Source: Candidatus Cloacimonadota bacterium
GTDB taxonomy: Bacteria > Cloacimonadota > Cloacimonadia > Cloacimonadales > Cloacimonadaceae
Direction: 5' to 3'
Length of the DNA stretch: 55,970 bases
Assembly (NCBI GenBank): GCA_020532085.1
Contig: JAJBAV010000016.1
Location: 1-55,970, forward strand
The translations under genes were made by a program, and so were the position numbers. Positions 1-55,970 of this stretch are shown here, one piece after another (the first letter of the stretch is position 1; every line of letters begins with the position of its first letter). The notes beneath the pieces are model-generated. The model saw only the letters and a list, made by a program, of their open reading frames with translations. It was not told where the DNA came from and did no database searches.

Positions 1-111
1 TCTGCCAAGTGATCAGAATCTGCCTGCAACGCGTCACCCACTACAACAAGTCACCATATAGAGCCGATCTGATCGAACCATGGCAAATGAAAATCAGGCT
101 GGTATAAAAAA

Positions 112-1314
112 ATGGGGGAATGCCAGATATCCGAGGATATAGCTGTTGACAGTGCGGGAAGCGCGTTATTGACAGGGTACTTTTTTCATAGCGCTTCAAT
201 TGGACCTTTCACGCTCACCGCCAATGAAAGCATCGAAATATTTGTCGCCAAGATAGATTCCTCCGGCAACTGGCTGTGGGCTGTCAGAGCAGGGGGGCCA
301 TATATAGACATGGGTTTGAGCATTACTTTGGATTGCTCAGGTAATAGCTGGATCACAGGATTTTTCTATTACAGCGCTGATTTTGGTCCCTATTCGATCA
401 CCTCCATAGGTGAGAGAAACCTCTTTATAGCCAAACTGGATTCAGGCGGCAACTGGCTTTGGGTCATTCGAGCAGGCGGTGAGTCCAGTGCCATATCCCT
501 TGATTGTTTCGGAAACGCTTACTTGACCGGATATTTGGTGGGTAGCGCCGATTTCGGTCCTTACACACTCACTTCCACCGGGTCTCACGCAATCTTCGTC
601 GCCAAACTGGATTCAGACGGCAACTGGCTGTGGGCTGTCCGTGATGGAGAAACATCCGGTGGCTATAGTCTCAGTATTTCGACTGATAGTATGGGCAACC
701 CCCATCTGACCGGGTATTTCTTAGGCAGCAACGCTTTCGGCCCTATCACGCTCACGTCCAATGGAGGCCCTGATATTTTCGTCGCCAGCCTAGATAGTGC
801 TGGGAACTGGCTTTGGGCGCAGAGTGCCGGCGGCATCAGCAATGACGTTGCCTATAGTATAGACATCGATAGCGCCGGCAACTCATATCTGACTGGTTGT
901 TTCGCAGGAAGCGCAGCCTTCGGACCTTACACAATTACTTCCAGCGGTGATTGGGATGTATTTGATATCTTCGTCGCCAAACTCTCCTTTGGAACACCGG
1001 TAGAGGATGATTTCTCCAATCCCGCACCAAACCTTTTTCTATCGGCCAGTCCCAACCCCTTTGCTGCAACCACGGCAATAACCGTAACAGGAAGGGAGCC
1101 TGATAGTATCCACGAGAAAGTTGTCATCGACATTTATGATTTAAGAGGACGGAAAGTAAGGCACTTAACTCGGTCAAACTTTACCCAAGGCGATGTCATC
1201 GTTCTCTGGGACGGGCGGGACGAACAAGGAATCGCTTGTTCCACTGGTGTATACCTGGCCAGATTGGATCTGATCGGCAGAATTGCTACACTGAAACTAA
1301 CTCTAACGAAATAG
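112..1314 (+). CDS. SBBP-type beta-propeller repeat protein with C-terminal FlgD-like sorting domain, probably N-terminally truncated
   Basis: About five ~60-residue repeats fill residues 1-300. Each has a D(S/C)xGNxxLTG(Y/C)F core followed by FGPxTxTS and a (I/F)FVAK(L/I)DSxGNWLW stretch, typical of SBBP beta-propeller repeats of secreted proteins. Residues ~303-400 are a FlgD-like Ig domain (SPNPF, IYDLRGRKVR, WDGRDEQG, GVYLARL), a C-terminal module of exported proteins in Cloacimonadota-like bacteria. The ATG at 112 follows an in-frame stop at 88-90 and lies in the middle of a repeat. No signal peptide is visible, although an exported protein should have one. The gene is therefore likely a 5'-truncated copy, with the start shown only the first available ATG. 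The function is unknown; a surface-exposed structural or binding role is inferred. Confidence 0.7.
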   Translation: MGECQISEDIAVDSAGSALLTGYFFHSASIGPFTLTANESIEIFVAKIDSSGNWLWAVRAGGPYIDMGLSITLDCSGNSWITGFFYYSADFGPYSITSIGERNLFIAKLDSGGNWLWVIRAGGESSAISLDCFGNAYLTGYLVGSADFGPYTLTSTGSHAIFVAKLDSDGNWLWAVRDGETSGGYSLSISTDSMGNPHLTGYFLGSNAFGPITLTSNGGPDIFVASLDSAGNWLWAQSAGGISNDVAYSIDIDSAGNSYLTGCFAGSAAFGPYTITSSGDWDVFDIFVAKLSFGTPVEDDFSNPAPNLFLSASPNPFAATTAITVTGREPDSIHEKVVIDIYDLRGRKVRHLTRSNFTQGDVIVLWDGRDEQGIACSTGVYLARLDLIGRIATLKLTLTK

Positions 1315-1488
<174 letters not shown>

Positions 1489-1520
1489 ACTGACTGCTGG
1501 TTTATAGAAATAGACCCTTA

Positions 1521-1546
1521 AGGCGGAAGAGCTTCCGCCTTTTTTT
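1521..1546 (+). terminator. Intrinsic terminator after the enolase remnant
   Basis: A perfect 9-bp stem (AGGCGGAAG / CTTCCGCCT) with a 2-base spacer is followed by a run of seven or more T. It would end transcription from the SBBP gene and the enolase remnant. Confidence 0.8.
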
Positions 1547-1556
1547 ATTTCCCCAG

Positions 1557-1877
1557 TGTAATGTGTCACCGAAAACTTCAAATGTCCAAGTCCGATGGTT
1601 TCCAAGCCTAAAACACCAAGTGTTGCTGACTTTCTATCTTATTTCATTATAGATGGTTACGCCCAGAAACTTGGAACTTGCTTTGTTCCAGTAAATGTCC
1701 ACGTAAATCAGTATAGTGACCGGATTTGAAGTTTTTGATGATAGAAAAGTCCATATCCAATAGGAGTGTCCAAGCCCAACACAGAACTGATTCACCTCCC
1801 ATATCCCATTTATAGACAATGCGGTAGCGTCACTTGTCCAAGTGATAAGAATTTGAAGTTTTCAGTGACACATTACA
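1557..1877. mobile_element. MITE-like element with 27-bp terminal inverted repeats (family A)
   Basis: The left end (1557-1583, TGTAATGTGTCACC...) is the reverse complement of the right end (1851-1877, ...GGTGACACATTACA-like) with one mismatch over 27 bases. The 321-bp body is AT-richer than the neighbouring genes and has no convincing coding frame. TG...CA ends with matched arms and no transposase fit a non-autonomous transposon or IS remnant. No clear target duplication is visible. The parent element is not in this window. Confidence 0.7.
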
Positions 1878-1900
1878 GGGATGTCAAGGGTTTTCTTTTC

Positions 1901-2241
1901 GGCTCTCTTTCAAACTGAGTGGGTGGAGGGATCGGCTGGATACAGACTTTCCCTCTCCCGCTCCGTCATTCCGGGCGGTGAAGCTGGAGTCGAGCGACGC
2001 AGGAGCATCGACTCCCTTCCAGGGCATTACCCACACCGTCTGGATTCCGGATCTCCGGCGCTAAAGCACCTGCGTCCGGAATGACGTGGGTTTGGGGAAG
2101 GGTGGGGGGTGTTCTGCTGTAGTCGATGCTCGTACCTCGCTCGACTCCAGCGTGGCTTTTCCGGAATGACGCGTCGATACTTGTTGGGTTGAGGTTCTTC
2201 GGTCATTTTGTCACTCAACCCACTTGATTTGAAAGAGAGCC
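1901..2241. mobile_element. MITE-like element with 14-bp perfect terminal inverted repeats (family B, copy 1)
   Basis: GGCTCTCTTTCAAA at 1901-1914 is matched by TTTGAAAGAGAGCC at 2228-2241, and the similarity extends imperfectly to about 26 bases per arm. A second, shorter copy in inverse orientation sits at 35934-36108 and shares the subterminal ACAAAATGA(C/T)CGAAGAACCT block. Copy 1 holds extra internal repeats, including two copies of the CTGGAGTCGAGCGA family and one CGTCATTCCGGACGC palindrome. It has no coding capacity. Confidence 0.65.
2041..2086. repeat. Dispersed palindromic repeat (CGTCATTCCGGACGCAGG family)
   Basis: This is the reverse-complement copy of a ~45-bp intergenic repeat also found at 14705-14743, 36003-36049 and 48008-48055. 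The core is ATTCCGGACGCAGGTGC followed by GCGCCGGAGATCCGGAAT, with self-complementary CCGGA/TCCGG pieces. All copies are intergenic. Confidence 0.7.
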
Positions 2242-2403
2242 TGTTTTTCCCGCGCTTTCCCTCGTCCCATCACCTCTCTGTCTCTCTGCGCCTCTGTTTT
2301 TCAGCTTTCCGTTTGTGCCTCGACGCAGTATCGACGGCAGCAACAGCTCCTGAAGTCCAAGCTCGCGGGCTCGCTGGACTCCAGGCTGCGCCCAAAGCTT
2401 ATG

Positions 2404-3711
2404 TTAATTTTTCCGCCGCAGTTTCAGCCACCATTCGAGGCGTTTGGCGATCTCTTTCTCGAAGCCGAATTCGCCGGGGGCATAGTAAGTCTTTTCCGGC
2501 ATCTGGTCCGGGAAATACTTCTGGTAGGCGTAGTGGTTGGCGCTGGCGTGGTCGTAGCGGTAATCCTTGCCGTAATCGAGCTCTTTCATCAGCTGGGTGG
2601 GGGCGTTGCGGATGTGCAGCGGAACGCCGTAGTGGCTGGTTTTGCGGGCTTCTTCGGCGGCGGCTGAATAGGCGGTGTAGAGGGCGTTGCTTTTGGGCGC
2701 GGTGGCCAGGTAAACCACCAGCTGGGCGAGGGCATTGCTGGCTTCCGGCATGCCCAGGAACATCACGGTTTCCTTGGCGGCGATGGCCTGGAGGAGGGCT
2801 TGGGGATCGGCCAGGCCAACATCCTCGGAGGCGAAGCGGATGAGGCGGCGGACCAGATAGCGGGGGTCCTCGCCGGCTTCCAGCATCCGCGCCAGCCAGT
2901 AGAGCCCGGCCTGGGGATCGGAGCCGCGGAGGGATTTGTGGAGCGCGGAGATGAGGTTGTAGTGTTCCTCGCGGTCCTTGTCGTAAAACATGGTCTTCTT
3001 TTCGAGGATGGCGGCGAGTTCCTTGAGGTCGGGGTGGGGATCCTCTTTCAGCCAGGGCTCCAGCAGTTCCAGCTGGTTGAGGGCGCGGCGGGCGTCGCCT
3101 CCGCTCTGTTGGGCCAGCCAGCCGCGGACGGCCTCGTCATCCTCCAAACCCAGTTCCGCGAAGCCTTTGGCCAGGATGGCGGCGAGGTCTTCCTCGGAAA
3201 GCATCGAGAGCACGAACACGTGGCAGCGCGAGAGCAGGGCCGGGATCACCTCGAAGGAGGGATTTTCCGTGGTGGCGCCGATGAGGATCACCGCGCCGCT
3301 TTCCACATAGGGCAGAAAGGCGTCCTGCTGCGATTTGTTGAAGCGGTGGATCTCGTCGATGAAGATGATGGTGCGCTGGTTGTGGCGTTTATGGGCGTAG
3401 GCGGCATCCTTCATCACGGCCTTGACGTCGCCGATGCCGGAAAGGACGGCGCTGAACTGGACGAAGCGGTGGCCGGAACAGCGTTCGATGATGCGGGCGA
3501 TGGTGGTTTTCCCGGTTCCGGGCGGGCCCCAGAGGATGAACGAGTGATATTCCCCGGAGGCGATCATCTGGCTCAGCAGGGAGTTTTTGGCCACCAGCTT
3601 GGCTTGGCCGCGAAGGTCTTCCAGGCTGGAGGGACGGAGCCGCTCGGCCAGGGGGGCGTCGCGCCGGTCCTGTTCCGGCTCAGCCAGGAAGTCGGTCTGA
3701 TCGCCGTTCAC
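2404..3711 (-). CDS. rarA: Replication-associated recombination protein A (RarA/MgsA, AAA+ ATPase)
   Basis: RarA is a AAA+ ATPase related to clamp-loader and RuvB proteins that acts at stalled replication forks. Visible motifs are Walker A GPPGTGKTT near residue 50, Walker B FIDEIHRFNKSQQDAFLP, and sensor-1 GATTENPSFEV, with the C-terminal MgsA/tetramerisation half after them. The 435-residue length is normal for the family. The open frame runs on upstream, but that extension is Ser/Pro-rich shadow of the preceding gene. I choose the GTG at 3711 because an AAGGA lies six bases before it, 10 bases after the stop of the ferritin-like gene. It is the last gene of a three-gene run with the permease and the rubrerythrin-like gene. 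Confidence 0.93.
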   Translation of the reverse strand: MNGDQTDFLAEPEQDRRDAPLAERLRPSSLEDLRGQAKLVAKNSLLSQMIASGEYHSFILWGPPGTGKTTIARIIERCSGHRFVQFSAVLSGIGDVKAVMKDAAYAHKRHNQRTIIFIDEIHRFNKSQQDAFLPYVESGAVILIGATTENPSFEVIPALLSRCHVFVLSMLSEEDLAAILAKGFAELGLEDDEAVRGWLAQQSGGDARRALNQLELLEPWLKEDPHPDLKELAAILEKKTMFYDKDREEHYNLISALHKSLRGSDPQAGLYWLARMLEAGEDPRYLVRRLIRFASEDVGLADPQALLQAIAAKETVMFLGMPEASNALAQLVVYLATAPKSNALYTAYSAAAEEARKTSHYGVPLHIRNAPTQLMKELDYGKDYRYDHASANHYAYQKYFPDQMPEKTYYAPGEFGFEKEIAKRLEWWLKLRRKN

Positions 3712-3721
3712 AGGCAGTCCT

Positions 3722-4183
3722 TCAGAAATCCATGAAGCCGCCGAGCTCGCTGGGGTCGAACCATTCGAGCGCGCCCAGGATCCGCTGTTTCTCGGCCAAA
3801 AGCAGGGAGTGGTGTTTGTCCTCTTCGGCGGCGAGATCCAGCAGCAGCTGCTTGAGTTCCGGCTCGGAGGTCTGTTCGGCGAAGGCGAGATAGTGTCCGC
3901 CGGCCTTGGCCTCGCGTCCGATGGCGAACTGGAGCAGTTGGGCGGGATCACTGAGGTCAACTCCGCTGAGGTCCGGCTCTTTCAGCTGAAGCGGTTCCGG
4001 CTCCAGTCCGGGAAAATGAAAAGCCTGGCGCAGCTTGGCCTCGTGGTTTTCCTCGAGGACCCGCAGTTCGGTGAAGAGGGCGGCGTTGGCAGGCTGGGAA
4101 AAGCTTTTGGCCAGGGCGGCGTAGAGCCTCTGGGAGCGGATCTCCTGGGCCAGGGCGATAAGGTACAGTTCTTTCTTGTCCAT
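3722..4183 (-). CDS. Rubrerythrin/ferritin-like domain protein
   Basis: The 153-residue protein is helical, with the spaced carboxylate/His pattern of a ferritin-like four-helix bundle: QEIRSQ early, EENHE near residue 47, then GREAKAG, and EEDKHH near residue 120. These suit a di-iron site as in rubrerythrins, which reduce peroxide. The C-terminal rubredoxin domain of classical rubrerythrin (paired CxxC) is absent, so this is the short erythrin-like form. It lies 10 bases after the permease gene and 10 before rarA on the same strand, with AAGGA before its ATG. Peroxide defence in an anaerobe is an inference. Confidence 0.75.
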   Translation of the reverse strand: MDKKELYLIALAQEIRSQRLYAALAKSFSQPANAALFTELRVLEENHEAKLRQAFHFPGLEPEPLQLKEPDLSGVDLSDPAQLLQFAIGREAKAGGHYLAFAEQTSEPELKQLLLDLAAEEDKHHSLLLAEKQRILGALEWFDPSELGGFMDF

Positions 4184-4193
4184 GATGGTTCCT

Positions 4194-5450
4194 TCAGGTG
4201 GTTTGGCGGATGAGTTCGATGGGTTTGATCTTTTTAAGCCTGAGCAAAGGCAGGATCACGCTGATGAGGGTGATGAAATAGGAAACGAGCACCACGGTGA
4301 GATAATCCGAAAAGGAGAAGATCACCGGGAGGGGCAGCGGGCCGGCGTCACCCATCCCCATGGAGAGCAGGCCGAAGCGCTTCTGCACCAGGAGCAGGGC
4401 GGTGGAGATGATCAGGCCCAGGATGATCCCGAGGGTGGCCAGGATCAGCGATTGATACAAAAAGAGTTCGCGCAGGTCCGTTTCGCGGTAGCCGAAAGCC
4501 TTGAGCAGGCCCAGCTCTCGCTTCTTCTGGGCAATGGTCTTGAGCATGGAGCCGGTGAGGTTGAAACTGGCGATCACATACATGAAGAGCATGATCACGA
4601 ACATGAGGAATTTCTCGAAACGGAGGGCGCTGTAAAGGCTGGCGTCGTAGGCGCTCCAATCCTCCACCTGCCAGCCTTTGAAGAGGCTCCGGATCCGGCG
4701 GGTGTGGCGCTGGGGCGAGCTGGCGTTGGGGCTTTTCACCTCCACGTAGTCCACCTCGTCCGTGTAGCCGCGGAAAAAGGCGGCGGTGGACAGCGGGACA
4801 TAGCTGAAAGTGGAGTTGTATTCGGGCATGCCGGCGTTGAAAATGGCGGCCACGCGAACGGGGCGGACCTTGGGCAGCATGCCGAAGGCCGTGGGAACGT
4901 CAAAAACGGGGGACAGCAACTGGAGTTCGTCGCCCACGCGGGCGTTGATCTCGGCGGCGAGGCCATAGCCCAGGGCGATGCCGTTGACCGCGAAATCCGG
5001 GCCGTCGATCCCGCCGGAGAGGATGCCCTGCACCTCGGAGCCTGTGGCGGACAGCCGGGACTGCAAGGCGGCGCTGATCCCGGCATGAAGCTGGGGATCG
5101 ATCCCGAAACAGAGGGTGGACCAGATGCGGTCGCCCTGTTTGAGGATGAGCTCGCTGCGGATCACCGGGGCCGCCTGGTAGCCCAGGGCGCGAAGGCTGT
5201 CCACCAAAGGGCGGGGATGGGGAACCGCCGCGCCGCCGGGAGCGCTGAGCTTGATCTCGCTGAGGGTGCCGGTGATGCGCTGGCGCACATCCTCCCGGAG
5301 CCCGTTCATCACGCTGCCAACGCAGATCAGGGCCGTGACGCCGAGGGTGATCCCGGCGATCGTGAGCCAGTGCGAGCGGTTGATGAAGCCATGACCCTGG
5401 CCGCGCAGGTATTTCAGCGCCAGCCACAGCTTGCTGCGGTTCATATCCAT
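4194..5450 (-). CDS. FtsX-like ABC transporter permease, LolC/LolE type
   Basis: The N-terminus (LWLALKYLRGQGHGF... then ITLGVTALICVGSVMNGL) matches the first membrane segment and following signature of LolC/LolE permeases. These take lipoproteins out of the inner membrane. A ~230-residue extracytoplasmic MacB-like domain follows, then three membrane segments from about residue 280 (MFVIMLFMYVIASFNL, LILATLGIILGLIIS, YLTVVLVSYFITLISVILPL). The length of 418 is usual. No LolD ATPase is adjacent, but a LolA-like gene lies at 29305-29997. The start has no clear ribosome site, and ATG 5444 is an alternative. A TTGACC box is seen about 40 bases upstream. Confidence 0.85.
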   Translation of the reverse strand: MDMNRSKLWLALKYLRGQGHGFINRSHWLTIAGITLGVTALICVGSVMNGLREDVRQRITGTLSEIKLSAPGGAAVPHPRPLVDSLRALGYQAAPVIRSELILKQGDRIWSTLCFGIDPQLHAGISAALQSRLSATGSEVQGILSGGIDGPDFAVNGIALGYGLAAEINARVGDELQLLSPVFDVPTAFGMLPKVRPVRVAAIFNAGMPEYNSTFSYVPLSTAAFFRGYTDEVDYVEVKSPNASSPQRHTRRIRSLFKGWQVEDWSAYDASLYSALRFEKFLMFVIMLFMYVIASFNLTGSMLKTIAQKKRELGLLKAFGYRETDLRELFLYQSLILATLGIILGLIISTALLLVQKRFGLLSMGMGDAGPLPLPVIFSFSDYLTVVLVSYFITLISVILPLLRLKKIKPIELIRQTT

Positions 5451-5515
5451 GCGGGCGAGGATATTGGAGGCGGCACATTGGTCAAGTGATTTTCCTCCCG
5501 GGGCAGGCCGGGCGC

Positions 5516-5540
5516 GAAAAAAGCCGGCTCTGGGCCGGCT
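5516..5540 (-). terminator. Intrinsic terminator of the CapA fusion gene
   Basis: Read on the minus strand, AGCCGGC and GCCGGCT form a stem with a 5-base loop, followed by six T. It sits just after the stop of the 5567-7138 gene. Confidence 0.8.
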
Positions 5541-5566
5541 GAATGGCTGTGGTTTCGGGTGGCGGG

Positions 5567-7138
5567 TTATTTGTTCAGGCTGATGGCCGGCTCCGCGTTC
5601 TTGCGGGTTACCTTGCCTTCGGGGCTGATCAGCAGTTCGCTGTCCGGAAAATCGAGGCCGGTGAGGGTGATGACCTCGCTGAGGGCGGCCTTGCTCTCAT
5701 CGGGCACGGGACCGCCTTTGCCGGGCTGTTTCACGGAGATGATCTCGCCCTCGACGAACTCGCCGTCGCTCTTCAGGTTCAGCTTCACGACGGGGGCGAT
5801 GCCCAGCTTGCCGGAGAGGTTGAAACGGCCGTAGGTGGCGAAATTGCCCAGGCTGTAGGCGATGAAGCGGCCCTTGTAAAGATCGATGGCGCGGGTGACG
5901 TGGGGACCGTGGCCGAACACCACATCCGCTCCGGCATCGATCGCCACGCGGGCGAATTCGTGGGGATTGCCGCGGTTTTCATTCAGATAAAATTCCGTCT
6001 TGCCGGTCACGCGGGTCTTGTCCGCGCCTTCGGCCCCGCCGTGGAAAGAGACGATCACGATGTCGCATTTTTCGTCCAGTTCCCTGATCGTTTTGGTCAC
6101 GGTGGCATAGTCGTTGATCTGCATGGTGCCGGTGTTGGGGGCAAAGGCGGCAAAGCCGTAGCGGACGCCGTCCCGTTCGAAGGTCCTGGAGGGATATTCT
6201 TTGCGGCCGGCGAAGCTGATGCCCAGGGAATCCAGCTTCATCACGGTGTTGCGCAGTCCGATATAGCCAAAATCGCCGCTGTGGTTGTTCGCCAGGCTCA
6301 CCACGTCGATCCCGGCGTCCTTCAGGTAGTGGGCATAGTGGTCCGGGCTCTTGAAGGCGAAGCAGGTGGAGGGGTTGGAACATTGCTTCGGCGTGCCTTT
6401 GCCTGTGAGGATCACCCCCTCGAGGTTGGCGAAGGTGAGGTCCGCGCCCTGCAGGATGTCTTTCACGGGCGCCAGCAGGTCCTTGCCGTCGTTGGGCGGC
6501 AAATACTGGGCCGAGGGGTAGTTCGTGCCCAGCATGATGTCGCCCACGCCGATCACGGTGATGTTGCGGGCGGGAGGCACATGGCTGGGATATTTGGCTT
6601 CCAGCTGGGGCATGCGGCCCGCGTAGAGGAAGCGCCGGACGTAGCTGGGGCTGGAATAATATTCGTCGATCACCACGCCGCGGGAGGAGCTGTGGATCAT
6701 CTTCAGCGTCTTGCCGGTGTTTTCCACCACCATGGCCACGTGGCCGATCACGTTGGAATTTCCCTTGGTGCCGCGGAAGAACATCAGGTCGCCGGGGCGG
6801 GCGTCGGAAAGCGGGATCCGCCGGCTGCTGGCGCCCTGGTCCCTGGAGGTGCGGGGGATGCGGACATCGTGCAGCGAGAAGATCCACTGCACAAAACCGC
6901 TGCAGTCCATGATGGCGCCCTGGGGATTGCGAAACTGGTAGGGGCGGCCGAGATGGAGGCGGCTGGTTTCCACCATGCTGCGGGTGATCTCGGCGTAACT
7001 TTTGTCGCGGGTGCTGATCGTGGCTCCCGCGGGTTGAACGGCTTCGGCCATCATCACCACTGCCAGCAGCAGGAAGCGGCCGGGTTTGAGCATCCGGATC
7101 ACTGCCCGGATGGACACTTTGGCTCTATCTATCGGCAT
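5567..7138 (-). CDS. NlpC/P60 peptidase fused to CapA-like metallophosphatase domain
   Basis: A hydrophobic segment near residues 20-40 suggests export. Residues ~45-180 form an NlpC/P60 cell-wall peptidase fold: catalytic Cys in MDCSGFVQW, His in GHVAMVV, and RPGDLMFF between them. Residues ~190-450 form a CapA/PgsA domain with GVGDIMLG, NLEGVI, LANNHSGDFG, FHGGAEG and GHGPHV, a calcineurin-like metal site. CapA proteins take part in poly-gamma-glutamate anchoring, while NlpC/P60 enzymes cut peptide stems. Joining both suggests a periplasmic enzyme acting on gamma-glutamyl links (inference). GGAG lies five bases before ATG 7138. It appears to be a single gene with its own terminator. Confidence 0.85.
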   Translation of the reverse strand: MPIDRAKVSIRAVIRMLKPGRFLLLAVVMMAEAVQPAGATISTRDKSYAEITRSMVETSRLHLGRPYQFRNPQGAIMDCSGFVQWIFSLHDVRIPRTSRDQGASSRRIPLSDARPGDLMFFRGTKGNSNVIGHVAMVVENTGKTLKMIHSSSRGVVIDEYYSSPSYVRRFLYAGRMPQLEAKYPSHVPPARNITVIGVGDIMLGTNYPSAQYLPPNDGKDLLAPVKDILQGADLTFANLEGVILTGKGTPKQCSNPSTCFAFKSPDHYAHYLKDAGIDVVSLANNHSGDFGYIGLRNTVMKLDSLGISFAGRKEYPSRTFERDGVRYGFAAFAPNTGTMQINDYATVTKTIRELDEKCDIVIVSFHGGAEGADKTRVTGKTEFYLNENRGNPHEFARVAIDAGADVVFGHGPHVTRAIDLYKGRFIAYSLGNFATYGRFNLSGKLGIAPVVKLNLKSDGEFVEGEIISVKQPGKGGPVPDESKAALSEVITLTGLDFPDSELLISPEGKVTRKNAEPAISLNK

Positions 7139-7345
7139 AAATTCTCCATTTTTGCATGCGTCCCCGGCGCATATTCAGAAGCACGTTCGGGTGGGGACAC
7201 TCAAGCACTGTATTTACAATTGTTTGCAACTCGGAAGACCATCATGGTTGCAAGGGGGAGAATGTCAAGCTAAAATCTGCCCGGGAAGACAGAAAACATC
7301 GCTATCTATATGCAGATAAGATGTTTGCTGCTCTGATCAGCCGGC

Positions 7346-9334
7346 TTATTTCAGCCCGGTTTTGTGCTTCAGCAGGGCGAAGGCCGTGCCAGTAAAGGCC
7401 AGGGCCAGCAGCAGGATCACCGCGAAGTCCGCGCCGATGTTGCCCAGGTTGAAGCCCAGAACGCTGTCGGCCACCTGGGTGCCGTCCAGCAGCAGGGTGA
7501 GTTCGTAGGCCCAGCGGCTGAGGACGGGCGCGGCCAGCAGCTGTCCGAAAGCGCCGAGGTCCTTGAAATAGACGATCAGGCCGCCCAGCACGATCTGGGG
7601 GATGAGGGTGATGGGCACGATGGCCATGGCGGCCTCACCGGTTTTGGCCAGGGCGGAGATGGCCAATCCCATCAGCATGGCGGTGAAGGAGGTGAGCAGC
7701 AGCACCAGAAAGAGGGGAAAAAAGCCGATCCCCAGCACGCCGGAGCCGGCGAAGGAGATCTGGGCGAAGAGGGCCAGGATCAGGCACTGCACGGCGCAGA
7801 GGAGCCCCAGCACGGTCACCTTGGAGCCCAGATAGGCGCCCAGGCTTAGCGCGGCCTTGTGTTCGCGCTGGAAGATGGTCTGTTCGCAAACTATCTCGCG
7901 GGCGGAATTGGAGCAGCCCAGCCAGATGGCGGCGATGAGCGCCATGAACAGCATGGCGGGCAGATACTGACGGGTTTGGTTCTGGCCGAAAACCAGCAGC
8001 AGAAAGAGCCCGATGATGGGCGCCTGGAGCAGCAGGATGAGGGTGCTCATGGTGTCGCGGGCCTTGATGCGGAAGGCCCGGCTCACCAAAACCAGGTATT
8101 GTTGCCAGGGATCCACGGCGAAGCGGGACCTCTGGACCACGTGTTCCGAGGGGATCTTGTCCATCCCGTTGGCCACCATGTCGCGGAAATGGGGGCTGCG
8201 CAGGTAATCCTGCTGCAGATCGCGGCTGCCGCGGCGTTCCAACACCTCGAAGATCTGCTCCGGGTCCTGCACCTTGAAATAGGCCGCCGCCTCGTCCGCC
8301 TTGCCGTAATAGGCCAGCCTGCCGCCTTCGCCGATCACGATCACGTGGGTGAAGATGCTGAAGTTCAGGCGGTCGATCTTGTGGGTGGTGAGCACCACGA
8401 TGTGGCCGCGGTCGGCGATGCCTTTCAGCAGGGTCATCACCTCGCGGTCGGTGCGGGGGTCGAGGCCGCTGGTGGGTTCGTCCAAAAAGTAGAGCAGCGG
8501 CTCGGTGACCAGTTCCTGGGCCATGTTCACCCGTTTGCGCTGGCCGCCGCTGATGCCCCGGCGTTCCGCGGAGCCGATCAGCACGTGGCGGCTCGGCTGG
8601 AGGTTCAGGTCCTTGATGATGCGCTCGATCTGGGCTGCGCGCTCCTCCTCGGAAAGGCTGTTGCCCAGGCGCAGCTGGCTGGTGTAGCGCAGCGATTCCT
8701 CCACCGTGAGTTCGCGGTGGATGATGTCGTCCTGGGGCACATAGCCGATCTGGCCTTTGAGGGCCTCGGGATTTTTGTGCACGGAAAGGTTGTTCAGGCG
8801 CACCACGCCGCGGGTGGGCTGGTAATAGCCGTTGAGCATCAGCATCAGGGTGGTTTTGCCGCAGCCGGAGGGGCCCACCAGGCCGATGAACTGGCCGGGT
8901 TCGAAGCAGAGGGAGATGTCGTCGATGAGCGTTTTTTCCGGCACGCTGTAGCTGAGGTTCTGGGCCACGAAGCGGAGTTTCTGGGTCCAGAGCTGCTGTG
9001 GTTTGGCTTTTACTATCTCTTCCAGCCGCAGCGGGATGCCGGCGATCACGATGGTGTCGGTGGCGGAAACGGGGGTGGAGCTGATCCGCCTGCCGTTCAC
9101 GAAGGTGCCGTTCTGGCTGCCGCTGTCCTCCAGCACCCAGTTGCCGCCGCTTTGGAACAGGCGGGCGTGGTTGCGCGAGACCCGGATGTTGTCCAGGATG
9201 ATGTCGCAGCTGGGCGCCCGGCCGATCACATAGGAGCTTTTGGCCTGGGCGGGCGTGTCCGACGGGCGTTTGCCGCAGAAGGGGCAAAAGACCGAGTCGG
9301 AATCGATCTGCCTATGGCAGCTGGGACAGAGCAT
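7346..9334 (-). CDS. FHA-domain ABC transporter, ABCG-like half transporter with zinc ribbon
   Basis: The order of parts is a zinc ribbon (CPSC...CPFC, residues 3-21), an FHA domain (IGRAPSCDI, SRNHARLF, NGTFVNG, ~35-100), an ABC ATPase (Walker A GPSGCGKTT near 155, signature SGGQRKRVN, Walker B FLDEPTSGLD), and six membrane segments of ABC-2 type from about 425 to the end. This matches the ABCG-like transporters with FHA domains, such as mycobacterial Rv1747, which are controlled by Ser/Thr phosphorylation. The FHA keeps the Arg, Ser and His that bind phosphothreonine. Its start overlaps the preceding gene by 23 bases and lacks a good ribosome site, so translation is probably coupled. It is the last gene of the six-gene FHA operon. 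The substrate is unknown. Confidence 0.88.
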   Translation of the reverse strand: MLCPSCHRQIDSDSVFCPFCGKRPSDTPAQAKSSYVIGRAPSCDIILDNIRVSRNHARLFQSGGNWVLEDSGSQNGTFVNGRRISSTPVSATDTIVIAGIPLRLEEIVKAKPQQLWTQKLRFVAQNLSYSVPEKTLIDDISLCFEPGQFIGLVGPSGCGKTTLMLMLNGYYQPTRGVVRLNNLSVHKNPEALKGQIGYVPQDDIIHRELTVEESLRYTSQLRLGNSLSEEERAAQIERIIKDLNLQPSRHVLIGSAERRGISGGQRKRVNMAQELVTEPLLYFLDEPTSGLDPRTDREVMTLLKGIADRGHIVVLTTHKIDRLNFSIFTHVIVIGEGGRLAYYGKADEAAAYFKVQDPEQIFEVLERRGSRDLQQDYLRSPHFRDMVANGMDKIPSEHVVQRSRFAVDPWQQYLVLVSRAFRIKARDTMSTLILLLQAPIIGLFLLLVFGQNQTRQYLPAMLFMALIAAIWLGCSNSAREIVCEQTIFQREHKAALSLGAYLGSKVTVLGLLCAVQCLILALFAQISFAGSGVLGIGFFPLFLVLLLTSFTAMLMGLAISALAKTGEAAMAIVPITLIPQIVLGGLIVYFKDLGAFGQLLAAPVLSRWAYELTLLLDGTQVADSVLGFNLGNIGADFAVILLLALAFTGTAFALLKHKTGLK

Positions 9335-9800
9335 CGGTGGCGAGCTTGATGGTTTGGCCCATCAGGTCCAGAATATTCATGTCCTTGTTCACGCGAACGG
9401 TTCTGCTCAGGCCCCAGCGGGTGGCGGTCACGGTGGACTGCACCCGGATGCTCAGCAAGCTCTTCAGCTGGAGGTTGGCAATGTCCCCCGCCTTGATCTT
9501 CAGGGGAATGTTGGTGGATTGGCGGGCTTTAACGAATTGGGGTTCATCACTGTGGAGGATGAGGGGGATGTCGTTATCCCTGTCGATGAAGCGGATCTCG
9601 AAGGGTTCCACATGGTAGCCCACCCAGGCGTTGTTCTTCACTTCCAGGGAGGGGTTGGGGAATATGTGGGGCGTCACTTCCGGCTCGAAATCCCAGGTGC
9701 TTGCCCAGGCCAGCCAGCCCAGTAAGAGCACCAGCAGGATCAGCGGGATGTGCCACCAGCGGAAGCTGAAATAGAAACGGGGATTTTCCATAATGTTCAA
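9312..9800 (-). CDS. Membrane-anchored LEA/WHy-like protein
   Basis: The 162-residue protein has one N-terminal membrane segment (IPLILLVLLLGWLAWAST, ~residues 16-35) followed by a beta-rich domain with the alternating pattern of LEA-2/WHy-like proteins. The family match is weak. Its place between the M48 protease and the FHA-ABC transporter, with a 20-base gap before it and a 23-base overlap after it, makes it part of the operon. It may be a periplasmic partner of the transporter (inference). Confidence 0.6.
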   Translation of the reverse strand: MNIMENPRFYFSFRWWHIPLILLVLLLGWLAWASTWDFEPEVTPHIFPNPSLEVKNNAWVGYHVEPFEIRFIDRDNDIPLILHSDEPQFVKARQSTNIPLKIKAGDIANLQLKSLLSIRVQSTVTATRWGLSRTVRVNKDMNILDLMGQTIKLATDALSQLP

Positions 9801-9820
9801 AACCTTTGGCGGATCCGGGG

Positions 9821-10903
9821 CTACATCTTTTCGATGCGCTCGATCCGCTTTTGCGCGGTGGGATGGGTGGAGATGAAATCGTTCACGGCCTGGATGCCGG
9901 GGTCCTCGGCGCTGGGCTCATACCTTTGCAGCTTGCGGAAAAAGGAGATGGCGCCCTGCTTGGACCAGCCGGCGGCGGTCATCAGTTCCACCCCGCGTTT
10001 GTCGGCGGCATACTCCATTTCCTGGGAAAAGGGGTGTTTGTAGATGGAATAAGCCACGCCCACCACCTCGCCCAAAAGGGGGTCGATCTGGCTGGCCCGC
10101 ACGGCGTGCTGGATGCTTTGCACGCAGTGTTTGAGGTCGTTGTGGGCGATCTCGTGGGCGATCACGAAGGCCAGCTCGGCCTCGCTGTCCAGGCCGCTGA
10201 GCAGGCCCCGGTTGAGAAAGGTTTTGCCCCCGGCCACGGCGAAGGCGTTGAACTCGTTGTCGGCCGTTACCGTGCATTCCCAGGCCAGGTCCTGGCGGGA
10301 AGAGTGGGCTTTGATCTTTTTGAAGATGGACTGCGCGTTGAATTTGCCGCTGCCGGAGGTTCCCAGGTCTGCCAGGATCCGGCTTTGCAGTTCGGCGCCC
10401 ACCTGGTTTTCCTCCTCGGTGCTCAGGGCGGTGATGTTCAGCAGGCCCTGGTCCACGCCGCCCAAGAGCCCTTGCAGGCTGGCCAGGATGTCATCCGGCC
10501 CGGTTTCCCCGCTGGGAAGGTCACTGTCGCCGGAAGGCGGATCGCCCTGGCTGAAGAGGTTTCCCCCGCCCAAAATGTTCACCGCGCTCTTGCTGCAGAC
10601 CCATTTGCCGTTCCGCTTCTCAAACTCCAGGCGCCAGGGGATCTCCTGCGGCGCGAAGCCCAGCGGCTTTTTGTTGAGCTTCACCACGCAGTTCATCACG
10701 TATCTGCTCTTGTTGTCCTCGTAGCCTTCGTCCTGGATCACAAATTCCTCGATCTCATAGTCCGCGCCCAGCATGTTCTGGATCTGGGCCTCGATCTTGT
10801 CGCGCTCCTGGCGGGCCAGCTGGTTGATGGCGTTCTTGTCGCAGGCCGCCAGCAGCAAAAGCAGCAGCAACGCGACAAGGAGTAACATCCGGTGTTTCAT
10901 CAT
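9821..10903 (-). CDS. M48-family zinc metalloprotease lipoprotein
   Basis: The N-terminus has a lipobox (LLLLLLAAC) so the protein is a lipoprotein. The C-terminal half has the M48 zinc site HEIAH near residue 247, with the third ligand in EMEYAADKRG. BepA/HtpX-type M48 enzymes survey or degrade envelope proteins. Residues ~25-150 carry a separate domain of unknown type. The frame is open far upstream through the phosphatase gene, but the true start is ATG 10903 (or 10900) with AGAGG before it. The stop of the phosphatase gene overlaps it as TGATG, which indicates translational coupling. The length is 360 residues. Confidence 0.88.
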   Translation of the reverse strand: MMKHRMLLLVALLLLLLLAACDKNAINQLARQERDKIEAQIQNMLGADYEIEEFVIQDEGYEDNKSRYVMNCVVKLNKKPLGFAPQEIPWRLEFEKRNGKWVCSKSAVNILGGGNLFSQGDPPSGDSDLPSGETGPDDILASLQGLLGGVDQGLLNITALSTEEENQVGAELQSRILADLGTSGSGKFNAQSIFKKIKAHSSRQDLAWECTVTADNEFNAFAVAGGKTFLNRGLLSGLDSEAELAFVIAHEIAHNDLKHCVQSIQHAVRASQIDPLLGEVVGVAYSIYKHPFSQEMEYAADKRGVELMTAAGWSKQGAISFFRKLQRYEPSAEDPGIQAVNDFISTHPTAQKRIERIEKM

Positions 10904-12003
10904 CAATGTCCTCTCGGGCTTGGTTTGGTCTCTTTTTTGGGTAAAGGCGGAGTTCCTTTGGCTGGGTTGGGGATGTCTTTGCCGGGTTTTCCGGCCTCTG
11001 GAGTGATGGTGCCCCCAGGCGGGGTCACACCATCTGTGTCCACGGCCTTCAGGCTGTCCCGCCCGGTCCTGGTTGTATCGCGGGTGATGATCGCGATGCT
11101 GTCGTTCACAGCGGCCGTGGCGGTTTCCTTTTGCTGTTTTTCCTCGCGCCCCAGCCTCAGGAAGTTGATCCCGCCGCCGAGCAGCAGTCCCAGTGCCAGC
11201 ACCGCCAGCCCCAGCGTGAGCAGGTTGATGCCCCCGGGTGGAGGCGTGGGCTTGTAGGCCTTTCCCTGCGCCACTTTGAGCACCTGGATGGTGATGTTGT
11301 CCTTGCCGCCCCGGCGTTTGGCCTCGTCCACCATGGCCCGGCAGGCCTGGGGTGGTTCCTGGGCCAGAAAGCGGTTCACCTCGGGGAGGGGAAAGTAGTC
11401 CGAAAGGCCGTCGGAGCAGAGCATGAACACATCGCCGCGGAAGAGGGGAAAGGGTCCAGCTGCTTCGGAGGCGTGGGGTTCCGCGCCCAGGGAGCGCAGG
11501 ATGATGTTCTTTTTGGGATGGTCGTTGGCGTCTTCGGCTTTGATGAGGCCCTGGTCCACCATCCCCTGCACCCAGGAATGGTCTTTGGAAAGCTGTTCGG
11601 TGTTGCCTCCGCGCCTTCGGTAGATGCGGCTGTCGCCGATCCAGGCGATCCAGTATTGCTCGTCCTTGATCAGCAGTGCCACCGCCGTGGTGCCCATTTC
11701 CGCCAGTTCGGGGTTTTCCGAGGCGTGGTGGGCGATGTTTTGCTGGGCCAGGCTGAAGGAGCGGTGCAGCTCGTTGATCTCGTTGTATTCGGCGCCGAGG
11801 CTTTGGAAATGCGCGGAGATGGTTTCCACGGCCACTTGGGAGGCCACTTCGCCGCCGCTGTAGCCGCCCATCCCGTCGCAAACCAGGATCAGCTCGCCGA
11901 AGCTGCCGCTGTATTTGCCGTAATAGTCCTGATTGCTTTCACGCACCATCCCCACGTCGGTGAGGTTGCTGATCACGAACCTGTCCGCGGTGTGTCTGCT
12001 CAT
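10903..12003 (-). CDS. PP2C-type Ser/Thr protein phosphatase with membrane segment
   Basis: PPM-family motifs are present in order: TDVGMVRESNQD, VCDGMGGYSGGE, SDGLSDYF and KDNITIQVL, including the metal-binding Asp residues. The catalytic part spans residues 1-245. A membrane segment (LGLAVLALGLLLGGGI, ~262-278) then leads to a low-complexity, Pro/Lys/Thr-rich tail of ~85 residues, which would be extracytoplasmic. Stp-like phosphatases reverse the action of Hanks-type kinases. No kinase is present in this window. The gene sits between the VWA-FHA and M48 genes, so it probably removes phosphates from ligands of the operon's FHA proteins (inference). GAGG precedes the ATG. Confidence 0.9.
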   Translation of the reverse strand: MSRHTADRFVISNLTDVGMVRESNQDYYGKYSGSFGELILVCDGMGGYSGGEVASQVAVETISAHFQSLGAEYNEINELHRSFSLAQQNIAHHASENPELAEMGTTAVALLIKDEQYWIAWIGDSRIYRRRGGNTEQLSKDHSWVQGMVDQGLIKAEDANDHPKKNIILRSLGAEPHASEAAGPFPLFRGDVFMLCSDGLSDYFPLPEVNRFLAQEPPQACRAMVDEAKRRGGKDNITIQVLKVAQGKAYKPTPPPGGINLLTLGLAVLALGLLLGGGINFLRLGREEKQQKETATAAVNDSIAIITRDTTRTGRDSLKAVDTDGVTPPGGTITPEAGKPGKDIPNPAKGTPPLPKKETKPSPRGH

Positions 12004-12011
12004 CGGGGGCC

Positions 12012-13589
12012 TCAGTAAAGGCGAAACACGCCTTCGTTCGAACCCAGCTTGAAGGTGCTGCCCTGTTCGACGCGGCTGAGGGTAACCTTCTGGCCGTTCA
12101 CAAACACGCCGTTGAGCGAGCCGAGGTCTTCGATGTAGAACTGGCCGTCGCTCCAGTAGATGCGGGCGTGGCGTGAGGAGACGGTGGAATCGTTGAGCAC
12201 GATGCTGTTGCCCTGCGCCCGCCCCAAAGTAGCGCCCTCGGCCCCGATGTTGAAGATCTGGCCTTGCTCGCTGCCCATCAGCACTTCCAGGCTGAGGCCC
12301 TTGCCGCTGCCGCCGCGGAATTCGCCGGTGCCCGTGCCGGGATTGAGGATCACGGTGTGCTCACGGGAGCGGGGACCCTGGTCCTGCACGCGGGTTTCGG
12401 ATTCGCGCCGGGTTTGTTCCTGCAGCTGGCGCTGTTCTTCTTCCAGGCGGCGCTGTTCCTCTTGGTAGCGGGCCTGCTGTTCCTGGCGCAGGCGCTCTTC
12501 CTCTTCCTGTTGGCGGCGCTGTTCCGCCAGGCGTTTCTTCTTTTTGGCCTTCAGCCAGAAGAACACCCCGGCCCCCGCGGCCAGCAGCGCGGCGATGATG
12601 CCGATGATCCAGCCCGGGGAAAGTTGGCCGCCCCCGCCTTCCGGGTCGATCTCATCCGGGCCGCTGATGGCTTCCCGGTTGGCCGGCACCCGCACCTTCA
12701 CGGGGTCCGGAAATTCCGCTTTGAAAGCGCCTTGGGCGAGGGTGATGCTCAGGTCTTTTTCCAGGCCGTCGCCGGCCAGCCCGAACACAGGATAGCTGAG
12801 GATATAGGAGCCCAGGATCTGGCGGCTCACCTTGCCGAAATGCTCGCTCAGGCTCTGGGCGTCCGGCGCGTCGTAATAGCTGCCTCCGGTTTGCTGGGAA
12901 ACGCGGTCCAAAACTTGCAGATATTGCCTGTCCTGCGTGGTGTAGCCCGCCGCGAAGATGGGGATTTGCTTGGCGCGGGCTTTGGCTATCACCCCGTCCA
13001 GGGTGAAGGCGGTGGCGGGATTGTCTTCCTTGCCGTCGGAAAAGAGGATCATGAAGCGGCCCTCATTCTTGGCGGCGGGCCCGCTCAGGCGGTCCAAACC
13101 CTTGTCGATGCTGTAATACAGCGAGGTGTCGCCGGGCAGGATCTTCAGGTTGGCGATGCTCTCGCGCAGAAACTCCGTGTCCGTGCTGAAATCGCAGATC
13201 AGTTCGGTCTGTTCGGCAAAGGCCAGGATGGCGATCTCGTCGTTGTCGCGCTTTTCGCCGATGAAGCTCAGCAGGGCGTCTTTCACGCTGGCCAGAGGCT
13301 TGCCCTTCATGGAGCCGGAAACGTCCACGCACACGAGGATGGAGAGGCCCTGCTTGGAATTTTCAAAGGTGGTCACGTTCAGCAGGGTGTCCACCGCCGC
13401 GCCGCCCAGGGAGATGCGGAAGTTCCCGGCGTTCAGGTTTTTGAGCGGTTCGCTGGCGTTGTCCAGGGCCAGCACGGAGCTGTGCACCATTTGGGGAAAG
13501 TTGTCGGTGTTGGTCTTCAGGTGGTTGAGGCTGATGTTCTGCGCCCAGAGCGGCGTGCAGAGCAAAAGCAGGATCAGCGTTCTGCGCAT
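12012..13589 (-). CDS. Exported VWA protein with transmembrane segment, coiled coil and cytoplasmic FHA domain
   Basis: A signal peptide (RRTLILLLLCTPLWAQ) is followed by a VWA domain with MIDAS motif DVSGSM near residue 91. A membrane segment follows at ~327-349 (WIIGIIAALLAAGAGVFFWL), with a basic stop-transfer KAKKKKR. Next comes a Glu/Gln/Arg-rich coiled coil (~350-400) and a C-terminal FHA domain (LGRAQGNSI, SSRHARIY, LNGVFVNG). The layout places the VWA sensor outside and the FHA domain inside, which suggests a receptor that couples an external ligand to phosphothreonine binding. I choose ATG 13589 because GAGGTG precedes it, eight bases after the upstream stop. The GTG at 13601 would overlap the upstream gene. 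Confidence 0.85.
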   Translation of the reverse strand: MRRTLILLLLCTPLWAQNISLNHLKTNTDNFPQMVHSSVLALDNASEPLKNLNAGNFRISLGGAAVDTLLNVTTFENSKQGLSILVCVDVSGSMKGKPLASVKDALLSFIGEKRDNDEIAILAFAEQTELICDFSTDTEFLRESIANLKILPGDTSLYYSIDKGLDRLSGPAAKNEGRFMILFSDGKEDNPATAFTLDGVIAKARAKQIPIFAAGYTTQDRQYLQVLDRVSQQTGGSYYDAPDAQSLSEHFGKVSRQILGSYILSYPVFGLAGDGLEKDLSITLAQGAFKAEFPDPVKVRVPANREAISGPDEIDPEGGGGQLSPGWIIGIIAALLAAGAGVFFWLKAKKKKRLAEQRRQQEEEERLRQEQQARYQEEQRRLEEEQRQLQEQTRRESETRVQDQGPRSREHTVILNPGTGTGEFRGGSGKGLSLEVLMGSEQGQIFNIGAEGATLGRAQGNSIVLNDSTVSSRHARIYWSDGQFYIEDLGSLNGVFVNGQKVTLSRVEQGSTFKLGSNEGVFRLY

Positions 13590-13597
13590 CGTGCACC

Positions 13598-14254
13598 TCA
13601 CACGGTCTTCAGTTTCAGGTCGATGGTGGCGATCCGGATGATGTCGTTTTCGTTCAGATACACCTTGTCTTCGATCATTTCCCCGTTCACGAAGGTCCCG
13701 TTCGAGGAAAGGTTGTCCTCGATGATGAATTTGCCGTTGCGGCTCAGCAGGATGGCGTGCTCGGCCGAAACGCCGGGAAGCTTCAGCTGGATGTCGCAGC
13801 CCGGGGCGCTGCCGATCACGTGGCGGCCCTGATAGACCTTGAAATCCAGGCCGTTGGCATCCACATCGAAGGTCACCAGCCAGCCGGTGAGCATCCGGTT
13901 CACCTGCGGACGCGGTTTTCCGTCCGTGGCGGGAGCGGCGCCGGGAACGGCTTCCGGCCTGCCCAGGATCACGGTTTTGTCGTTGAGCGGGGCTCCCGGT
14001 CCGGAACCGCTTGGCCCCAGCTTCGGTTTGGCGGTGTCCAGCCTGGTTTTGTCGGCTTCATCGCCCATCCTGGCGGTGGGTGCTTGGCCCAGATTCGCCG
14101 TGCGGGGCGGAGGGCAATGCGGGCAGGAAGGCAGGCTGGCATCGTAATCGTGGCCGTTCGGGCAGGTGCGCAGGTTGCTGCGCAGCGCTTTGCCGCAGGA
14201 TTTGCAGAAAGTGGCGTGGTCGGGATTGGTGGCGTTGCACGCGGGGCATTTCAT
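13598..14254 (-). CDS. Zinc-ribbon FHA-domain protein
   Basis: Two N-terminal Cys clusters (CPACN...CKSCG and CPNGHD...CPHC) form zinc ribbons, a Pro/Gly-rich linker follows, and residues ~130-218 are an FHA domain. The FHA site is unusual: the normal IGR motif reads IGSAPGCDI, so the Arg that holds the phosphate is replaced by Ser, while SAEHAIL and NGTFVNG remain. It may bind without phosphate or act as a scaffold. ATG 14254 is preferred over 14266 because GGAGAG precedes it. It is the first clear gene of the six-gene operon, with only eight bases before the VWA-FHA gene. Confidence 0.82.
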   Translation of the reverse strand: MKCPACNATNPDHATFCKSCGKALRSNLRTCPNGHDYDASLPSCPHCPPPRTANLGQAPTARMGDEADKTRLDTAKPKLGPSGSGPGAPLNDKTVILGRPEAVPGAAPATDGKPRPQVNRMLTGWLVTFDVDANGLDFKVYQGRHVIGSAPGCDIQLKLPGVSAEHAILLSRNGKFIIEDNLSSNGTFVNGEMIEDKVYLNENDIIRIATIDLKLKTV

Positions 14255-14421
14255 GATACTCTCCATATCTGTTTATTAGCTTCAGTGGGCTTGGAATCTG
14301 GCCGGGGGATGGAATATCCCCGCGGATAGAAGCGGAGGGAAAGGGGCGGACCCCCACCGCCACAGGACGCTGGCGCGCCCGCTGGCGGCTGGCCAAAAAT
14401 ACCTTCAGGCAGATATCGCAT
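14251..14421 (-). CDS. Possible 56-residue leader ORF before the FHA operon
   Basis: ATG 14421 has a strong GGAGG four bases upstream, and its TGA overlaps ATG 14254 of the zinc-ribbon FHA gene as ATGA, the same coupling used by other genes here. The peptide (MRYLPEGIFGQPPAGA...) is rich in Pro, Gly and Arg and resembles no family I know. It may be a translated leader, a fortuitous frame in a GC-rich leader, or a species-specific small protein. Confidence 0.3.
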   Translation of the reverse strand: MRYLPEGIFGQPPAGAPASCGGGGPPLSLRFYPRGYSIPRPDSKPTEANKQIWRVS

Positions 14422-14487
14422 CGAACCTCCATCACCCTTTCTCATGATGATTCCAGGGGCGCGGCCGCTCAAGGCCGCGTTCGAAAA

Positions 14488-14516
14488 CTAACGCCCGAAA
14501 ACCAATAAGTTGTCAA
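14488..14516 (-). promoter_or_regulatory. Putative promoter of the FHA operon
   Basis: On the minus strand TTGACA at 14516-14511 is followed 17 bases later by CGTTAG, a weak -10. The leader to ATG 14254 would be ~230 bases and begins with a GCGGCC/GGCCGC hairpin at about 14460-14478. Confidence 0.4.
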
Positions 14517-14532
14517 GCGAAACTTCACTCCG

Positions 14533-14680
14533 CTGGAGTCGAGCGAGATACGAGCATCGACTACAGCAGAACCGGGGCATTCACATTTCATACGGATTTA
14601 CGGATTGAACGGATTTACGGATTTTAACATCACCACCCCGCTGGCGTCGAGCGACGCAGGAGCATCGACTACAGCAGAAC
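14533..14680. repeat. Two copies of a 40-bp dispersed repeat (CTGG(A/C)GTCGAGCGA family)
   Basis: Copies at 14533-14572 and 14641-14680 read CTGG(A/C)GTCGAGCGA..., then CGAGCATCGA or GGAGCATCGA, then CTACAGCAGAAC. Related copies lie at 1984-2015 and, reversed, at 2111-2150. Between the two copies are short CGGATTTACGG direct repeats. No coding frame is supported. Confidence 0.65.
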
Positions 14681-14704
14681 ATCCCTCTCCCCGCCTCAAA
14701 CGCA

Positions 14705-15020
14705 CGTCATTCCGGACGCAGGTGCTTCAGCGCCGGAGATCCGTCGGGGTCCTCGCCGGACAACTTGTTGGCCGGTGGGGTGAATCGAATCCAGACCTGG
14801 CGGGAATAGCCCATCCCAGTCTCAGGCCAATGCGGGGTCGATCCAGACGTAGTCTGCATCGACACCCTCCCAGGGCATTACCCACACCGTCTGGATTCCG
14901 GGCCCGACTGCGTCGTCCCGGAATGACGAAGCGGCTGAAGGCGTAGCGCAGCATGCCAATGCTGCGTTTGGTCTTTACGCAGGATCGGAATCCTGCGCTA
15001 CGGGGCTTTACGCGGGATCG
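14705..15020. repeat. Repeat-rich intergenic block with tandem hairpins
   Basis: It starts with a copy of the CGTCATTCCGGACGCAGG repeat (14705-14743) and shares CAGGGCATTACCCACACCGT (about 14873) with 2021-2040. From about 14940 it has nested hairpins: CGCAGCAT/ATGCTGCG and CGCAGGAT/ATCCTGCG within outer GTAGCGCAG/CTGCGCTAC arms. No gene is seen between 14422 and 15045. Confidence 0.6.
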
Positions 15021-15045
15021 GAATGACACGCTCGCGGCCAGATGT

Positions 15046-17604
15046 CTATCTGACCCTGGCGAGGCGCAAGGTTGTGGCGCACCCTTCTGTTTTCAGGCTG
15101 CAGAGGTAGATGCCGGGGGAAACGGCGCGGCCGGAGTGGTCCAGGCCGTCCCAGACGATCTCGTGACGGCCCTTGTCGAGGCGGGAATCCAGCAGGGCGC
15201 GGACCTTTTGACCGCGGAGGTTGTAAACAACGAGTTCCGTTGGGCCGGCGGCTTTCAGTTCCAGGCAGATCACGGCGCTGGCGGCGAAGGGATTGGGCCA
15301 GGCGCGCAGCGTGGGATCCGGGCTGGGGAAAACCAGGTCTTCGGTTGCAGAGCCCGGCGTTTGCAGCTCCAGTTCGATGGCGGCCGCGCCCAATACGCCG
15401 CGGGCGAGGGCGTCGGTCCAGGGCCGGCCGGGTTCGGTGGTCCAGCTGTGGCCGCAGGCGCCGTTCACGTCGAAGCGCAGGTTTTGGTATTCAAAGAGGT
15501 TTAGCACCACGGCCACGTGCCCGGAGACGGGGGTGAGGCTGTTCACGGTGTGTTCGAACCTGCCGTTCATGGGGCTGGTGACGTTGCCGATGTCGAGCAG
15601 GATCTCATCCGAGATGGCGCCGCTGGCAAAGCGGTGGATCTTCGCGTTCACCAGTCCCGGCTGGGCCGGAAGGCCCCAGGGATCGGCCACCGCGTCGAAA
15701 GCCAGTTTTTTCACCAGATATTCCTGGGGGCCCAGATCCAGTTCCAGCGCTATCTGGATGGGCACAGCGCCGCGGCCGTATTCGTCCCAGGCCGGAGCAT
15801 CGCTCAGCCAGCCAAACCAGGTGGGCTGCAGCGGATCGACCACCCGCACCCGGGCCAGGGCGCTGGTTTCGAGGCTGGCGGCGTTGACGGCGCGGACCTC
15901 GAGGATGTGCGCCCCCGGAGTGAGCCAGCCGTTCGGGATGTTCGCCGTCCAGGGTTCGGCGTAGGCGGTTCCCACGATCAGGTCGTCGAGGCGGAATTCC
16001 ACCAGGCTCAGGCTCGAGCCCAGGGCGTCGATGTCCGCGGAGACCTGGGTCATGGCGGCGGTAAGGATGGCGCCGTCGGCGGGAACCAGATCCGAGATCA
16101 GGGGCGGGTAGGCCGCGGCGGGGGTGGAAAGCGTGAAAGTGATGGTATCATGGGCTTCCGAGACGCTGTGGATATTCACCGGGGCGGGGTTGCCGTAGCT
16201 GAGGAAGCAGAAGGGATCAGTGTATTGGTTGAAGGCGGTGCGGCCGTCCTGGGCGCTGAAAGTGGCGTCGAAGACAGAGCCGTTGGCGGTTTGGGAGCCT
16301 CCCGGGCGGTAAACGTAAACCTCATCCGGCGGGCCGTCCGCGTTGCCATCCATAGTGGAATTGACGCGGTAGATCAGCAATCCGCTTCCGGGCAGGTTTT
16401 CCTCGAAGATGTCGGCGCCGCGTTTGCGGTATTCGAAAACGAGGGATTCGGTGGAGTTCAGTTCATAGCGGAAAACGTTGTTGACCGGCGAAGTGACGGG
16501 GTTGAGGGTGAAAGTTCCGGGTCCGATGGCGGGAAGGGTGGGCAGCCAGCCGCCGTAGCGGTATTTCATGTGCATGCCCATGTGGCCGGCGCCGCTTTCC
16601 ATGATGTCCCAGCAGCCGGCGGGGGTGATGCCGTCAAAATCGTAGTGGTAGAGGTCCGGAGCGCCCACGCTGTGGAACATTTCGTGGCAGAGGGTGCGCA
16701 CGCTGTTCTGGTTTTCCGGCTGGAAAGTGAAATCCCAGACCATTTTGCCGTTGATGTAAACGTCCTGGGTGTAAAGGGCCCAGCGATGCGCCCAGAGCAG
16801 GTCGGCCCAGGCGGAGTGGGGGCCGCGGATGATGAAGCAGACGTTGTCCACATAGCCGTCACTGTCGGCGTCGATGTTCAAAGTGGAGGGCACCTGGGCG
16901 GCGATGAAGTTCAGAGCGTCGGCCAGCAGCTGATGTTCGCGGTCGGTGCGCTGGAAATCGCGGTAGCCGGTGGGATTGGTGACGGAATTGTAGGGCAGAA
17001 AGTAGGCCCGGGGATGGCTGTCGGTGTAGGAAAGATTCAGGTTTGGAGCGCAGTCCGGGAAGTGGTGGGAAACGTAATCCAGCTGGTCGTAGCTCACCTG
17101 GTGAAAGTAGTTGCGCAGGGAATATTGGTCGTCGCCCACAGCGTTGAATTTGGCGTCGTAAACCGAGCGGGGATCGCTGAATTCCGTTTGGTCGCTGAAT
17201 TTGATGTAAACCACCAGGTTGTTAACGGTGCCGGTGTTCGGCCCTTTGGAGCCGGAGCGGGGGTGGGAATTCATGAACTGCACTTTCTGGCGGTAACGCG
17301 CGGGAGAGATGTTTATCCCGGGTTCGAGGCCCAGGGCGCGCGGATCCGCGGAACCCACCCGGTGGGCGGAAGGGACGGGCTCGCCGCCGGAGCGGATGGC
17401 GTAATAATGCCAGCCATCGGAGGGACTCTGGATGACGGTGAAGCCGTCCGCGTCGTGCAGGCGGTTCGCGTATTCGTCTCCGGAAGCCAGCAACTTGAGC
17501 ACGGAGCCATCCGGCTGCGCCACCTCGGTGGGCAGATCGGAAAAGTTGGCCGCGCTCAGCAGCAGCGGCACCGCAAACAGGATCAGGAACAGAGATCTTT
17601 TCAT
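15046..17604 (-). CDS. Secreted M6-type metalloprotease with FlgD-like sorting domain
   Basis: The protein has a signal peptide (KRSLFLILFAVPLLLSAA) and a short pro-region. Its M6 (immune inhibitor A-like) peptidase domain has the extended zinc site HEMFHSVGAPDLYH near residue 305, matching HExxHxxGxxD. Residues ~500-750 contain Ig-like and beta domains. The last ~90 are the FlgD-like Ig domain (WPNPF, YNLRGQKVR, WDGLDHSG, GIYLCSL) shared with two other window proteins. The true start is ATG 17604, with TGGAGGAAAG just before it; the longer open frame upstream is shadow. It would be an extracellular or surface protease in a protein-degrading lifestyle (inference). Length is 852 residues. Confidence 0.9.
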   Translation of the reverse strand: MKRSLFLILFAVPLLLSAANFSDLPTEVAQPDGSVLKLLASGDEYANRLHDADGFTVIQSPSDGWHYYAIRSGGEPVPSAHRVGSADPRALGLEPGINISPARYRQKVQFMNSHPRSGSKGPNTGTVNNLVVYIKFSDQTEFSDPRSVYDAKFNAVGDDQYSLRNYFHQVSYDQLDYVSHHFPDCAPNLNLSYTDSHPRAYFLPYNSVTNPTGYRDFQRTDREHQLLADALNFIAAQVPSTLNIDADSDGYVDNVCFIIRGPHSAWADLLWAHRWALYTQDVYINGKMVWDFTFQPENQNSVRTLCHEMFHSVGAPDLYHYDFDGITPAGCWDIMESGAGHMGMHMKYRYGGWLPTLPAIGPGTFTLNPVTSPVNNVFRYELNSTESLVFEYRKRGADIFEENLPGSGLLIYRVNSTMDGNADGPPDEVYVYRPGGSQTANGSVFDATFSAQDGRTAFNQYTDPFCFLSYGNPAPVNIHSVSEAHDTITFTLSTPAAAYPPLISDLVPADGAILTAAMTQVSADIDALGSSLSLVEFRLDDLIVGTAYAEPWTANIPNGWLTPGAHILEVRAVNAASLETSALARVRVVDPLQPTWFGWLSDAPAWDEYGRGAVPIQIALELDLGPQEYLVKKLAFDAVADPWGLPAQPGLVNAKIHRFASGAISDEILLDIGNVTSPMNGRFEHTVNSLTPVSGHVAVVLNLFEYQNLRFDVNGACGHSWTTEPGRPWTDALARGVLGAAAIELELQTPGSATEDLVFPSPDPTLRAWPNPFAASAVICLELKAAGPTELVVYNLRGQKVRALLDSRLDKGRHEIVWDGLDHSGRAVSPGIYLCSLKTEGCATTLRLARVR

Positions 17605-17730
17605 CTTTCCTCCACTGGAGAGGCATGCAATTTGGATTCCGAATCCTGTAAAGATAAATTTGGCGTTGACAAATATGGGGCCGGAGGCCAGACTGTCTCC
17701 AAGCTGAAAATAAAACCAAAGGAGGTGCGG

Positions 17731-18066
17731 ATGAAGAAGCTGACCTTGCTGCTGGCGCTGGCGCTGGGGGCGGCCCTGGCCTTCGCGGGCTCGGCGCACG
17801 TGCTGGAAAGCGGCACGCCGGACCTGAAGGTGTGGGTCTGCGCCTACAAAAGCCAGGCCGACCTCTGCGTCTGGGTGGCCGAGTACCGTTCCCAGGCGAA
17901 GGACAAGGACGGGATCTGGTATTTTGAGAAATACAAGAGCAACGCGCATTTCACGCTGAAGATAGTGAAGTACCGCTCTCAGGCGGATCTGCTGGTCTAT
18001 TACGTGCCCTACCGCTCCCAGGCCGGCTGGCGCAGATCCCATCCCTGGACGGGGCGGCTGCGTTAG
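17731..18066 (+). CDS. Small exported YxSQA-repeat protein (DUF6150-like)
   Basis: The 111-residue protein begins with a signal peptide (KKLTLLLALALGAALAFAGS). It is then built from ~15-20-residue repeats of the form (V/Y)xxYxSQADLxVxV: AYKSQADLCVWV, EYRSQAKDKD, KYRSQADLLVYY, PYRSQAGW. This layout matches the DUF6150 family as I recall it; the function is unknown. ATG 17731 follows GGAGGTGCGG. The gene is divergent from the M6 protease with ~126 bases between, and TTGACA at 17666-17671 may be its -35. The basic, Trp-ending tail is not a typical membrane anchor. Confidence 0.75.
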   Translation: MKKLTLLLALALGAALAFAGSAHVLESGTPDLKVWVCAYKSQADLCVWVAEYRSQAKDKDGIWYFEKYKSNAHFTLKIVKYRSQADLLVYYVPYRSQAGWRRSHPWTGRLR

Positions 18067-18129
18067 GACGGGATCGCCCTCTGGAAAAGGTATTGGCCTT
18101 GTGGCCGGAGAGAGCCCGGCAAAATTTGA

Positions 18130-18158
18130 TTGACAAAAATCCGCCGCTTTTTGGGATG
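18130..18158 (+). promoter_or_regulatory. Putative promoter of the tRNA-Val pair
   Basis: TTGACA at 18130-18135 is followed 17 bases later by GGGATG, 14 bases before the first tRNA. The same TTGACA-N17/18-GGGATG layout occurs before the DUF6754 cluster at 18490. Confidence 0.45.
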
Positions 18159-18171
18159 GCATTCCTGACAC

Positions 18172-18249
<78 letters not shown>

Positions 18250-18260
18250 CCTCCTGACCG

Positions 18261-18337
18261 GGGTGATTAGCTCAGCTGGTTAGAGCGCTACGTTCACATC
18301 GTAGAGGTCACTGGTTCGAATCCAGTATCACCCACCA
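18261..18337 (+). tRNA. tRNA-Val (anticodon CAC)
   Basis: It has the same cloverleaf as its neighbour, with anticodon loop TTCACAT (anticodon CAC) and encoded CCA. The near identity and 11-base spacing point to tandem duplication with anticodon change. The pair covers GUC/GUU and GUG codons. Confidence 0.95.
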
Positions 18338-18489
18338 CTTTTTCCCCGCCCCTTCCCGATCCGCGTTTGTTTGCCCCAGGTGAAAGTTTTTTCCAAAGTA
18401 TTCCAGCGTTGACATTTGTCCCCAAATGGCGGCGTGCTCCCTGCATGGCGGCCGCAGGCACGCAATATCAGGCCTCACAGAAAAAAGGA

Positions 18490-18518
18490 TTGACAATATC
18501 CCCCCGTTTACGCGGGAT
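18490..18518 (+). promoter_or_regulatory. Putative promoter of the DUF6754 cluster
   Basis: TTGACA at 18490-18495 with GGGATG 18 bases later lies ~50 bases before the chosen start of the first lipoprotein. The rest of 18338-18489 holds no gene I can support. Confidence 0.4.
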
Positions 18519-18565
18519 GCAATCCAATGAAAAAAAATAGCTCAATACGGCATAGGAGACAACGT

Positions 18566-21500
18566 ATGAAGTTGTACATACGGCTCTTCATCCTGGCTTT
18601 GCTAACCGGCTTGCTGGCCTTCGGGTGCGGCGGACCGGACGCGCAGGACCAGGCAAAACTGAAGCAACTGGTGGTGGCTAACCTTCAGGTGAAAGACATC
18701 CCCAACGACGGCGGTGACGGCCTGATGCTAAGCTGGAAGCCCCTGCACAAGGACAAGCGGGTGCAGGAATACCGCATCTACCGGGGTGTGCATCCGGACA
18801 CCCTGTTCTTCCTGACCTCGGTGCAGGTGAACGTGAAGACCGGCGTGGCCACCGACGAAATGCTCTATTACGACAGCGGCTACATCAGCCTGGTAAGCCT
18901 GGATTCGCCCGCCCGGCTGAAAAACGAAAAAGGGGCACCCGGCAGCAACCTCTACCGGGGCGTTCCGCGGGACACCGAACTGGTGGCCCGGCTGAGCGAA
19001 AGCTTTGGCCTGCTCTCCCAGATCGAAGACGGCGACTACTATTACAAGACCGTCAAGGCCAGATCGGCCGACCCGGAAGACGAGAGCATCTATGCCGGCT
19101 TGAGATTCAACCAACAGACCATCCTGGCTTCGCTGATGAGCGCCCAACCCGGGCAGAAGCCGGTTGATTATTACTATACAGTGGTGCCCGTGAACGAACG
19201 CAACCAGTATCTGGGCATCGCCAAACCCGTGGCCGGATCTCCGGTGGACGACGCTCCGGAAGCCTCACCCGGGCTGTTCGCGGCCGCGGTGGAAGACAGC
19301 CGCACCCTGCAATTTGAGTGGCAATATCCCCTGAACCACGACGACCTGGCCTCCTACACCATCCACATGGTGCCTGCCATGCCGGATTCCCTCTGGAACC
19401 AGATGAGCCCTCAGCAGCAGGAAGCCCTGGCCGGAGCGGCGGTGAAGATCGCCGAAGGCGGGGTTGGCAGCGGTTCGCTGAAGAACAACTGCGTGATCAC
19501 CGAGGCGGATCTGAGCCAGGCAGCGCCCGGCCTGAGCTGGGAACTGGCCAGCCGGAGCAGCTACAGCATCCGCTTCACGGATTACGGCATGAACCAGTCT
19601 CCGCTGAGCCTGCCGGCAACGCCCCAAAACGTTGTGAGCGGCGCTCTGCCGCAGATCGCCAAATTCCGGGTGGAAGACAAACCCATGGACAAAGGCGACC
19701 GCATCAGCGTGACCTGGCAGGATCCCGTGGTTTCGCTCACCAAAACGTCGTCGCTCCGCAAGGACGGCACCAAGCTGAAAGTGAACTACCAGGTGAATAA
19801 GACCGACCATCAGAACATCAGCAACATCCATTTCGAGTTCTTTGAGCCGGGCAAAACCACCCCCTTTGCCAAAGTCAACGAATTTCACCAGGACAACATC
19901 ATCTATGTGAACATTCCCAAACAATACTCGCTGAAGGGCGGCGGGGAGGTCCCGGACGACAGCCTGAAGGTGAAGATAACCATGGCTGTGAAGCCCTACA
20001 AGATCAATCCCCAAAACGGCCGCATCACCTACGGAAAGAAAAAACTGCTTCCAGACTATGAGATGGTGCAGTACATCAAGCCGGACCCCGCCATGATGGC
20101 CTACATGCCCACGCGGGGACTGTATCTGAACGGGGTGGACGTTTCCCAGGTGCAAAACATAGTTTACCGTAAAAGCTACCGGGGCTCGTCTTACACCCTG
20201 GTGAAAAGCAGCACCTCCTATGAAAACAACCTGGACGTGACCATCGGCTACCTGACCACGGTGAGCAAGCAGGTATCCGGATTCAACTTTGTGAAGGGCG
20301 ATTCGCTCTACACCTACATGGGCGGGAAACGCTTCTCCCGCAAGCTAGCGGCAGGTGAAAAAGCCCGGGACCTCACCTTGGTCTCCTCGGACATCGACTT
20401 CACCTATGACCAGGAAAACGAGACCACGCTGAGCACCAGCATCTATCTGGACGAGGCGAAAAAGACCATCGGCACCATGAAGACCGATCTGGCCGACGCC
20501 CAAAAAGAGCTGGCCGCCTACGGGGATTCCCTGGCCCAGGCAAGCTTGCCGCAAGCAGTGATGGCCTATCAGGGCAAGGTCGCCGGCCTCACCCAAAAGG
20601 TGGAGGGCCTGGAGAAAAAGATCAAGGCCTACAGCGGCAACAAGCTCTTCCAGGAAGCCCTCAAACAAAAGAACAACCGCGGCCTGATGAACCTGGTGGC
20701 CTCCATCCGCGAGCCGGAATCGCGCAAACACACCTATTCGATCGTGAGGACAAACGGCGAAGGCCTCTTCTCCGAAACGGCGCCGGACACCCTCAAAACC
20801 GGAGAGCCGGTGTATTACGCGCCGGTTTCCAATTGGTTCGACTGGAACAAGCTCATCACCCTGATCGCAGTGATCATCTTCGGGATCATGGTGGTGGTGT
20901 TCGTGAACCTGGCCAAGAAGGGCAAGGACCTCTACATGCGGCCCATTGCCGGTTTGCAGGAGATCGACAACGCCATCGGCCGCGCCACCGAAATGGGACG
21001 CCCGATGCTTTACTGCATGGGCAACGGCGGGCTCTCCGACGTGGCCACCCTGGCCTCCATGGGCATCCTGAGCCTGGTGGCCAAAAAAGCCGCCGAATAT
21101 GACACCAAGCTGATCGTTCCCTGCTACGACTACATCGTGATGCCCATCGCCCAGGAGATCGTGCGAGAAGCCCACTACGCGGTGGGCCGCCCGGACAGCT
21201 TTGACAAGAACAACGTGTTCTACCTCACCTCCGTGCAGTTCGCCTACGTGGCGGGCGTGAACGGCATCATGATCCGCGAAAAGATGGCCACCAACTTCTT
21301 CATGGGTTATTTCGCCGCCGAAGCCCTGCTGATGACGGAAACCGGGAACGCCGTGGGGGCCGTGCAGATCGCCGGCTCGGACGCCATCACCCAGATCCCG
21401 TTCTTTATCACCACCTGCGACTACACGCTCATCGGCGAGGAACTCTACGCCGCCTCCGCCTACCTGAACCGCGAACCGATGCTGCTGGGGACCCTCAAGG

Positions 21501-21604
21501 CCCAGGACTACTTCAAGTTCCTGATCCTGATCCTCGTGATCATTGGCGCTCTGCTGGCCACCTTCCAGGTTACCGGCCTAATGCAAATGTTTCCCTTAAA
21601 ATAA
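18566..21604 (+). CDS. Large lipoprotein with C-terminal DUF6754 domain (paralog 1)
   Basis: ATG 18566 is preferred over 18527 because GGAGAC precedes it and it gives a lipoprotein signal (LLTGLLAFGC). Residues ~30-620 are extracytoplasmic with fibronectin-III-like stretches (LSWKPLHK...EYRIYRG). A coiled coil follows (~625-710), then a membrane segment (~760-782, LIAVIIFGIMVVVFVNL), the ~190-residue DUF6754 domain starting KDLYMRPIAGLQEIDNA, and a last membrane segment (~985-1005). Positive residues after the first membrane segment put DUF6754 in the cytoplasm. The DUF6754 part is strongly conserved with the 24168-27041 protein (GSDAITQIPFFITTCDYTLI), while the N-terminal parts have diverged. 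It is the first gene of a five-gene cluster. The biochemical role is unknown. Confidence 0.85.
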   Translation: MKLYIRLFILALLTGLLAFGCGGPDAQDQAKLKQLVVANLQVKDIPNDGGDGLMLSWKPLHKDKRVQEYRIYRGVHPDTLFFLTSVQVNVKTGVATDEMLYYDSGYISLVSLDSPARLKNEKGAPGSNLYRGVPRDTELVARLSESFGLLSQIEDGDYYYKTVKARSADPEDESIYAGLRFNQQTILASLMSAQPGQKPVDYYYTVVPVNERNQYLGIAKPVAGSPVDDAPEASPGLFAAAVEDSRTLQFEWQYPLNHDDLASYTIHMVPAMPDSLWNQMSPQQQEALAGAAVKIAEGGVGSGSLKNNCVITEADLSQAAPGLSWELASRSSYSIRFTDYGMNQSPLSLPATPQNVVSGALPQIAKFRVEDKPMDKGDRISVTWQDPVVSLTKTSSLRKDGTKLKVNYQVNKTDHQNISNIHFEFFEPGKTTPFAKVNEFHQDNIIYVNIPKQYSLKGGGEVPDDSLKVKITMAVKPYKINPQNGRITYGKKKLLPDYEMVQYIKPDPAMMAYMPTRGLYLNGVDVSQVQNIVYRKSYRGSSYTLVKSSTSYENNLDVTIGYLTTVSKQVSGFNFVKGDSLYTYMGGKRFSRKLAAGEKARDLTLVSSDIDFTYDQENETTLSTSIYLDEAKKTIGTMKTDLADAQKELAAYGDSLAQASLPQAVMAYQGKVAGLTQKVEGLEKKIKAYSGNKLFQEALKQKNNRGLMNLVASIREPESRKHTYSIVRTNGEGLFSETAPDTLKTGEPVYYAPVSNWFDWNKLITLIAVIIFGIMVVVFVNLAKKGKDLYMRPIAGLQEIDNAIGRATEMGRPMLYCMGNGGLSDVATLASMGILSLVAKKAAEYDTKLIVPCYDYIVMPIAQEIVREAHYAVGRPDSFDKNNVFYLTSVQFAYVAGVNGIMIREKMATNFFMGYFAAEALLMTETGNAVGAVQIAGSDAITQIPFFITTCDYTLIGEELYAASAYLNREPMLLGTLKAQDYFKFLILILVIIGALLATFQVTGLMQMFPLK

Positions 21605-21616
21605 AAGAGGTCTTAG

Positions 21617-22243
21617 ATGAAGAAGACAGTCCCCCTATTGATAGTGATAATCGGAGGATTCATCTGGCTGGCCTGGGTGTTTGTGCCCCACAGGCTGCTG
21701 CAGGATGTTTTCTACTACGAGTTCTACGTGCCTTGGGTACGCGCCATGGCGCCATTCGGCATGCTGCTGGGCGTGATGAGCCTCTCCATGATGCACTACG
21801 GCAAGATCAAGCGCAAAGCCCCCAAATGGCAGTACAGCTTCTTTTTCTTCGCCGGCTTCATCATCACGTCGCTGGCCGGCTTCATCGGCGGGACCCAGAA
21901 AGGCGGGCTCTATATGTGGCTGTTCGAAAACCTGCAGATGCCGATGAGCGCCACGATGTTTTCCCTGCTGGCCTTTTACATGGCCTCCGCGGCCTACAAA
22001 GCCTTCCGTGCCAGATCGCCAGAAGCCACCGTGCTGTTGGTGGCGGCCATAGTGGTGATGCTGGCCCAGGTGCCGCTGGGGGTGAAGATCAGCAAATATT
22101 TGCCGGATATCTCCCAATGGATCCTGGACGTGCCGAACCTGGCCTCCAAACGCGGGATCATGCTCGGCGTGGGCCTCGGCAGCGTGGCCACCACCCTGAA
22201 GATCCTGCTGGGAATTGAACGTTCCTACCTGGGAGGAGACTGA
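21617..22243 (+). CDS. Multi-pass membrane protein of the DUF6754 cluster (A)
   Basis: The 208-residue protein has about six hydrophobic segments (LLIVIIGGFIWLAWVF, MAPFGMLLGVMSLSM, FFFFAGFIITSLAGFIGG, FSLLAFYMASAAY, VLLVAAIVVMLAQVPL, IMLGVGLGSVATTLKILLGI). A basic loop GKIKRKAPKW marks the cytoplasmic side. It resembles no named family I recognise. It lies 12 bases after paralog 1 and two before the next gene, with AGAGGTC before its ATG. It is likely a membrane core subunit of the cluster's complex. Confidence 0.75.
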   Translation: MKKTVPLLIVIIGGFIWLAWVFVPHRLLQDVFYYEFYVPWVRAMAPFGMLLGVMSLSMMHYGKIKRKAPKWQYSFFFFAGFIITSLAGFIGGTQKGGLYMWLFENLQMPMSATMFSLLAFYMASAAYKAFRARSPEATVLLVAAIVVMLAQVPLGVKISKYLPDISQWILDVPNLASKRGIMLGVGLGSVATTLKILLGIERSYLGGD

Positions 22244-22245
22244 TC

Positions 22246-23439
22246 ATGGAAGAAAAACTGACCTTCTTTGAGCGCATCCAAAGGCTCGACCGCCGCTGGA
22301 TCTACATCGTTGTCGCCCTGGCCATCATCATTCCTTTGATGATCCCCTACAACTCCGACAACGTGACCTCTCCGCCCACCGAAAACGTCTATCAGATGGT
22401 GGATTCCTTCGCCGGACGCGAAGACCGCGCCATCCTGATGAGCTTTTTCCACGACGCCTCCACCATGCCGGAGCTCTATCCCATGCAGATAGCCATTCTG
22501 CGCCACTGCTTCGAGCGCAACGTGAAGGTGTTTTTCCTCTCCTTCCTGCCCACCGGCGCGCCCATCATCGACATGGCCATCAACTCCGTGAAGGAAGAGT
22601 ATCCCAACATCAAGAGCGGCACCGACTATTGCAACTTCGGCTACATCCCTTCCGCTCTCATCATGCAAACCATCATCGGCATGGGCGACAACATCGCCAC
22701 CGCCGTTCCCACCGACGCCGAAGGCCGCAAGGTGGAAAACCTGCCCATCATGAAAGGCATCAACAACTACACGGAAATGAACCTGGTGATCGAGTTTTCC
22801 GGCTCCGTCGCGGGGGGCTACTGGCTCACCTACGCGCGCCCCAAATTCGGCACCAACATCGCCGTGGGCGTTACCGCCGTGATGGCCGCGGATGAATATC
22901 CCTACCTGCAGACCGGACAGTTCATCGGCATGCTGGCAGGCCTGAAGGGCGCCGCCGAATATGAAAAACTGGTGGACGTCTTTGCCGCCTACCGGGCTCC
23001 CGGCGACGAGATGAACCCCTACACCGACGCGGAAGGCAACAAAGTGCTGCCCGGCCGTTCCTTCAGCGACGACGTGCTGGAAAAACCCGAGGTGCAGGAC
23101 CTGATCAAGATCACCACCCAGACCGAGGCCAAGTTCACGCCCGCGGAGTTCCAGAAATTCGTCCAGACCTATTCCGAGGAGGACCGGGCCAAACTGGACC
23201 AAGCAAAACAGGAGGCCGACGGCAAGATCGTGATCGACGTAAGCAAACTGAAGGAGGACGATTTCGCCCCCGCCACCTGGGACGCGCTGAACCGCATGAC
23301 CCGGAACACCCTCTACAAGTTCAAGGTAGCCCGCATCGGCATGAACGCCCAGTCCGTGGCCCACATCATGATCATCGTGTTCATCCTGATCGGAAACATC
23401 GGCTACTTCATCCAGAAAGCTCGCCTCGGCAAGCAATAA
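22246..23439 (+). CDS. Bitopic protein with large globular domain, DUF6754 cluster (B)
   Basis: The 397-residue protein has one membrane segment near each end (~19-36 IYIVVALAIIIPLMIPY and ~370-388 IMIIVFILIGNIGYFIQ). Between them is an alpha/beta-like domain with the patterns AILMSFFHDASTMPE, VKVFFLSFLPTGAP and FIGMLAGLKGAAEYEKL, plus a charged helical stretch (~290-345). Positive ends suggest the domain is extracytoplasmic. The strand-helix order looks similar to DUF6754 itself, though I see no clear sequence identity, so a remote common fold is only a guess. It starts two bases after the previous gene with GGAGG before the ATG. Confidence 0.75.
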   Translation: MEEKLTFFERIQRLDRRWIYIVVALAIIIPLMIPYNSDNVTSPPTENVYQMVDSFAGREDRAILMSFFHDASTMPELYPMQIAILRHCFERNVKVFFLSFLPTGAPIIDMAINSVKEEYPNIKSGTDYCNFGYIPSALIMQTIIGMGDNIATAVPTDAEGRKVENLPIMKGINNYTEMNLVIEFSGSVAGGYWLTYARPKFGTNIAVGVTAVMAADEYPYLQTGQFIGMLAGLKGAAEYEKLVDVFAAYRAPGDEMNPYTDAEGNKVLPGRSFSDDVLEKPEVQDLIKITTQTEAKFTPAEFQKFVQTYSEEDRAKLDQAKQEADGKIVIDVSKLKEDDFAPATWDALNRMTRNTLYKFKVARIGMNAQSVAHIMIIVFILIGNIGYFIQKARLGKQ

Positions 23440-23451
23440 AGGGAGGAAAAA

Positions 23452-24069
23452 ATGACCTTCGAACTCTTCAGCAACCTCGTGGGTGCCTTTTTCACCCTCT
23501 GCATCTTCTCCTTCCTTTACAAGGACAATCCGTTCTATCAGATGTCCGAGCAGCTCCTGGTGGGAATTTCGCTGGGCTATTCGCTGGTGCTCACCTATGA
23601 AAGGGTGTTCATACCTTATTTCTACCAGCCCATCTTCCTCAAACACGAGTGGATCCTGATCATCCCCAGCATCATCGGCATGTTCTATCTGCTGCGCTTT
23701 TCCCGCAAGCTCAGCTGGCTGTCGCGCTATCCCATCGCCTTTTCGATGATGGGAGTGGGCGCCTCGGTGGCGCTGGCCATGCACAACAGCATCCTGGTGC
23801 AGATGCGCCAGGCCATGGTGCCGATCGAGAACGTGAACCTGGCCCTCATCTTCCTGGGCACCATCGCCGTGCTGCTCTATTTCTTCTTCTCCAAGGCCCA
23901 CACCGGGGTCTATGGGAAGTTTGTGAGCGTGGGCAAATGGTTCATGATGGTGGGCTTCGGAGCTTCCTTCGGCCTCACCGTGATGGCCCGTATCTCGCTG
24001 CTGATCGGGCGCATCCAGTTCCTGGTGAACGACGTCTTCCTGGCCATCAAACAGGCCATCGCCGGCTGA
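23452..24069 (+). CDS. Multi-pass membrane protein of the DUF6754 cluster (C)
   Basis: The 205-residue protein has about six membrane segments (FSNLVGAFFTLCIFSFL, LLVGISLGYSLVLTY, ILIIPSIIGMFYLL, YPIAFSMMGVGASVALA, LALIFLGTIAVLLYFFF, WFMMVGFGASFGLTVMA). GGGAGG precedes its ATG, 12 bases after the preceding gene. I do not recognise a family. With protein A it could form the membrane core to which the large DUF6754 lipoproteins attach. Confidence 0.75.
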   Translation: MTFELFSNLVGAFFTLCIFSFLYKDNPFYQMSEQLLVGISLGYSLVLTYERVFIPYFYQPIFLKHEWILIIPSIIGMFYLLRFSRKLSWLSRYPIAFSMMGVGASVALAMHNSILVQMRQAMVPIENVNLALIFLGTIAVLLYFFFSKAHTGVYGKFVSVGKWFMMVGFGASFGLTVMARISLLIGRIQFLVNDVFLAIKQAIAG

Positions 24070-24093
24070 GCGTTACCGCGTTTATGAATATGG

Positions 24094-24120
24094 GGGAAGC
24101 TTTTCCGGGCTTCCCATCCT
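24094..24120 (+). terminator. Hairpin between the cluster's fourth and fifth genes
   Basis: GGGAAGC/GCTTCCC with an 8-base loop is followed by a moderate T/G-rich run. It may partly end transcription, letting less of the fifth gene be made (inference). Confidence 0.45.
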
Positions 24121-24167
24121 TGTTTGTTTGAATCTGAACCGGTGGGCGAGGCCCATGGGATGAACGC

Positions 24168-27041
24168 ATGAATGAAATGATGAAGCTTGGGTTGCTGCTG
24201 CTTCTGGCGGCGGCGCTGTTACTGACGGCCTGTGTGGGCGGGGACGCAACTGAGGCGGAGATAGGGGAATTTGTCGTCCTCGACATGCCTCACGACGACG
24301 GCAGCGGGGTTTTGCTGAAATGGAAGCCCTTGGGCGGCGAACACAGGATCATCCAATACAACATCTACCGCGGCGCCAGCCCGGACAGCCTGTTTTTGCT
24401 TTCCCGCCAGGAAGTGGACCCCAACGCCGGAGTGGCCGGCAACTGGCTGAATTTTGAGGACAAGGGCTTCAACCCCCTCATCGAGTTCGAGACCGCCCCG
24501 GGCAAGCTGAAAAAAGAAAAGCAGCAGGTGGCTGAGGGGACCCTTTACAAAGGCGTTCCCCGGGATACCAAGATCCTGGGTGAAATGCTCCGGCACTATG
24601 ATGTGATCGGAGACATCAAAACTTCCAAATATTACAACGGCTCGCAGCGGGTGGAACTGGGCCAGGGTGAGGACAAAGAGGTCTGGGCCGGCTACCGGCT
24701 GAACCAGTTCAACAACCTCTATGCCAATCCCAAGGCTGAACACAGCTATTACTACTGCGTGGTGCCAGTCAGCGAGACGGGAAAATTCCTGGCCGCGACC
24801 CCGGTGCTGAAGGTGGTTCCGGTGAACAACCGGCCGGATTCCACCGCAGTGCTGCACACCAGCTATCTTACCGATACGAACGAGCTTCGCTTCGAGTGGT
24901 CACCGCCTTTGGGCAGCGAAAACATCGTGGCCTGGGAGGCCTGGCTGATGCCCCGCAGCCTGCTGCCGCAGTTCCAGGCGGACCAAAAGGCCAACGCCAC
25001 CGCTCCGGACAGCGTGTTCAACGCCAACTGGCAACAGGGCTCCATCCTTGTTCACCAGATGGAACCGAGCTACTGGTCCCAAAGTTTTTACGACAAGGTG
25101 GACCTCAACGCCACCCAGGTGCGCTTGCCCGCCCCGGCGGAACTGGCCAACTGGGTGCCGGTGCTTACCTACGCCAATTTCTGGTCATCGGAGGACGGCA
25201 GCCGCCAGGAGTCTTACCAGGCGGCGGCCCTGGGTGAAAAGCTGCAGATCAAGGCCTCAGCGGACCTGCCCCGGCTGCCCGAATTCAGGGTGTTGGACAA
25301 AGTTTACGACAAAGGCGACAACATCATCGTCTCCTTCGGCCGGCCCTTTGCCTTTGTGACCCAGGCCTCCTGGGTGAACAAGGCCAAAACCAGGCTGCGG
25401 GTGAACTATGAGATCGCCGATAACGGCCACGAGAAGGTTTCGCGGCTGCGGCTGCTCTTTCTGGATGCCGATGGCAAAGTGTTGGATGAAGTTCTGGAGA
25501 ACTATCCGGACAAGATCATCCATGCGAACTTACCAGCCGGCCGAAACCCCGAAACCGGCTTCAGCGTTGAGGTGTTCACCGAACTGCAGGGAGAAGGTAA
25601 GTTCCCGGCCCCGCCCATCAGCCAGAAGGTGGTTTACGATCCCCAGGCCTATCGCTTCAACGGAGGCACGGTTACCAGCGCCAACCAGGAACTGAACCGC
25701 ATCTACTACGACATTTTCAGCAAGAACAATCTGAGCGGTTCTTACAGCCCCGGCATGCGCATAGGGGCCCTGAGCCGTTACTACGAGCATCTGGTGCCCT
25801 TTGAGGATACCCAGATGCCGCTGATCAGCAAGATCGACCCCAAAACGGGCCTGGTGCTCACTGACCCGCACTTCACCGTAGCGGTTGATCCGGCCTCCGG
25901 CGCCACCCTCTCTCCCAGCCTGTATAAACAGGACATGGAAGAGCATCTCAAAGGCCTGGCTGCCGGGATCGCGGAATTGAAACAGACGGTGGCCCCGGGG
26001 GACACCCTTTCGGAAGCGGCCCAGGAACTGAAAGCCAGCGAGGCGGAGCTGGCCTTCATCAAAGGCCATCCGGCGTATCAGGCCGGCAGCAAAGCCACCA
26101 ACGACAAGGCCTGGCGCCGCGTAATGCTAAAGGAACTGGACCAGAACTCCCGCGCCTACCAGTATGAACTGCTGGCCACCAACGGCAAAGGGCTCTGGGC
26201 GGATCAGAGCGATCAGCCGGAACTCAAACCGTCCGGTCCCGGGATCGATGCTCCGCTGCATCCCAGGGGCGAGTGGTTCGACAAAACCAAGCTGGCCACC
26301 CTGCTGGCCTCCATCATCCTGGGGCTGATGGTGGTCTATGCCATCTTCCAGGCCCGGCGCAAGGACCTCTACATCCGTCCCATCGCCGGTTTGGAAGAAC
26401 TGGACAACGCCGTGGGCCGAGCCACGGAGATGGGCCGTCCGGTGATGTTTGTGCCCGGCTGGGGCACGCTGGGAGATCCCTGCACCATCTCGGCCATGAT
26501 GATCCTCAACAAGATCGGCGGCAAAGCCGCGGAATATGACATCCGGCTGATCGCGCCCCAAGTGGACTATCTGGTGCTGCCGCTGGCCCAGGAAATGGTG
26601 CAGACCGCTTTCAACGAGGCCGGCCGCCCCGACGCCTACAACCAGGATGACATCTACTTCGTTTCCGACACCCAGTTCGCTTTCTGCGCCGCCGTGAACG
26701 GCATCACCGTCCGGGAAAAGGTGGCCACCATCTTCTACATGGGCTACTTCTACGCGGAAGCCCTGCTGATGACCGAAACAGGCAACCAAAGCGGCGCCAT
26801 CCAGATCGCCGGCTCGGACGCCATCACCCAGATCCCCTTCTTCATCACCACCTGCGACTACACCCTCATCGGCGAGGAATTTTACGCCGCCTCGGCCTAC
26901 CTTTCCCGCAACGTGGAACTGGTGGCCATGCTCAAGGCCCAGGACTATTTCAAGATCCTCATCGTGATCTGCGTGCTTGTCGGCACCGTGATCTCCAGCC
27001 TGGGCATCAACGCCTTCCTGAATTTCCTGCCGATGGAGTAG
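24168..27041 (+). CDS. Large lipoprotein with C-terminal DUF6754 domain (paralog 2)
   Basis: The lipoprotein signal ends LLLTAC. The layout copies paralog 1: fibronectin-like N-terminal region (LLKWKPLGGEHRII, YNIYRGASPDSLF), YKGVPRDTKILGEM block, coiled-coil-like stretch (~585-640), membrane segment (~706-726, LLASIILGLMVVYAIF), DUF6754 (KDLYIRPIAGLEELDNA through DYTLIGEEFYAASAYL) and a last membrane segment (~930-950). The protein is 957 residues. Identity with paralog 1 is high in the C-terminal third and low elsewhere. The start has no clear ribosome site, and ATG 24177 or 24180 are alternatives. It lies 98 bases after the fourth gene, behind a hairpin, and ends before a strong terminator. 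Confidence 0.85.
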   Translation: MNEMMKLGLLLLLAAALLLTACVGGDATEAEIGEFVVLDMPHDDGSGVLLKWKPLGGEHRIIQYNIYRGASPDSLFLLSRQEVDPNAGVAGNWLNFEDKGFNPLIEFETAPGKLKKEKQQVAEGTLYKGVPRDTKILGEMLRHYDVIGDIKTSKYYNGSQRVELGQGEDKEVWAGYRLNQFNNLYANPKAEHSYYYCVVPVSETGKFLAATPVLKVVPVNNRPDSTAVLHTSYLTDTNELRFEWSPPLGSENIVAWEAWLMPRSLLPQFQADQKANATAPDSVFNANWQQGSILVHQMEPSYWSQSFYDKVDLNATQVRLPAPAELANWVPVLTYANFWSSEDGSRQESYQAAALGEKLQIKASADLPRLPEFRVLDKVYDKGDNIIVSFGRPFAFVTQASWVNKAKTRLRVNYEIADNGHEKVSRLRLLFLDADGKVLDEVLENYPDKIIHANLPAGRNPETGFSVEVFTELQGEGKFPAPPISQKVVYDPQAYRFNGGTVTSANQELNRIYYDIFSKNNLSGSYSPGMRIGALSRYYEHLVPFEDTQMPLISKIDPKTGLVLTDPHFTVAVDPASGATLSPSLYKQDMEEHLKGLAAGIAELKQTVAPGDTLSEAAQELKASEAELAFIKGHPAYQAGSKATNDKAWRRVMLKELDQNSRAYQYELLATNGKGLWADQSDQPELKPSGPGIDAPLHPRGEWFDKTKLATLLASIILGLMVVYAIFQARRKDLYIRPIAGLEELDNAVGRATEMGRPVMFVPGWGTLGDPCTISAMMILNKIGGKAAEYDIRLIAPQVDYLVLPLAQEMVQTAFNEAGRPDAYNQDDIYFVSDTQFAFCAAVNGITVREKVATIFYMGYFYAEALLMTETGNQSGAIQIAGSDAITQIPFFITTCDYTLIGEEFYAASAYLSRNVELVAMLKAQDYFKILIVICVLVGTVISSLGINAFLNFLPME

Positions 27042-27065
27042 GCGCAAAGCATTACAGAATTGTCT

Positions 27066-27098
27066 CCGGGATGCCAGGCTATGGCGTCCCGGTTTTGT
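27066..27098 (+). terminator. Intrinsic terminator of the DUF6754 cluster
   Basis: CCGGGATGCC pairs with GGCGTCCCGG (one G-T wobble) around a 7-base loop, followed by TTTTGTTTG. It lies 25 bases after the stop of the fifth gene. Confidence 0.75.
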
Positions 27099-27158
27099 TT
27101 GTGGGAGATGGGGCTGGTCTTGAGAGCGGTTGTCTGGCCTGGCGGACCGGCCATCCCG

Positions 27159-28019
27159 TCAGTATTGCCGGATCAGCTCTCCGTAGAGTTCTGTGGCCGT
27201 TTGGACCAGCTGTTCCCGCCTCTCCCTGTTCTTGTCTTCCGCGATGAGCGCCGCCCGGACCCGGGAACCCTGATAGTATTTCCAGAATAGCCAGGCGATG
27301 GGGACCAGCTTCACGTACTGGCCGCTCAAAGCGCTTTCCACAAACCACCAGATGATGGCGGAATTGATGGCCAGGGAGTTCACGCCGTTGCTCCAGTCGC
27401 CCGCGTAAAACTGGCCCAGCCCGGGCAGCCAGCTGGACAGGCTTTTGGCCAGGCCGGGGTCTTTGGTCCGGGCGACGCGAGCCTCATCCACTGCGGCAAG
27501 CAGCGTTTGCGTTTCCGGCGCGTCCTGCCTGCCGGTCAGCTGGGCATAGTCGCGGATGGCGGGTCCGGCCTCGTACCATTTGGCCTGCAGGATGTAGTTC
27601 AACCCCAGCAGAAAGGCGGCTCGTTCCCGCACCGCTGGATATCTGCCCGTGCGGGCTTCGCGGAAGAGGATGAACTCGGCCAGGCTGAAGTTTCGCGCGT
27701 TCATCAGCAGGATGGCATTATCGATGGTGTACTCCGCTCTCAAGCTGTCCGTAGCCGCGGCGAAAAACGCTTTTTCCACATATGCCAGGGCGTCCCGGTA
27801 TTCTCCCAATTCCCCGCTGGCAAGGGCGAGCCGCAGAAAAACCTCCCCGGAAACGCGATCCTCGCCCTCATAGCTCACATAGCGCTTGTATTCGGTGATG
27901 GCGGCATAGGTATCGCCGCTGGCCCGCAGGGAGTCGGCCACGGCCAGGAGGGCTCCGTGTTTCGCCGGCAGTGAGGCCAGCCAGGCCAGGCAGAGGATCA
28001 GCAGGCTAATTCTCCGCAT
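27159..28019 (-). CDS. Exported TPR-like protein with C-terminal membrane pair
   Basis: A signal peptide (RRISLLILCLAWLASLPA) is followed by helical repeats of TPR type (~residues 20-185). The C-terminal region has PGLGQFYAGDWSNGVNSL and two hydrophobic segments. The P-G-x-G-(Q/K)-x-Y-x-G motif is also present in the neighbour 28006-28878, so the two are paralogs. Its first 14 bases overlap the end of that gene. The function is unknown; co-transcription with YidD and LolA-like genes suggests an envelope role. Confidence 0.72.
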   Translation of the reverse strand: MRRISLLILCLAWLASLPAKHGALLAVADSLRASGDTYAAITEYKRYVSYEGEDRVSGEVFLRLALASGELGEYRDALAYVEKAFFAAATDSLRAEYTIDNAILLMNARNFSLAEFILFREARTGRYPAVRERAAFLLGLNYILQAKWYEAGPAIRDYAQLTGRQDAPETQTLLAAVDEARVARTKDPGLAKSLSSWLPGLGQFYAGDWSNGVNSLAINSAIIWWFVESALSGQYVKLVPIAWLFWKYYQGSRVRAALIAEDKNRERREQLVQTATELYGELIRQY

Positions 28020-28878
28020 TGATGATGCGTTCCAGTTCTTTGCGCAGATCGTTCTGCGTGCGCTCGTTGAAGTTTCTGGCGGATACGGCGGAGCCGTATA
28101 TGTTGCCCAGATAGAAATAGGCTGTCACCGCCCCGAACAGCCAGCCGTCAAAGGATTTGAGCCCCGCTTCGCTGAAGCCTTCCCAGGCGCGCCAGCCGGA
28201 AAAAACGCAGATGATGAAAGTGGTCACGCCGTCCCAGATCTGGCCGGTGTAGAGCTTGCCGCTGCCGGGCACCAGGGTGGACATCAGCGCGGCCAAAGCA
28301 GGTTTTTTGGCCGGCGCGGATGCGACCCGGGAGATCAGTTCCGCAAACTTCAGAGAATCGGCCCCGCCCAGTCCGAAGCTCAGCTCCCGGGCCAGGTCCA
28401 GTTGCCCGGTGGCCAGATGGTTGGCCATCCGCAGATGGTCCAGCCGTTGCGTTTGCCGGAGGCTGGTGGAATCGATTTCCGCCAGCAGGTCCAGGCTTCG
28501 TGCGTGCGCCTTCAGGTTGAAATGGTTGGCTGCCTGCAGCAGACCGGCCTCCACCCCGAGGCTGGATTCCCTGTCCCGAATCGCGGCGAGGAGCAGGTTG
28601 GAGCGGGAAAAATCCCCCAGCCGGCGCTGGCAGAGTCCCGCCAGATAGCGCAAGGTATCAGCCGTGGCCAGGGTGGAATCCGCCAGGGAATAGTGCCAGG
28701 CCAGTTTCTGATACTCATCCGCGGCGCGATGGTAATCCTGTTCGGCCAGAAGCTGGGAGGCGAAGCGGCGGTTCAGCCGCAGCATATGTTCCAGGCCAGG
28801 GTTTTGGGCAAAAAGAGGCACAGCGGCCAGCAGGAAGGCCAGAACGGCCAGGAGGGGCATCTTGCAGCCTTGCCGCAT
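28006..28878 (-). CDS. Exported TPR-like protein with C-terminal membrane pair (paralog of 27159-28019)
   Basis: The chosen start gives RQGCKMPLLAVLAFLLAAVP, a normal signal peptide with a basic N-end. ATG 28860 is an alternative that lacks a basic end. The start lies four bases after the YidD stop. TPR-like helices fill ~25-200, and the C-terminus has VPGSGKLYTGQIWDGV followed by two membrane segments and a charged helix. The shared motif with the downstream gene marks a tandem duplication. No function is known. Confidence 0.72.
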   Translation of the reverse strand: MRQGCKMPLLAVLAFLLAAVPLFAQNPGLEHMLRLNRRFASQLLAEQDYHRAADEYQKLAWHYSLADSTLATADTLRYLAGLCQRRLGDFSRSNLLLAAIRDRESSLGVEAGLLQAANHFNLKAHARSLDLLAEIDSTSLRQTQRLDHLRMANHLATGQLDLARELSFGLGGADSLKFAELISRVASAPAKKPALAALMSTLVPGSGKLYTGQIWDGVTTFIICVFSGWRAWEGFSEAGLKSFDGWLFGAVTAYFYLGNIYGSAVSARNFNERTQNDLRKELERIINAEN

Positions 28879-28882
28879 CAAT

Positions 28883-29308
28883 TCAGGGCCAAAGCCGGTA
28901 TTTATCCACCGGGTCACGGATGATCCCGTCTTTGATGTCGGCAGGATCGTAATATTCGTAGCCCAGTCCGTTGCAGCGCAGAACTCTGTCCGCGCCCATC
29001 AGGATTCCGAGGATTCCATATCTGGAAAAAGCCTCCCGGGTGAAGGCGGAACAGCTGGGCTCAAACATGCAGGCGGGCTCATTCTGCGAGGAAATGAAGG
29101 TCTGATAGAGGGTCAGCGCTCCGTTCACCAGCAGCTTCAGCTGGTCCGCGTTGGTGAATCCGCGTGCTGGTGCCGATGAGGCTTCCGGGTCTGGGGCTGG
29201 CCGGGTTGCCGGGGGCGGGCTCACAGTCCGCGCGTAATCCTCCGCCGGAGTGGCATTCAGGCCCACCCCTGCCAGCAGCAGCAACAGCCAAAAGATCAGC
29301 TTTTTCAT
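28883..29308 (-). CDS. yidD: YidD-family membrane protein insertion factor with N-terminal extension
   Basis: Residues ~55-141 carry the YidD signature: Y(Q)TFISSQNEPACMFEPSC, SAFTREAFSRYGILGILMGA and RVLRCNG. YidD assists YidC-dependent insertion of inner-membrane proteins. Unlike typical ~75-100-residue YidD, this one has a signal-peptide-like N-terminus (KKLIFWLLLLLAGVGL) and a Pro/Ala-rich linker. The family normally has only an amphipathic N-terminus, so the placement of this copy is uncertain. Its ATG overlaps the LolA-like stop by four bases. No rnpA or yidC is adjacent. Confidence 0.85.
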   Translation of the reverse strand: MKKLIFWLLLLLAGVGLNATPAEDYARTVSPPPATRPAPDPEASSAPARGFTNADQLKLLVNGALTLYQTFISSQNEPACMFEPSCSAFTREAFSRYGILGILMGADRVLRCNGLGYEYYDPADIKDGIIRDPVDKYRLWP

Positions 29309-29997
29309 TCCTTGCTTTGGTCCAGTTCCCGCTCCAGCGCCTTGAATTGGTCCAACAGGACGGAGTAATCGGCGAACTCCGGGTTTTGATACTCGATGGT
29401 CTCGGTTCTCGGTCCCGCCTCGGTGAGCTGCCAGGCGCAGGTTTTAAGGGGCACCTGATAGCCGTGGTGGGATATGTGCCGCGCATAGGTGTTGGCGGCC
29501 ACCAGCACCTGTTCGGAGTTGTAACTTCTGCTTGCCACCAACGCCTGCCCCAGGTAGTTCAGTTCCACCAGGCTTATCCTTGCCTTCAGCTCATCCGGGG
29601 CCTGCCACAGCACGGTGAGCGTGTCCTGGTCCACGCTGCTGGAGAGGATGGTGAAGCCGAGTTTGGAAAGCCCGAAATCCTCTTGCACCGCCGAGATAAG
29701 CGCGGAGATGAAGGGCGGCGACACCTCAGTTTTTTTGGGGATCTTGTAGCTGGCCTGTTGCTCCGGATAGTGCACCAGAAAGTAGTCATCAGTGTAATGC
29801 AGCCATTGGGACAGAGGCTCCTCCACGAAGATCATCACTTCGCCCGGAAACTGGATGCGGATCTTGCCGGAGCTGTGTTCTTCGCCTCCGGCGGTTTGCA
29901 GCGTGCGCTCAAAGTCAGCCCCAAAACCTGGAAAGGCCTGCGCCCCCAAGCTCAGGGACAGCAACAGCGCCAAGGCCGCGAGGGCTTGTTTCGCCAT
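29305..29997 (-). CDS. lolA: LolA-like outer-membrane lipoprotein carrier protein
   Basis: The protein has a signal peptide (ALAALALLLSLSLGAQA) and a half-barrel LolA pattern: GKIRIQFPGEVMIFVEEP, YFLVHYPEQQASY, then paired strands. LolA carries lipoproteins across the periplasm, which fits the many lipobox proteins here and the LolC/E-like permease at 4194-5450. The length of 230 is normal. The ATG lies just after the T-run of a terminator-like hairpin and has no ribosome site, which is odd (see findings). It overlaps yidD by four bases. Confidence 0.75.
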   Translation of the reverse strand: MAKQALAALALLLSLSLGAQAFPGFGADFERTLQTAGGEEHSSGKIRIQFPGEVMIFVEEPLSQWLHYTDDYFLVHYPEQQASYKIPKKTEVSPPFISALISAVQEDFGLSKLGFTILSSSVDQDTLTVLWQAPDELKARISLVELNYLGQALVASRSYNSEQVLVAANTYARHISHHGYQVPLKTCAWQLTEAGPRTETIEYQNPEFADYSVLLDQFKALERELDQSKE

Positions 29998-30000
29998 GGG

Positions 30001-30040
30001 AAAAAGGCCGGTCAGCCGGGATCAGCCCGGCTGGCCGGGT
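30001..30040 (-). terminator. Terminator or attenuator hairpin directly before the LolA-like gene
   Basis: On the minus strand CCCGGCCAGCCGGG pairs with CCCGGCTGACCGG around a 5-base loop and ends in TTTTT. Only three bases separate the T-run from the LolA ATG at 29997. Confidence 0.7.
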
Positions 30041-30049
30041 CTGTGATCG

Positions 30050-30406
30050 TTATAAAGAGGCCGCGTACAGCAGATAATACAGCAGACAGGCTGCCGCGCA
30101 GACACCCACACCGATGATCAGCCCGGTGGTCAAACCGCCGTCCCGGCTTTGATACTGAACGGAATAGTCGGTAACGTAATCCGCCGGTTTTCCCAACACG
30201 TCGGATTGGGGCAGGTTTCCGGAGGGGATTACTTCGGGGTAGTATGCGTTGCCGGATCCGGATGGCGCTCCGCCAAAACTTACGGGAGCGGACATTTCCT
30301 GCGAAACTTCAAAGCTCTCCGCTTCCGGCACGGCTGCCGCCTGACCCCAGGCTGCCGCCACAGAAACGACCAAAAACAAAGCGGTTAGTACGATGTACCT
30401 GTCCAT
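30050..30406 (-). CDS. Small exported protein with C-terminal membrane segment
   Basis: The 118-residue protein has a signal peptide (LTALFLVVSVAAAWGQ), an Ala/Gly/Ser/Pro-rich middle, and a C-terminal hydrophobic segment (GLIIGVGVCAAACLLYYLLY). AAGGAG lies a few bases before the ATG. I do not recognise a family. It is followed by a strong terminator. Its promoter is probably TTGACA on the minus strand at about 30595-30590, in a divergent region shared with the YjbH-like gene. Confidence 0.65.
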   Translation of the reverse strand: MDRYIVLTALFLVVSVAAAWGQAAAVPEAESFEVSQEMSAPVSFGGAPSGSGNAYYPEVIPSGNLPQSDVLGKPADYVTDYSVQYQSRDGGLTTGLIIGVGVCAAACLLYYLLYAASL

Positions 30407-30693
30407 TTTGTGACTCCTTTATTTTTGCGTCCACGGTCGGCTTGGCAGCTGCCGCGAACCCTTTGATCGCGCATATCAGGCCGGATCAGCCTGCTCTTTT
30501 CCGCATTCCAGCATCCACTGCGCAGGGCTGGCCCCACCAGCGGAAACTTTATCCACGAGCGGTGACACTCTATTCACCCATTACTTCTGTCAAGTTTTTC
30601 TTGTGGCTTTGTCACAAAATATGTCTTGACGGAAAATCTGCCCGCCGAACGATTACCTAAGACTGAGAAAAACACCAATCGGTGGAGGATAGC

Positions 30694-31512
30694 ATGAAAC
30701 AAGTGATCCTAATTTTGTTTGTTCTGTCGGCTCTGACTGCTGTAAGCGAAGCCGCGCCCCTGCAAACTTTGGGAGGGCTGCGCACCCCGGACGCCTATCT
30801 TATTCCCCACAGATCCGTGAAAGTGACCCTGGTCGGCTATTACAGGAATGTGGAAAGGCCTTCCTATGTTGACCAGGACAAAAACGGCCTCCATTTTTAC
30901 GGCATGGTTGGGGTGGGTATGTTCGACTGGGCTGAAGTGGCTTTCTTTGGCGGAGATTATGTCTACTTTTTCGATGCCAAACTGCGGCTGCTGAAAGAAT
31001 CCAAGTACATCCCCCAGATCGCGGTTGGCATGGATAACATCCTTTCTCCGGTCAATCGGCGCCGTTCTCAGGATTATCGGCCCTATTGGGATCCGGAGAT
31101 TGGAGATGAAGGGGCACCATCGTCCGTTTATGATCCTCATGATCTTGGCTGGATCGATCATCCCGACAAGGTCGACTATGAGTATTTTTCGCCATATTTT
31201 GTTTTCTCGAAAGAGGTGTATATAGGAGTCGAATTAAGCATGGGTATGGGAGCCAACAGCTTCACTGGCACGGTACCAAGTATGTTAAGCGGTGTCTTTG
31301 CCTCGGTTGAGGTTCGGCCATTCGACGAAATATCGTTCATGGGCGAATATGACGGCAAGGATTTCAACGCCGGGATAAAGTACTCCTATCGAAACCTGGA
31401 CGTAAGACTGGGGGCCGAAGCCGTGGAGGACTTGGCCAAAGGGTCGGAAGGCAACGGCTACGAAAACAATCTCCGTCTGGCCTTGGGTCTGGCCTACGAA
31501 TTCTCTTTTTGA
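30694..31512 (+). CDS. YjbH-like outer-membrane protein
   Basis: A signal peptide (KQVILILFVLSALTAVSEAA) is followed by a pattern of membrane beta strands, starting LGGLRTPDAYLIPHRSVKVT, which resembles the GLLNTPTA opening of YjbH/DUF940 proteins, and ending in a terminal Phe (AYEFSF). YjbH-type barrels are linked to exopolysaccharide or envelope assembly. At 272 residues it is shorter than classical YjbH, so it is likely a one-barrel relative. ATG 30694 has GGAGG five bases upstream. TTGACG at about 30627 may be its -35. Confidence 0.7.
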   Translation: MKQVILILFVLSALTAVSEAAPLQTLGGLRTPDAYLIPHRSVKVTLVGYYRNVERPSYVDQDKNGLHFYGMVGVGMFDWAEVAFFGGDYVYFFDAKLRLLKESKYIPQIAVGMDNILSPVNRRRSQDYRPYWDPEIGDEGAPSSVYDPHDLGWIDHPDKVDYEYFSPYFVFSKEVYIGVELSMGMGANSFTGTVPSMLSGVFASVEVRPFDEISFMGEYDGKDFNAGIKYSYRNLDVRLGAEAVEDLAKGSEGNGYENNLRLALGLAYEFSF

Positions 31513-31705
31513 GGTTTGCGCTAAGCGGCTGCCATTTTAGCTCACGATAGTCTTAGCTTAACCCACCCGGGTTCCGGAGAGACGTCCCCAACGGACAAAA
31601 ACCTAAGCCTCCAGTACTCTGCTTTTACTCCGCTTTTGCTCTGTTTTTCTCTGTGGTAATAAACCTCTGTGTCCTCCCCATCTCTGTGCCTCTGTTTTTA
31701 GATTA

Positions 31706-32797
<1,092 letters not shown>

Positions 32798-32819
32798 ACA
32801 TCTCCGGCAAGGAGGAAAA

Positions 32820-33818
32820 ATGGGCAAGATCAAGCTTCAGGGCGGAGTTCACAGCTCCGCCCTGCTGTTTTCAATAGTCTTGGCACTGATCCTGCCGGGA
32901 CTGCTTTTTGCCGTTGAAGCCGCTCAACCGGATAAATCTTCCCGCCGGGTGATCAGCTTCGCCGGAAGGGACTGGTGGGTGAAAAATGAATTCTGGGGTC
33001 CCGGACCGAACCACTTTTCCGACAGCGAGGAAAGCGTCTGGGTGGATGCCGATGGCAAGCTGCATCTGAAGATCCGCCAGATCAATGGCGTCTGGAACTG
33101 CGCCGAGGTCTGGACCCTGGCCCCTGCCGGCTACGGCATCTACCTCTTCTGGCTGGAAAGCAGGGTCGATCTTTATGACCAGAACGTGGTGGCCGCGCCC
33201 TTCCTCTATGCCGACGACCTGCGCGAGATCGACATCGAGTTTTCCCGCTGGGGCGATCCGGGCTACCCCTGCGGCAGCTACACCGTTCAGCCCTACTACA
33301 CCGCGGGCAACCATCATCCCTTCCCGGTGGAACTGAACGGATCCTGGACCTCCCACTCCTTCCTCTGGCAACCGGATTACGTGTATTTCCGTAGCCTGCA
33401 CGACCATTTTTTTGAGCCGCCTCAGCCTTACTACGTGATCGAAGAATGGACCTACACCGGCGCAGACATCCCTGCCGAATCCGCGGACATGCTGCTGCAC
33501 ATCAATCTCTGGCTGCTGGGCGGCATGGCCCCCACCAACGGACAGGAGGCCGAACTGGTGGTCTCCAACGTCTTCGTGACTCCCGGCATCTTCATCGAGC
33601 CACCGGACCTGCAGATATCCAGAACGGATACCGGACAGCTCCACCTCAGTTGGAACGCCGTACCCAACGCCCTCAGCTACGTGGTATGCCAGGCCGATTC
33701 GCCTCTCCCCTTGAGTGGCCCGGGTTGGACAGAGCTGCCCGCCACTGAGAATACTTGGTTGGAATTGGATGCTACCGCGGTAAGAAAGTTCTATCATGTA
33801 AAGGCGGTGCGGGAATAA
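32820..33818 (+). CDS. Secreted GH16-like glycoside hydrolase with FN3-like C-terminus
   Basis: The N-terminal membrane segment (ALLFSIVLALILPGLLFAV) is a signal peptide. The domain at ~40-250 fits the GH16 jelly roll (beta-glucanase-like) with the catalytic motif EIDIE in REIDIEFSRWGDP, where two Glu and one Asp retain the ExDxxE spacing. Residues ~265-330 look like one fibronectin-III domain. GH16 enzymes cut beta-1,3/1,4-glucans and related polysaccharides; the exact substrate cannot be told. AAGGAGGAAAA lies before the ATG. Confidence 0.72.
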   Translation: MGKIKLQGGVHSSALLFSIVLALILPGLLFAVEAAQPDKSSRRVISFAGRDWWVKNEFWGPGPNHFSDSEESVWVDADGKLHLKIRQINGVWNCAEVWTLAPAGYGIYLFWLESRVDLYDQNVVAAPFLYADDLREIDIEFSRWGDPGYPCGSYTVQPYYTAGNHHPFPVELNGSWTSHSFLWQPDYVYFRSLHDHFFEPPQPYYVIEEWTYTGADIPAESADMLLHINLWLLGGMAPTNGQEAELVVSNVFVTPGIFIEPPDLQISRTDTGQLHLSWNAVPNALSYVVCQADSPLPLSGPGWTELPATENTWLELDATAVRKFYHVKAVRE

Positions 33819-33874
33819 AACAGATGGCTTGATGACGCCAGTGTCAATCCAGACTTGATTTCGACATATTTTCA

Positions 33875-33903
33875 TTGACAAATTCATACAGACTTTTTGG
33901 ATG
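33875..33903 (+). promoter_or_regulatory. Putative promoter before the 33938 gene
   Basis: TTGACA at 33875-33880 is followed 17 bases later by TGGATG, 35 bases before the start codon. Confidence 0.35.
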
Positions 33904-33937
33904 ACCAAATGCATTCATGAGTAACATTGGAGAAAGG

Positions 33938-34522
33938 ATGAAATTGTCTTGGTTCTCTTTTTTTGTATGTGTTTTGGTGACAATCCCCGTCTTGGCTGAT
34001 GGGTTTGTGGGAAATGGTTTGGGTGCTGAGAATATTCATGGGCAAGATGTCGATCTGGCTCAGATCATATCCTACATACGTACAGGGGAAAGTGGATTAA
34101 CGGGTGCCAACTCTGTCGGACTGGAACTCAATGGCGTAAGCGGAGGTTATGCTGCACCTGCAAGTTATGAGCATTACTCAACCTCAAAAAATAAGAGAAT
34201 TCTGCGTATTGTAACCTTGGGACTTTCAGCAGCTTCATTCGGCACTTCTTTTTACTTGTACAACCGCAGCAACTATTATTACGATCAATACCTGACAGCG
34301 ACCCAAATTGATGAGATCCAGCAGTATTTCAGCCTGGCTCAAACTCCAAGATATTATTCAGGAGTTTTTTTGGGACTGGGCATTGTAATCTTGGGCTATA
34401 CCGTTTTTGACTATTTCCTGACGACTGATGTTATAAGCTTCGAAGCTCTGATCGATCGCCTTGAAAACTATGACAGTAAGACTGTAGGTTTATGTCTGGA
34501 TGGGATCCGGGTGCGCTTTTAG
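33938..34522 (+). CDS. Exported protein with two membrane segments, unknown
   Basis: GGAGAAAGG precedes ATG 33938, which opens a signal peptide (KLSWFSFFVCVLVTIPVLA). Two later hydrophobic segments are ILRIVTLGLSAASFGTSFYL (~93-112) and YYSGVFLGLGIVILGYTVF. The codons are visibly richer in A and T than in neighbours, with many AAT, TTT and TAT. That hints at a recent arrival or weak codon selection. It has no recognised family. It is followed 10 bases later by a lipoprotein gene. Confidence 0.65.
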   Translation: MKLSWFSFFVCVLVTIPVLADGFVGNGLGAENIHGQDVDLAQIISYIRTGESGLTGANSVGLELNGVSGGYAAPASYEHYSTSKNKRILRIVTLGLSAASFGTSFYLYNRSNYYYDQYLTATQIDEIQQYFSLAQTPRYYSGVFLGLGIVILGYTVFDYFLTTDVISFEALIDRLENYDSKTVGLCLDGIRVRF

Positions 34523-34532
34523 GATGGCCCCG

Positions 34533-34967
34533 ATGAAAACCAAACTTTTGCTTGCCGCTATGGTCCTGCTGCTCACCGCGGCCTGCCTCAAACACAACAA
34601 CCCCCTCGATCCCTATGACAATCCGGACATCATCGTGCCGGACCAGGTAAGCGGCGTGCAGTGTTTCGCCTCCCCGGCGGGTTCCGCCAACAAATTCGTA
34701 GAGGTGCGATGGATCGCCAACCCGGCCCTGAACACCGATGGCTACTATGTTTACCGGGGGCTGGCCTATAATTCGGATTATGCCGTGGTGGACTCTGTGG
34801 CCACCAGCATCTGCAATCACGGTGCGGAGCCCTGGTATTCCGTTTTGCCAGGTGATTACTGGTACAAGGTTTCCGCGTTCAGGGATGTTTACGATGATTC
34901 CGGAACCTACCTGGGCAGGCTGGAAGGACGGCGCAGCGAACCCCGATTTATTAGGGTACCTGCGTGA
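34533..34967 (+). CDS. Small lipoprotein with fibronectin-III-like domain
   Basis: The 144-residue protein starts with a lipobox signal (LLAAMVLLLTAAC) followed by HNNPLDPYDNP, a common linker in such lipoproteins. The FN3-like domain follows (QCFASPAGSANKFVEVRW, DGYYVYRG, YWYKVSAF). ATG 34533 is chosen over upstream ATGs because it opens the lipoprotein signal. Its ribosome site (AGGAT) is weak and distant. It probably binds or displays on the envelope. Confidence 0.65.
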   Translation: MKTKLLLAAMVLLLTAACLKHNNPLDPYDNPDIIVPDQVSGVQCFASPAGSANKFVEVRWIANPALNTDGYYVYRGLAYNSDYAVVDSVATSICNHGAEPWYSVLPGDYWYKVSAFRDVYDDSGTYLGRLEGRRSEPRFIRVPA

Positions 34968-35019
34968 AACTTAATAGTTAAACGTACCCCAGTACGAAAA
35001 AAATAAGAGGAGAGTGAAA

Positions 35020-35775
35020 ATGAAACTCCACTATGTTCTCTTCCTGGCTGTAATCGTGTTGCTGAGCGGCTGCTCGACCACCAAGAGCTACGTTCTGTCC
35101 TACGAACAATCGGCCGCCCTGGCCATCGAGAAGGCCATCATCGACATGAACCTGCCCGCCAAGCTTTCCGGCACGGTATCAACCTCAGACATGATCACTT
35201 TTGGCTCGATCGAAGAAGTAACGACTTCAGACGCTGATGTGATCGTGGCAGTGGAAGACGCTGTGATCCGCCAATTTGTGAATTCGGGTTACAAGGTTTT
35301 GGAGCGGGATTTCGACCAGATCCACAAAAACTGGATAGACTCCGGAAAAATCAATGGAGCCAATCTTTCATTCAAGTTCCAGGAGGGGATGAAACCGGCT
35401 TATGAAGTGACCAAGAATGGCGCTTTCGAACTTACTCCCGCCACCAAAGTTGTCACCTACAGGATCAACGAACTCGGCATCATGTATACGCCCATCAAAA
35501 ACTCAGCCGGTTACGTGGAGGATGTGACAAGAAACGCCAGGGTGATCATGAACGTGCGGGTGGAGAATCCCGCCACCAACCAGATCCTCTACAGCAATAC
35601 CTTTGAAGGCAATTACGAAGATGTTTTGCCAAACGCCCATGCGAGGAATCTGGAAAACATCCACTACCGCTTCCATCCATACAATTACCCTGTGTCCAAT
35701 CCCAACCGCAGGATCGACGACACTGGCAAATTGATCGACAACAGCCAGGAGACACAAAGGAAAGGCTGTATGTAA
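35020..35775 (+). CDS. CsgG/LpoB-like lipoprotein
   Basis: GAGGAGAG precedes ATG 35020. The signal ends LLSGC, a lipobox. The middle region has the pattern VAVEDAVIRQFVNSGYKVLERDFDQI, which resembles the strand-helix motif of CsgG/LpoB/TolB-N family lipoproteins, and MNVRVENPATNQILYSNTFEG near the end fits the family's paired final strands. Such proteins activate cell-wall synthases or form export pores. The match is by pattern only. Confidence 0.55.
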   Translation: MKLHYVLFLAVIVLLSGCSTTKSYVLSYEQSAALAIEKAIIDMNLPAKLSGTVSTSDMITFGSIEEVTTSDADVIVAVEDAVIRQFVNSGYKVLERDFDQIHKNWIDSGKINGANLSFKFQEGMKPAYEVTKNGAFELTPATKVVTYRINELGIMYTPIKNSAGYVEDVTRNARVIMNVRVENPATNQILYSNTFEGNYEDVLPNAHARNLENIHYRFHPYNYPVSNPNRRIDDTGKLIDNSQETQRKGCM

Positions 35776-35933
35776 AACGGGCCAGCCCGAGCTGACCGTT
35801 TCAATTTCACGCCCTGCCCACTGCCGGGAATGCCAATGGTTCTCACCGGGCCTTTGGGGCTGGGCGGTGTAAGTTCTGCTGGAGCCGAGGCGCTTGGGTT
35901 CCTCGACTCCAGCCTTTTCTGTGAGGCAAAAAA

Positions 35934-36108
35934 GCTCTCTTTCAAACCGAGCGGTTTGAGGGACAAAATGATCGAAGAACCTTAACCCAACAAGTATCGA
36001 TTCGTCATTCCGGACGCAGGTGCTTTAGCGCCGGAGATCCGGAATCCAGCCCTTGCTGGAATAGCCAGTCCAGCCGATCCCTCCACCTACTCGATTTGAA
36101 AGATAGCC
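35934..36108. mobile_element. MITE-like element (family B, copy 2, inverse orientation)
   Basis: Ends GCTCTCTTTCAAA (35934-35946) and TTTGAAAGATAGCC (36095-36108) are inverted repeats. The interior matches family B copy 1 in reverse, and it contains one CGTCATTCCGGACGC palindrome (36003-36049). It is ~175 bp against 341 bp for copy 1. The 35776-36168 gap has no other feature except the promoter at 36119. Confidence 0.65.
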
Positions 36109-36118
36109 TAAAAAATCC

Positions 36119-36147
36119 TTGACAGCAAATCCGCGAAAGGTTAGAAA
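36119..36147 (+). promoter_or_regulatory. Putative promoter of the iron alcohol dehydrogenase gene
   Basis: TTGACA at 36119-36124 is followed after 17 bases by TAGAAA. It sits 11 bases after the family B element and 22 bases before the ATG. Confidence 0.55.
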
Positions 36148-36168
36148 CGCCCTAGCGAGGTACACAGC

Positions 36169-37260
36169 ATGATCCATCTACCCACGCGGATCCAATTCGG
36201 AGAGGGAGCGCTGCTGCAAGCGGCGGGCCAGCTCCTGAATCTGGGCAGCCGGCCCCTGATCGTTACGGGGCGTTCCAGTGCCAGGCTCAGCGGCGCTTTG
36301 GACGAACTGATCGTGGTTTTGGAACGGGCCGATCTGGACTGGGAGCTCTTTGACCAGGTGGAGGAAAACCCCAGCCTGGACACCGTTCTGGCCGGGGCCA
36401 AAGTCCTACGTGAGAGCGGCTGTGACTTCCTGATCGGCATCGGCGGCGGCAGCCCCATCGACGCCGCGAAAGCCATCTCCCTGGCCGCGGCCAACTCTCT
36501 GGGCCGCGATGAGCTCTATCAGACGGACAGATTCAGGACCGCCCTGCCCGTGGCCGCCATTCCCACCACTGCCGGCACCGGGACGGAGGTGACGCAGTAC
36601 TCCGTGCTCACCGATCCCCTCAGCGGCATCAAGGCAGGCTTTGGACACGATCTGGCCTTTCCCCGTCTGGCGGTTTGCGATCCGCGCCACACCCTCAGCC
36701 TGGATCCCGCCGTTACGCTCAACACAGCTCTGGACGCCCTTTCCCACTTGCTGGAAGGCATCTATTCGAACCAGCGCGACCCCCTGCTGTACCCTCTCAT
36801 CCACAGCGGTGCCGGGGCCATCCTAAAGCATCTGCAATCTGTTTTGGAGCAGCCGCAAGACTTGGCCGGAAGAACTGAGCTGATGCGGGCCTCGCTTTTC
36901 GGGGGCATCACCATCGCCCAGACCGGCACCACCCTGCAGCATTCGCTCGGCTATCCGCTCACAACCTCATTTGGCCTGCCCCACGGGCTTAGCAACGCCG
37001 TGGTGATGCGCCAGGTGCTGGAGCTTAATTATCCCGCCCTGAATGGAGAACTGGATGCCCTCTTCGCCGCTTTGGGACTGAACCGTGAAGGTTTCACCGC
37101 CTGGCTGGGGGAATTGCCCATCGGCGTGAAGCTGGAGCTTGACGACTCCTTCATCGAGAAGAGCGTGGGCGAGGTTCTGGCCAGCCGCAACATGGCGAAC
37201 AACCCCATCGAGATCAGCGCCGGCCAGATCAGGGATATCTACCGCGGCCTGAAGGGATGA
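36169..37260 (+). CDS. Iron-containing alcohol dehydrogenase family protein
   Basis: The 363-residue protein has the NAD-binding GIGGGSPIDAAKAI, the PTTAGTGTEVTQYSV family signature, and metal ligands in TALDALSHLLEG (Asp and His), LQHSLGYPL and GLPHGLSNAV. This is the group III, iron-dependent dehydrogenase family that interconverts alcohols and aldehydes. Its substrate cannot be deduced. It seems to be a single gene on the plus strand, with a MITE-like element just upstream. Confidence 0.9.
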   Translation: MIHLPTRIQFGEGALLQAAGQLLNLGSRPLIVTGRSSARLSGALDELIVVLERADLDWELFDQVEENPSLDTVLAGAKVLRESGCDFLIGIGGGSPIDAAKAISLAAANSLGRDELYQTDRFRTALPVAAIPTTAGTGTEVTQYSVLTDPLSGIKAGFGHDLAFPRLAVCDPRHTLSLDPAVTLNTALDALSHLLEGIYSNQRDPLLYPLIHSGAGAILKHLQSVLEQPQDLAGRTELMRASLFGGITIAQTGTTLQHSLGYPLTTSFGLPHGLSNAVVMRQVLELNYPALNGELDALFAALGLNREGFTAWLGELPIGVKLELDDSFIEKSVGEVLASRNMANNPIEISAGQIRDIYRGLKG

Positions 37261-37264
37261 GGGC

Positions 37265-37594
37265 TCACCACTTTTTGAAAATGAAAAACACCGCCCCGAT
37301 CAGGAAGAGAAAGCCCACCAGATAGTTCCAGCGGAATTCCTCCTTGAGGTAAAGCACGGAAAAGACGCTGAAGACCACCAGCGTGATCACCTCCTGGATG
37401 GTTTTAAGCTGGTAAGCGCTGAAAGTGCCGTGCCCGATGCGGTTGGCCGGCACCTGGAAGCAATACTCGAAAAAGGCGATGCCCCAGGAGATCAGGATCA
37501 CGGTGAGCAGGGGCGCGTTCTTGTGCTTGAGATGCCCATACCAGGCGAAGGTCATGAAGATGTTGGAAACAAAGAGCAGGATGACTGTTTTCAA
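37265..37594 (-). CDS. DUF486/DMT-family small membrane protein
   Basis: The 109-residue protein has four membrane segments and the DUF486 pattern NIFMTFAWYGHLK, ISWGIAFFEYCFQVPANRIG, and YQLKTIQEVITLVVFSVFSV. The start is a TTG at 37594 whose last bases overlap the TGA of the kinase gene (TTGA), with GGAGTGAAAGG just upstream. That coupling gives the normal length for the family. The function of DUF486 is unknown; it is related to small multidrug-type transporters. Confidence 0.82.
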   Translation of the reverse strand: MKTVILLFVSNIFMTFAWYGHLKHKNAPLLTVILISWGIAFFEYCFQVPANRIGHGTFSAYQLKTIQEVITLVVFSVFSVLYLKEEFRWNYLVGFLFLIGAVFFIFKKW

Positions 37595-38451
37595 CCTTTC
37601 ACTCCATAGTAGGAGCGCAGGTCCCACTGCATCAGGTGTTCCATGGCGATGCCCTCCCTCCGGTCCGCTCCGGGAGGCAGCTCTTCGAGGATGGCGCGGC
37701 TCATGATCTCCACCGCGGCACGCAGGGAAGCCGGCAGCGAAAAACCGTTCATCCTTCCGGCCAGCAGCAGCGCGGAAAAACAATCGCCCGCCCCGGGGTG
37801 TTGACCGGGACTCACGGCAAAGGGATGGCTGCTGATGCTGTCCGTGAGCGCGTCGTAATGCAGCACCTCCAGGCTGTTGGGATCCCCGGTGGGAACGGAG
37901 GTCACCACGATCTGGCGCGGTCCCGTGACCGCGATGGCCCGGCACCAGGCCAAAACCTCATCGGGATTCGCCCTGGCGGTGGGATCGGCCCCGGCCAACA
38001 GCGCCGCTTCAGTGAAATTGGGGGTGATGATCTCCGCCGCGGTGATCAGCTGGCGCATGGCAGCCACGATGGATCCGCCGAAACAGGAGTAGAGCCTGCC
38101 CTGATCGCCCATCACGGGATCCACGGCCACCAGCGTGCCGGGCTGCCTCAGCCGGCCAATGATCCCGCCCAGCAGGTCTGCCTGCTCCGCGGAAGCCAGA
38201 AAGCCTGTGCTGATGGCGTCGAAACGCAGTTCCAACCGCGTCCAGTGCTGCGCAAAAGCATCCAGATGGTCGCTGAGGTCGATCCACCGCGGATCCGGAT
38301 AGTCCGTATTGGCGGAAAGAATGGCTGTGGGCAGGGCGCAAACCCTGATCCCCAGCCGGTACATGATGGGGATGAAGGCCATCAGCGAGGTGTGGCCGAA
38401 GCTGGAAAGGTCGTGGATCGCCAGGATCCTTTTGCTGGCTGTGTGCGTCAT
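37591..38451 (-). CDS. Pyridoxamine/pyridoxal kinase, PdxY-like
   Basis: This ribokinase-like protein has SSFGHTSLM near residue 20, VDPVMGDQGRLYS, TPNFTEAALL, and HPGAGDCFSALLLAG with the catalytic Asp, the usual order in PdxY/PdxK. It phosphorylates vitamin B6 vitamers in salvage to PLP, which glyA here would use. ATG 38451 has GAGGG nine bases upstream and gives 286 residues, the family length; the open frame upstream is not coding. Its stop overlaps the DUF486 start. Confidence 0.88.
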   Translation of the reverse strand: MTHTASKRILAIHDLSSFGHTSLMAFIPIMYRLGIRVCALPTAILSANTDYPDPRWIDLSDHLDAFAQHWTRLELRFDAISTGFLASAEQADLLGGIIGRLRQPGTLVAVDPVMGDQGRLYSCFGGSIVAAMRQLITAAEIITPNFTEAALLAGADPTARANPDEVLAWCRAIAVTGPRQIVVTSVPTGDPNSLEVLHYDALTDSISSHPFAVSPGQHPGAGDCFSALLLAGRMNGFSLPASLRAAVEIMSRAILEELPPGADRREGIAMEHLMQWDLRSYYGVKG

Positions 38452-38595
38452 CTTTGCTACCCTCAGGCAGGGATTTTCTCCACTCGTTAGGCGCCGCCGC
38501 ATTTGGTCAAGCGGAAAAAATCCCCCCGAAAAAAGTTGCCCCACCTCAAGCCCGTTTCAGCAGCGGAAGAGCGGCAGCCGCTGGCAAACTTGTGC

Positions 38596-38641
38596 TTGAC
38601 ACAAAAACGCCCTGCGGGGATTTGGCCTGATACAGCTGTAT
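38596..38641 (+). promoter_or_regulatory. Putative promoter and palindromic site before gcvH
   Basis: TTGACA at 38596-38601 lies ~65 bases before the gcvH ATG. A perfect 12-bp palindrome ATACAGCTGTAT spans 38630-38641, followed by AAGC, and could be an operator. Confidence 0.4.
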
Positions 38642-38664
38642 AAGCACTAACACAGGAGGATACA

Positions 38665-39045
38665 ATGTTTGTACCCGATGATCTATACTACACCGAAAGC
38701 CACGAATGGGTGAGCGTCAAGGACGGCCTCGCCACAGTCGGCATCACCGATTTTGCCCAGCACGAACTGGGGGAGATAGTTTTTCTGGAACTGCCCGAAG
38801 CCGGGGCGAAGGTTTCCGCCGGAGAGCCCTGCGGCACCATCGAAGCCGTGAAATCCGCCGAAGACCTCATCAGCCCGGTCAGCGGCCTGGTTGAGGAAAA
38901 AAACCAGGAAACCGAAGACAGCCCCGAAAGCATCAACCAGTCGCCCTATGAAGAAGGCTGGCTGTACCGCGTGCGCCTGAACAACGAAGAAGAACTGGCC
39001 AACCTCCTTACCGCCCTCGAATATTCCAAACTCATAGAAGGCTGA
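38665..39045 (+). CDS. gcvH: Glycine cleavage system H protein
   Basis: The 126-residue lipoyl carrier has SHEWV near residue 12, GITDFAQHELGEIVFLELP, and the lipoylation site in EAVKSAEDLISPVSG. H protein shuttles the aminomethyl group between the P, T and L proteins. None of those is adjacent; instead the gene leads an operon with gmk and an omega-like gene. A strong AGGAGGATACA precedes the ATG. glyA, which shares the one-carbon pool, is about 9 kb away. The H protein may also act in lipoate supply. Confidence 0.95.
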   Translation: MFVPDDLYYTESHEWVSVKDGLATVGITDFAQHELGEIVFLELPEAGAKVSAGEPCGTIEAVKSAEDLISPVSGLVEEKNQETEDSPESINQSPYEEGWLYRVRLNNEEELANLLTALEYSKLIEG

Positions 39046-39057
39046 CCCCGGCAAGCC

Positions 39058-39684
39058 GTGATCACCAAAAACAAAAACTTCCTCATCATTCTCTCCGCCC
39101 CTTCCGGCGGTGGCAAGAGCACCATTCTGAACGAAGTGCTGAAGGCTCACGCGGGCATCGACTACTCCGTTTCCTACACCACCCGGCCACCCCGGGGGCA
39201 GGAACAAAACGGCGTGCACTACCACTTCGTGGATGAGGAACAATTTCTGGCCCGCCAGGCCGAAGGGGATTTTCTGGAAAGCGCCAGGGTCTTCGGACGC
39301 TGGTACGGAACCTCCATCAGCTTCATCCAGAGCCGCCTTGCCGCCGGCCGCCACGTGATCATGGACATCGACGTCCAGGGCGCCGCCCAGATCAGCGCCA
39401 CCGCCATACCCTATGTGAAGGTCTTCATTGTGCCGCCCTCGATGGAAGTTTTGCGCCAGCGCCTCCTCGACCGCGCCACCGATTCACCCGCGGAGATCGC
39501 CAAACGCCTCACCGTTGCCCGCCAGGAACTGGAGTTCATCCCCGCCTACGACTATCTGGTGGTGAACGACTTACTGTCCGACGCCGTTGCCGACGTCCTC
39601 GCCATCGTTCGCGCCGAGGAAAACCGCGTCAGCCGCTACCGGGAGCCGGTCGCCGGCTTCCTTGCCCAAGGAGCAAACTCATGA
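39058..39684 (+). CDS. gmk: Guanylate kinase
   Basis: The P-loop SAPSGGGKSTI is near residue 13, followed by VSYTTRPPRGQEQNGVHYHF and MDIDVQGAAQI, the classical GMP kinase motifs. The 208-residue length is normal. The start appears to be GTG 39058, 12 bases after gcvH, with a poor ribosome site. Its stop overlaps the next gene by four bases (ATGA), like the gmk-rpoZ pairing found in many bacteria. Confidence 0.95.
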   Translation: MITKNKNFLIILSAPSGGGKSTILNEVLKAHAGIDYSVSYTTRPPRGQEQNGVHYHFVDEEQFLARQAEGDFLESARVFGRWYGTSISFIQSRLAAGRHVIMDIDVQGAAQISATAIPYVKVFIVPPSMEVLRQRLLDRATDSPAEIAKRLTVARQELEFIPAYDYLVVNDLLSDAVADVLAIVRAEENRVSRYREPVAGFLAQGANS

Positions 39685-40070
39685 TCGATAAAAACATCGA
39701 AACATTCCTCGAGAAAACCGACCTCAACTACCTTTTCTGCCTCCTGGCCAAACTGGAGTCGCAGAGGCTCACCCAATTGCCGGTTTATGTGCGCCAGCGC
39801 TTTCCTGAGAAGATCTCCGTGCTGTCCATGGAACACGTGGCCTCGAACGAGGTTCCGGATTATTTCGCCGAGATCGAGGAGGCAAACGAGATGATGGCCA
39901 AAATGGCCTCACCTTTCGCCGATGAAGACCCCGAAACCGGAGAAGAGACCTTCGACGATTCCGAGGAGCACATCGAAGAACTGCTTCACGACAACCTCGA
40001 CCGTTATTCCGACGAAGACGACGACGAAGAATTCACTTTCGGCGACGACCAGGACGACGAGGAAGAATAG
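39681..40070 (+). CDS. rpoZ: Putative RNA polymerase omega subunit, divergent with acidic tail
   Basis: The position right after gmk with a 4-base overlap is the usual place of rpoZ. The N-terminal ~75 residues fit omega weakly: EKTDLNYLFCLLAKLESQRL for the first helices and EKISVLSMEHVASNEV for the KPTVIALREIAAGKV-like segment. The remaining ~55 residues are a highly acidic Asp/Glu tail ending DDQDDEEE. The acidic tail is unusual. The assignment rests mainly on context and weak motif similarity; an unrelated acidic protein is possible. Confidence 0.6.
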   Translation: MIDKNIETFLEKTDLNYLFCLLAKLESQRLTQLPVYVRQRFPEKISVLSMEHVASNEVPDYFAEIEEANEMMAKMASPFADEDPETGEETFDDSEEHIEELLHDNLDRYSDEDDDEEFTFGDDQDDEEE

Positions 40071-40078
40071 CCGGACCG

Positions 40079-40723
40079 ATGCCCCGCGCCCTGCTGCAAC
40101 ACCTGGAACTGCTGCGCAACCTTGGATTGAGGGAACTCTACCGCCCCGCCGCAGCGGCCCGGGAGGATGAAGCCAGCCTGGAGAGCCTGCGCCAAAGCCA
40201 CTCCAATTGCCAGAACTGCCCCCTGGGCGCCCTCAGAAACCACATTGTTTATGGTGAAGGCAATCCCCGGGCCCGCGCCATGCTGATCGGCGAAGCCCCG
40301 GGGGCTGAGGAAGACCGCACCGGCCGCCCCTTCGTGGGTGAAGCGGGCAAACTGCTGGATAACATGCTGGCGGCCATCGAACTCAGCCGTGAAGACATCT
40401 ACATCTGCAACATCCTGAAGTGCCGCCCGCCCCACAACCGAGATCCCGAGGCAGCCGAACGCGATGCCTGCCTGCCCCAGCTGCTGGAGCAGATCGAGAT
40501 CATCCAGCCCAAAATCATCCTCATGCTGGGCCGCATTGCCGCCCAAACCCTGCTGCAAAGCAGGCTCACCCTCGAAAAGCTGCGTAGCGAGGTGCATACT
40601 TTCCAGGGCATTCCCAGCTATGTGACCTACCATCCCGCCGCCCTGCTGCGTAATCCCAACTGGAAACGGCCCGCCTGGGCCGATCTGCAGAAATTCCGCG
40701 ACCACTACCGTTCCTTGGGATGA
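40079..40723 (+). CDS. Family 4 uracil-DNA glycosylase (iron-sulfur)
   Basis: The motifs are NCQNCPLG and [15 protein letters not shown] with C..C for the 4Fe-4S cluster, [20 protein letters not shown] for catalysis, and [10 protein letters not shown] with the uracil-binding His. These enzymes remove uracil from DNA in base excision repair. The 214-residue length is normal. The gene starts nine bases after the omega-like gene and overlaps the next one by four bases. Confidence 0.93.
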
Positions 40724-41502
40724 AGGCCGTTCTGCTCCTTTGCCTGGCCTTGCTGGCCCTGCCGACCGCGGCCAAAATCGCCGTCTGGGGCGACACCCAG
40801 GCCCATCCCCGCGTGCAAACAGCCCTCGCCACCGCCATGGCAGCCCAGATCCCAGACCTCGTTATCCACACCGGTGACCTCAGCCACAAGGGAGATCAGG
40901 CAGCCTACACCCGCTTTTTTGAGCTCAGCGCCCCTCTGGCCGGGATCCCCCTCCTCGCCGTAAGAGGCAATCACGACGGCTCCGCGGAACTCTTCAGTGC
41001 CAACCTCGGCCGGATCAATTCCTGGTACAGCAGCGTGCACGACAGCCTGCTGATCATCTGCCTGGATTCCAACCTCAGCCTGCTGCCCGGCTCGCCCCAG
41101 TACGCCTGGCTGTTGGAGCAGCTGCGATCACCGCTGCCGCGGATCCTGGTGCTTCACCACCCGCCCTTCAGCAGCGGCTACCACGGGGGCGATCAGGACC
41201 TTCAGCTCTTCCTGCCCGCGCTCTGCGCCAAACACAGCGTGAGCGCCGTGCTCTCCGGCCACGACCATCACTATGAGCGCCTCAGCCACGGCGAAACCAC
41301 CTACCTCGTCTCCGGCGGCGGCGGCGGGATCAAGCGCCCCAGCTTCAAACGCCGCGATCCCCGCAGCCAGGTCCTCAAACTAAAATTCCACTTTCTGCTC
41401 CTCGAACGCCAGGGCCAAAGCCTCCTGCTCAGCGCCCACGACCTCCGCGGCAAGGTCTTCGACCAGAGCGTGATCCCCCTTCTCACGCCTACCCTGCCCT
41501 GA
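40720..41502 (+). CDS. Exported calcineurin-like metallophosphoesterase
   Basis: A signal peptide ([17 protein letters not shown]) leads into a calcineurin-like domain: VWGDTQ, HTGDLSHKGD, RGNHDG, LHHPPFS and SGHDHHYER. The first motif is GDTQ where most have DxH, which may alter metal binding. A Gly-rich loop (SGGGGGI) and basic stretch (KRPSFKRRDPR) follow near the end. The ATG overlaps the stop of the glycosylase gene. The substrate is unknown and the location is probably periplasmic. Confidence 0.82.
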   Translation: MKAVLLLCLALLALPTAAKIAVWGDTQAHPRVQTALATAMAAQIPDLVIHTGDLSHKGDQAAYTRFFELSAPLAGIPLLAVRGNHDGSAELFSANLGRINSWYSSVHDSLLIICLDSNLSLLPGSPQYAWLLEQLRSPLPRILVLHHPPFSSGYHGGDQDLQLFLPALCAKHSVSAVLSGHDHHYERLSHGETTYLVSGGGGGIKRPSFKRRDPRSQVLKLKFHFLLLERQGQSLLLSAHDLRGKVFDQSVIPLLTPTLP

Positions 41503-41546
41503 TTCCGGGCATCTCTCTTTCCACAACCATTTCCAGAAAAGATACA

Positions 41547-41572
41547 AAAGGCGGGACCTGTCTGGCCCCGCC
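41547..41572 (-). terminator. Intrinsic terminator of the YfbK-like gene
   Basis: On the minus strand GGCGGG and CCCGCC form a stem with an ~11-base loop followed by TTTT. It lies between the convergent phosphoesterase and YfbK-like genes. Confidence 0.6.
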
Positions 41573-41607
41573 GGTTCACGTCAGAGACGTGTTCGAGGAG
41601 TGGATGA

Positions 41608-43584
41608 TCAGTCGGGTCTGTTTGCTTGCATGATGGTTTGGGCCTTGTCGATGAGGGAAAGGAATTCCTTTTTGTAGCCATCGGGATCGGCGCCGAGGTT
41701 CTCGCTGGCGAGGGAGCGCACCATGTCCCAGGTGAGGGCGGCTTTATGTTCGCTGTCAGCCAGCAGTAGGGCATATCCGGTGACGGCGGCGGAGAAACCA
41801 AAGGTGCGGGAAACGTCGGCCAGGCCGAGGGTTTTGTTGTAAACCGGGGTTTCCAGGGGGATGGAGGTATCGCCGTCGGGCAGCTTGTAGCGCAGCTTCA
41901 CGGTCATGATCTCGGGCGAGTTCCGCGCCTCGTCGGTGATGGTGGTATTCTGGTATTTGAGGGGGTCGAGGCCGGGGATCTCTTCCTTGGAATTGGCGGG
42001 CACGATCTCGTAGATGGCGGTCACGGAGTGTCCCGCGCCCAGTTCGCCGGCGTCCTTGGTGTCGTCCTTGAAATCCTCGTCGCGCAGTAGCCTGTTCTCA
42101 TAGCCGATCAGGCGGTAGTATTTCAGGTGGGCGGGGTTGAATTCCACCTGGAGCTTCACGTCTTTGGCGATGGTGTAAAGGGTGGCGCCGAGCTCGTTCA
42201 CCAGGACCTTGCGGGCCTCCATGATGTCATCGATGTAGGCGTAGTTTCCGTTGCCTTTGTCGGCAAGAAGTTCCAGGCGGTTGTCCTTGTAGTTGCCCAT
42301 GCCGAAACCGAGCACGGTGAGGAAGACGCCCTTGTTGCGGTTCTCTTCGATGAGTTTGGTCATGTCGGCGTCGGAGGAGGCGCCGATGTTGAAATCGCCG
42401 TCGGTGCAGAGGATGACGCGGTTGTTGCCGCCGGGGATGAGGTTGGCCACCGCGGTCTTGTAAGCCAGCTGGATGCCCGCTCCGCCGGCAGTGGAGCCTC
42501 CGGCCTCAAGGTTGTTCATGGCGGCGGAGATCCTGGCCTTTTCCTCTCCGGAGGTGGAGGGCAGCACCAGGCCCGCCGCGCCGGCATAGACCACAATGGC
42601 GATCCTGTCCTGAGGCCTCATGTTTTCCAGCAGCAGGTCCATGGAGCGTTTCACCAGGGGCAGCTTGTTCGGATAGTCCATGGAGCCGGAGACATCGAGC
42701 AGGAAGACGAGGTTGTTGGCCGGGGCCTGGCTCATGTCGATCTCTTTGCCCTGGAGGCCGATGTGGACGAGGTTGCGCTTCTGGTTCCAAGGGCAAACGC
42801 CCATCTCGGTGTAGATGGAAAAGGGGATCTCACCCTGGGGCTGGGGGTAATCATAGTCGAAATAGTTGAGGATCTCTTCCACCCGGATGGTGTTTGGCGA
42901 GGGCAGCTGGCCGTTGTTCAGCATCCGGCGCACGTTGCTGTAGGTGGCTGTATCCACGTCGATGGAAAAGGTGGAAAGGGGGTCGGTGAGCGGGCTGTGG
43001 AAGATGTTCGGGGTGATGGCGGCGTAGTCCTCGGTGTTCCAGTCCGGGGGATACTGGCCCTGATTGAGGGCATGGCCGTAAGCGCCTCCGGGGGGAGCGG
43101 GCGCAAGCCTGTAGCCGCCGTCGCCCATATCATAGACCGTGGCGTGCATTTCGTTGGCGCGGCCTCCGCGGACGTGGATTTCCCCCACTTTGGTCACGCC
43201 GGATTGCAGTTTCACGATATCCGGCAAAGGCTCCACCACCGGTTCAGGCACCAGGGTCCCCGGTTTGAGGCGGATGTTCAGGATGGCGTTGCGGCCGGCT
43301 TTTAGGTCCACCTGATCGCGTTTCCAGAGCTCGTAGCCCTCCAGGGACGCGTGGACGAGGTATTTGCCGGGGATGAGGTCGCGGGCGAGGAAATTGCCCT
43401 GCGCGTCGGAGCTTACCACCGCCACCTGCTGATAGTCCAAATAGCATGCCACCTTCACGTTCTTCAGCGCTTCGCCGGCTTCGTTGCGAACCACTCCGCT
43501 GATGATCCCGGTTCTCTGGCTCTGGGCCAGGCTGAAGCTTAGCAGCACCACGGCCGCCAGCAGTAGCATAAGTCTCTTGGTCAT
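41608..43584 (-). CDS. YfbK-like VWA protein with carboxypeptidase-regulatory and plug-like N-terminus
   Basis: A signal peptide (KRLMLLLAAVVLLSFSLAQ) is followed by a CarboxypepD-regulatory-like beta domain (ISGVVRNEAGEALKNVKVAC, ~25-110). Next is a short segment VTKVGEIHVRGGRANEMHAT that looks like the start of a TonB plug domain, then the VWA N-terminal region, a VWA domain with MIDAS DVSGSM near 296, and the DUF3520-like C-terminus. YfbK proteins are surface or periplasmic and of unknown role. The added regulatory and plug-like parts are typical of TonB receptors, not of YfbK. Minus-strand TTGACA at 43646-43641 with TAATAATATC after it may be its promoter. Confidence 0.82.
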   Translation of the reverse strand: MTKRLMLLLAAVVLLSFSLAQSQRTGIISGVVRNEAGEALKNVKVACYLDYQQVAVVSSDAQGNFLARDLIPGKYLVHASLEGYELWKRDQVDLKAGRNAILNIRLKPGTLVPEPVVEPLPDIVKLQSGVTKVGEIHVRGGRANEMHATVYDMGDGGYRLAPAPPGGAYGHALNQGQYPPDWNTEDYAAITPNIFHSPLTDPLSTFSIDVDTATYSNVRRMLNNGQLPSPNTIRVEEILNYFDYDYPQPQGEIPFSIYTEMGVCPWNQKRNLVHIGLQGKEIDMSQAPANNLVFLLDVSGSMDYPNKLPLVKRSMDLLLENMRPQDRIAIVVYAGAAGLVLPSTSGEEKARISAAMNNLEAGGSTAGGAGIQLAYKTAVANLIPGGNNRVILCTDGDFNIGASSDADMTKLIEENRNKGVFLTVLGFGMGNYKDNRLELLADKGNGNYAYIDDIMEARKVLVNELGATLYTIAKDVKLQVEFNPAHLKYYRLIGYENRLLRDEDFKDDTKDAGELGAGHSVTAIYEIVPANSKEEIPGLDPLKYQNTTITDEARNSPEIMTVKLRYKLPDGDTSIPLETPVYNKTLGLADVSRTFGFSAAVTGYALLLADSEHKAALTWDMVRSLASENLGADPDGYKKEFLSLIDKAQTIMQANRPD

Positions 43585-43688
43585 CTCTCCTCCCTTGGAA
43601 AGGAAATTCTGATATTATTACTTTCGGCGGGCCGCATCCCTGTCAACTATTTTTCCTGAGGCTGGCCGGGGAAGCGGGCGGATCCCGG

Positions 43689-45902
43689 TCATTTCAGCAG
43701 CAGCAGCTTCAGGCCGCGGCTGCCCGCGCGCGTTTTCAGGCGGGCGAAATAGACGCCGCTGGGAACTTCGCGGCCCAAGCTGTCCCGGCCATCCCAAACG
43801 CAGCTGTGTTCGCCTTCCTTCAGGTCAGCGGAGCAGAGCTCCCGCACAATCTGGCCCCGGAGGTTGAAGATAGCCAAACTGGCAGGGCCGCCTTCTGGCA
43901 GGGTGAACCTGAGGGTGGTGGAGGGATTGAAGGGGTTGGGGAAGCCGCTGAGGCAGGGCAATTGCTGCTCCGGCACCTGGGCAGGGTCAGTTGCCGGCGT
44001 GGCGGAGGGGTGGAAGCGGATGAGGCCGTCTCCGTGGTCGTTCAGCCACAGGTTACCCTGGGGATCCAGCGCGAGTCCGGAAACCCAATTGTCCAGCAGG
44101 GGGGAGTTATTCTCCGCGAATGTGCTGAATTCAGTGCCGTTGAAGCTGACCAGGCCAGTGTTTTGGGTGGCTCCCCAAACGCGCCCGTCCGGAGCGGTCT
44201 CCAGATCCACAAAACAGCGGAAGGGATGGTCTCCGTGCAACAGGTCCCAGGCCTCCCAAACACCGTCCAGATAGCTGCCAAGGCCGGTCGAGGTGCCTAT
44301 CCAGAGCTTCCTGTCCGCTCCGTAAGCCAGGCAGCTGACCTGGTTGTTCGGCAGGCCGGAGTTTTGGGTGGTGTAGATCTCGGTGGTGTCCCCCAGGTAA
44401 ACCAAGCCGTCCCAGGTGGCCAGCCAGGCATTGTTCGCTCCGTCAAAGGCCATGTCGGTCACATGGGGCAGCAGCACCGCCTTTTCTTCCCAGGCCCCCT
44501 GCTCCAGCCTGTAAATGCGGGTCTGGTAGTCCGGGCTGTGGATCGCAACCCAAGGTATGCCGTCGCCGTCCAGGTTAAGGTGGGCGAGCATGCCTTCGGG
44601 CAGGTTTTGGCCGTTATAACTGTATTGGACCCAGTTGGTTCCGTCAAAACTGACCACAGCTCCGTTGCTGATGTAATCGTCCCTGAACCACATGGTCCCC
44701 TCCGGGCCGAAGGCCAGGTCTTTGGGATTGCGGATATTGGGATGGTCCGTGCTGTACATGAAGGTCCAGTCATCCCCGCTTTTTTTCGCCAGGGCGGAGA
44801 TGCCTCCCTGAAAGTTGTGTAAGCTCATCCAAAGGTCGCCCTGGTGGTCGGTCGCCAGGCAGCCTATGCTGTTGGTGGGCAGAGGTGAGTTCGAGCAGTC
44901 GAAAGCGCTCCAGGAGTTTCCGTCATGGATGGCCAGCCCACCATTGGTTCCCAGCCAGATCCTGCCCCCGGCATCCTCCATCAGGGCCATGGCCAGTTCC
45001 AGATGCGGCACCTGGGGGTTGGGGTCCAGTAATTCCCAGCCATCACCCTGCCTTCTTAGCAGGTATTCCTGATCATCCCAGGCATGGAAGGAGGCCAGAA
45101 GCCTGTTTTGGCTGTCCACCCCGAGTTCGGTGACAAAATACATGTTGTAGGGATACTGGGTTAAATCATGAACCTGCGCGCCTCCGTCACCGAGGCTGAA
45201 CAGCTGGCCCGTGCTGGTTCCCAGCCAGAGACGGCTGCCGTCGTGGGCAAGGCTGAAGATGTCCTGGTTGGGCAGGCCCAGAGCGGATAAGGACTGGGTG
45301 ATCCAGGACGAGCCGGCGAAGTGCGAGAGGCCAAAGGTGCCGGTGCTTGTGTTGTACCAGCCCAGCCAGGGAACGCCCTGCGCGTCCAGCGCCATGTCCC
45401 TGATCGCCTGGCCCCCGATGGGGCAGGAGCCCGCGGAGTAGGACACCCAGTTTTCCCCCTCCAGGTGGCAGACGTGGTCATTTCCGCCGTTGTTGGCCAT
45501 CAGCAGCCACAGCTCGGTGTCGGACAGGCAATGGATCTCGCGCACCCCGTTGGTGGGCAGGCCGCTGTTCAGGCTGTCAAAAAACTGCCAGTTGTCCCCC
45601 TCAACGCGGTAGAGTCCTTTGGAAGTGCCGATCCAGAGGATTCCTGAGGGCGTCACAGCCAGGGCACTGATCCAGTTGTCAGCAAGGGGGGAGTTGGCTT
45701 TGTTGAAAAATTGTTTTTGCTGGGTGAGGGTGTCGTATTGCACCAATCCGGCCGTGGTTCCTATCCACACGTTCCCGGAGTTGTGGGCTAAAGCGCGGAC
45801 TTCATTGCCGTAAATGAAGTATTCCCACTCCCCGCCCTGGGCTGTAAGCGCCGCGGAGCCCATCAGCAGGACCGCGCAGAGGATGATGGTTGATCGAGAC
45901 AT
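43689..45902 (-). CDS. Secreted two-component-type propeller protein with FlgD-like sorting domain
   Basis: A signal peptide (SRSTIILCAVLLMGSAALTA) precedes about 12 propeller blades, with repeats such as NVWIGTTAGLVQYD, ILWIGTSKGLYR and LWLGTSTGQL (WIGT/GL pattern of the reg_prop family). The last ~90 residues are the FlgD-like Ig domain (GFPNPFNPS, FNLRGQIVR, WDGRDSLG, GVYFARL). Unlike histidine kinases that carry such propellers, it has no transmitter domain. It is probably a surface-exposed binding protein. The length is 737 residues. Confidence 0.85.
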   Translation of the reverse strand: MSRSTIILCAVLLMGSAALTAQGGEWEYFIYGNEVRALAHNSGNVWIGTTAGLVQYDTLTQQKQFFNKANSPLADNWISALAVTPSGILWIGTSKGLYRVEGDNWQFFDSLNSGLPTNGVREIHCLSDTELWLLMANNGGNDHVCHLEGENWVSYSAGSCPIGGQAIRDMALDAQGVPWLGWYNTSTGTFGLSHFAGSSWITQSLSALGLPNQDIFSLAHDGSRLWLGTSTGQLFSLGDGGAQVHDLTQYPYNMYFVTELGVDSQNRLLASFHAWDDQEYLLRRQGDGWELLDPNPQVPHLELAMALMEDAGGRIWLGTNGGLAIHDGNSWSAFDCSNSPLPTNSIGCLATDHQGDLWMSLHNFQGGISALAKKSGDDWTFMYSTDHPNIRNPKDLAFGPEGTMWFRDDYISNGAVVSFDGTNWVQYSYNGQNLPEGMLAHLNLDGDGIPWVAIHSPDYQTRIYRLEQGAWEEKAVLLPHVTDMAFDGANNAWLATWDGLVYLGDTTEIYTTQNSGLPNNQVSCLAYGADRKLWIGTSTGLGSYLDGVWEAWDLLHGDHPFRCFVDLETAPDGRVWGATQNTGLVSFNGTEFSTFAENNSPLLDNWVSGLALDPQGNLWLNDHGDGLIRFHPSATPATDPAQVPEQQLPCLSGFPNPFNPSTTLRFTLPEGGPASLAIFNLRGQIVRELCSADLKEGEHSCVWDGRDSLGREVPSGVYFARLKTRAGSRGLKLLLLK

Positions 45903-46112
45903 TCTTTCCTCATTTTGATTTTCTGGTGAAAACGAAAAGCGATCCGCTCCAAGGCGCGTACATCAATCTTTATAACTTGGGGAAATATGTCAAGGGAAAA
46001 TCGCCTCCGTTTCAGCCGGGGTGTTGATTATTTTCACATCCGCATCGCTGTTCCTCCGCCTCTTTGCGCCCGAAACCCTGTCGTGATGATGGTTCCATCC
46101 AAGTTTACCCAC

Positions 46113-46139
46113 AAAAAAGGGAGGACCAAAGATCCTCCC
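46113..46139 (-). terminator. Intrinsic terminator of the MscS/DUF3078 unit
   Basis: On the minus strand GGGAGGA and TCCTCCC form a 7-bp stem with a 7-base loop, followed by a TTTTTT run. No gene is seen between 45903 and 46162. Confidence 0.8.
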
Positions 46140-46162
46140 CTGAAGCGGTTTATGAGTGTTTC

Positions 46163-47005
46163 CTAGAACAGGGCGTAGCTGAAGCCGAGGCCCAGGATCT
46201 CTTTCCACTGGATGTCCGGGCTCTGCTCCTTTTCATAGATCACGTCGAAGTTCAGGTTCAGGCTCAGCAGCTTCCAGAGGTTGAAGCTGAGCAGGTTTTC
46301 CCACTTGTAGTCGAGGGCCTTCCAGTTGTCATCGGCGGCTGTGGCGTCGGATTTGAACAGGGCCTGGTAGGCGGAAAGGCGGCTGTTATAGCTGGCGTTG
46401 AGCAGCCCGAGGATCTGTTTGAATTCCACGATCCCCTCCACGCCGCCGTCGATGGGGATGCCGGAGACGCGACGGTTCCAGTTCTCGCGCACGGCGCCGC
46501 CGAGGCGGACGTTCAGCTTGGTCTTTTCGGCGTCGATGATGGTCTTCATGATGCCGGCGCTTTCGGTGAAGAGCACGGGATTTACCAACAGGGTCTCGGT
46601 GCCGGTTTCATCCAGGAACTGGGATTCCGCGCGCAGGGAAATGTATGGATCCACGAAGCTCTTGAGGGTGAATTGCATTAGGGATTCGAAGGCGATCTGG
46701 TCGGTGGATTTCTGGGGCGCTTCCCAGAAAACGCTGTCGCCGGCGGCATTCTCTTTCTGGAGGTGGGTCTGGCCAAAGGCGAGCTTGAGGGTGTTCTTGT
46801 TCTTCAGCCACTCGGCCAGCTGTTTCTGGGCGGTGTTGTTCATGGTGGCGGCCCAGGTGATGTTGCTGAGCTCGCTGCCGTTCCAGTTGTCGCTGAACTG
46901 GCTTTGGGTGAGGTTCACCATGATGTCCGAATCGATCTCCCAGGCTTCGGCTCCGAGAAAGCACATAGCCAGCAGGATGGTGGTGACGAGGATAAGGTTT
47001 TTCAT
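46163..47005 (-). CDS. DUF3078-like outer-membrane protein
   Basis: The 280-residue protein has a signal peptide (NLILVTTILLAMCFLGAEA), the start VNLTQSQFSDNWNGSELSNI typical of DUF3078, alternating beta strands, and a terminal Phe (GLGFSYALF). DUF3078 is found mostly in Bacteroidetes outer membranes and has no known function. It lies 11 bases after the mscS gene on the same strand. Confidence 0.75.
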   Translation of the reverse strand: MKNLILVTTILLAMCFLGAEAWEIDSDIMVNLTQSQFSDNWNGSELSNITWAATMNNTAQKQLAEWLKNKNTLKLAFGQTHLQKENAAGDSVFWEAPQKSTDQIAFESLMQFTLKSFVDPYISLRAESQFLDETGTETLLVNPVLFTESAGIMKTIIDAEKTKLNVRLGGAVRENWNRRVSGIPIDGGVEGIVEFKQILGLLNASYNSRLSAYQALFKSDATAADDNWKALDYKWENLLSFNLWKLLSLNLNFDVIYEKEQSPDIQWKEILGLGFSYALF

Positions 47006-47016
47006 GTATCTTCTCC

Positions 47017-47787
47017 TTAGGCCCAGATTCCGGCGGCGGTGAGGGCTTGCTTGATGTTTTCCAGCAGGCTGGCCTGCACGGCGCCGAGGTCCGCGTTGTT
47101 AACGTGGGCGGCGATCCCGTATTTGATCTCGGCCGCGGAGGCGTCGGCGATGGCGATGGAGGGCGCGGGATCTTTGAGGATGCGGCTTTCTGCGTCCAGA
47201 ATGCCTTTAAGGATGTCACGTCCTTTGTTCAGGTCGGTGGCTCCGGGCACCACGATGGCCAGCTCGACCCTGCGGGTGGGCATGGCGGAGAAATTGGTGA
47301 TGGCCCCGCCGGCAATGGCGCTGTTGGGCACGATGATCTTTTTGTTGTCGCTGGTGAGGATGGTCGTGCTTAGGATGCCAATGTCGTGCACAGTTCCTGT
47401 TTGTCCGCCGGCGATCACGGCGTCACCTATCTTGAAGGGACGCAGGCCGATCAGCATCACGCCGCTGGCGAACTGACCCAGCGTGCCCTGCATGGCCATG
47501 CCGATGGCCAATACGGCGGCGCCGACGATCACCATGAAGGAAGAAGTATTCACACCCAGCACACTGAGCGCGGAAAGCACCACGATCAGCAGCAAAATGG
47601 CGTAAACGATGTTGCCAATGAAGGTGGCGATGGAATTGTCCGCTTTGCGTTTCAACATCATGTTGCGGACCATCTTGCCGATGGCTTTGGCGATCCAATT
47701 GCCGATGAAAAAGATGACCAGGGCAATGGCCAGCTTGATCCCGAAAGCTCCCAATTTTCCCGGAAGTTCTTCCCAGTTGATATTCAT
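47017..47787 (-). CDS. MscS-type mechanosensitive ion channel
   Basis: Three membrane segments and the pore-helix Gly/Ala pattern (VGAAVLAIGMAMQGTLGQFASGVMLIGLRPFKIGDAV) match MscS TM3 and the start of the beta domain. GTVHDIGILSTTILTSDNKKIIVPNSAI is the standard following motif. The 256-residue length fits small MscS proteins, which release ions and solutes under osmotic downshock. GGAG is near the ATG. It precedes the DUF3078 gene by 11 bases. Confidence 0.95.
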   Translation of the reverse strand: MNINWEELPGKLGAFGIKLAIALVIFFIGNWIAKAIGKMVRNMMLKRKADNSIATFIGNIVYAILLLIVVLSALSVLGVNTSSFMVIVGAAVLAIGMAMQGTLGQFASGVMLIGLRPFKIGDAVIAGGQTGTVHDIGILSTTILTSDNKKIIVPNSAIAGGAITNFSAMPTRRVELAIVVPGATDLNKGRDILKGILDAESRILKDPAPSIAIADASAAEIKYGIAAHVNNADLGAVQASLLENIKQALTAAGIWA

Positions 47788-48007
47788 TTTCTTTCTCCTT
47801 GGTACGGCTCTGTCGCCGCTGGATTATCTTTTTGTTGCAGAATATATAATCGGGATTTGTTACATTGCCAAGATATTTATTGGTCAACTGTCACGCAAGT
47901 TAAAACATCCGGGTCCCACCTTACCGGCTCCCGTTTTCGTTTTCCCTACGGATCATACTGATTTAATTGATTACACGGATTTATACATCCACCATCCCGC
48001 CCTGAAC

Positions 48008-48103
48008 CGTCATTCCGGACGCAGGTGCTTTAGCTCCGGAGATCCGGAATCCAGGCTTGGGCGAAGGTTGCTGCTGGATTCCGGGTCAAGCCCGGAATGA
48101 CGT
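48008..48103. repeat. Copy of the CGTCATTCCGGACGCAGG repeat with inverted flank
   Basis: The repeat (48008-48055) is followed by TGGATTCCGGGTCAAGCCCGGAATGACG, forming a larger inverted structure. The 47788-48206 gap also holds a GATTTAATTGATTACACGGATTTA stretch that recalls 14590-14630, split here as CACGGATTTAT. No gene is supported. Confidence 0.6.
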
Positions 48104-48161
48104 TGGGGGGATGGATGTTTGCTGCAGTCATGCACCCGCGTCGCCCGACCCCAGCCAACAG

Positions 48162-48188
48162 AAAAAGGGCGGAACAGCGTCCGCCCTT
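48162..48188 (-). terminator. Intrinsic terminator of the ptb-ptb-rpiB-glyA operon
   Basis: On the minus strand AAGGGCGGA pairs with TCCGCCCTT around a 6-base loop, followed by TTTTTC. It lies ~20 bases after the glyA stop. Confidence 0.85.
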
Positions 48189-48206
48189 GTCTGGAAAAAC
48201 CCGGGA

Positions 48207-49502
48207 TCAGTCCAGATCCGGATACAGCGGGAATCTATCCGTCAGCTCGCGCACCTCGGCCTTCATCGCGGCCAGGTATTCGTCGTTGGCATGGTTGTCG
48301 CGCACGCGCTTGATGAAGGCGGCGATCAGCTTCATCTCGTCCACGCCCATGCCTCTGGTGGTCACGGAGGGGGTGCCCAAGCGCACTCCGGAAGCCACAA
48401 AGGGGCTGCGGGTATCGAAAGGCACGGTGTTTTTGTTGGCGGTGATGCCGGCTTTGTCGAGGGATTCCTCCATCTTTTTGCCGCTCGGGCCGCCTTCTTC
48501 CTCGGTGCCCATGTTCATCAGCATCAGATGGGTGTCCGTGCCGCCGGAAACCAGTTTCAGCCCTTGCTGGGTCAAAGCCGCGGCGAGGGCCTGGGCGTTG
48601 TCGATCACCTGTTTCTGATAGGCCTTGAATTCAGGCTGCAAGGCTTCGTAAAGCGCGGCGGCCTTGCCGGCGATGGCGTGCATCAGCGGGCCGCCCTGGA
48701 TGCCCGGAAACACCCGGCCGTCGATCTCTTTGGCATATTCCTCCCGGCAGAGGATGATCCCCGCCCGGGGTCCGCGCAGGGTCTTGTGGGTGGTTGAGGT
48801 CACCACATCGGCGTAAGGCACGGGGTTCATGTGCAAACCGGCGGCCACCAGTCCCGCGATGTGGGCCATGTCCACCATCAGTTTGGCGTCCACCAGGTCC
48901 GCGATCTCACGGAAGCGGGCGAAATCGATCTTGCGGGGATAGGCGCTGGCGCCGGCCAGGATCAGTTGGGGCTTGTGTTCCTTGGCCAGGGCCTCCAGTT
49001 CTTCATAGTCGAACTGCTCGGTGTCCTTGTTCACATTGTAGTGGATGATGTTGTAGAACTGTCCTGAAAAGGAAAGCGGGTGACCGTGGGTGAGGTGCCC
49101 GCCGTGGGCCAGTTCCAGGGAAAGCACGGTGTCACCGGGTTTCACGAGGGCGAAATAGGCGGCCATGTTCGCCTGGGAACCGCTGTGGGGCTGAACGTTG
49201 GCGTGTTCGCTGCCGAACAGCTGCTTGGCGCGTTCGATGGCCAGGCGCTCCACCTCGTCGATGTATTCGCAGCCGCCGTAGTAGCGGCCGTAGAGGTCAT
49301 AGTTGATCTTGCCGGTCTTTTTGCTCCAGCGGTAGGGGTAGCCTTCGGCGTATTTGTTGGTGAGAACGCTGCCCTGGGCCTCCAGCACCGCCATTGAGGT
49401 GAAGTTTTCGGAGGCGATCAGCTCCAGGTTTTCGCGCTGGCGCTTCAGTTCCGCCGCCATGGCCGCGTAGAGCTCGGGATCTTGCCTTTGGATGTGTTTC
49501 AC
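48207..49502 (-). CDS. glyA: Serine hydroxymethyltransferase with a loop insertion
   Basis: It converts serine and tetrahydrofolate to glycine and methylene-tetrahydrofolate with [44 protein letters not shown] and [11 protein letters not shown] with the PLP Lys are all present. The family normally reads GYPGKRYYGGCE, but here 16 residues ([16 protein letters not shown]) replace the GK between GYP and RYYGG, near residue 55. This gives a net insertion of 14. Its ATG overlaps the rpiB stop by four bases. It is the last gene of a four-gene overlapping operon. Confidence 0.96.
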
Positions 49503-49939
49503 TGTTTGTCTCCTTCCAGTAGCTTGATTTTTTGAATTCTGCTTTGGTGCCGTCCGCCTTCAAACATCGAGCTCAGCCAGTTGTTCACGATCTCCAGGGC
49601 GTAGGGCACCGCGGTGAAGCGCCCCGCCAGGCAGAGGACGTTGGCGTCGTTGTGGATGCGGGAAAGGCGGGCCAGATCGGTGTTTGTGCACAGAGCGGCG
49701 CGGATGCCCCGCACCTTGTTGGCTGTGATGCTCATCCCGATGCCGCTGCCGCAGATCAGGATGCCGCGTTCGGCTTTGCCGGCGGCCACGGCTTTCGCCG
49801 CGGGCGCGCCGGTGTCCGGATAATCCATCGAGTCCACCGAGTTGGTGCCGAAATCTTCGAACTCGTGTTCCGGAAAGGCCGCTTTGATGGCTTCCTTGAG
49901 TTCGTAGCCGGCGTGGTCGCTTGCTATCGCTATTTTCAT
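49499..49939 (-). CDS. rpiB: Ribose-5-phosphate isomerase B
   Basis: [14 protein letters not shown] starts the protein, followed by [29 protein letters not shown] with the catalytic Cys, and [12 protein letters not shown]. It interconverts ribose-5-phosphate and ribulose-5-phosphate. The 146-residue length is normal. It overlaps the ptb gene upstream and glyA downstream by four bases each. Confidence 0.95.
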
Positions 49940-50853
49940 TTTTCACCTGCCATGAGGCACGAAAGTGCCACGCAATAATATTTTGAGGCCGCGCTTTCGC
50001 TTCTGCTCATCACGACCACGGGTTTCACGGTTCCCTGGATCAGCCCGGCCAGTTCGCCCCCCGCGAAGAGCATCAGGCCTTTATAGAAGCTGTTGGCGCT
50101 TTCCAGGCTGGGAAAGATCAGGATGTCCGCCTCTCCGGCGATGGGGCTGTCCACGCCCTTGATCTCGCCCGCGGCGGGATCGCAGGCCAGAAATACGTCC
50201 AGCGGTCCGTCCACCACGCAGTTCCTGATCTGGCCCCGCTGGGCCATTTTGGCGATGAGGGCACTGTGCAGGGTGCTTTCCATGCCCGGGGAAACCTTTT
50301 CGGTGGCACAGATGAGGGCCACCTTGGGTTTTTCGATGCCGAAGCGGCGGGCCATCGCCACGCTGTAGTTCACCATGGCGATCTTTTGCTCCAGGTCCGG
50401 CTGGGGCAGCACCGCCGTGTCGCTGATGAAGAGGAGCTTGTTATGCTTGGGCAATTCCAGCGCGCAGACGTAGCTCATCACCGCCTTGGGCGGCAGCAGT
50501 CCCTTTTCCTTGTTCAGCACGGCTTTCAGGAACTTGTCCGTGCCCACCAGGCCTTTCATCAGCGCGTCGGCTTCCCCGCTGCGCGTCATTCTCACCGCTT
50601 CGGTGGCGGCTGCGCCCGGATCGGGCACGTTTCTGATCTCGAACAGGCTGGGGTCGATCCCCTCGGCGGCGCAGACAGCTGCGATTTTTTGGGCATCGCC
50701 CAGCAGAAAGCCCAGGGCGAAACCTTCAGACACGGCTCTGGCGATGGAGGAGAGGGTGTTCGGGTCCTCCGCGGCGGCCACGGCGATGCGGGTTTTGCCG
50801 CCCAGCCCGCGCACGTGGCTGGCCAGCTCTTCCAAAGAGCGGATGGGGTTCAT
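49936..50853 (-). CDS. ptb: Phosphate butyryltransferase family protein (paralog 2)
   Basis: The 305-residue protein shows the phosphate acyltransferase pattern: DALMKGLVGTDKFLKAVLNKEKGL, ISDTAVLPQPDLEQK, MAQRGQIRNCVVDGPLDVFLA, and a C-terminal VVVMSRSESAASK. Ptb moves an acyl group from acyl-CoA to phosphate, feeding acyl phosphate to a kinase for ATP. No butyrate kinase is in the window. It is adjacent to a second Ptb (about 40-45% similar by eye) in the same operon, so substrate ranges may differ (inference). Confidence 0.85.
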   Translation of the reverse strand: MNPIRSLEELASHVRGLGGKTRIAVAAAEDPNTLSSIARAVSEGFALGFLLGDAQKIAAVCAAEGIDPSLFEIRNVPDPGAAATEAVRMTRSGEADALMKGLVGTDKFLKAVLNKEKGLLPPKAVMSYVCALELPKHNKLLFISDTAVLPQPDLEQKIAMVNYSVAMARRFGIEKPKVALICATEKVSPGMESTLHSALIAKMAQRGQIRNCVVDGPLDVFLACDPAAGEIKGVDSPIAGEADILIFPSLESANSFYKGLMLFAGGELAGLIQGTVKPVVVMSRSESAASKYYCVALSCLMAGEK

Positions 50854-51764
50854 GGCTGTCCCGCTCCGGCCAGCAGCGCGGCAAGGGCGATGGAATAGAG
50901 TTTGGAGCGTTCGCTGTCACCCCTGGAGGTGAGCACGCAGGGCACCCGGGCGCCCATCACCACGGCGCAGAGTTCGCTGTCCATCAGTTTCACCACGGAT
51001 TTGTAGAAACAGTTTCCGGCCTCGATGTTGGGAAAGAGGATGCAGTCGGCGTCGCCGCAAACTTCGCTCTGCACGCCTTTGATCAGCGCGCTTTCCTTGT
51101 CCACGATGAGGTCGAAGCCCAGCGGTCCTTCCACTATCGCGCCTTTGATCTGCCCGCGCTGGGCCATCTTGGCGATGAGGGCGCCGTCGGCGCAGGAGGG
51201 TATCTTGGGCAAAGTTTGTTCCGAAGCGGCTTGGAGCCCCACCTTGGGTCTTTCGATGCCCAAAAAATGCGCCGTGCGGATCAGATAGTTCGTGATGGCC
51301 ACTTTCTGTGCCAGATCCGGCAGCGGAATGATGGCCACGTCGCCGAAGATCAGCAGTTTGTGGTAGCTTTTGGGTTCCGCCACGGTCACGTGGGCCAGGA
51401 TGGCGCCGTTTTCCATCAGGCCGCGTTCCTTGTTCAGGATGGCCTTCATGTAGCGGTCGGTGCTCAGCAGGCCTTTCATCAGAAAATCCCCTTCGCCGCT
51501 GTTGATCATGTCCACGGCTTTGGCGGCGGCGTTGTCTGAGCTGGAGGGCACGATCCGGAACACCGAGGGATCGATCTTTTCAGCCTCGCAAACCCTGCGG
51601 ATGAGCTTTTCATCGCCCACCAGGATGCCTTCCACCAGGTCCATTTCCACGGCTTGATGCACCGCGCAGATGGTGTGGGCGTCCACCGCCCAGGCGGCTA
51701 CCAGGCGCTTGTTCGGACGCGGTTTCAGAATTTCGAACATCTGGTCCAGTTTGGTGATCTGCAT
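50850..51764 (-). CDS. ptb: Phosphate butyryltransferase family protein (paralog 1)
   Basis: The 304-residue paralog is the first gene of the four-gene operon. Its motifs parallel the next gene: EGDFLMKGLLSTDRYMKAIL, IFGDVAIIPLPDLAQK, MAQRGQIKGAIVEGPLGFDL, and VPCVLTSRGDSERSK. GGAG lies before its ATG. Two Ptb copies fit amino-acid fermentation through branched or straight acyl-CoAs, but the substrates are not known. The 51765-51812 gap is short and has no gene. Confidence 0.85.
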   Translation of the reverse strand: MQITKLDQMFEILKPRPNKRLVAAWAVDAHTICAVHQAVEMDLVEGILVGDEKLIRRVCEAEKIDPSVFRIVPSSSDNAAAKAVDMINSGEGDFLMKGLLSTDRYMKAILNKERGLMENGAILAHVTVAEPKSYHKLLIFGDVAIIPLPDLAQKVAITNYLIRTAHFLGIERPKVGLQAASEQTLPKIPSCADGALIAKMAQRGQIKGAIVEGPLGFDLIVDKESALIKGVQSEVCGDADCILFPNIEAGNCFYKSVVKLMDSELCAVVMGARVPCVLTSRGDSERSKLYSIALAALLAGAGQP

Positions 51765-51812
51765 TAATTCTCCCTGTATGTTATTTTTGCTATCATGCTT
51801 TGTCAGCTGTGC

Positions 51813-52340
51813 TCAGGCTTTTTCATCCAGCCTCAGCCACAGCGGTTTGCTGCGCGTTCTTGCGGTCTGCAGCAGCAGCTCCTGGCTGTTCGCGTCCACC
51901 AGTCGCAGCGTGATCCTGTGGGTCAACAGCTGGGGGTCCGGCAGTTCTTCCAGCCAGCCGGTCAGCAGGGCGTCGGCCCCGCTGTCCTGCAGCGAAAGGT
52001 CTTGCAGCAGCAGGCCGATGCTGTCCGCGGGCGGACTTTCCCCTCCCCGGAACCGCACCAGACGGACCTGGCCGCTAAGCAGCAATTCCCGCGCCAAGGC
52101 TGTTTCCAGGCCGCTCAGGCAGGCCTGGCATTCGCCGTGGCATTCCAGCGGGCGGATCAGCAGGGCGGGCGCGCGGCCTTGGCTCTCCAAGTGTTCGCGC
52201 AGCCAGGCGCTGCCAACGATGTCCGCCGCCAGTTCCCGGGCCAGCAGGATCCCGTCTTCTTCGTTCCAGCCGTTGAGCCGCCGTGGGGCACAGCCGCAGA
52301 GGGCCAGCGCGCACAGCAGCAAAACCAGAACTTTTTTCAT
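51813..52340 (-). CDS. LpoB-like lipoprotein (penicillin-binding protein activator-like)
   Basis: The 175-residue protein has a lipobox (LLCALALCGC). The region RELAADIVGSAWLREHLESQ then ALARELLLSGQVRLVRF and the late ITLRLVDANSQELLL match the strand-helix pattern of LpoB, which activates PBP1B. ATG 52340 is preceded by GGGAGATAAC. Minus-strand TTGACA at 52453-52448 may be its -35. Its stop lies ~48 bases before the Ptb start on the same strand, so it may head the operon or stand alone. Confidence 0.65.
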   Translation of the reverse strand: MKKVLVLLLCALALCGCAPRRLNGWNEEDGILLARELAADIVGSAWLREHLESQGRAPALLIRPLECHGECQACLSGLETALARELLLSGQVRLVRFRGGESPPADSIGLLLQDLSLQDSGADALLTGWLEELPDPQLLTHRITLRLVDANSQELLLQTARTRSKPLWLRLDEKA

Positions 52341-52550
52341 TGTTATCTCCCTGCTTTGAACTAATATATCTGCAAGTGAACCGGGATGTCCGGCCCCAAA
52401 ACCCGCTTTGTCCGGAAAAAAACATCTCCGCCGGAAGTTTTGATATTTGTCAAGTGCAATTTTCCGCTGCCCCGGCCCGAGGTTTTTTTTCCTTGTCAGA
52501 TTATGGGCCGTAAATATCGTGAACCAAAGCTTAACCCTAAGGAGTGAATC

Positions 52551-54796
<2,246 letters not shown>

Positions 54797-54823
54797 TCCT
54801 TCGCGGAACGCTAAACCATATCG

Positions 54824-54853
54824 AAAGGGCGGGAATTTTCCCCGCCCTTTTCT
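54824..54853 (+). terminator. Intrinsic terminator of eno
   Basis: AAAGGGCGGG pairs with CCCGCCCTTT around a 7-base loop, followed by TTCTGATTTT. It lies 28 bases after the eno stop. Confidence 0.85.
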
Positions 54854-54868
54854 GATTTTCCTTGGCTC

Positions 54869-54957
54869 GCTCCCAATATCAATACGGTATCAATACGGAA
54901 TCATTACGGATGAAATCCGTATTGATTCCGTATTGATACCGTATTGATATTGGGAGC
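54869..54957. repeat. Long near-perfect palindrome with 43-nt arms built from 11-bp repeats
   Basis: The left arm (54869-54911) and right arm (54915-54957) are reverse complements with one mismatch, separated by GAA. Each arm has three near-copies of an 11-base unit (TATCAATACGG), then a GCTCCCAA end. No gene occupies 54854-55033. The structure could form a cruciform DNA or an RNA hairpin. Confidence 0.9.
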
Positions 54958-55033
54958 CGATGGGGTTTCCAAGCAGCCCGGAAACCTGCCAAACCCTGCC
55001 AAACCCTAGATGTTCAGGACCGTTCCGGCCGGA

Positions 55034-55687
55034 TCAGGGCTTGGTGACGGTGTCGGTCACTATCTCGGCGTTGGCCAGGGCGCGTTTCCTGAGGCGGAAC
55101 TGGCGCAGGTCGTCCTGGCTGGAATCCAGCGCCAGGTCGAAAGTGCCTTTGCCGAAGCCGGAGGCGGTTTGGCTGATCAGGGGCAGGATGGATCCTGCGC
55201 GCACTTCACCGATGTCGGGGTTCAGTTCCCGCAGGGAAAGGGCGATGGTGCCGGCGTAAGAAACTGATCGGGCAGGCAGGTTGAAATTGAGGGTGGTGGG
55301 AAAATCGAACTCGGCGTCCATGAGGATTGCGGAGGCGGAGCCTTTGATGCGCTCGATCTTGTAATATCCGGCGGGAAGGTAAACGGCGAGCCAGTGAAGC
55401 ACCCTGTCGCTTTGGCCGATGTCCACTCCGGAAGAGGGGATGAAGACCCTGTAGCTTTTGTTGGTGGTGATGTTTTTCAGATGCAGCCATTCGATCCGCG
55501 GCTTGAAAATGGGGTTGATCAGGTTGTTGGTATCCAGCTTGAGCAGCAGCACAGAGTTCTTGCTGAGGTCCAGCGTCTCATCGGTGGTGTTCACGTGCTT
55601 CACGGAGGCGCAGCCAAACACGGTGAGCGCCAGCAGCATGAAGCCAAACGTCGCGAACAGGCGACGTGAAGTTCTTCTCTTAAGCAT
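55034..55687 (-). CDS. Lipoprotein of unknown function
   Basis: GGAGG lies before the ATG at 55687. The signal (TFGFMLLALTVFGCASVK) carries a lipobox. The 217-residue body looks beta-rich: VLLLKLDTNNLINPIFKPR, IEWLHLKNITTNKSYRVFIP and HWLAVYLPAGYYKIERIKG resemble carboxypeptidase- or PEGA-like beta sandwiches. The family is not recognised. Minus-strand TTGACA at about 55816 may be its promoter. Confidence 0.6.
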   Translation of the reverse strand: MLKRRTSRRLFATFGFMLLALTVFGCASVKHVNTTDETLDLSKNSVLLLKLDTNNLINPIFKPRIEWLHLKNITTNKSYRVFIPSSGVDIGQSDRVLHWLAVYLPAGYYKIERIKGSASAILMDAEFDFPTTLNFNLPARSVSYAGTIALSLRELNPDIGEVRAGSILPLISQTASGFGKGTFDLALDSSQDDLRQFRLRKRALANAEIVTDTVTKP

Positions 55688-55897
55688 CGGTAACCTCCTG
55701 GTTAACGGGTTGGTGAATGCGCGTTCAGTCTCTTGCTTGCTTTCATAAGCATCCCGGATGTTTTCGCGCAGATCCTTTTCAGTTGCGTTAATCTCATGCG
55801 GCGATAAATTGTCAAGGATTATCTGGGCAAGTCCACGGATGGTATAAGACCTTTGCGTAATACCAAAGAGTCCAGCTTTCCAGGATCTACTTTGTAG

Positions 55898-55957
55898 TTA
55901 TCCACAATTTTTTCAAATATTCTCAACATGAACCCTGAAAAAGCTCAGTTATCCACA
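55898..55957. promoter_or_regulatory. Two perfect DnaA boxes
   Basis: TTATCCACA occurs exactly at 55898-55906 and 55949-55957, in the same orientation and 51 bases apart. The stretch between them is AT-rich (TTTTTTCAAATATT). This suggests a replication-origin or dnaA-promoter region that continues beyond the window. The 55688-55970 gap has no gene. Confidence 0.7.
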
Positions 55958-55970
55958 CATTTTGCGCTTT

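Follow-up and report, generated by a model that had tools for sequence, protein, structure and literature searches.

Background

GlmL-type proteins of the MutL/GlmL family (PF13941) are supposed reactivating chaperones of cobalamin-dependent mutases, while in type IV pili and type II secretion the actin-like proteins PilM and GspL dock on partners in the membrane. DUF6754 (PF20539) is a Pfam entry without a functional description. A literature search, with subscription papers and preprints outside its scope, yielded no mention of DUF6754, of PF13941 or of the signature of the protein called H below; the one paper returned for GlmL with glutamate mutase appeared, from its title and abstract, to treat a different subject, and wider searches returned nothing relevant to the system described here.

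The present study concerns a window (the whole stretch of DNA that was analysed, 55,970 nucleotides) from a Cloacimonadota metagenome-assembled genome (MAG), in which a preliminary description had recognised five adjacent genes, two encoding large DUF6754 lipoproteins and three encoding membrane proteins, and had proposed that they form an undescribed membrane complex. We denote a DUF6754 protein D and the three middle components g2, g3 and g4, and we define the module as the g2, g3 and g4 homologues following D on the same strand in fixed order. DUF6754 was found in 150 of the 291 genomes sampled.

Results

The gene cluster in the window

On re-checking, the coordinates and shared strand of the five genes and the gaps of 12, 2, 12 and 98 bases between them proved exact. 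The start of the first gene at 18566 was favoured over a longer frame from 18527, as it is preceded at 7-8 bases by a GGAG and followed by a signal peptide. The features of the cluster are the following.

18555-18558 (position approximate), forward strand: candidate ribosome-binding site GGAG of A1, from the sequence
18566-21604, forward strand: A1 (component D), 1012 aa; PF20539 at E=1.4e-117, hydropathy, orthologues in Cloacimonadota loci
20828-21592, forward strand: DUF6754 domain of A1; domain match and model of residues 720-1012
21617-22243, forward strand: A2 (component g2), 208 aa, polytopic membrane protein without a Pfam or NCBIfam family
22246-23439, forward strand: A3 (component g3), 397 aa, without a known family; model pLDDT 94
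23452-24069, forward strand: A4 (component g4), 205 aa, polytopic membrane protein without a known family; carries charged residues that are conserved
24094-24115, forward strand: terminator-like hairpin in the gap between g4 and A5; consensus match only
24168-27041, forward strand: A5, 957 aa, second DUF6754 protein, of the A5-type clade; PF20539 at E=8e-112
26265-27023, forward strand: DUF6754 domain of A5; domain match
27066-27092, forward strand: terminator-like hairpin of 11 pairs at the end of the cluster

The hairpin between g4 and A5, the weaker of the two, may bring about transcription attenuation. Both hairpins are put forward as suggestions only, since terminator-like matches in this region are no more frequent than in shuffled sequence.

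The gene of a small DUF6150 protein with YRSQA repeats (PF19647, E=4e-13; 17731-18063, forward strand) lies shortly before the cluster and is overlain by a long spurious frame. Other genes in the window encode a Peptidase M6-type secreted protease whose C-terminal FlgD_ig-like domain resembles a sorting-signal domain (15049-17592, reverse strand), a YidD-family protein with a signal-peptide-like N-terminus (PF01809, E=3e-16; 28886-29308, reverse strand) and, next to it, a 230 aa protein that is LolA-like by eye and is without a Pfam match (29308-29997), and a YjbH-like exopolysaccharide protein identified by a short match (PF06082, E=5e-6; 30682-31509, forward strand).

The DUF6754 proteins A1 and A5

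The two large proteins are clear members of PF20539, scoring 391.9 and 373 bits at a curated cut-off of 27 bits, which bears out their earlier description as a paralogous pair with the common motif GSDAITQIPFFITTCDYTLI. Their portrayal as strongly conserved in the DUF6754 domain and diverged in the extracytoplasmic parts likewise held, the domains being 58% identical and those parts about 29% identical over 512 aligned residues. Many polar residues (R, E, Q, C, D, K) are invariant in DUF6754. Hydropathy supported one signal and two membrane segments per protein; the order in A1 is signal peptide, long extracytoplasmic part, membrane helix, predicted cytoplasmic DUF6754 domain and membrane helix. 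The lipoprotein assignment stood for the window, where the lipobox of A5 (LTAC) is classical and that of A1 (LAFGC) weaker, but did not extend to the family: a simple scan found lipoboxes in 8 of 39 A1-type and 8 of 32 A5-type proteins, the examples listed being close relatives of the window's genome, and a lipoprotein nature is not family-defining because these are a minority.

In the tree of DUF6754 domains, 25 A5-type sequences formed a single clade next to that of the A1-type sequences, with a support of 0.995, and A5, the fifth gene, arose from A1 by a duplication specific to Cloacimonadota. The long DUF6754 proteins of the window's cluster (cluster A) and the short ones of a second cluster in the same genome (cluster B, below) each grouped with sequences from other phyla, and the split between long and short types therefore looks older than the phylum, in a tree whose deepest branches are weakly supported.

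The middle genes and predicted structures

Neither Pfam nor NCBIfam contained a family matching g2, g3 or g4. Hydropathy indicated two membrane segments in g3 and several each in g2 and g4. The AlphaFold models of the DUF6754 domain of A1 (residues 720-1012) and of g3 were confident (mean pLDDT 92 and 94, respectively), and both ran from a membrane helix through a further helix and six strands alternating with helices to a second membrane helix, the six-stranded alpha/beta domain of g3 bearing an insertion. From the charges flanking the membrane helices, the positive-inside rule predicts a cytoplasmic DUF6754 domain and an extracytoplasmic g3 domain. Between the two profiles the N-terminal parts and the C-terminal membrane helices lined up collinearly, at a non-significant probability of 4-5%; a common origin is no more than plausible, since alternating alpha/beta folds are common. 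A fold search of the PDB with both models gave nothing at E <= 0.001, with query-length TM-scores of at most about 0.34 among the matches listed, and a PDB sequence search found no convincing relative with a solved structure for any of D, g3, H and M (the last two being introduced below). Searching contigs with g3 recovered close relatives only, nearly all labelled Cloacimonadota.

A four-gene module in Cloacimonadota

The window's genome contains three DUF6754 genes, the third of which lies in cluster B on another contig (L057 6945-11048 on contig C15). Cluster B reads lipoprotein B0, short DUF6754 protein B1, B2, B3 and B4, and the last three are paralogues of g2, g3 and g4 (35% identity, E=6e-41; 33%, E=8e-36; and 45%, E=8e-53, respectively). 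Clusters A and B thus both follow the order D-g2-g3-g4, and this second paralogous set identifies the four genes as the repeating unit. The five-gene unit of the preliminary description accordingly contracts to four, with the second DUF6754 gene as a lineage-specific duplicate: across Cloacimonadota, 34 loci read D-g2-g3-g4-D and 26 more read D-g2-g3-g4. Since this order recurs from locus to locus, the gene arrangement is non-random, and it is far beyond chance. DUF6754 was present in 86 of the 88 Cloacimonadota genomes at 85% completeness or above. Cluster B is preceded in several Cloacimonadota genomes by B0, which is without a known family (L057 6945-7721), and followed in several by B5, an AMP-binding, acyl-CoA-synthetase-like protein (L057 11061-12596).

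The module outside Cloacimonadota

DUF6754 occurred in 48 of 187 non-Cloacimonadota genomes (about a quarter, in 44 families), at one to seven copies per genome and 96 copies overall, and in none of 14 well-known control genomes. We examined 62 non-Cloacimonadota neighbourhoods holding 75 DUF6754 copies, with genes called by a simple codon-usage caller; the start codons of D are uncertain by tens of residues in places. In 66 of the 75 copies, a count that underestimates adjacency in fragmented MAGs, D was followed on the same strand by g2-g3-g4 with gaps near zero; of the others, one stood at a contig end, four had partial modules and four were alone. The preliminary description had held that the cluster would not be a functional unit if the middle genes were never near DUF6754 genes elsewhere, and its proposal of an undescribed membrane complex comes out of this comparison supported, with homologues of the middle genes coming after D almost everywhere.

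Across the 187 genomes, D and g3 were found together in 48, D without g3 in none, g3 without D in one and neither in 138 (Fisher P = 4e-44 in a test that ignores phylogeny). The single genome with g3 but without DUF6754 (G199) holds a divergent g3 homologue (E=1e-26). In several genomes the whole block is tandemly repeated two or three times, with independent duplications at six loci (L127, L128, L133, L135, L137 and L140). At one locus (L147 4263-6968, reverse strand) g4 is followed by three more tandem g3 genes, which shows that g3 can be amplified independently of the other components. Plasmids and viral contigs held no DUF6754 relatives and thus gave no sign of mobility.

That the genes are mere neighbours, through chance or shared ancestry, is exceedingly improbable, for although the Fisher tests are uncorrected for phylogeny and the sampled genomes may cluster in few phyla, this reading is refuted in practice by the strict gene order, with gaps close to zero, across dozens of families, by tandem duplications that copied the complete block independently and by the presence of g3 in every genome with D.

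Soluble partners of the module

In many non-Cloacimonadota genomes a partner set of three genes, S, M and H, lies directly upstream of the module. S is a small protein of about 115 aa. M matches PF13941, an actin-fold-type ATPase family, at E=1e-120 to 1e-129 and retains the motifs DCGSTTTKA, DIGGATTD and GSGG; judging from these intact nucleotide-binding motifs, M is probably a hydrolysing ATPase of the ASKHA (actin/Hsp70-like) fold class. H is about 375 aa long, begins MAHAYTPGL and has a mean column identity of 59%. Its match to Biotin_lipoyl exceeded the cut-off in one of two examples, and its matches to RnfC_N (23.6 in L142 and 19.3 in L145, cut-off 25.6) and NQRA_N (21.7 in L142, cut-off 25) fell below. 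A small membrane protein, T, lies upstream of S in at least nine loci, giving the full order T-S-M-H-D-g2-g3-g4 in several genomes; S-M-H-D-g2-g3-g4 or a close variant was seen at L129, L142, L144, L146, L153, L157, L164, L165, L168 and L179, and at L145 the blocks are reversed (D-g2-g3-g4-S-M-H). In 11 loci H and D overlap or are separated by no more than about 30 bases. In four genomes (L144, L164, L165 and L188) the T/S-M-H-D operon is preceded, directly or at a short distance, by genes for glycine dehydrogenase (the glycine cleavage P protein).

The firmest link came from a search for H across all 291 genomes. D and H co-occurred in 45 of the 187 non-Cloacimonadota genomes, with D alone in three, H alone in none and neither in 139 (Fisher P = 4e-40, again ignoring phylogeny). 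There were 55 H matches in the 45 genomes, and 19 of the 24 genomes with at least two D copies had one H. The window's genome carries an intact S-M-H on contig C3 (L151 6880-10295), and the complex would also have this soluble part, encoded outside the window and hence beyond the view of the preliminary description. The two parts can occur apart, because three D-positive genomes are without detectable H (G136, G164 and G183) and two Cloacimonadota genomes carry S-M-H without a DUF6754 or g3 match (L199 in G030 and L200 in G034); in these two, S-M-H may act alone or the MAGs may be incomplete. We hold it highly probable that D, g2, g3, g4 and H are functionally linked.

Fusions of M and H were also observed. 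In another Cloacimonadota genome, a fused M-H gene lies immediately upstream of cluster A (L075), and in the window's genome a 961 aa M-H fusion lies near methylmalonyl-CoA mutase-like genes (L152 7440-10325 on contig C33). A cobalamin link drawn from this fusion was rejected, the mutase neighbours not being repeated in six other Cloacimonadota.

Discussion

A proposed mechanism and its rivals

Because H is single in most genomes whereas D copies number one to seven, the data suggest one shared engine with several specificity units. We propose an ATP-driven complex of the inner membrane in which one engine powers one to seven membrane units to move or remodel some substrate of the envelope, a reading to which we assign an even chance. 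Within the membrane, g2 and g4 would form a core together with the helix pairs of D and g3. M would dock onto the cytoplasmic DUF6754 domain, with H as adaptor, a role that its barrel-sandwich region suits as far as sequence can indicate, and with S and T as anchors. ATP turnover by M would drive a conformational change across the membrane to g3 and the D ectodomain, and the likeliest outcome would be that a substrate is moved or remodelled at the cell envelope. Specificity would differ from one D unit to the next, all of them served by the common engine; here the engine would be that on contig C3 and the units would be cluster A, with its duplicated D, and cluster B on contig C15. The characterised GlmL-type relatives of M are accessory proteins of cobalamin enzymes and not transport motors, which counts against a motor. 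More broadly, the system could represent a widespread and hitherto unrecognised class of ATP-driven machines that combine, as the engine, an ASKHA-fold ATPase with a barrel-sandwich adaptor, a membrane core with ancient sister alpha/beta domains on both membrane faces, and the sharing of one engine among several substrate-specific units; we offer this tentatively, as somewhat short of an even chance.

Three other readings of the system were each considered unlikely. The module could be a sensor in which the D ectodomain, g3 or both bind an outside ligand and alter the state of the cytoplasmic DUF6754 domain, with the signal passing through H and M, an extension of the signalling idea in the preliminary description. 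The combination of variable ectodomains with a highly conserved cytoplasmic domain (29% vs 58% identity) and the presence of up to seven D copies per genome would suit such a role, but the module contained no kinase, cyclase, receiver, DNA-binding or other output domain, and a sensor of the one-component type would not need two very conserved polytopic proteins; we judge it improbable.

We give a similarly low probability to a membrane-bound enzyme, with DUF6754, g3 or both as the catalytic part and M as a reactivating chaperone. This would accord with the PF13941 match of M, which is distantly related to GlmL and Or-4, with the invariant polar residues of DUF6754 and with the M-H fusion near mutase-like genes in the window's genome. 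Against it, M scores far below the equivalog cut-offs (221 vs 475 for GlmL and 198 vs 600 for Or-4), the operons are without a cobalamin-binding partner and the fused M-H gene lies away from mutase genes in six other Cloacimonadota.

A platform that exports or assembles surface proteins or polymers, working like type II secretion or type IV pili, is also doubtful. By analogy, a cytosolic actin-fold-type protein, small membrane proteins and long ectodomains, with several units per genome, could make up such a platform; however, M is without a PilM_2 match while PilM_2 is encoded elsewhere in the genome (C1:188389), and the neighbours of the modules include no recurrent secretin, pilin or RecA-type secretion ATPase. 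The occurrence of PilM_2 is itself uninformative, since 268 of the 291 genomes have it whether or not they carry D.

For the preferred reading of an ATP-driven complex, the findings supply a concrete hypothesis that can be tested in any cultured carrier. The system, present in about a quarter of the sampled bacteria outside Cloacimonadota and in nearly all Cloacimonadota, also brings into one shared context eight families without an assigned role: g2, g3, g4, S, T, H, DUF6754 and the non-GlmL branch of PF13941. Its absence from the 14 well-known control genomes may explain why it was missed.

Comparison with known systems

We rated the machine as new as a system, outside GlmL, Nqr/Rnf, the type IV pilus and type II secretion, ABC and ECF transporters, and defence systems; for the last of these, PADLOC anti-phage defence models gave no matches for eight proteins. 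M belongs to the PF13941 (MutL/GlmL) ATPase superfamily, yet its scores of 221 and 214 bits lie below the GlmL cut-off of 475 (NF040745), and M is tied to a membrane module whereas GlmL is tied to a cobalamin mutase.

The barrel-sandwich region of H resembles the N-termini of RnfC and NqrA, and also the corresponding regions of biotinyl/lipoyl carriers; like RnfC and NqrA, H may sit peripherally on the cytoplasmic side of a membrane complex. The H examples nevertheless fall below the RnfC_N and NQRA_N cut-offs, g2 and g4 match no Nqr or Rnf subunit, and no redox motif was recognised in this comparison.

Two further likenesses concern manner of working. With the PilM of type IV pili and the GspL of type II secretion, the system would share a cytosolic actin-fold-type protein on a membrane platform, although M has no sequence match to PilM_2 (PF11104). 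The components include no ABC ATPase and are unrelated to ABC and ECF proteins, and ABC genes lie near only a few modules; the likeness to group II ECF transporters is a works-like analogy only, in which one energising module would serve several membrane specificity units.
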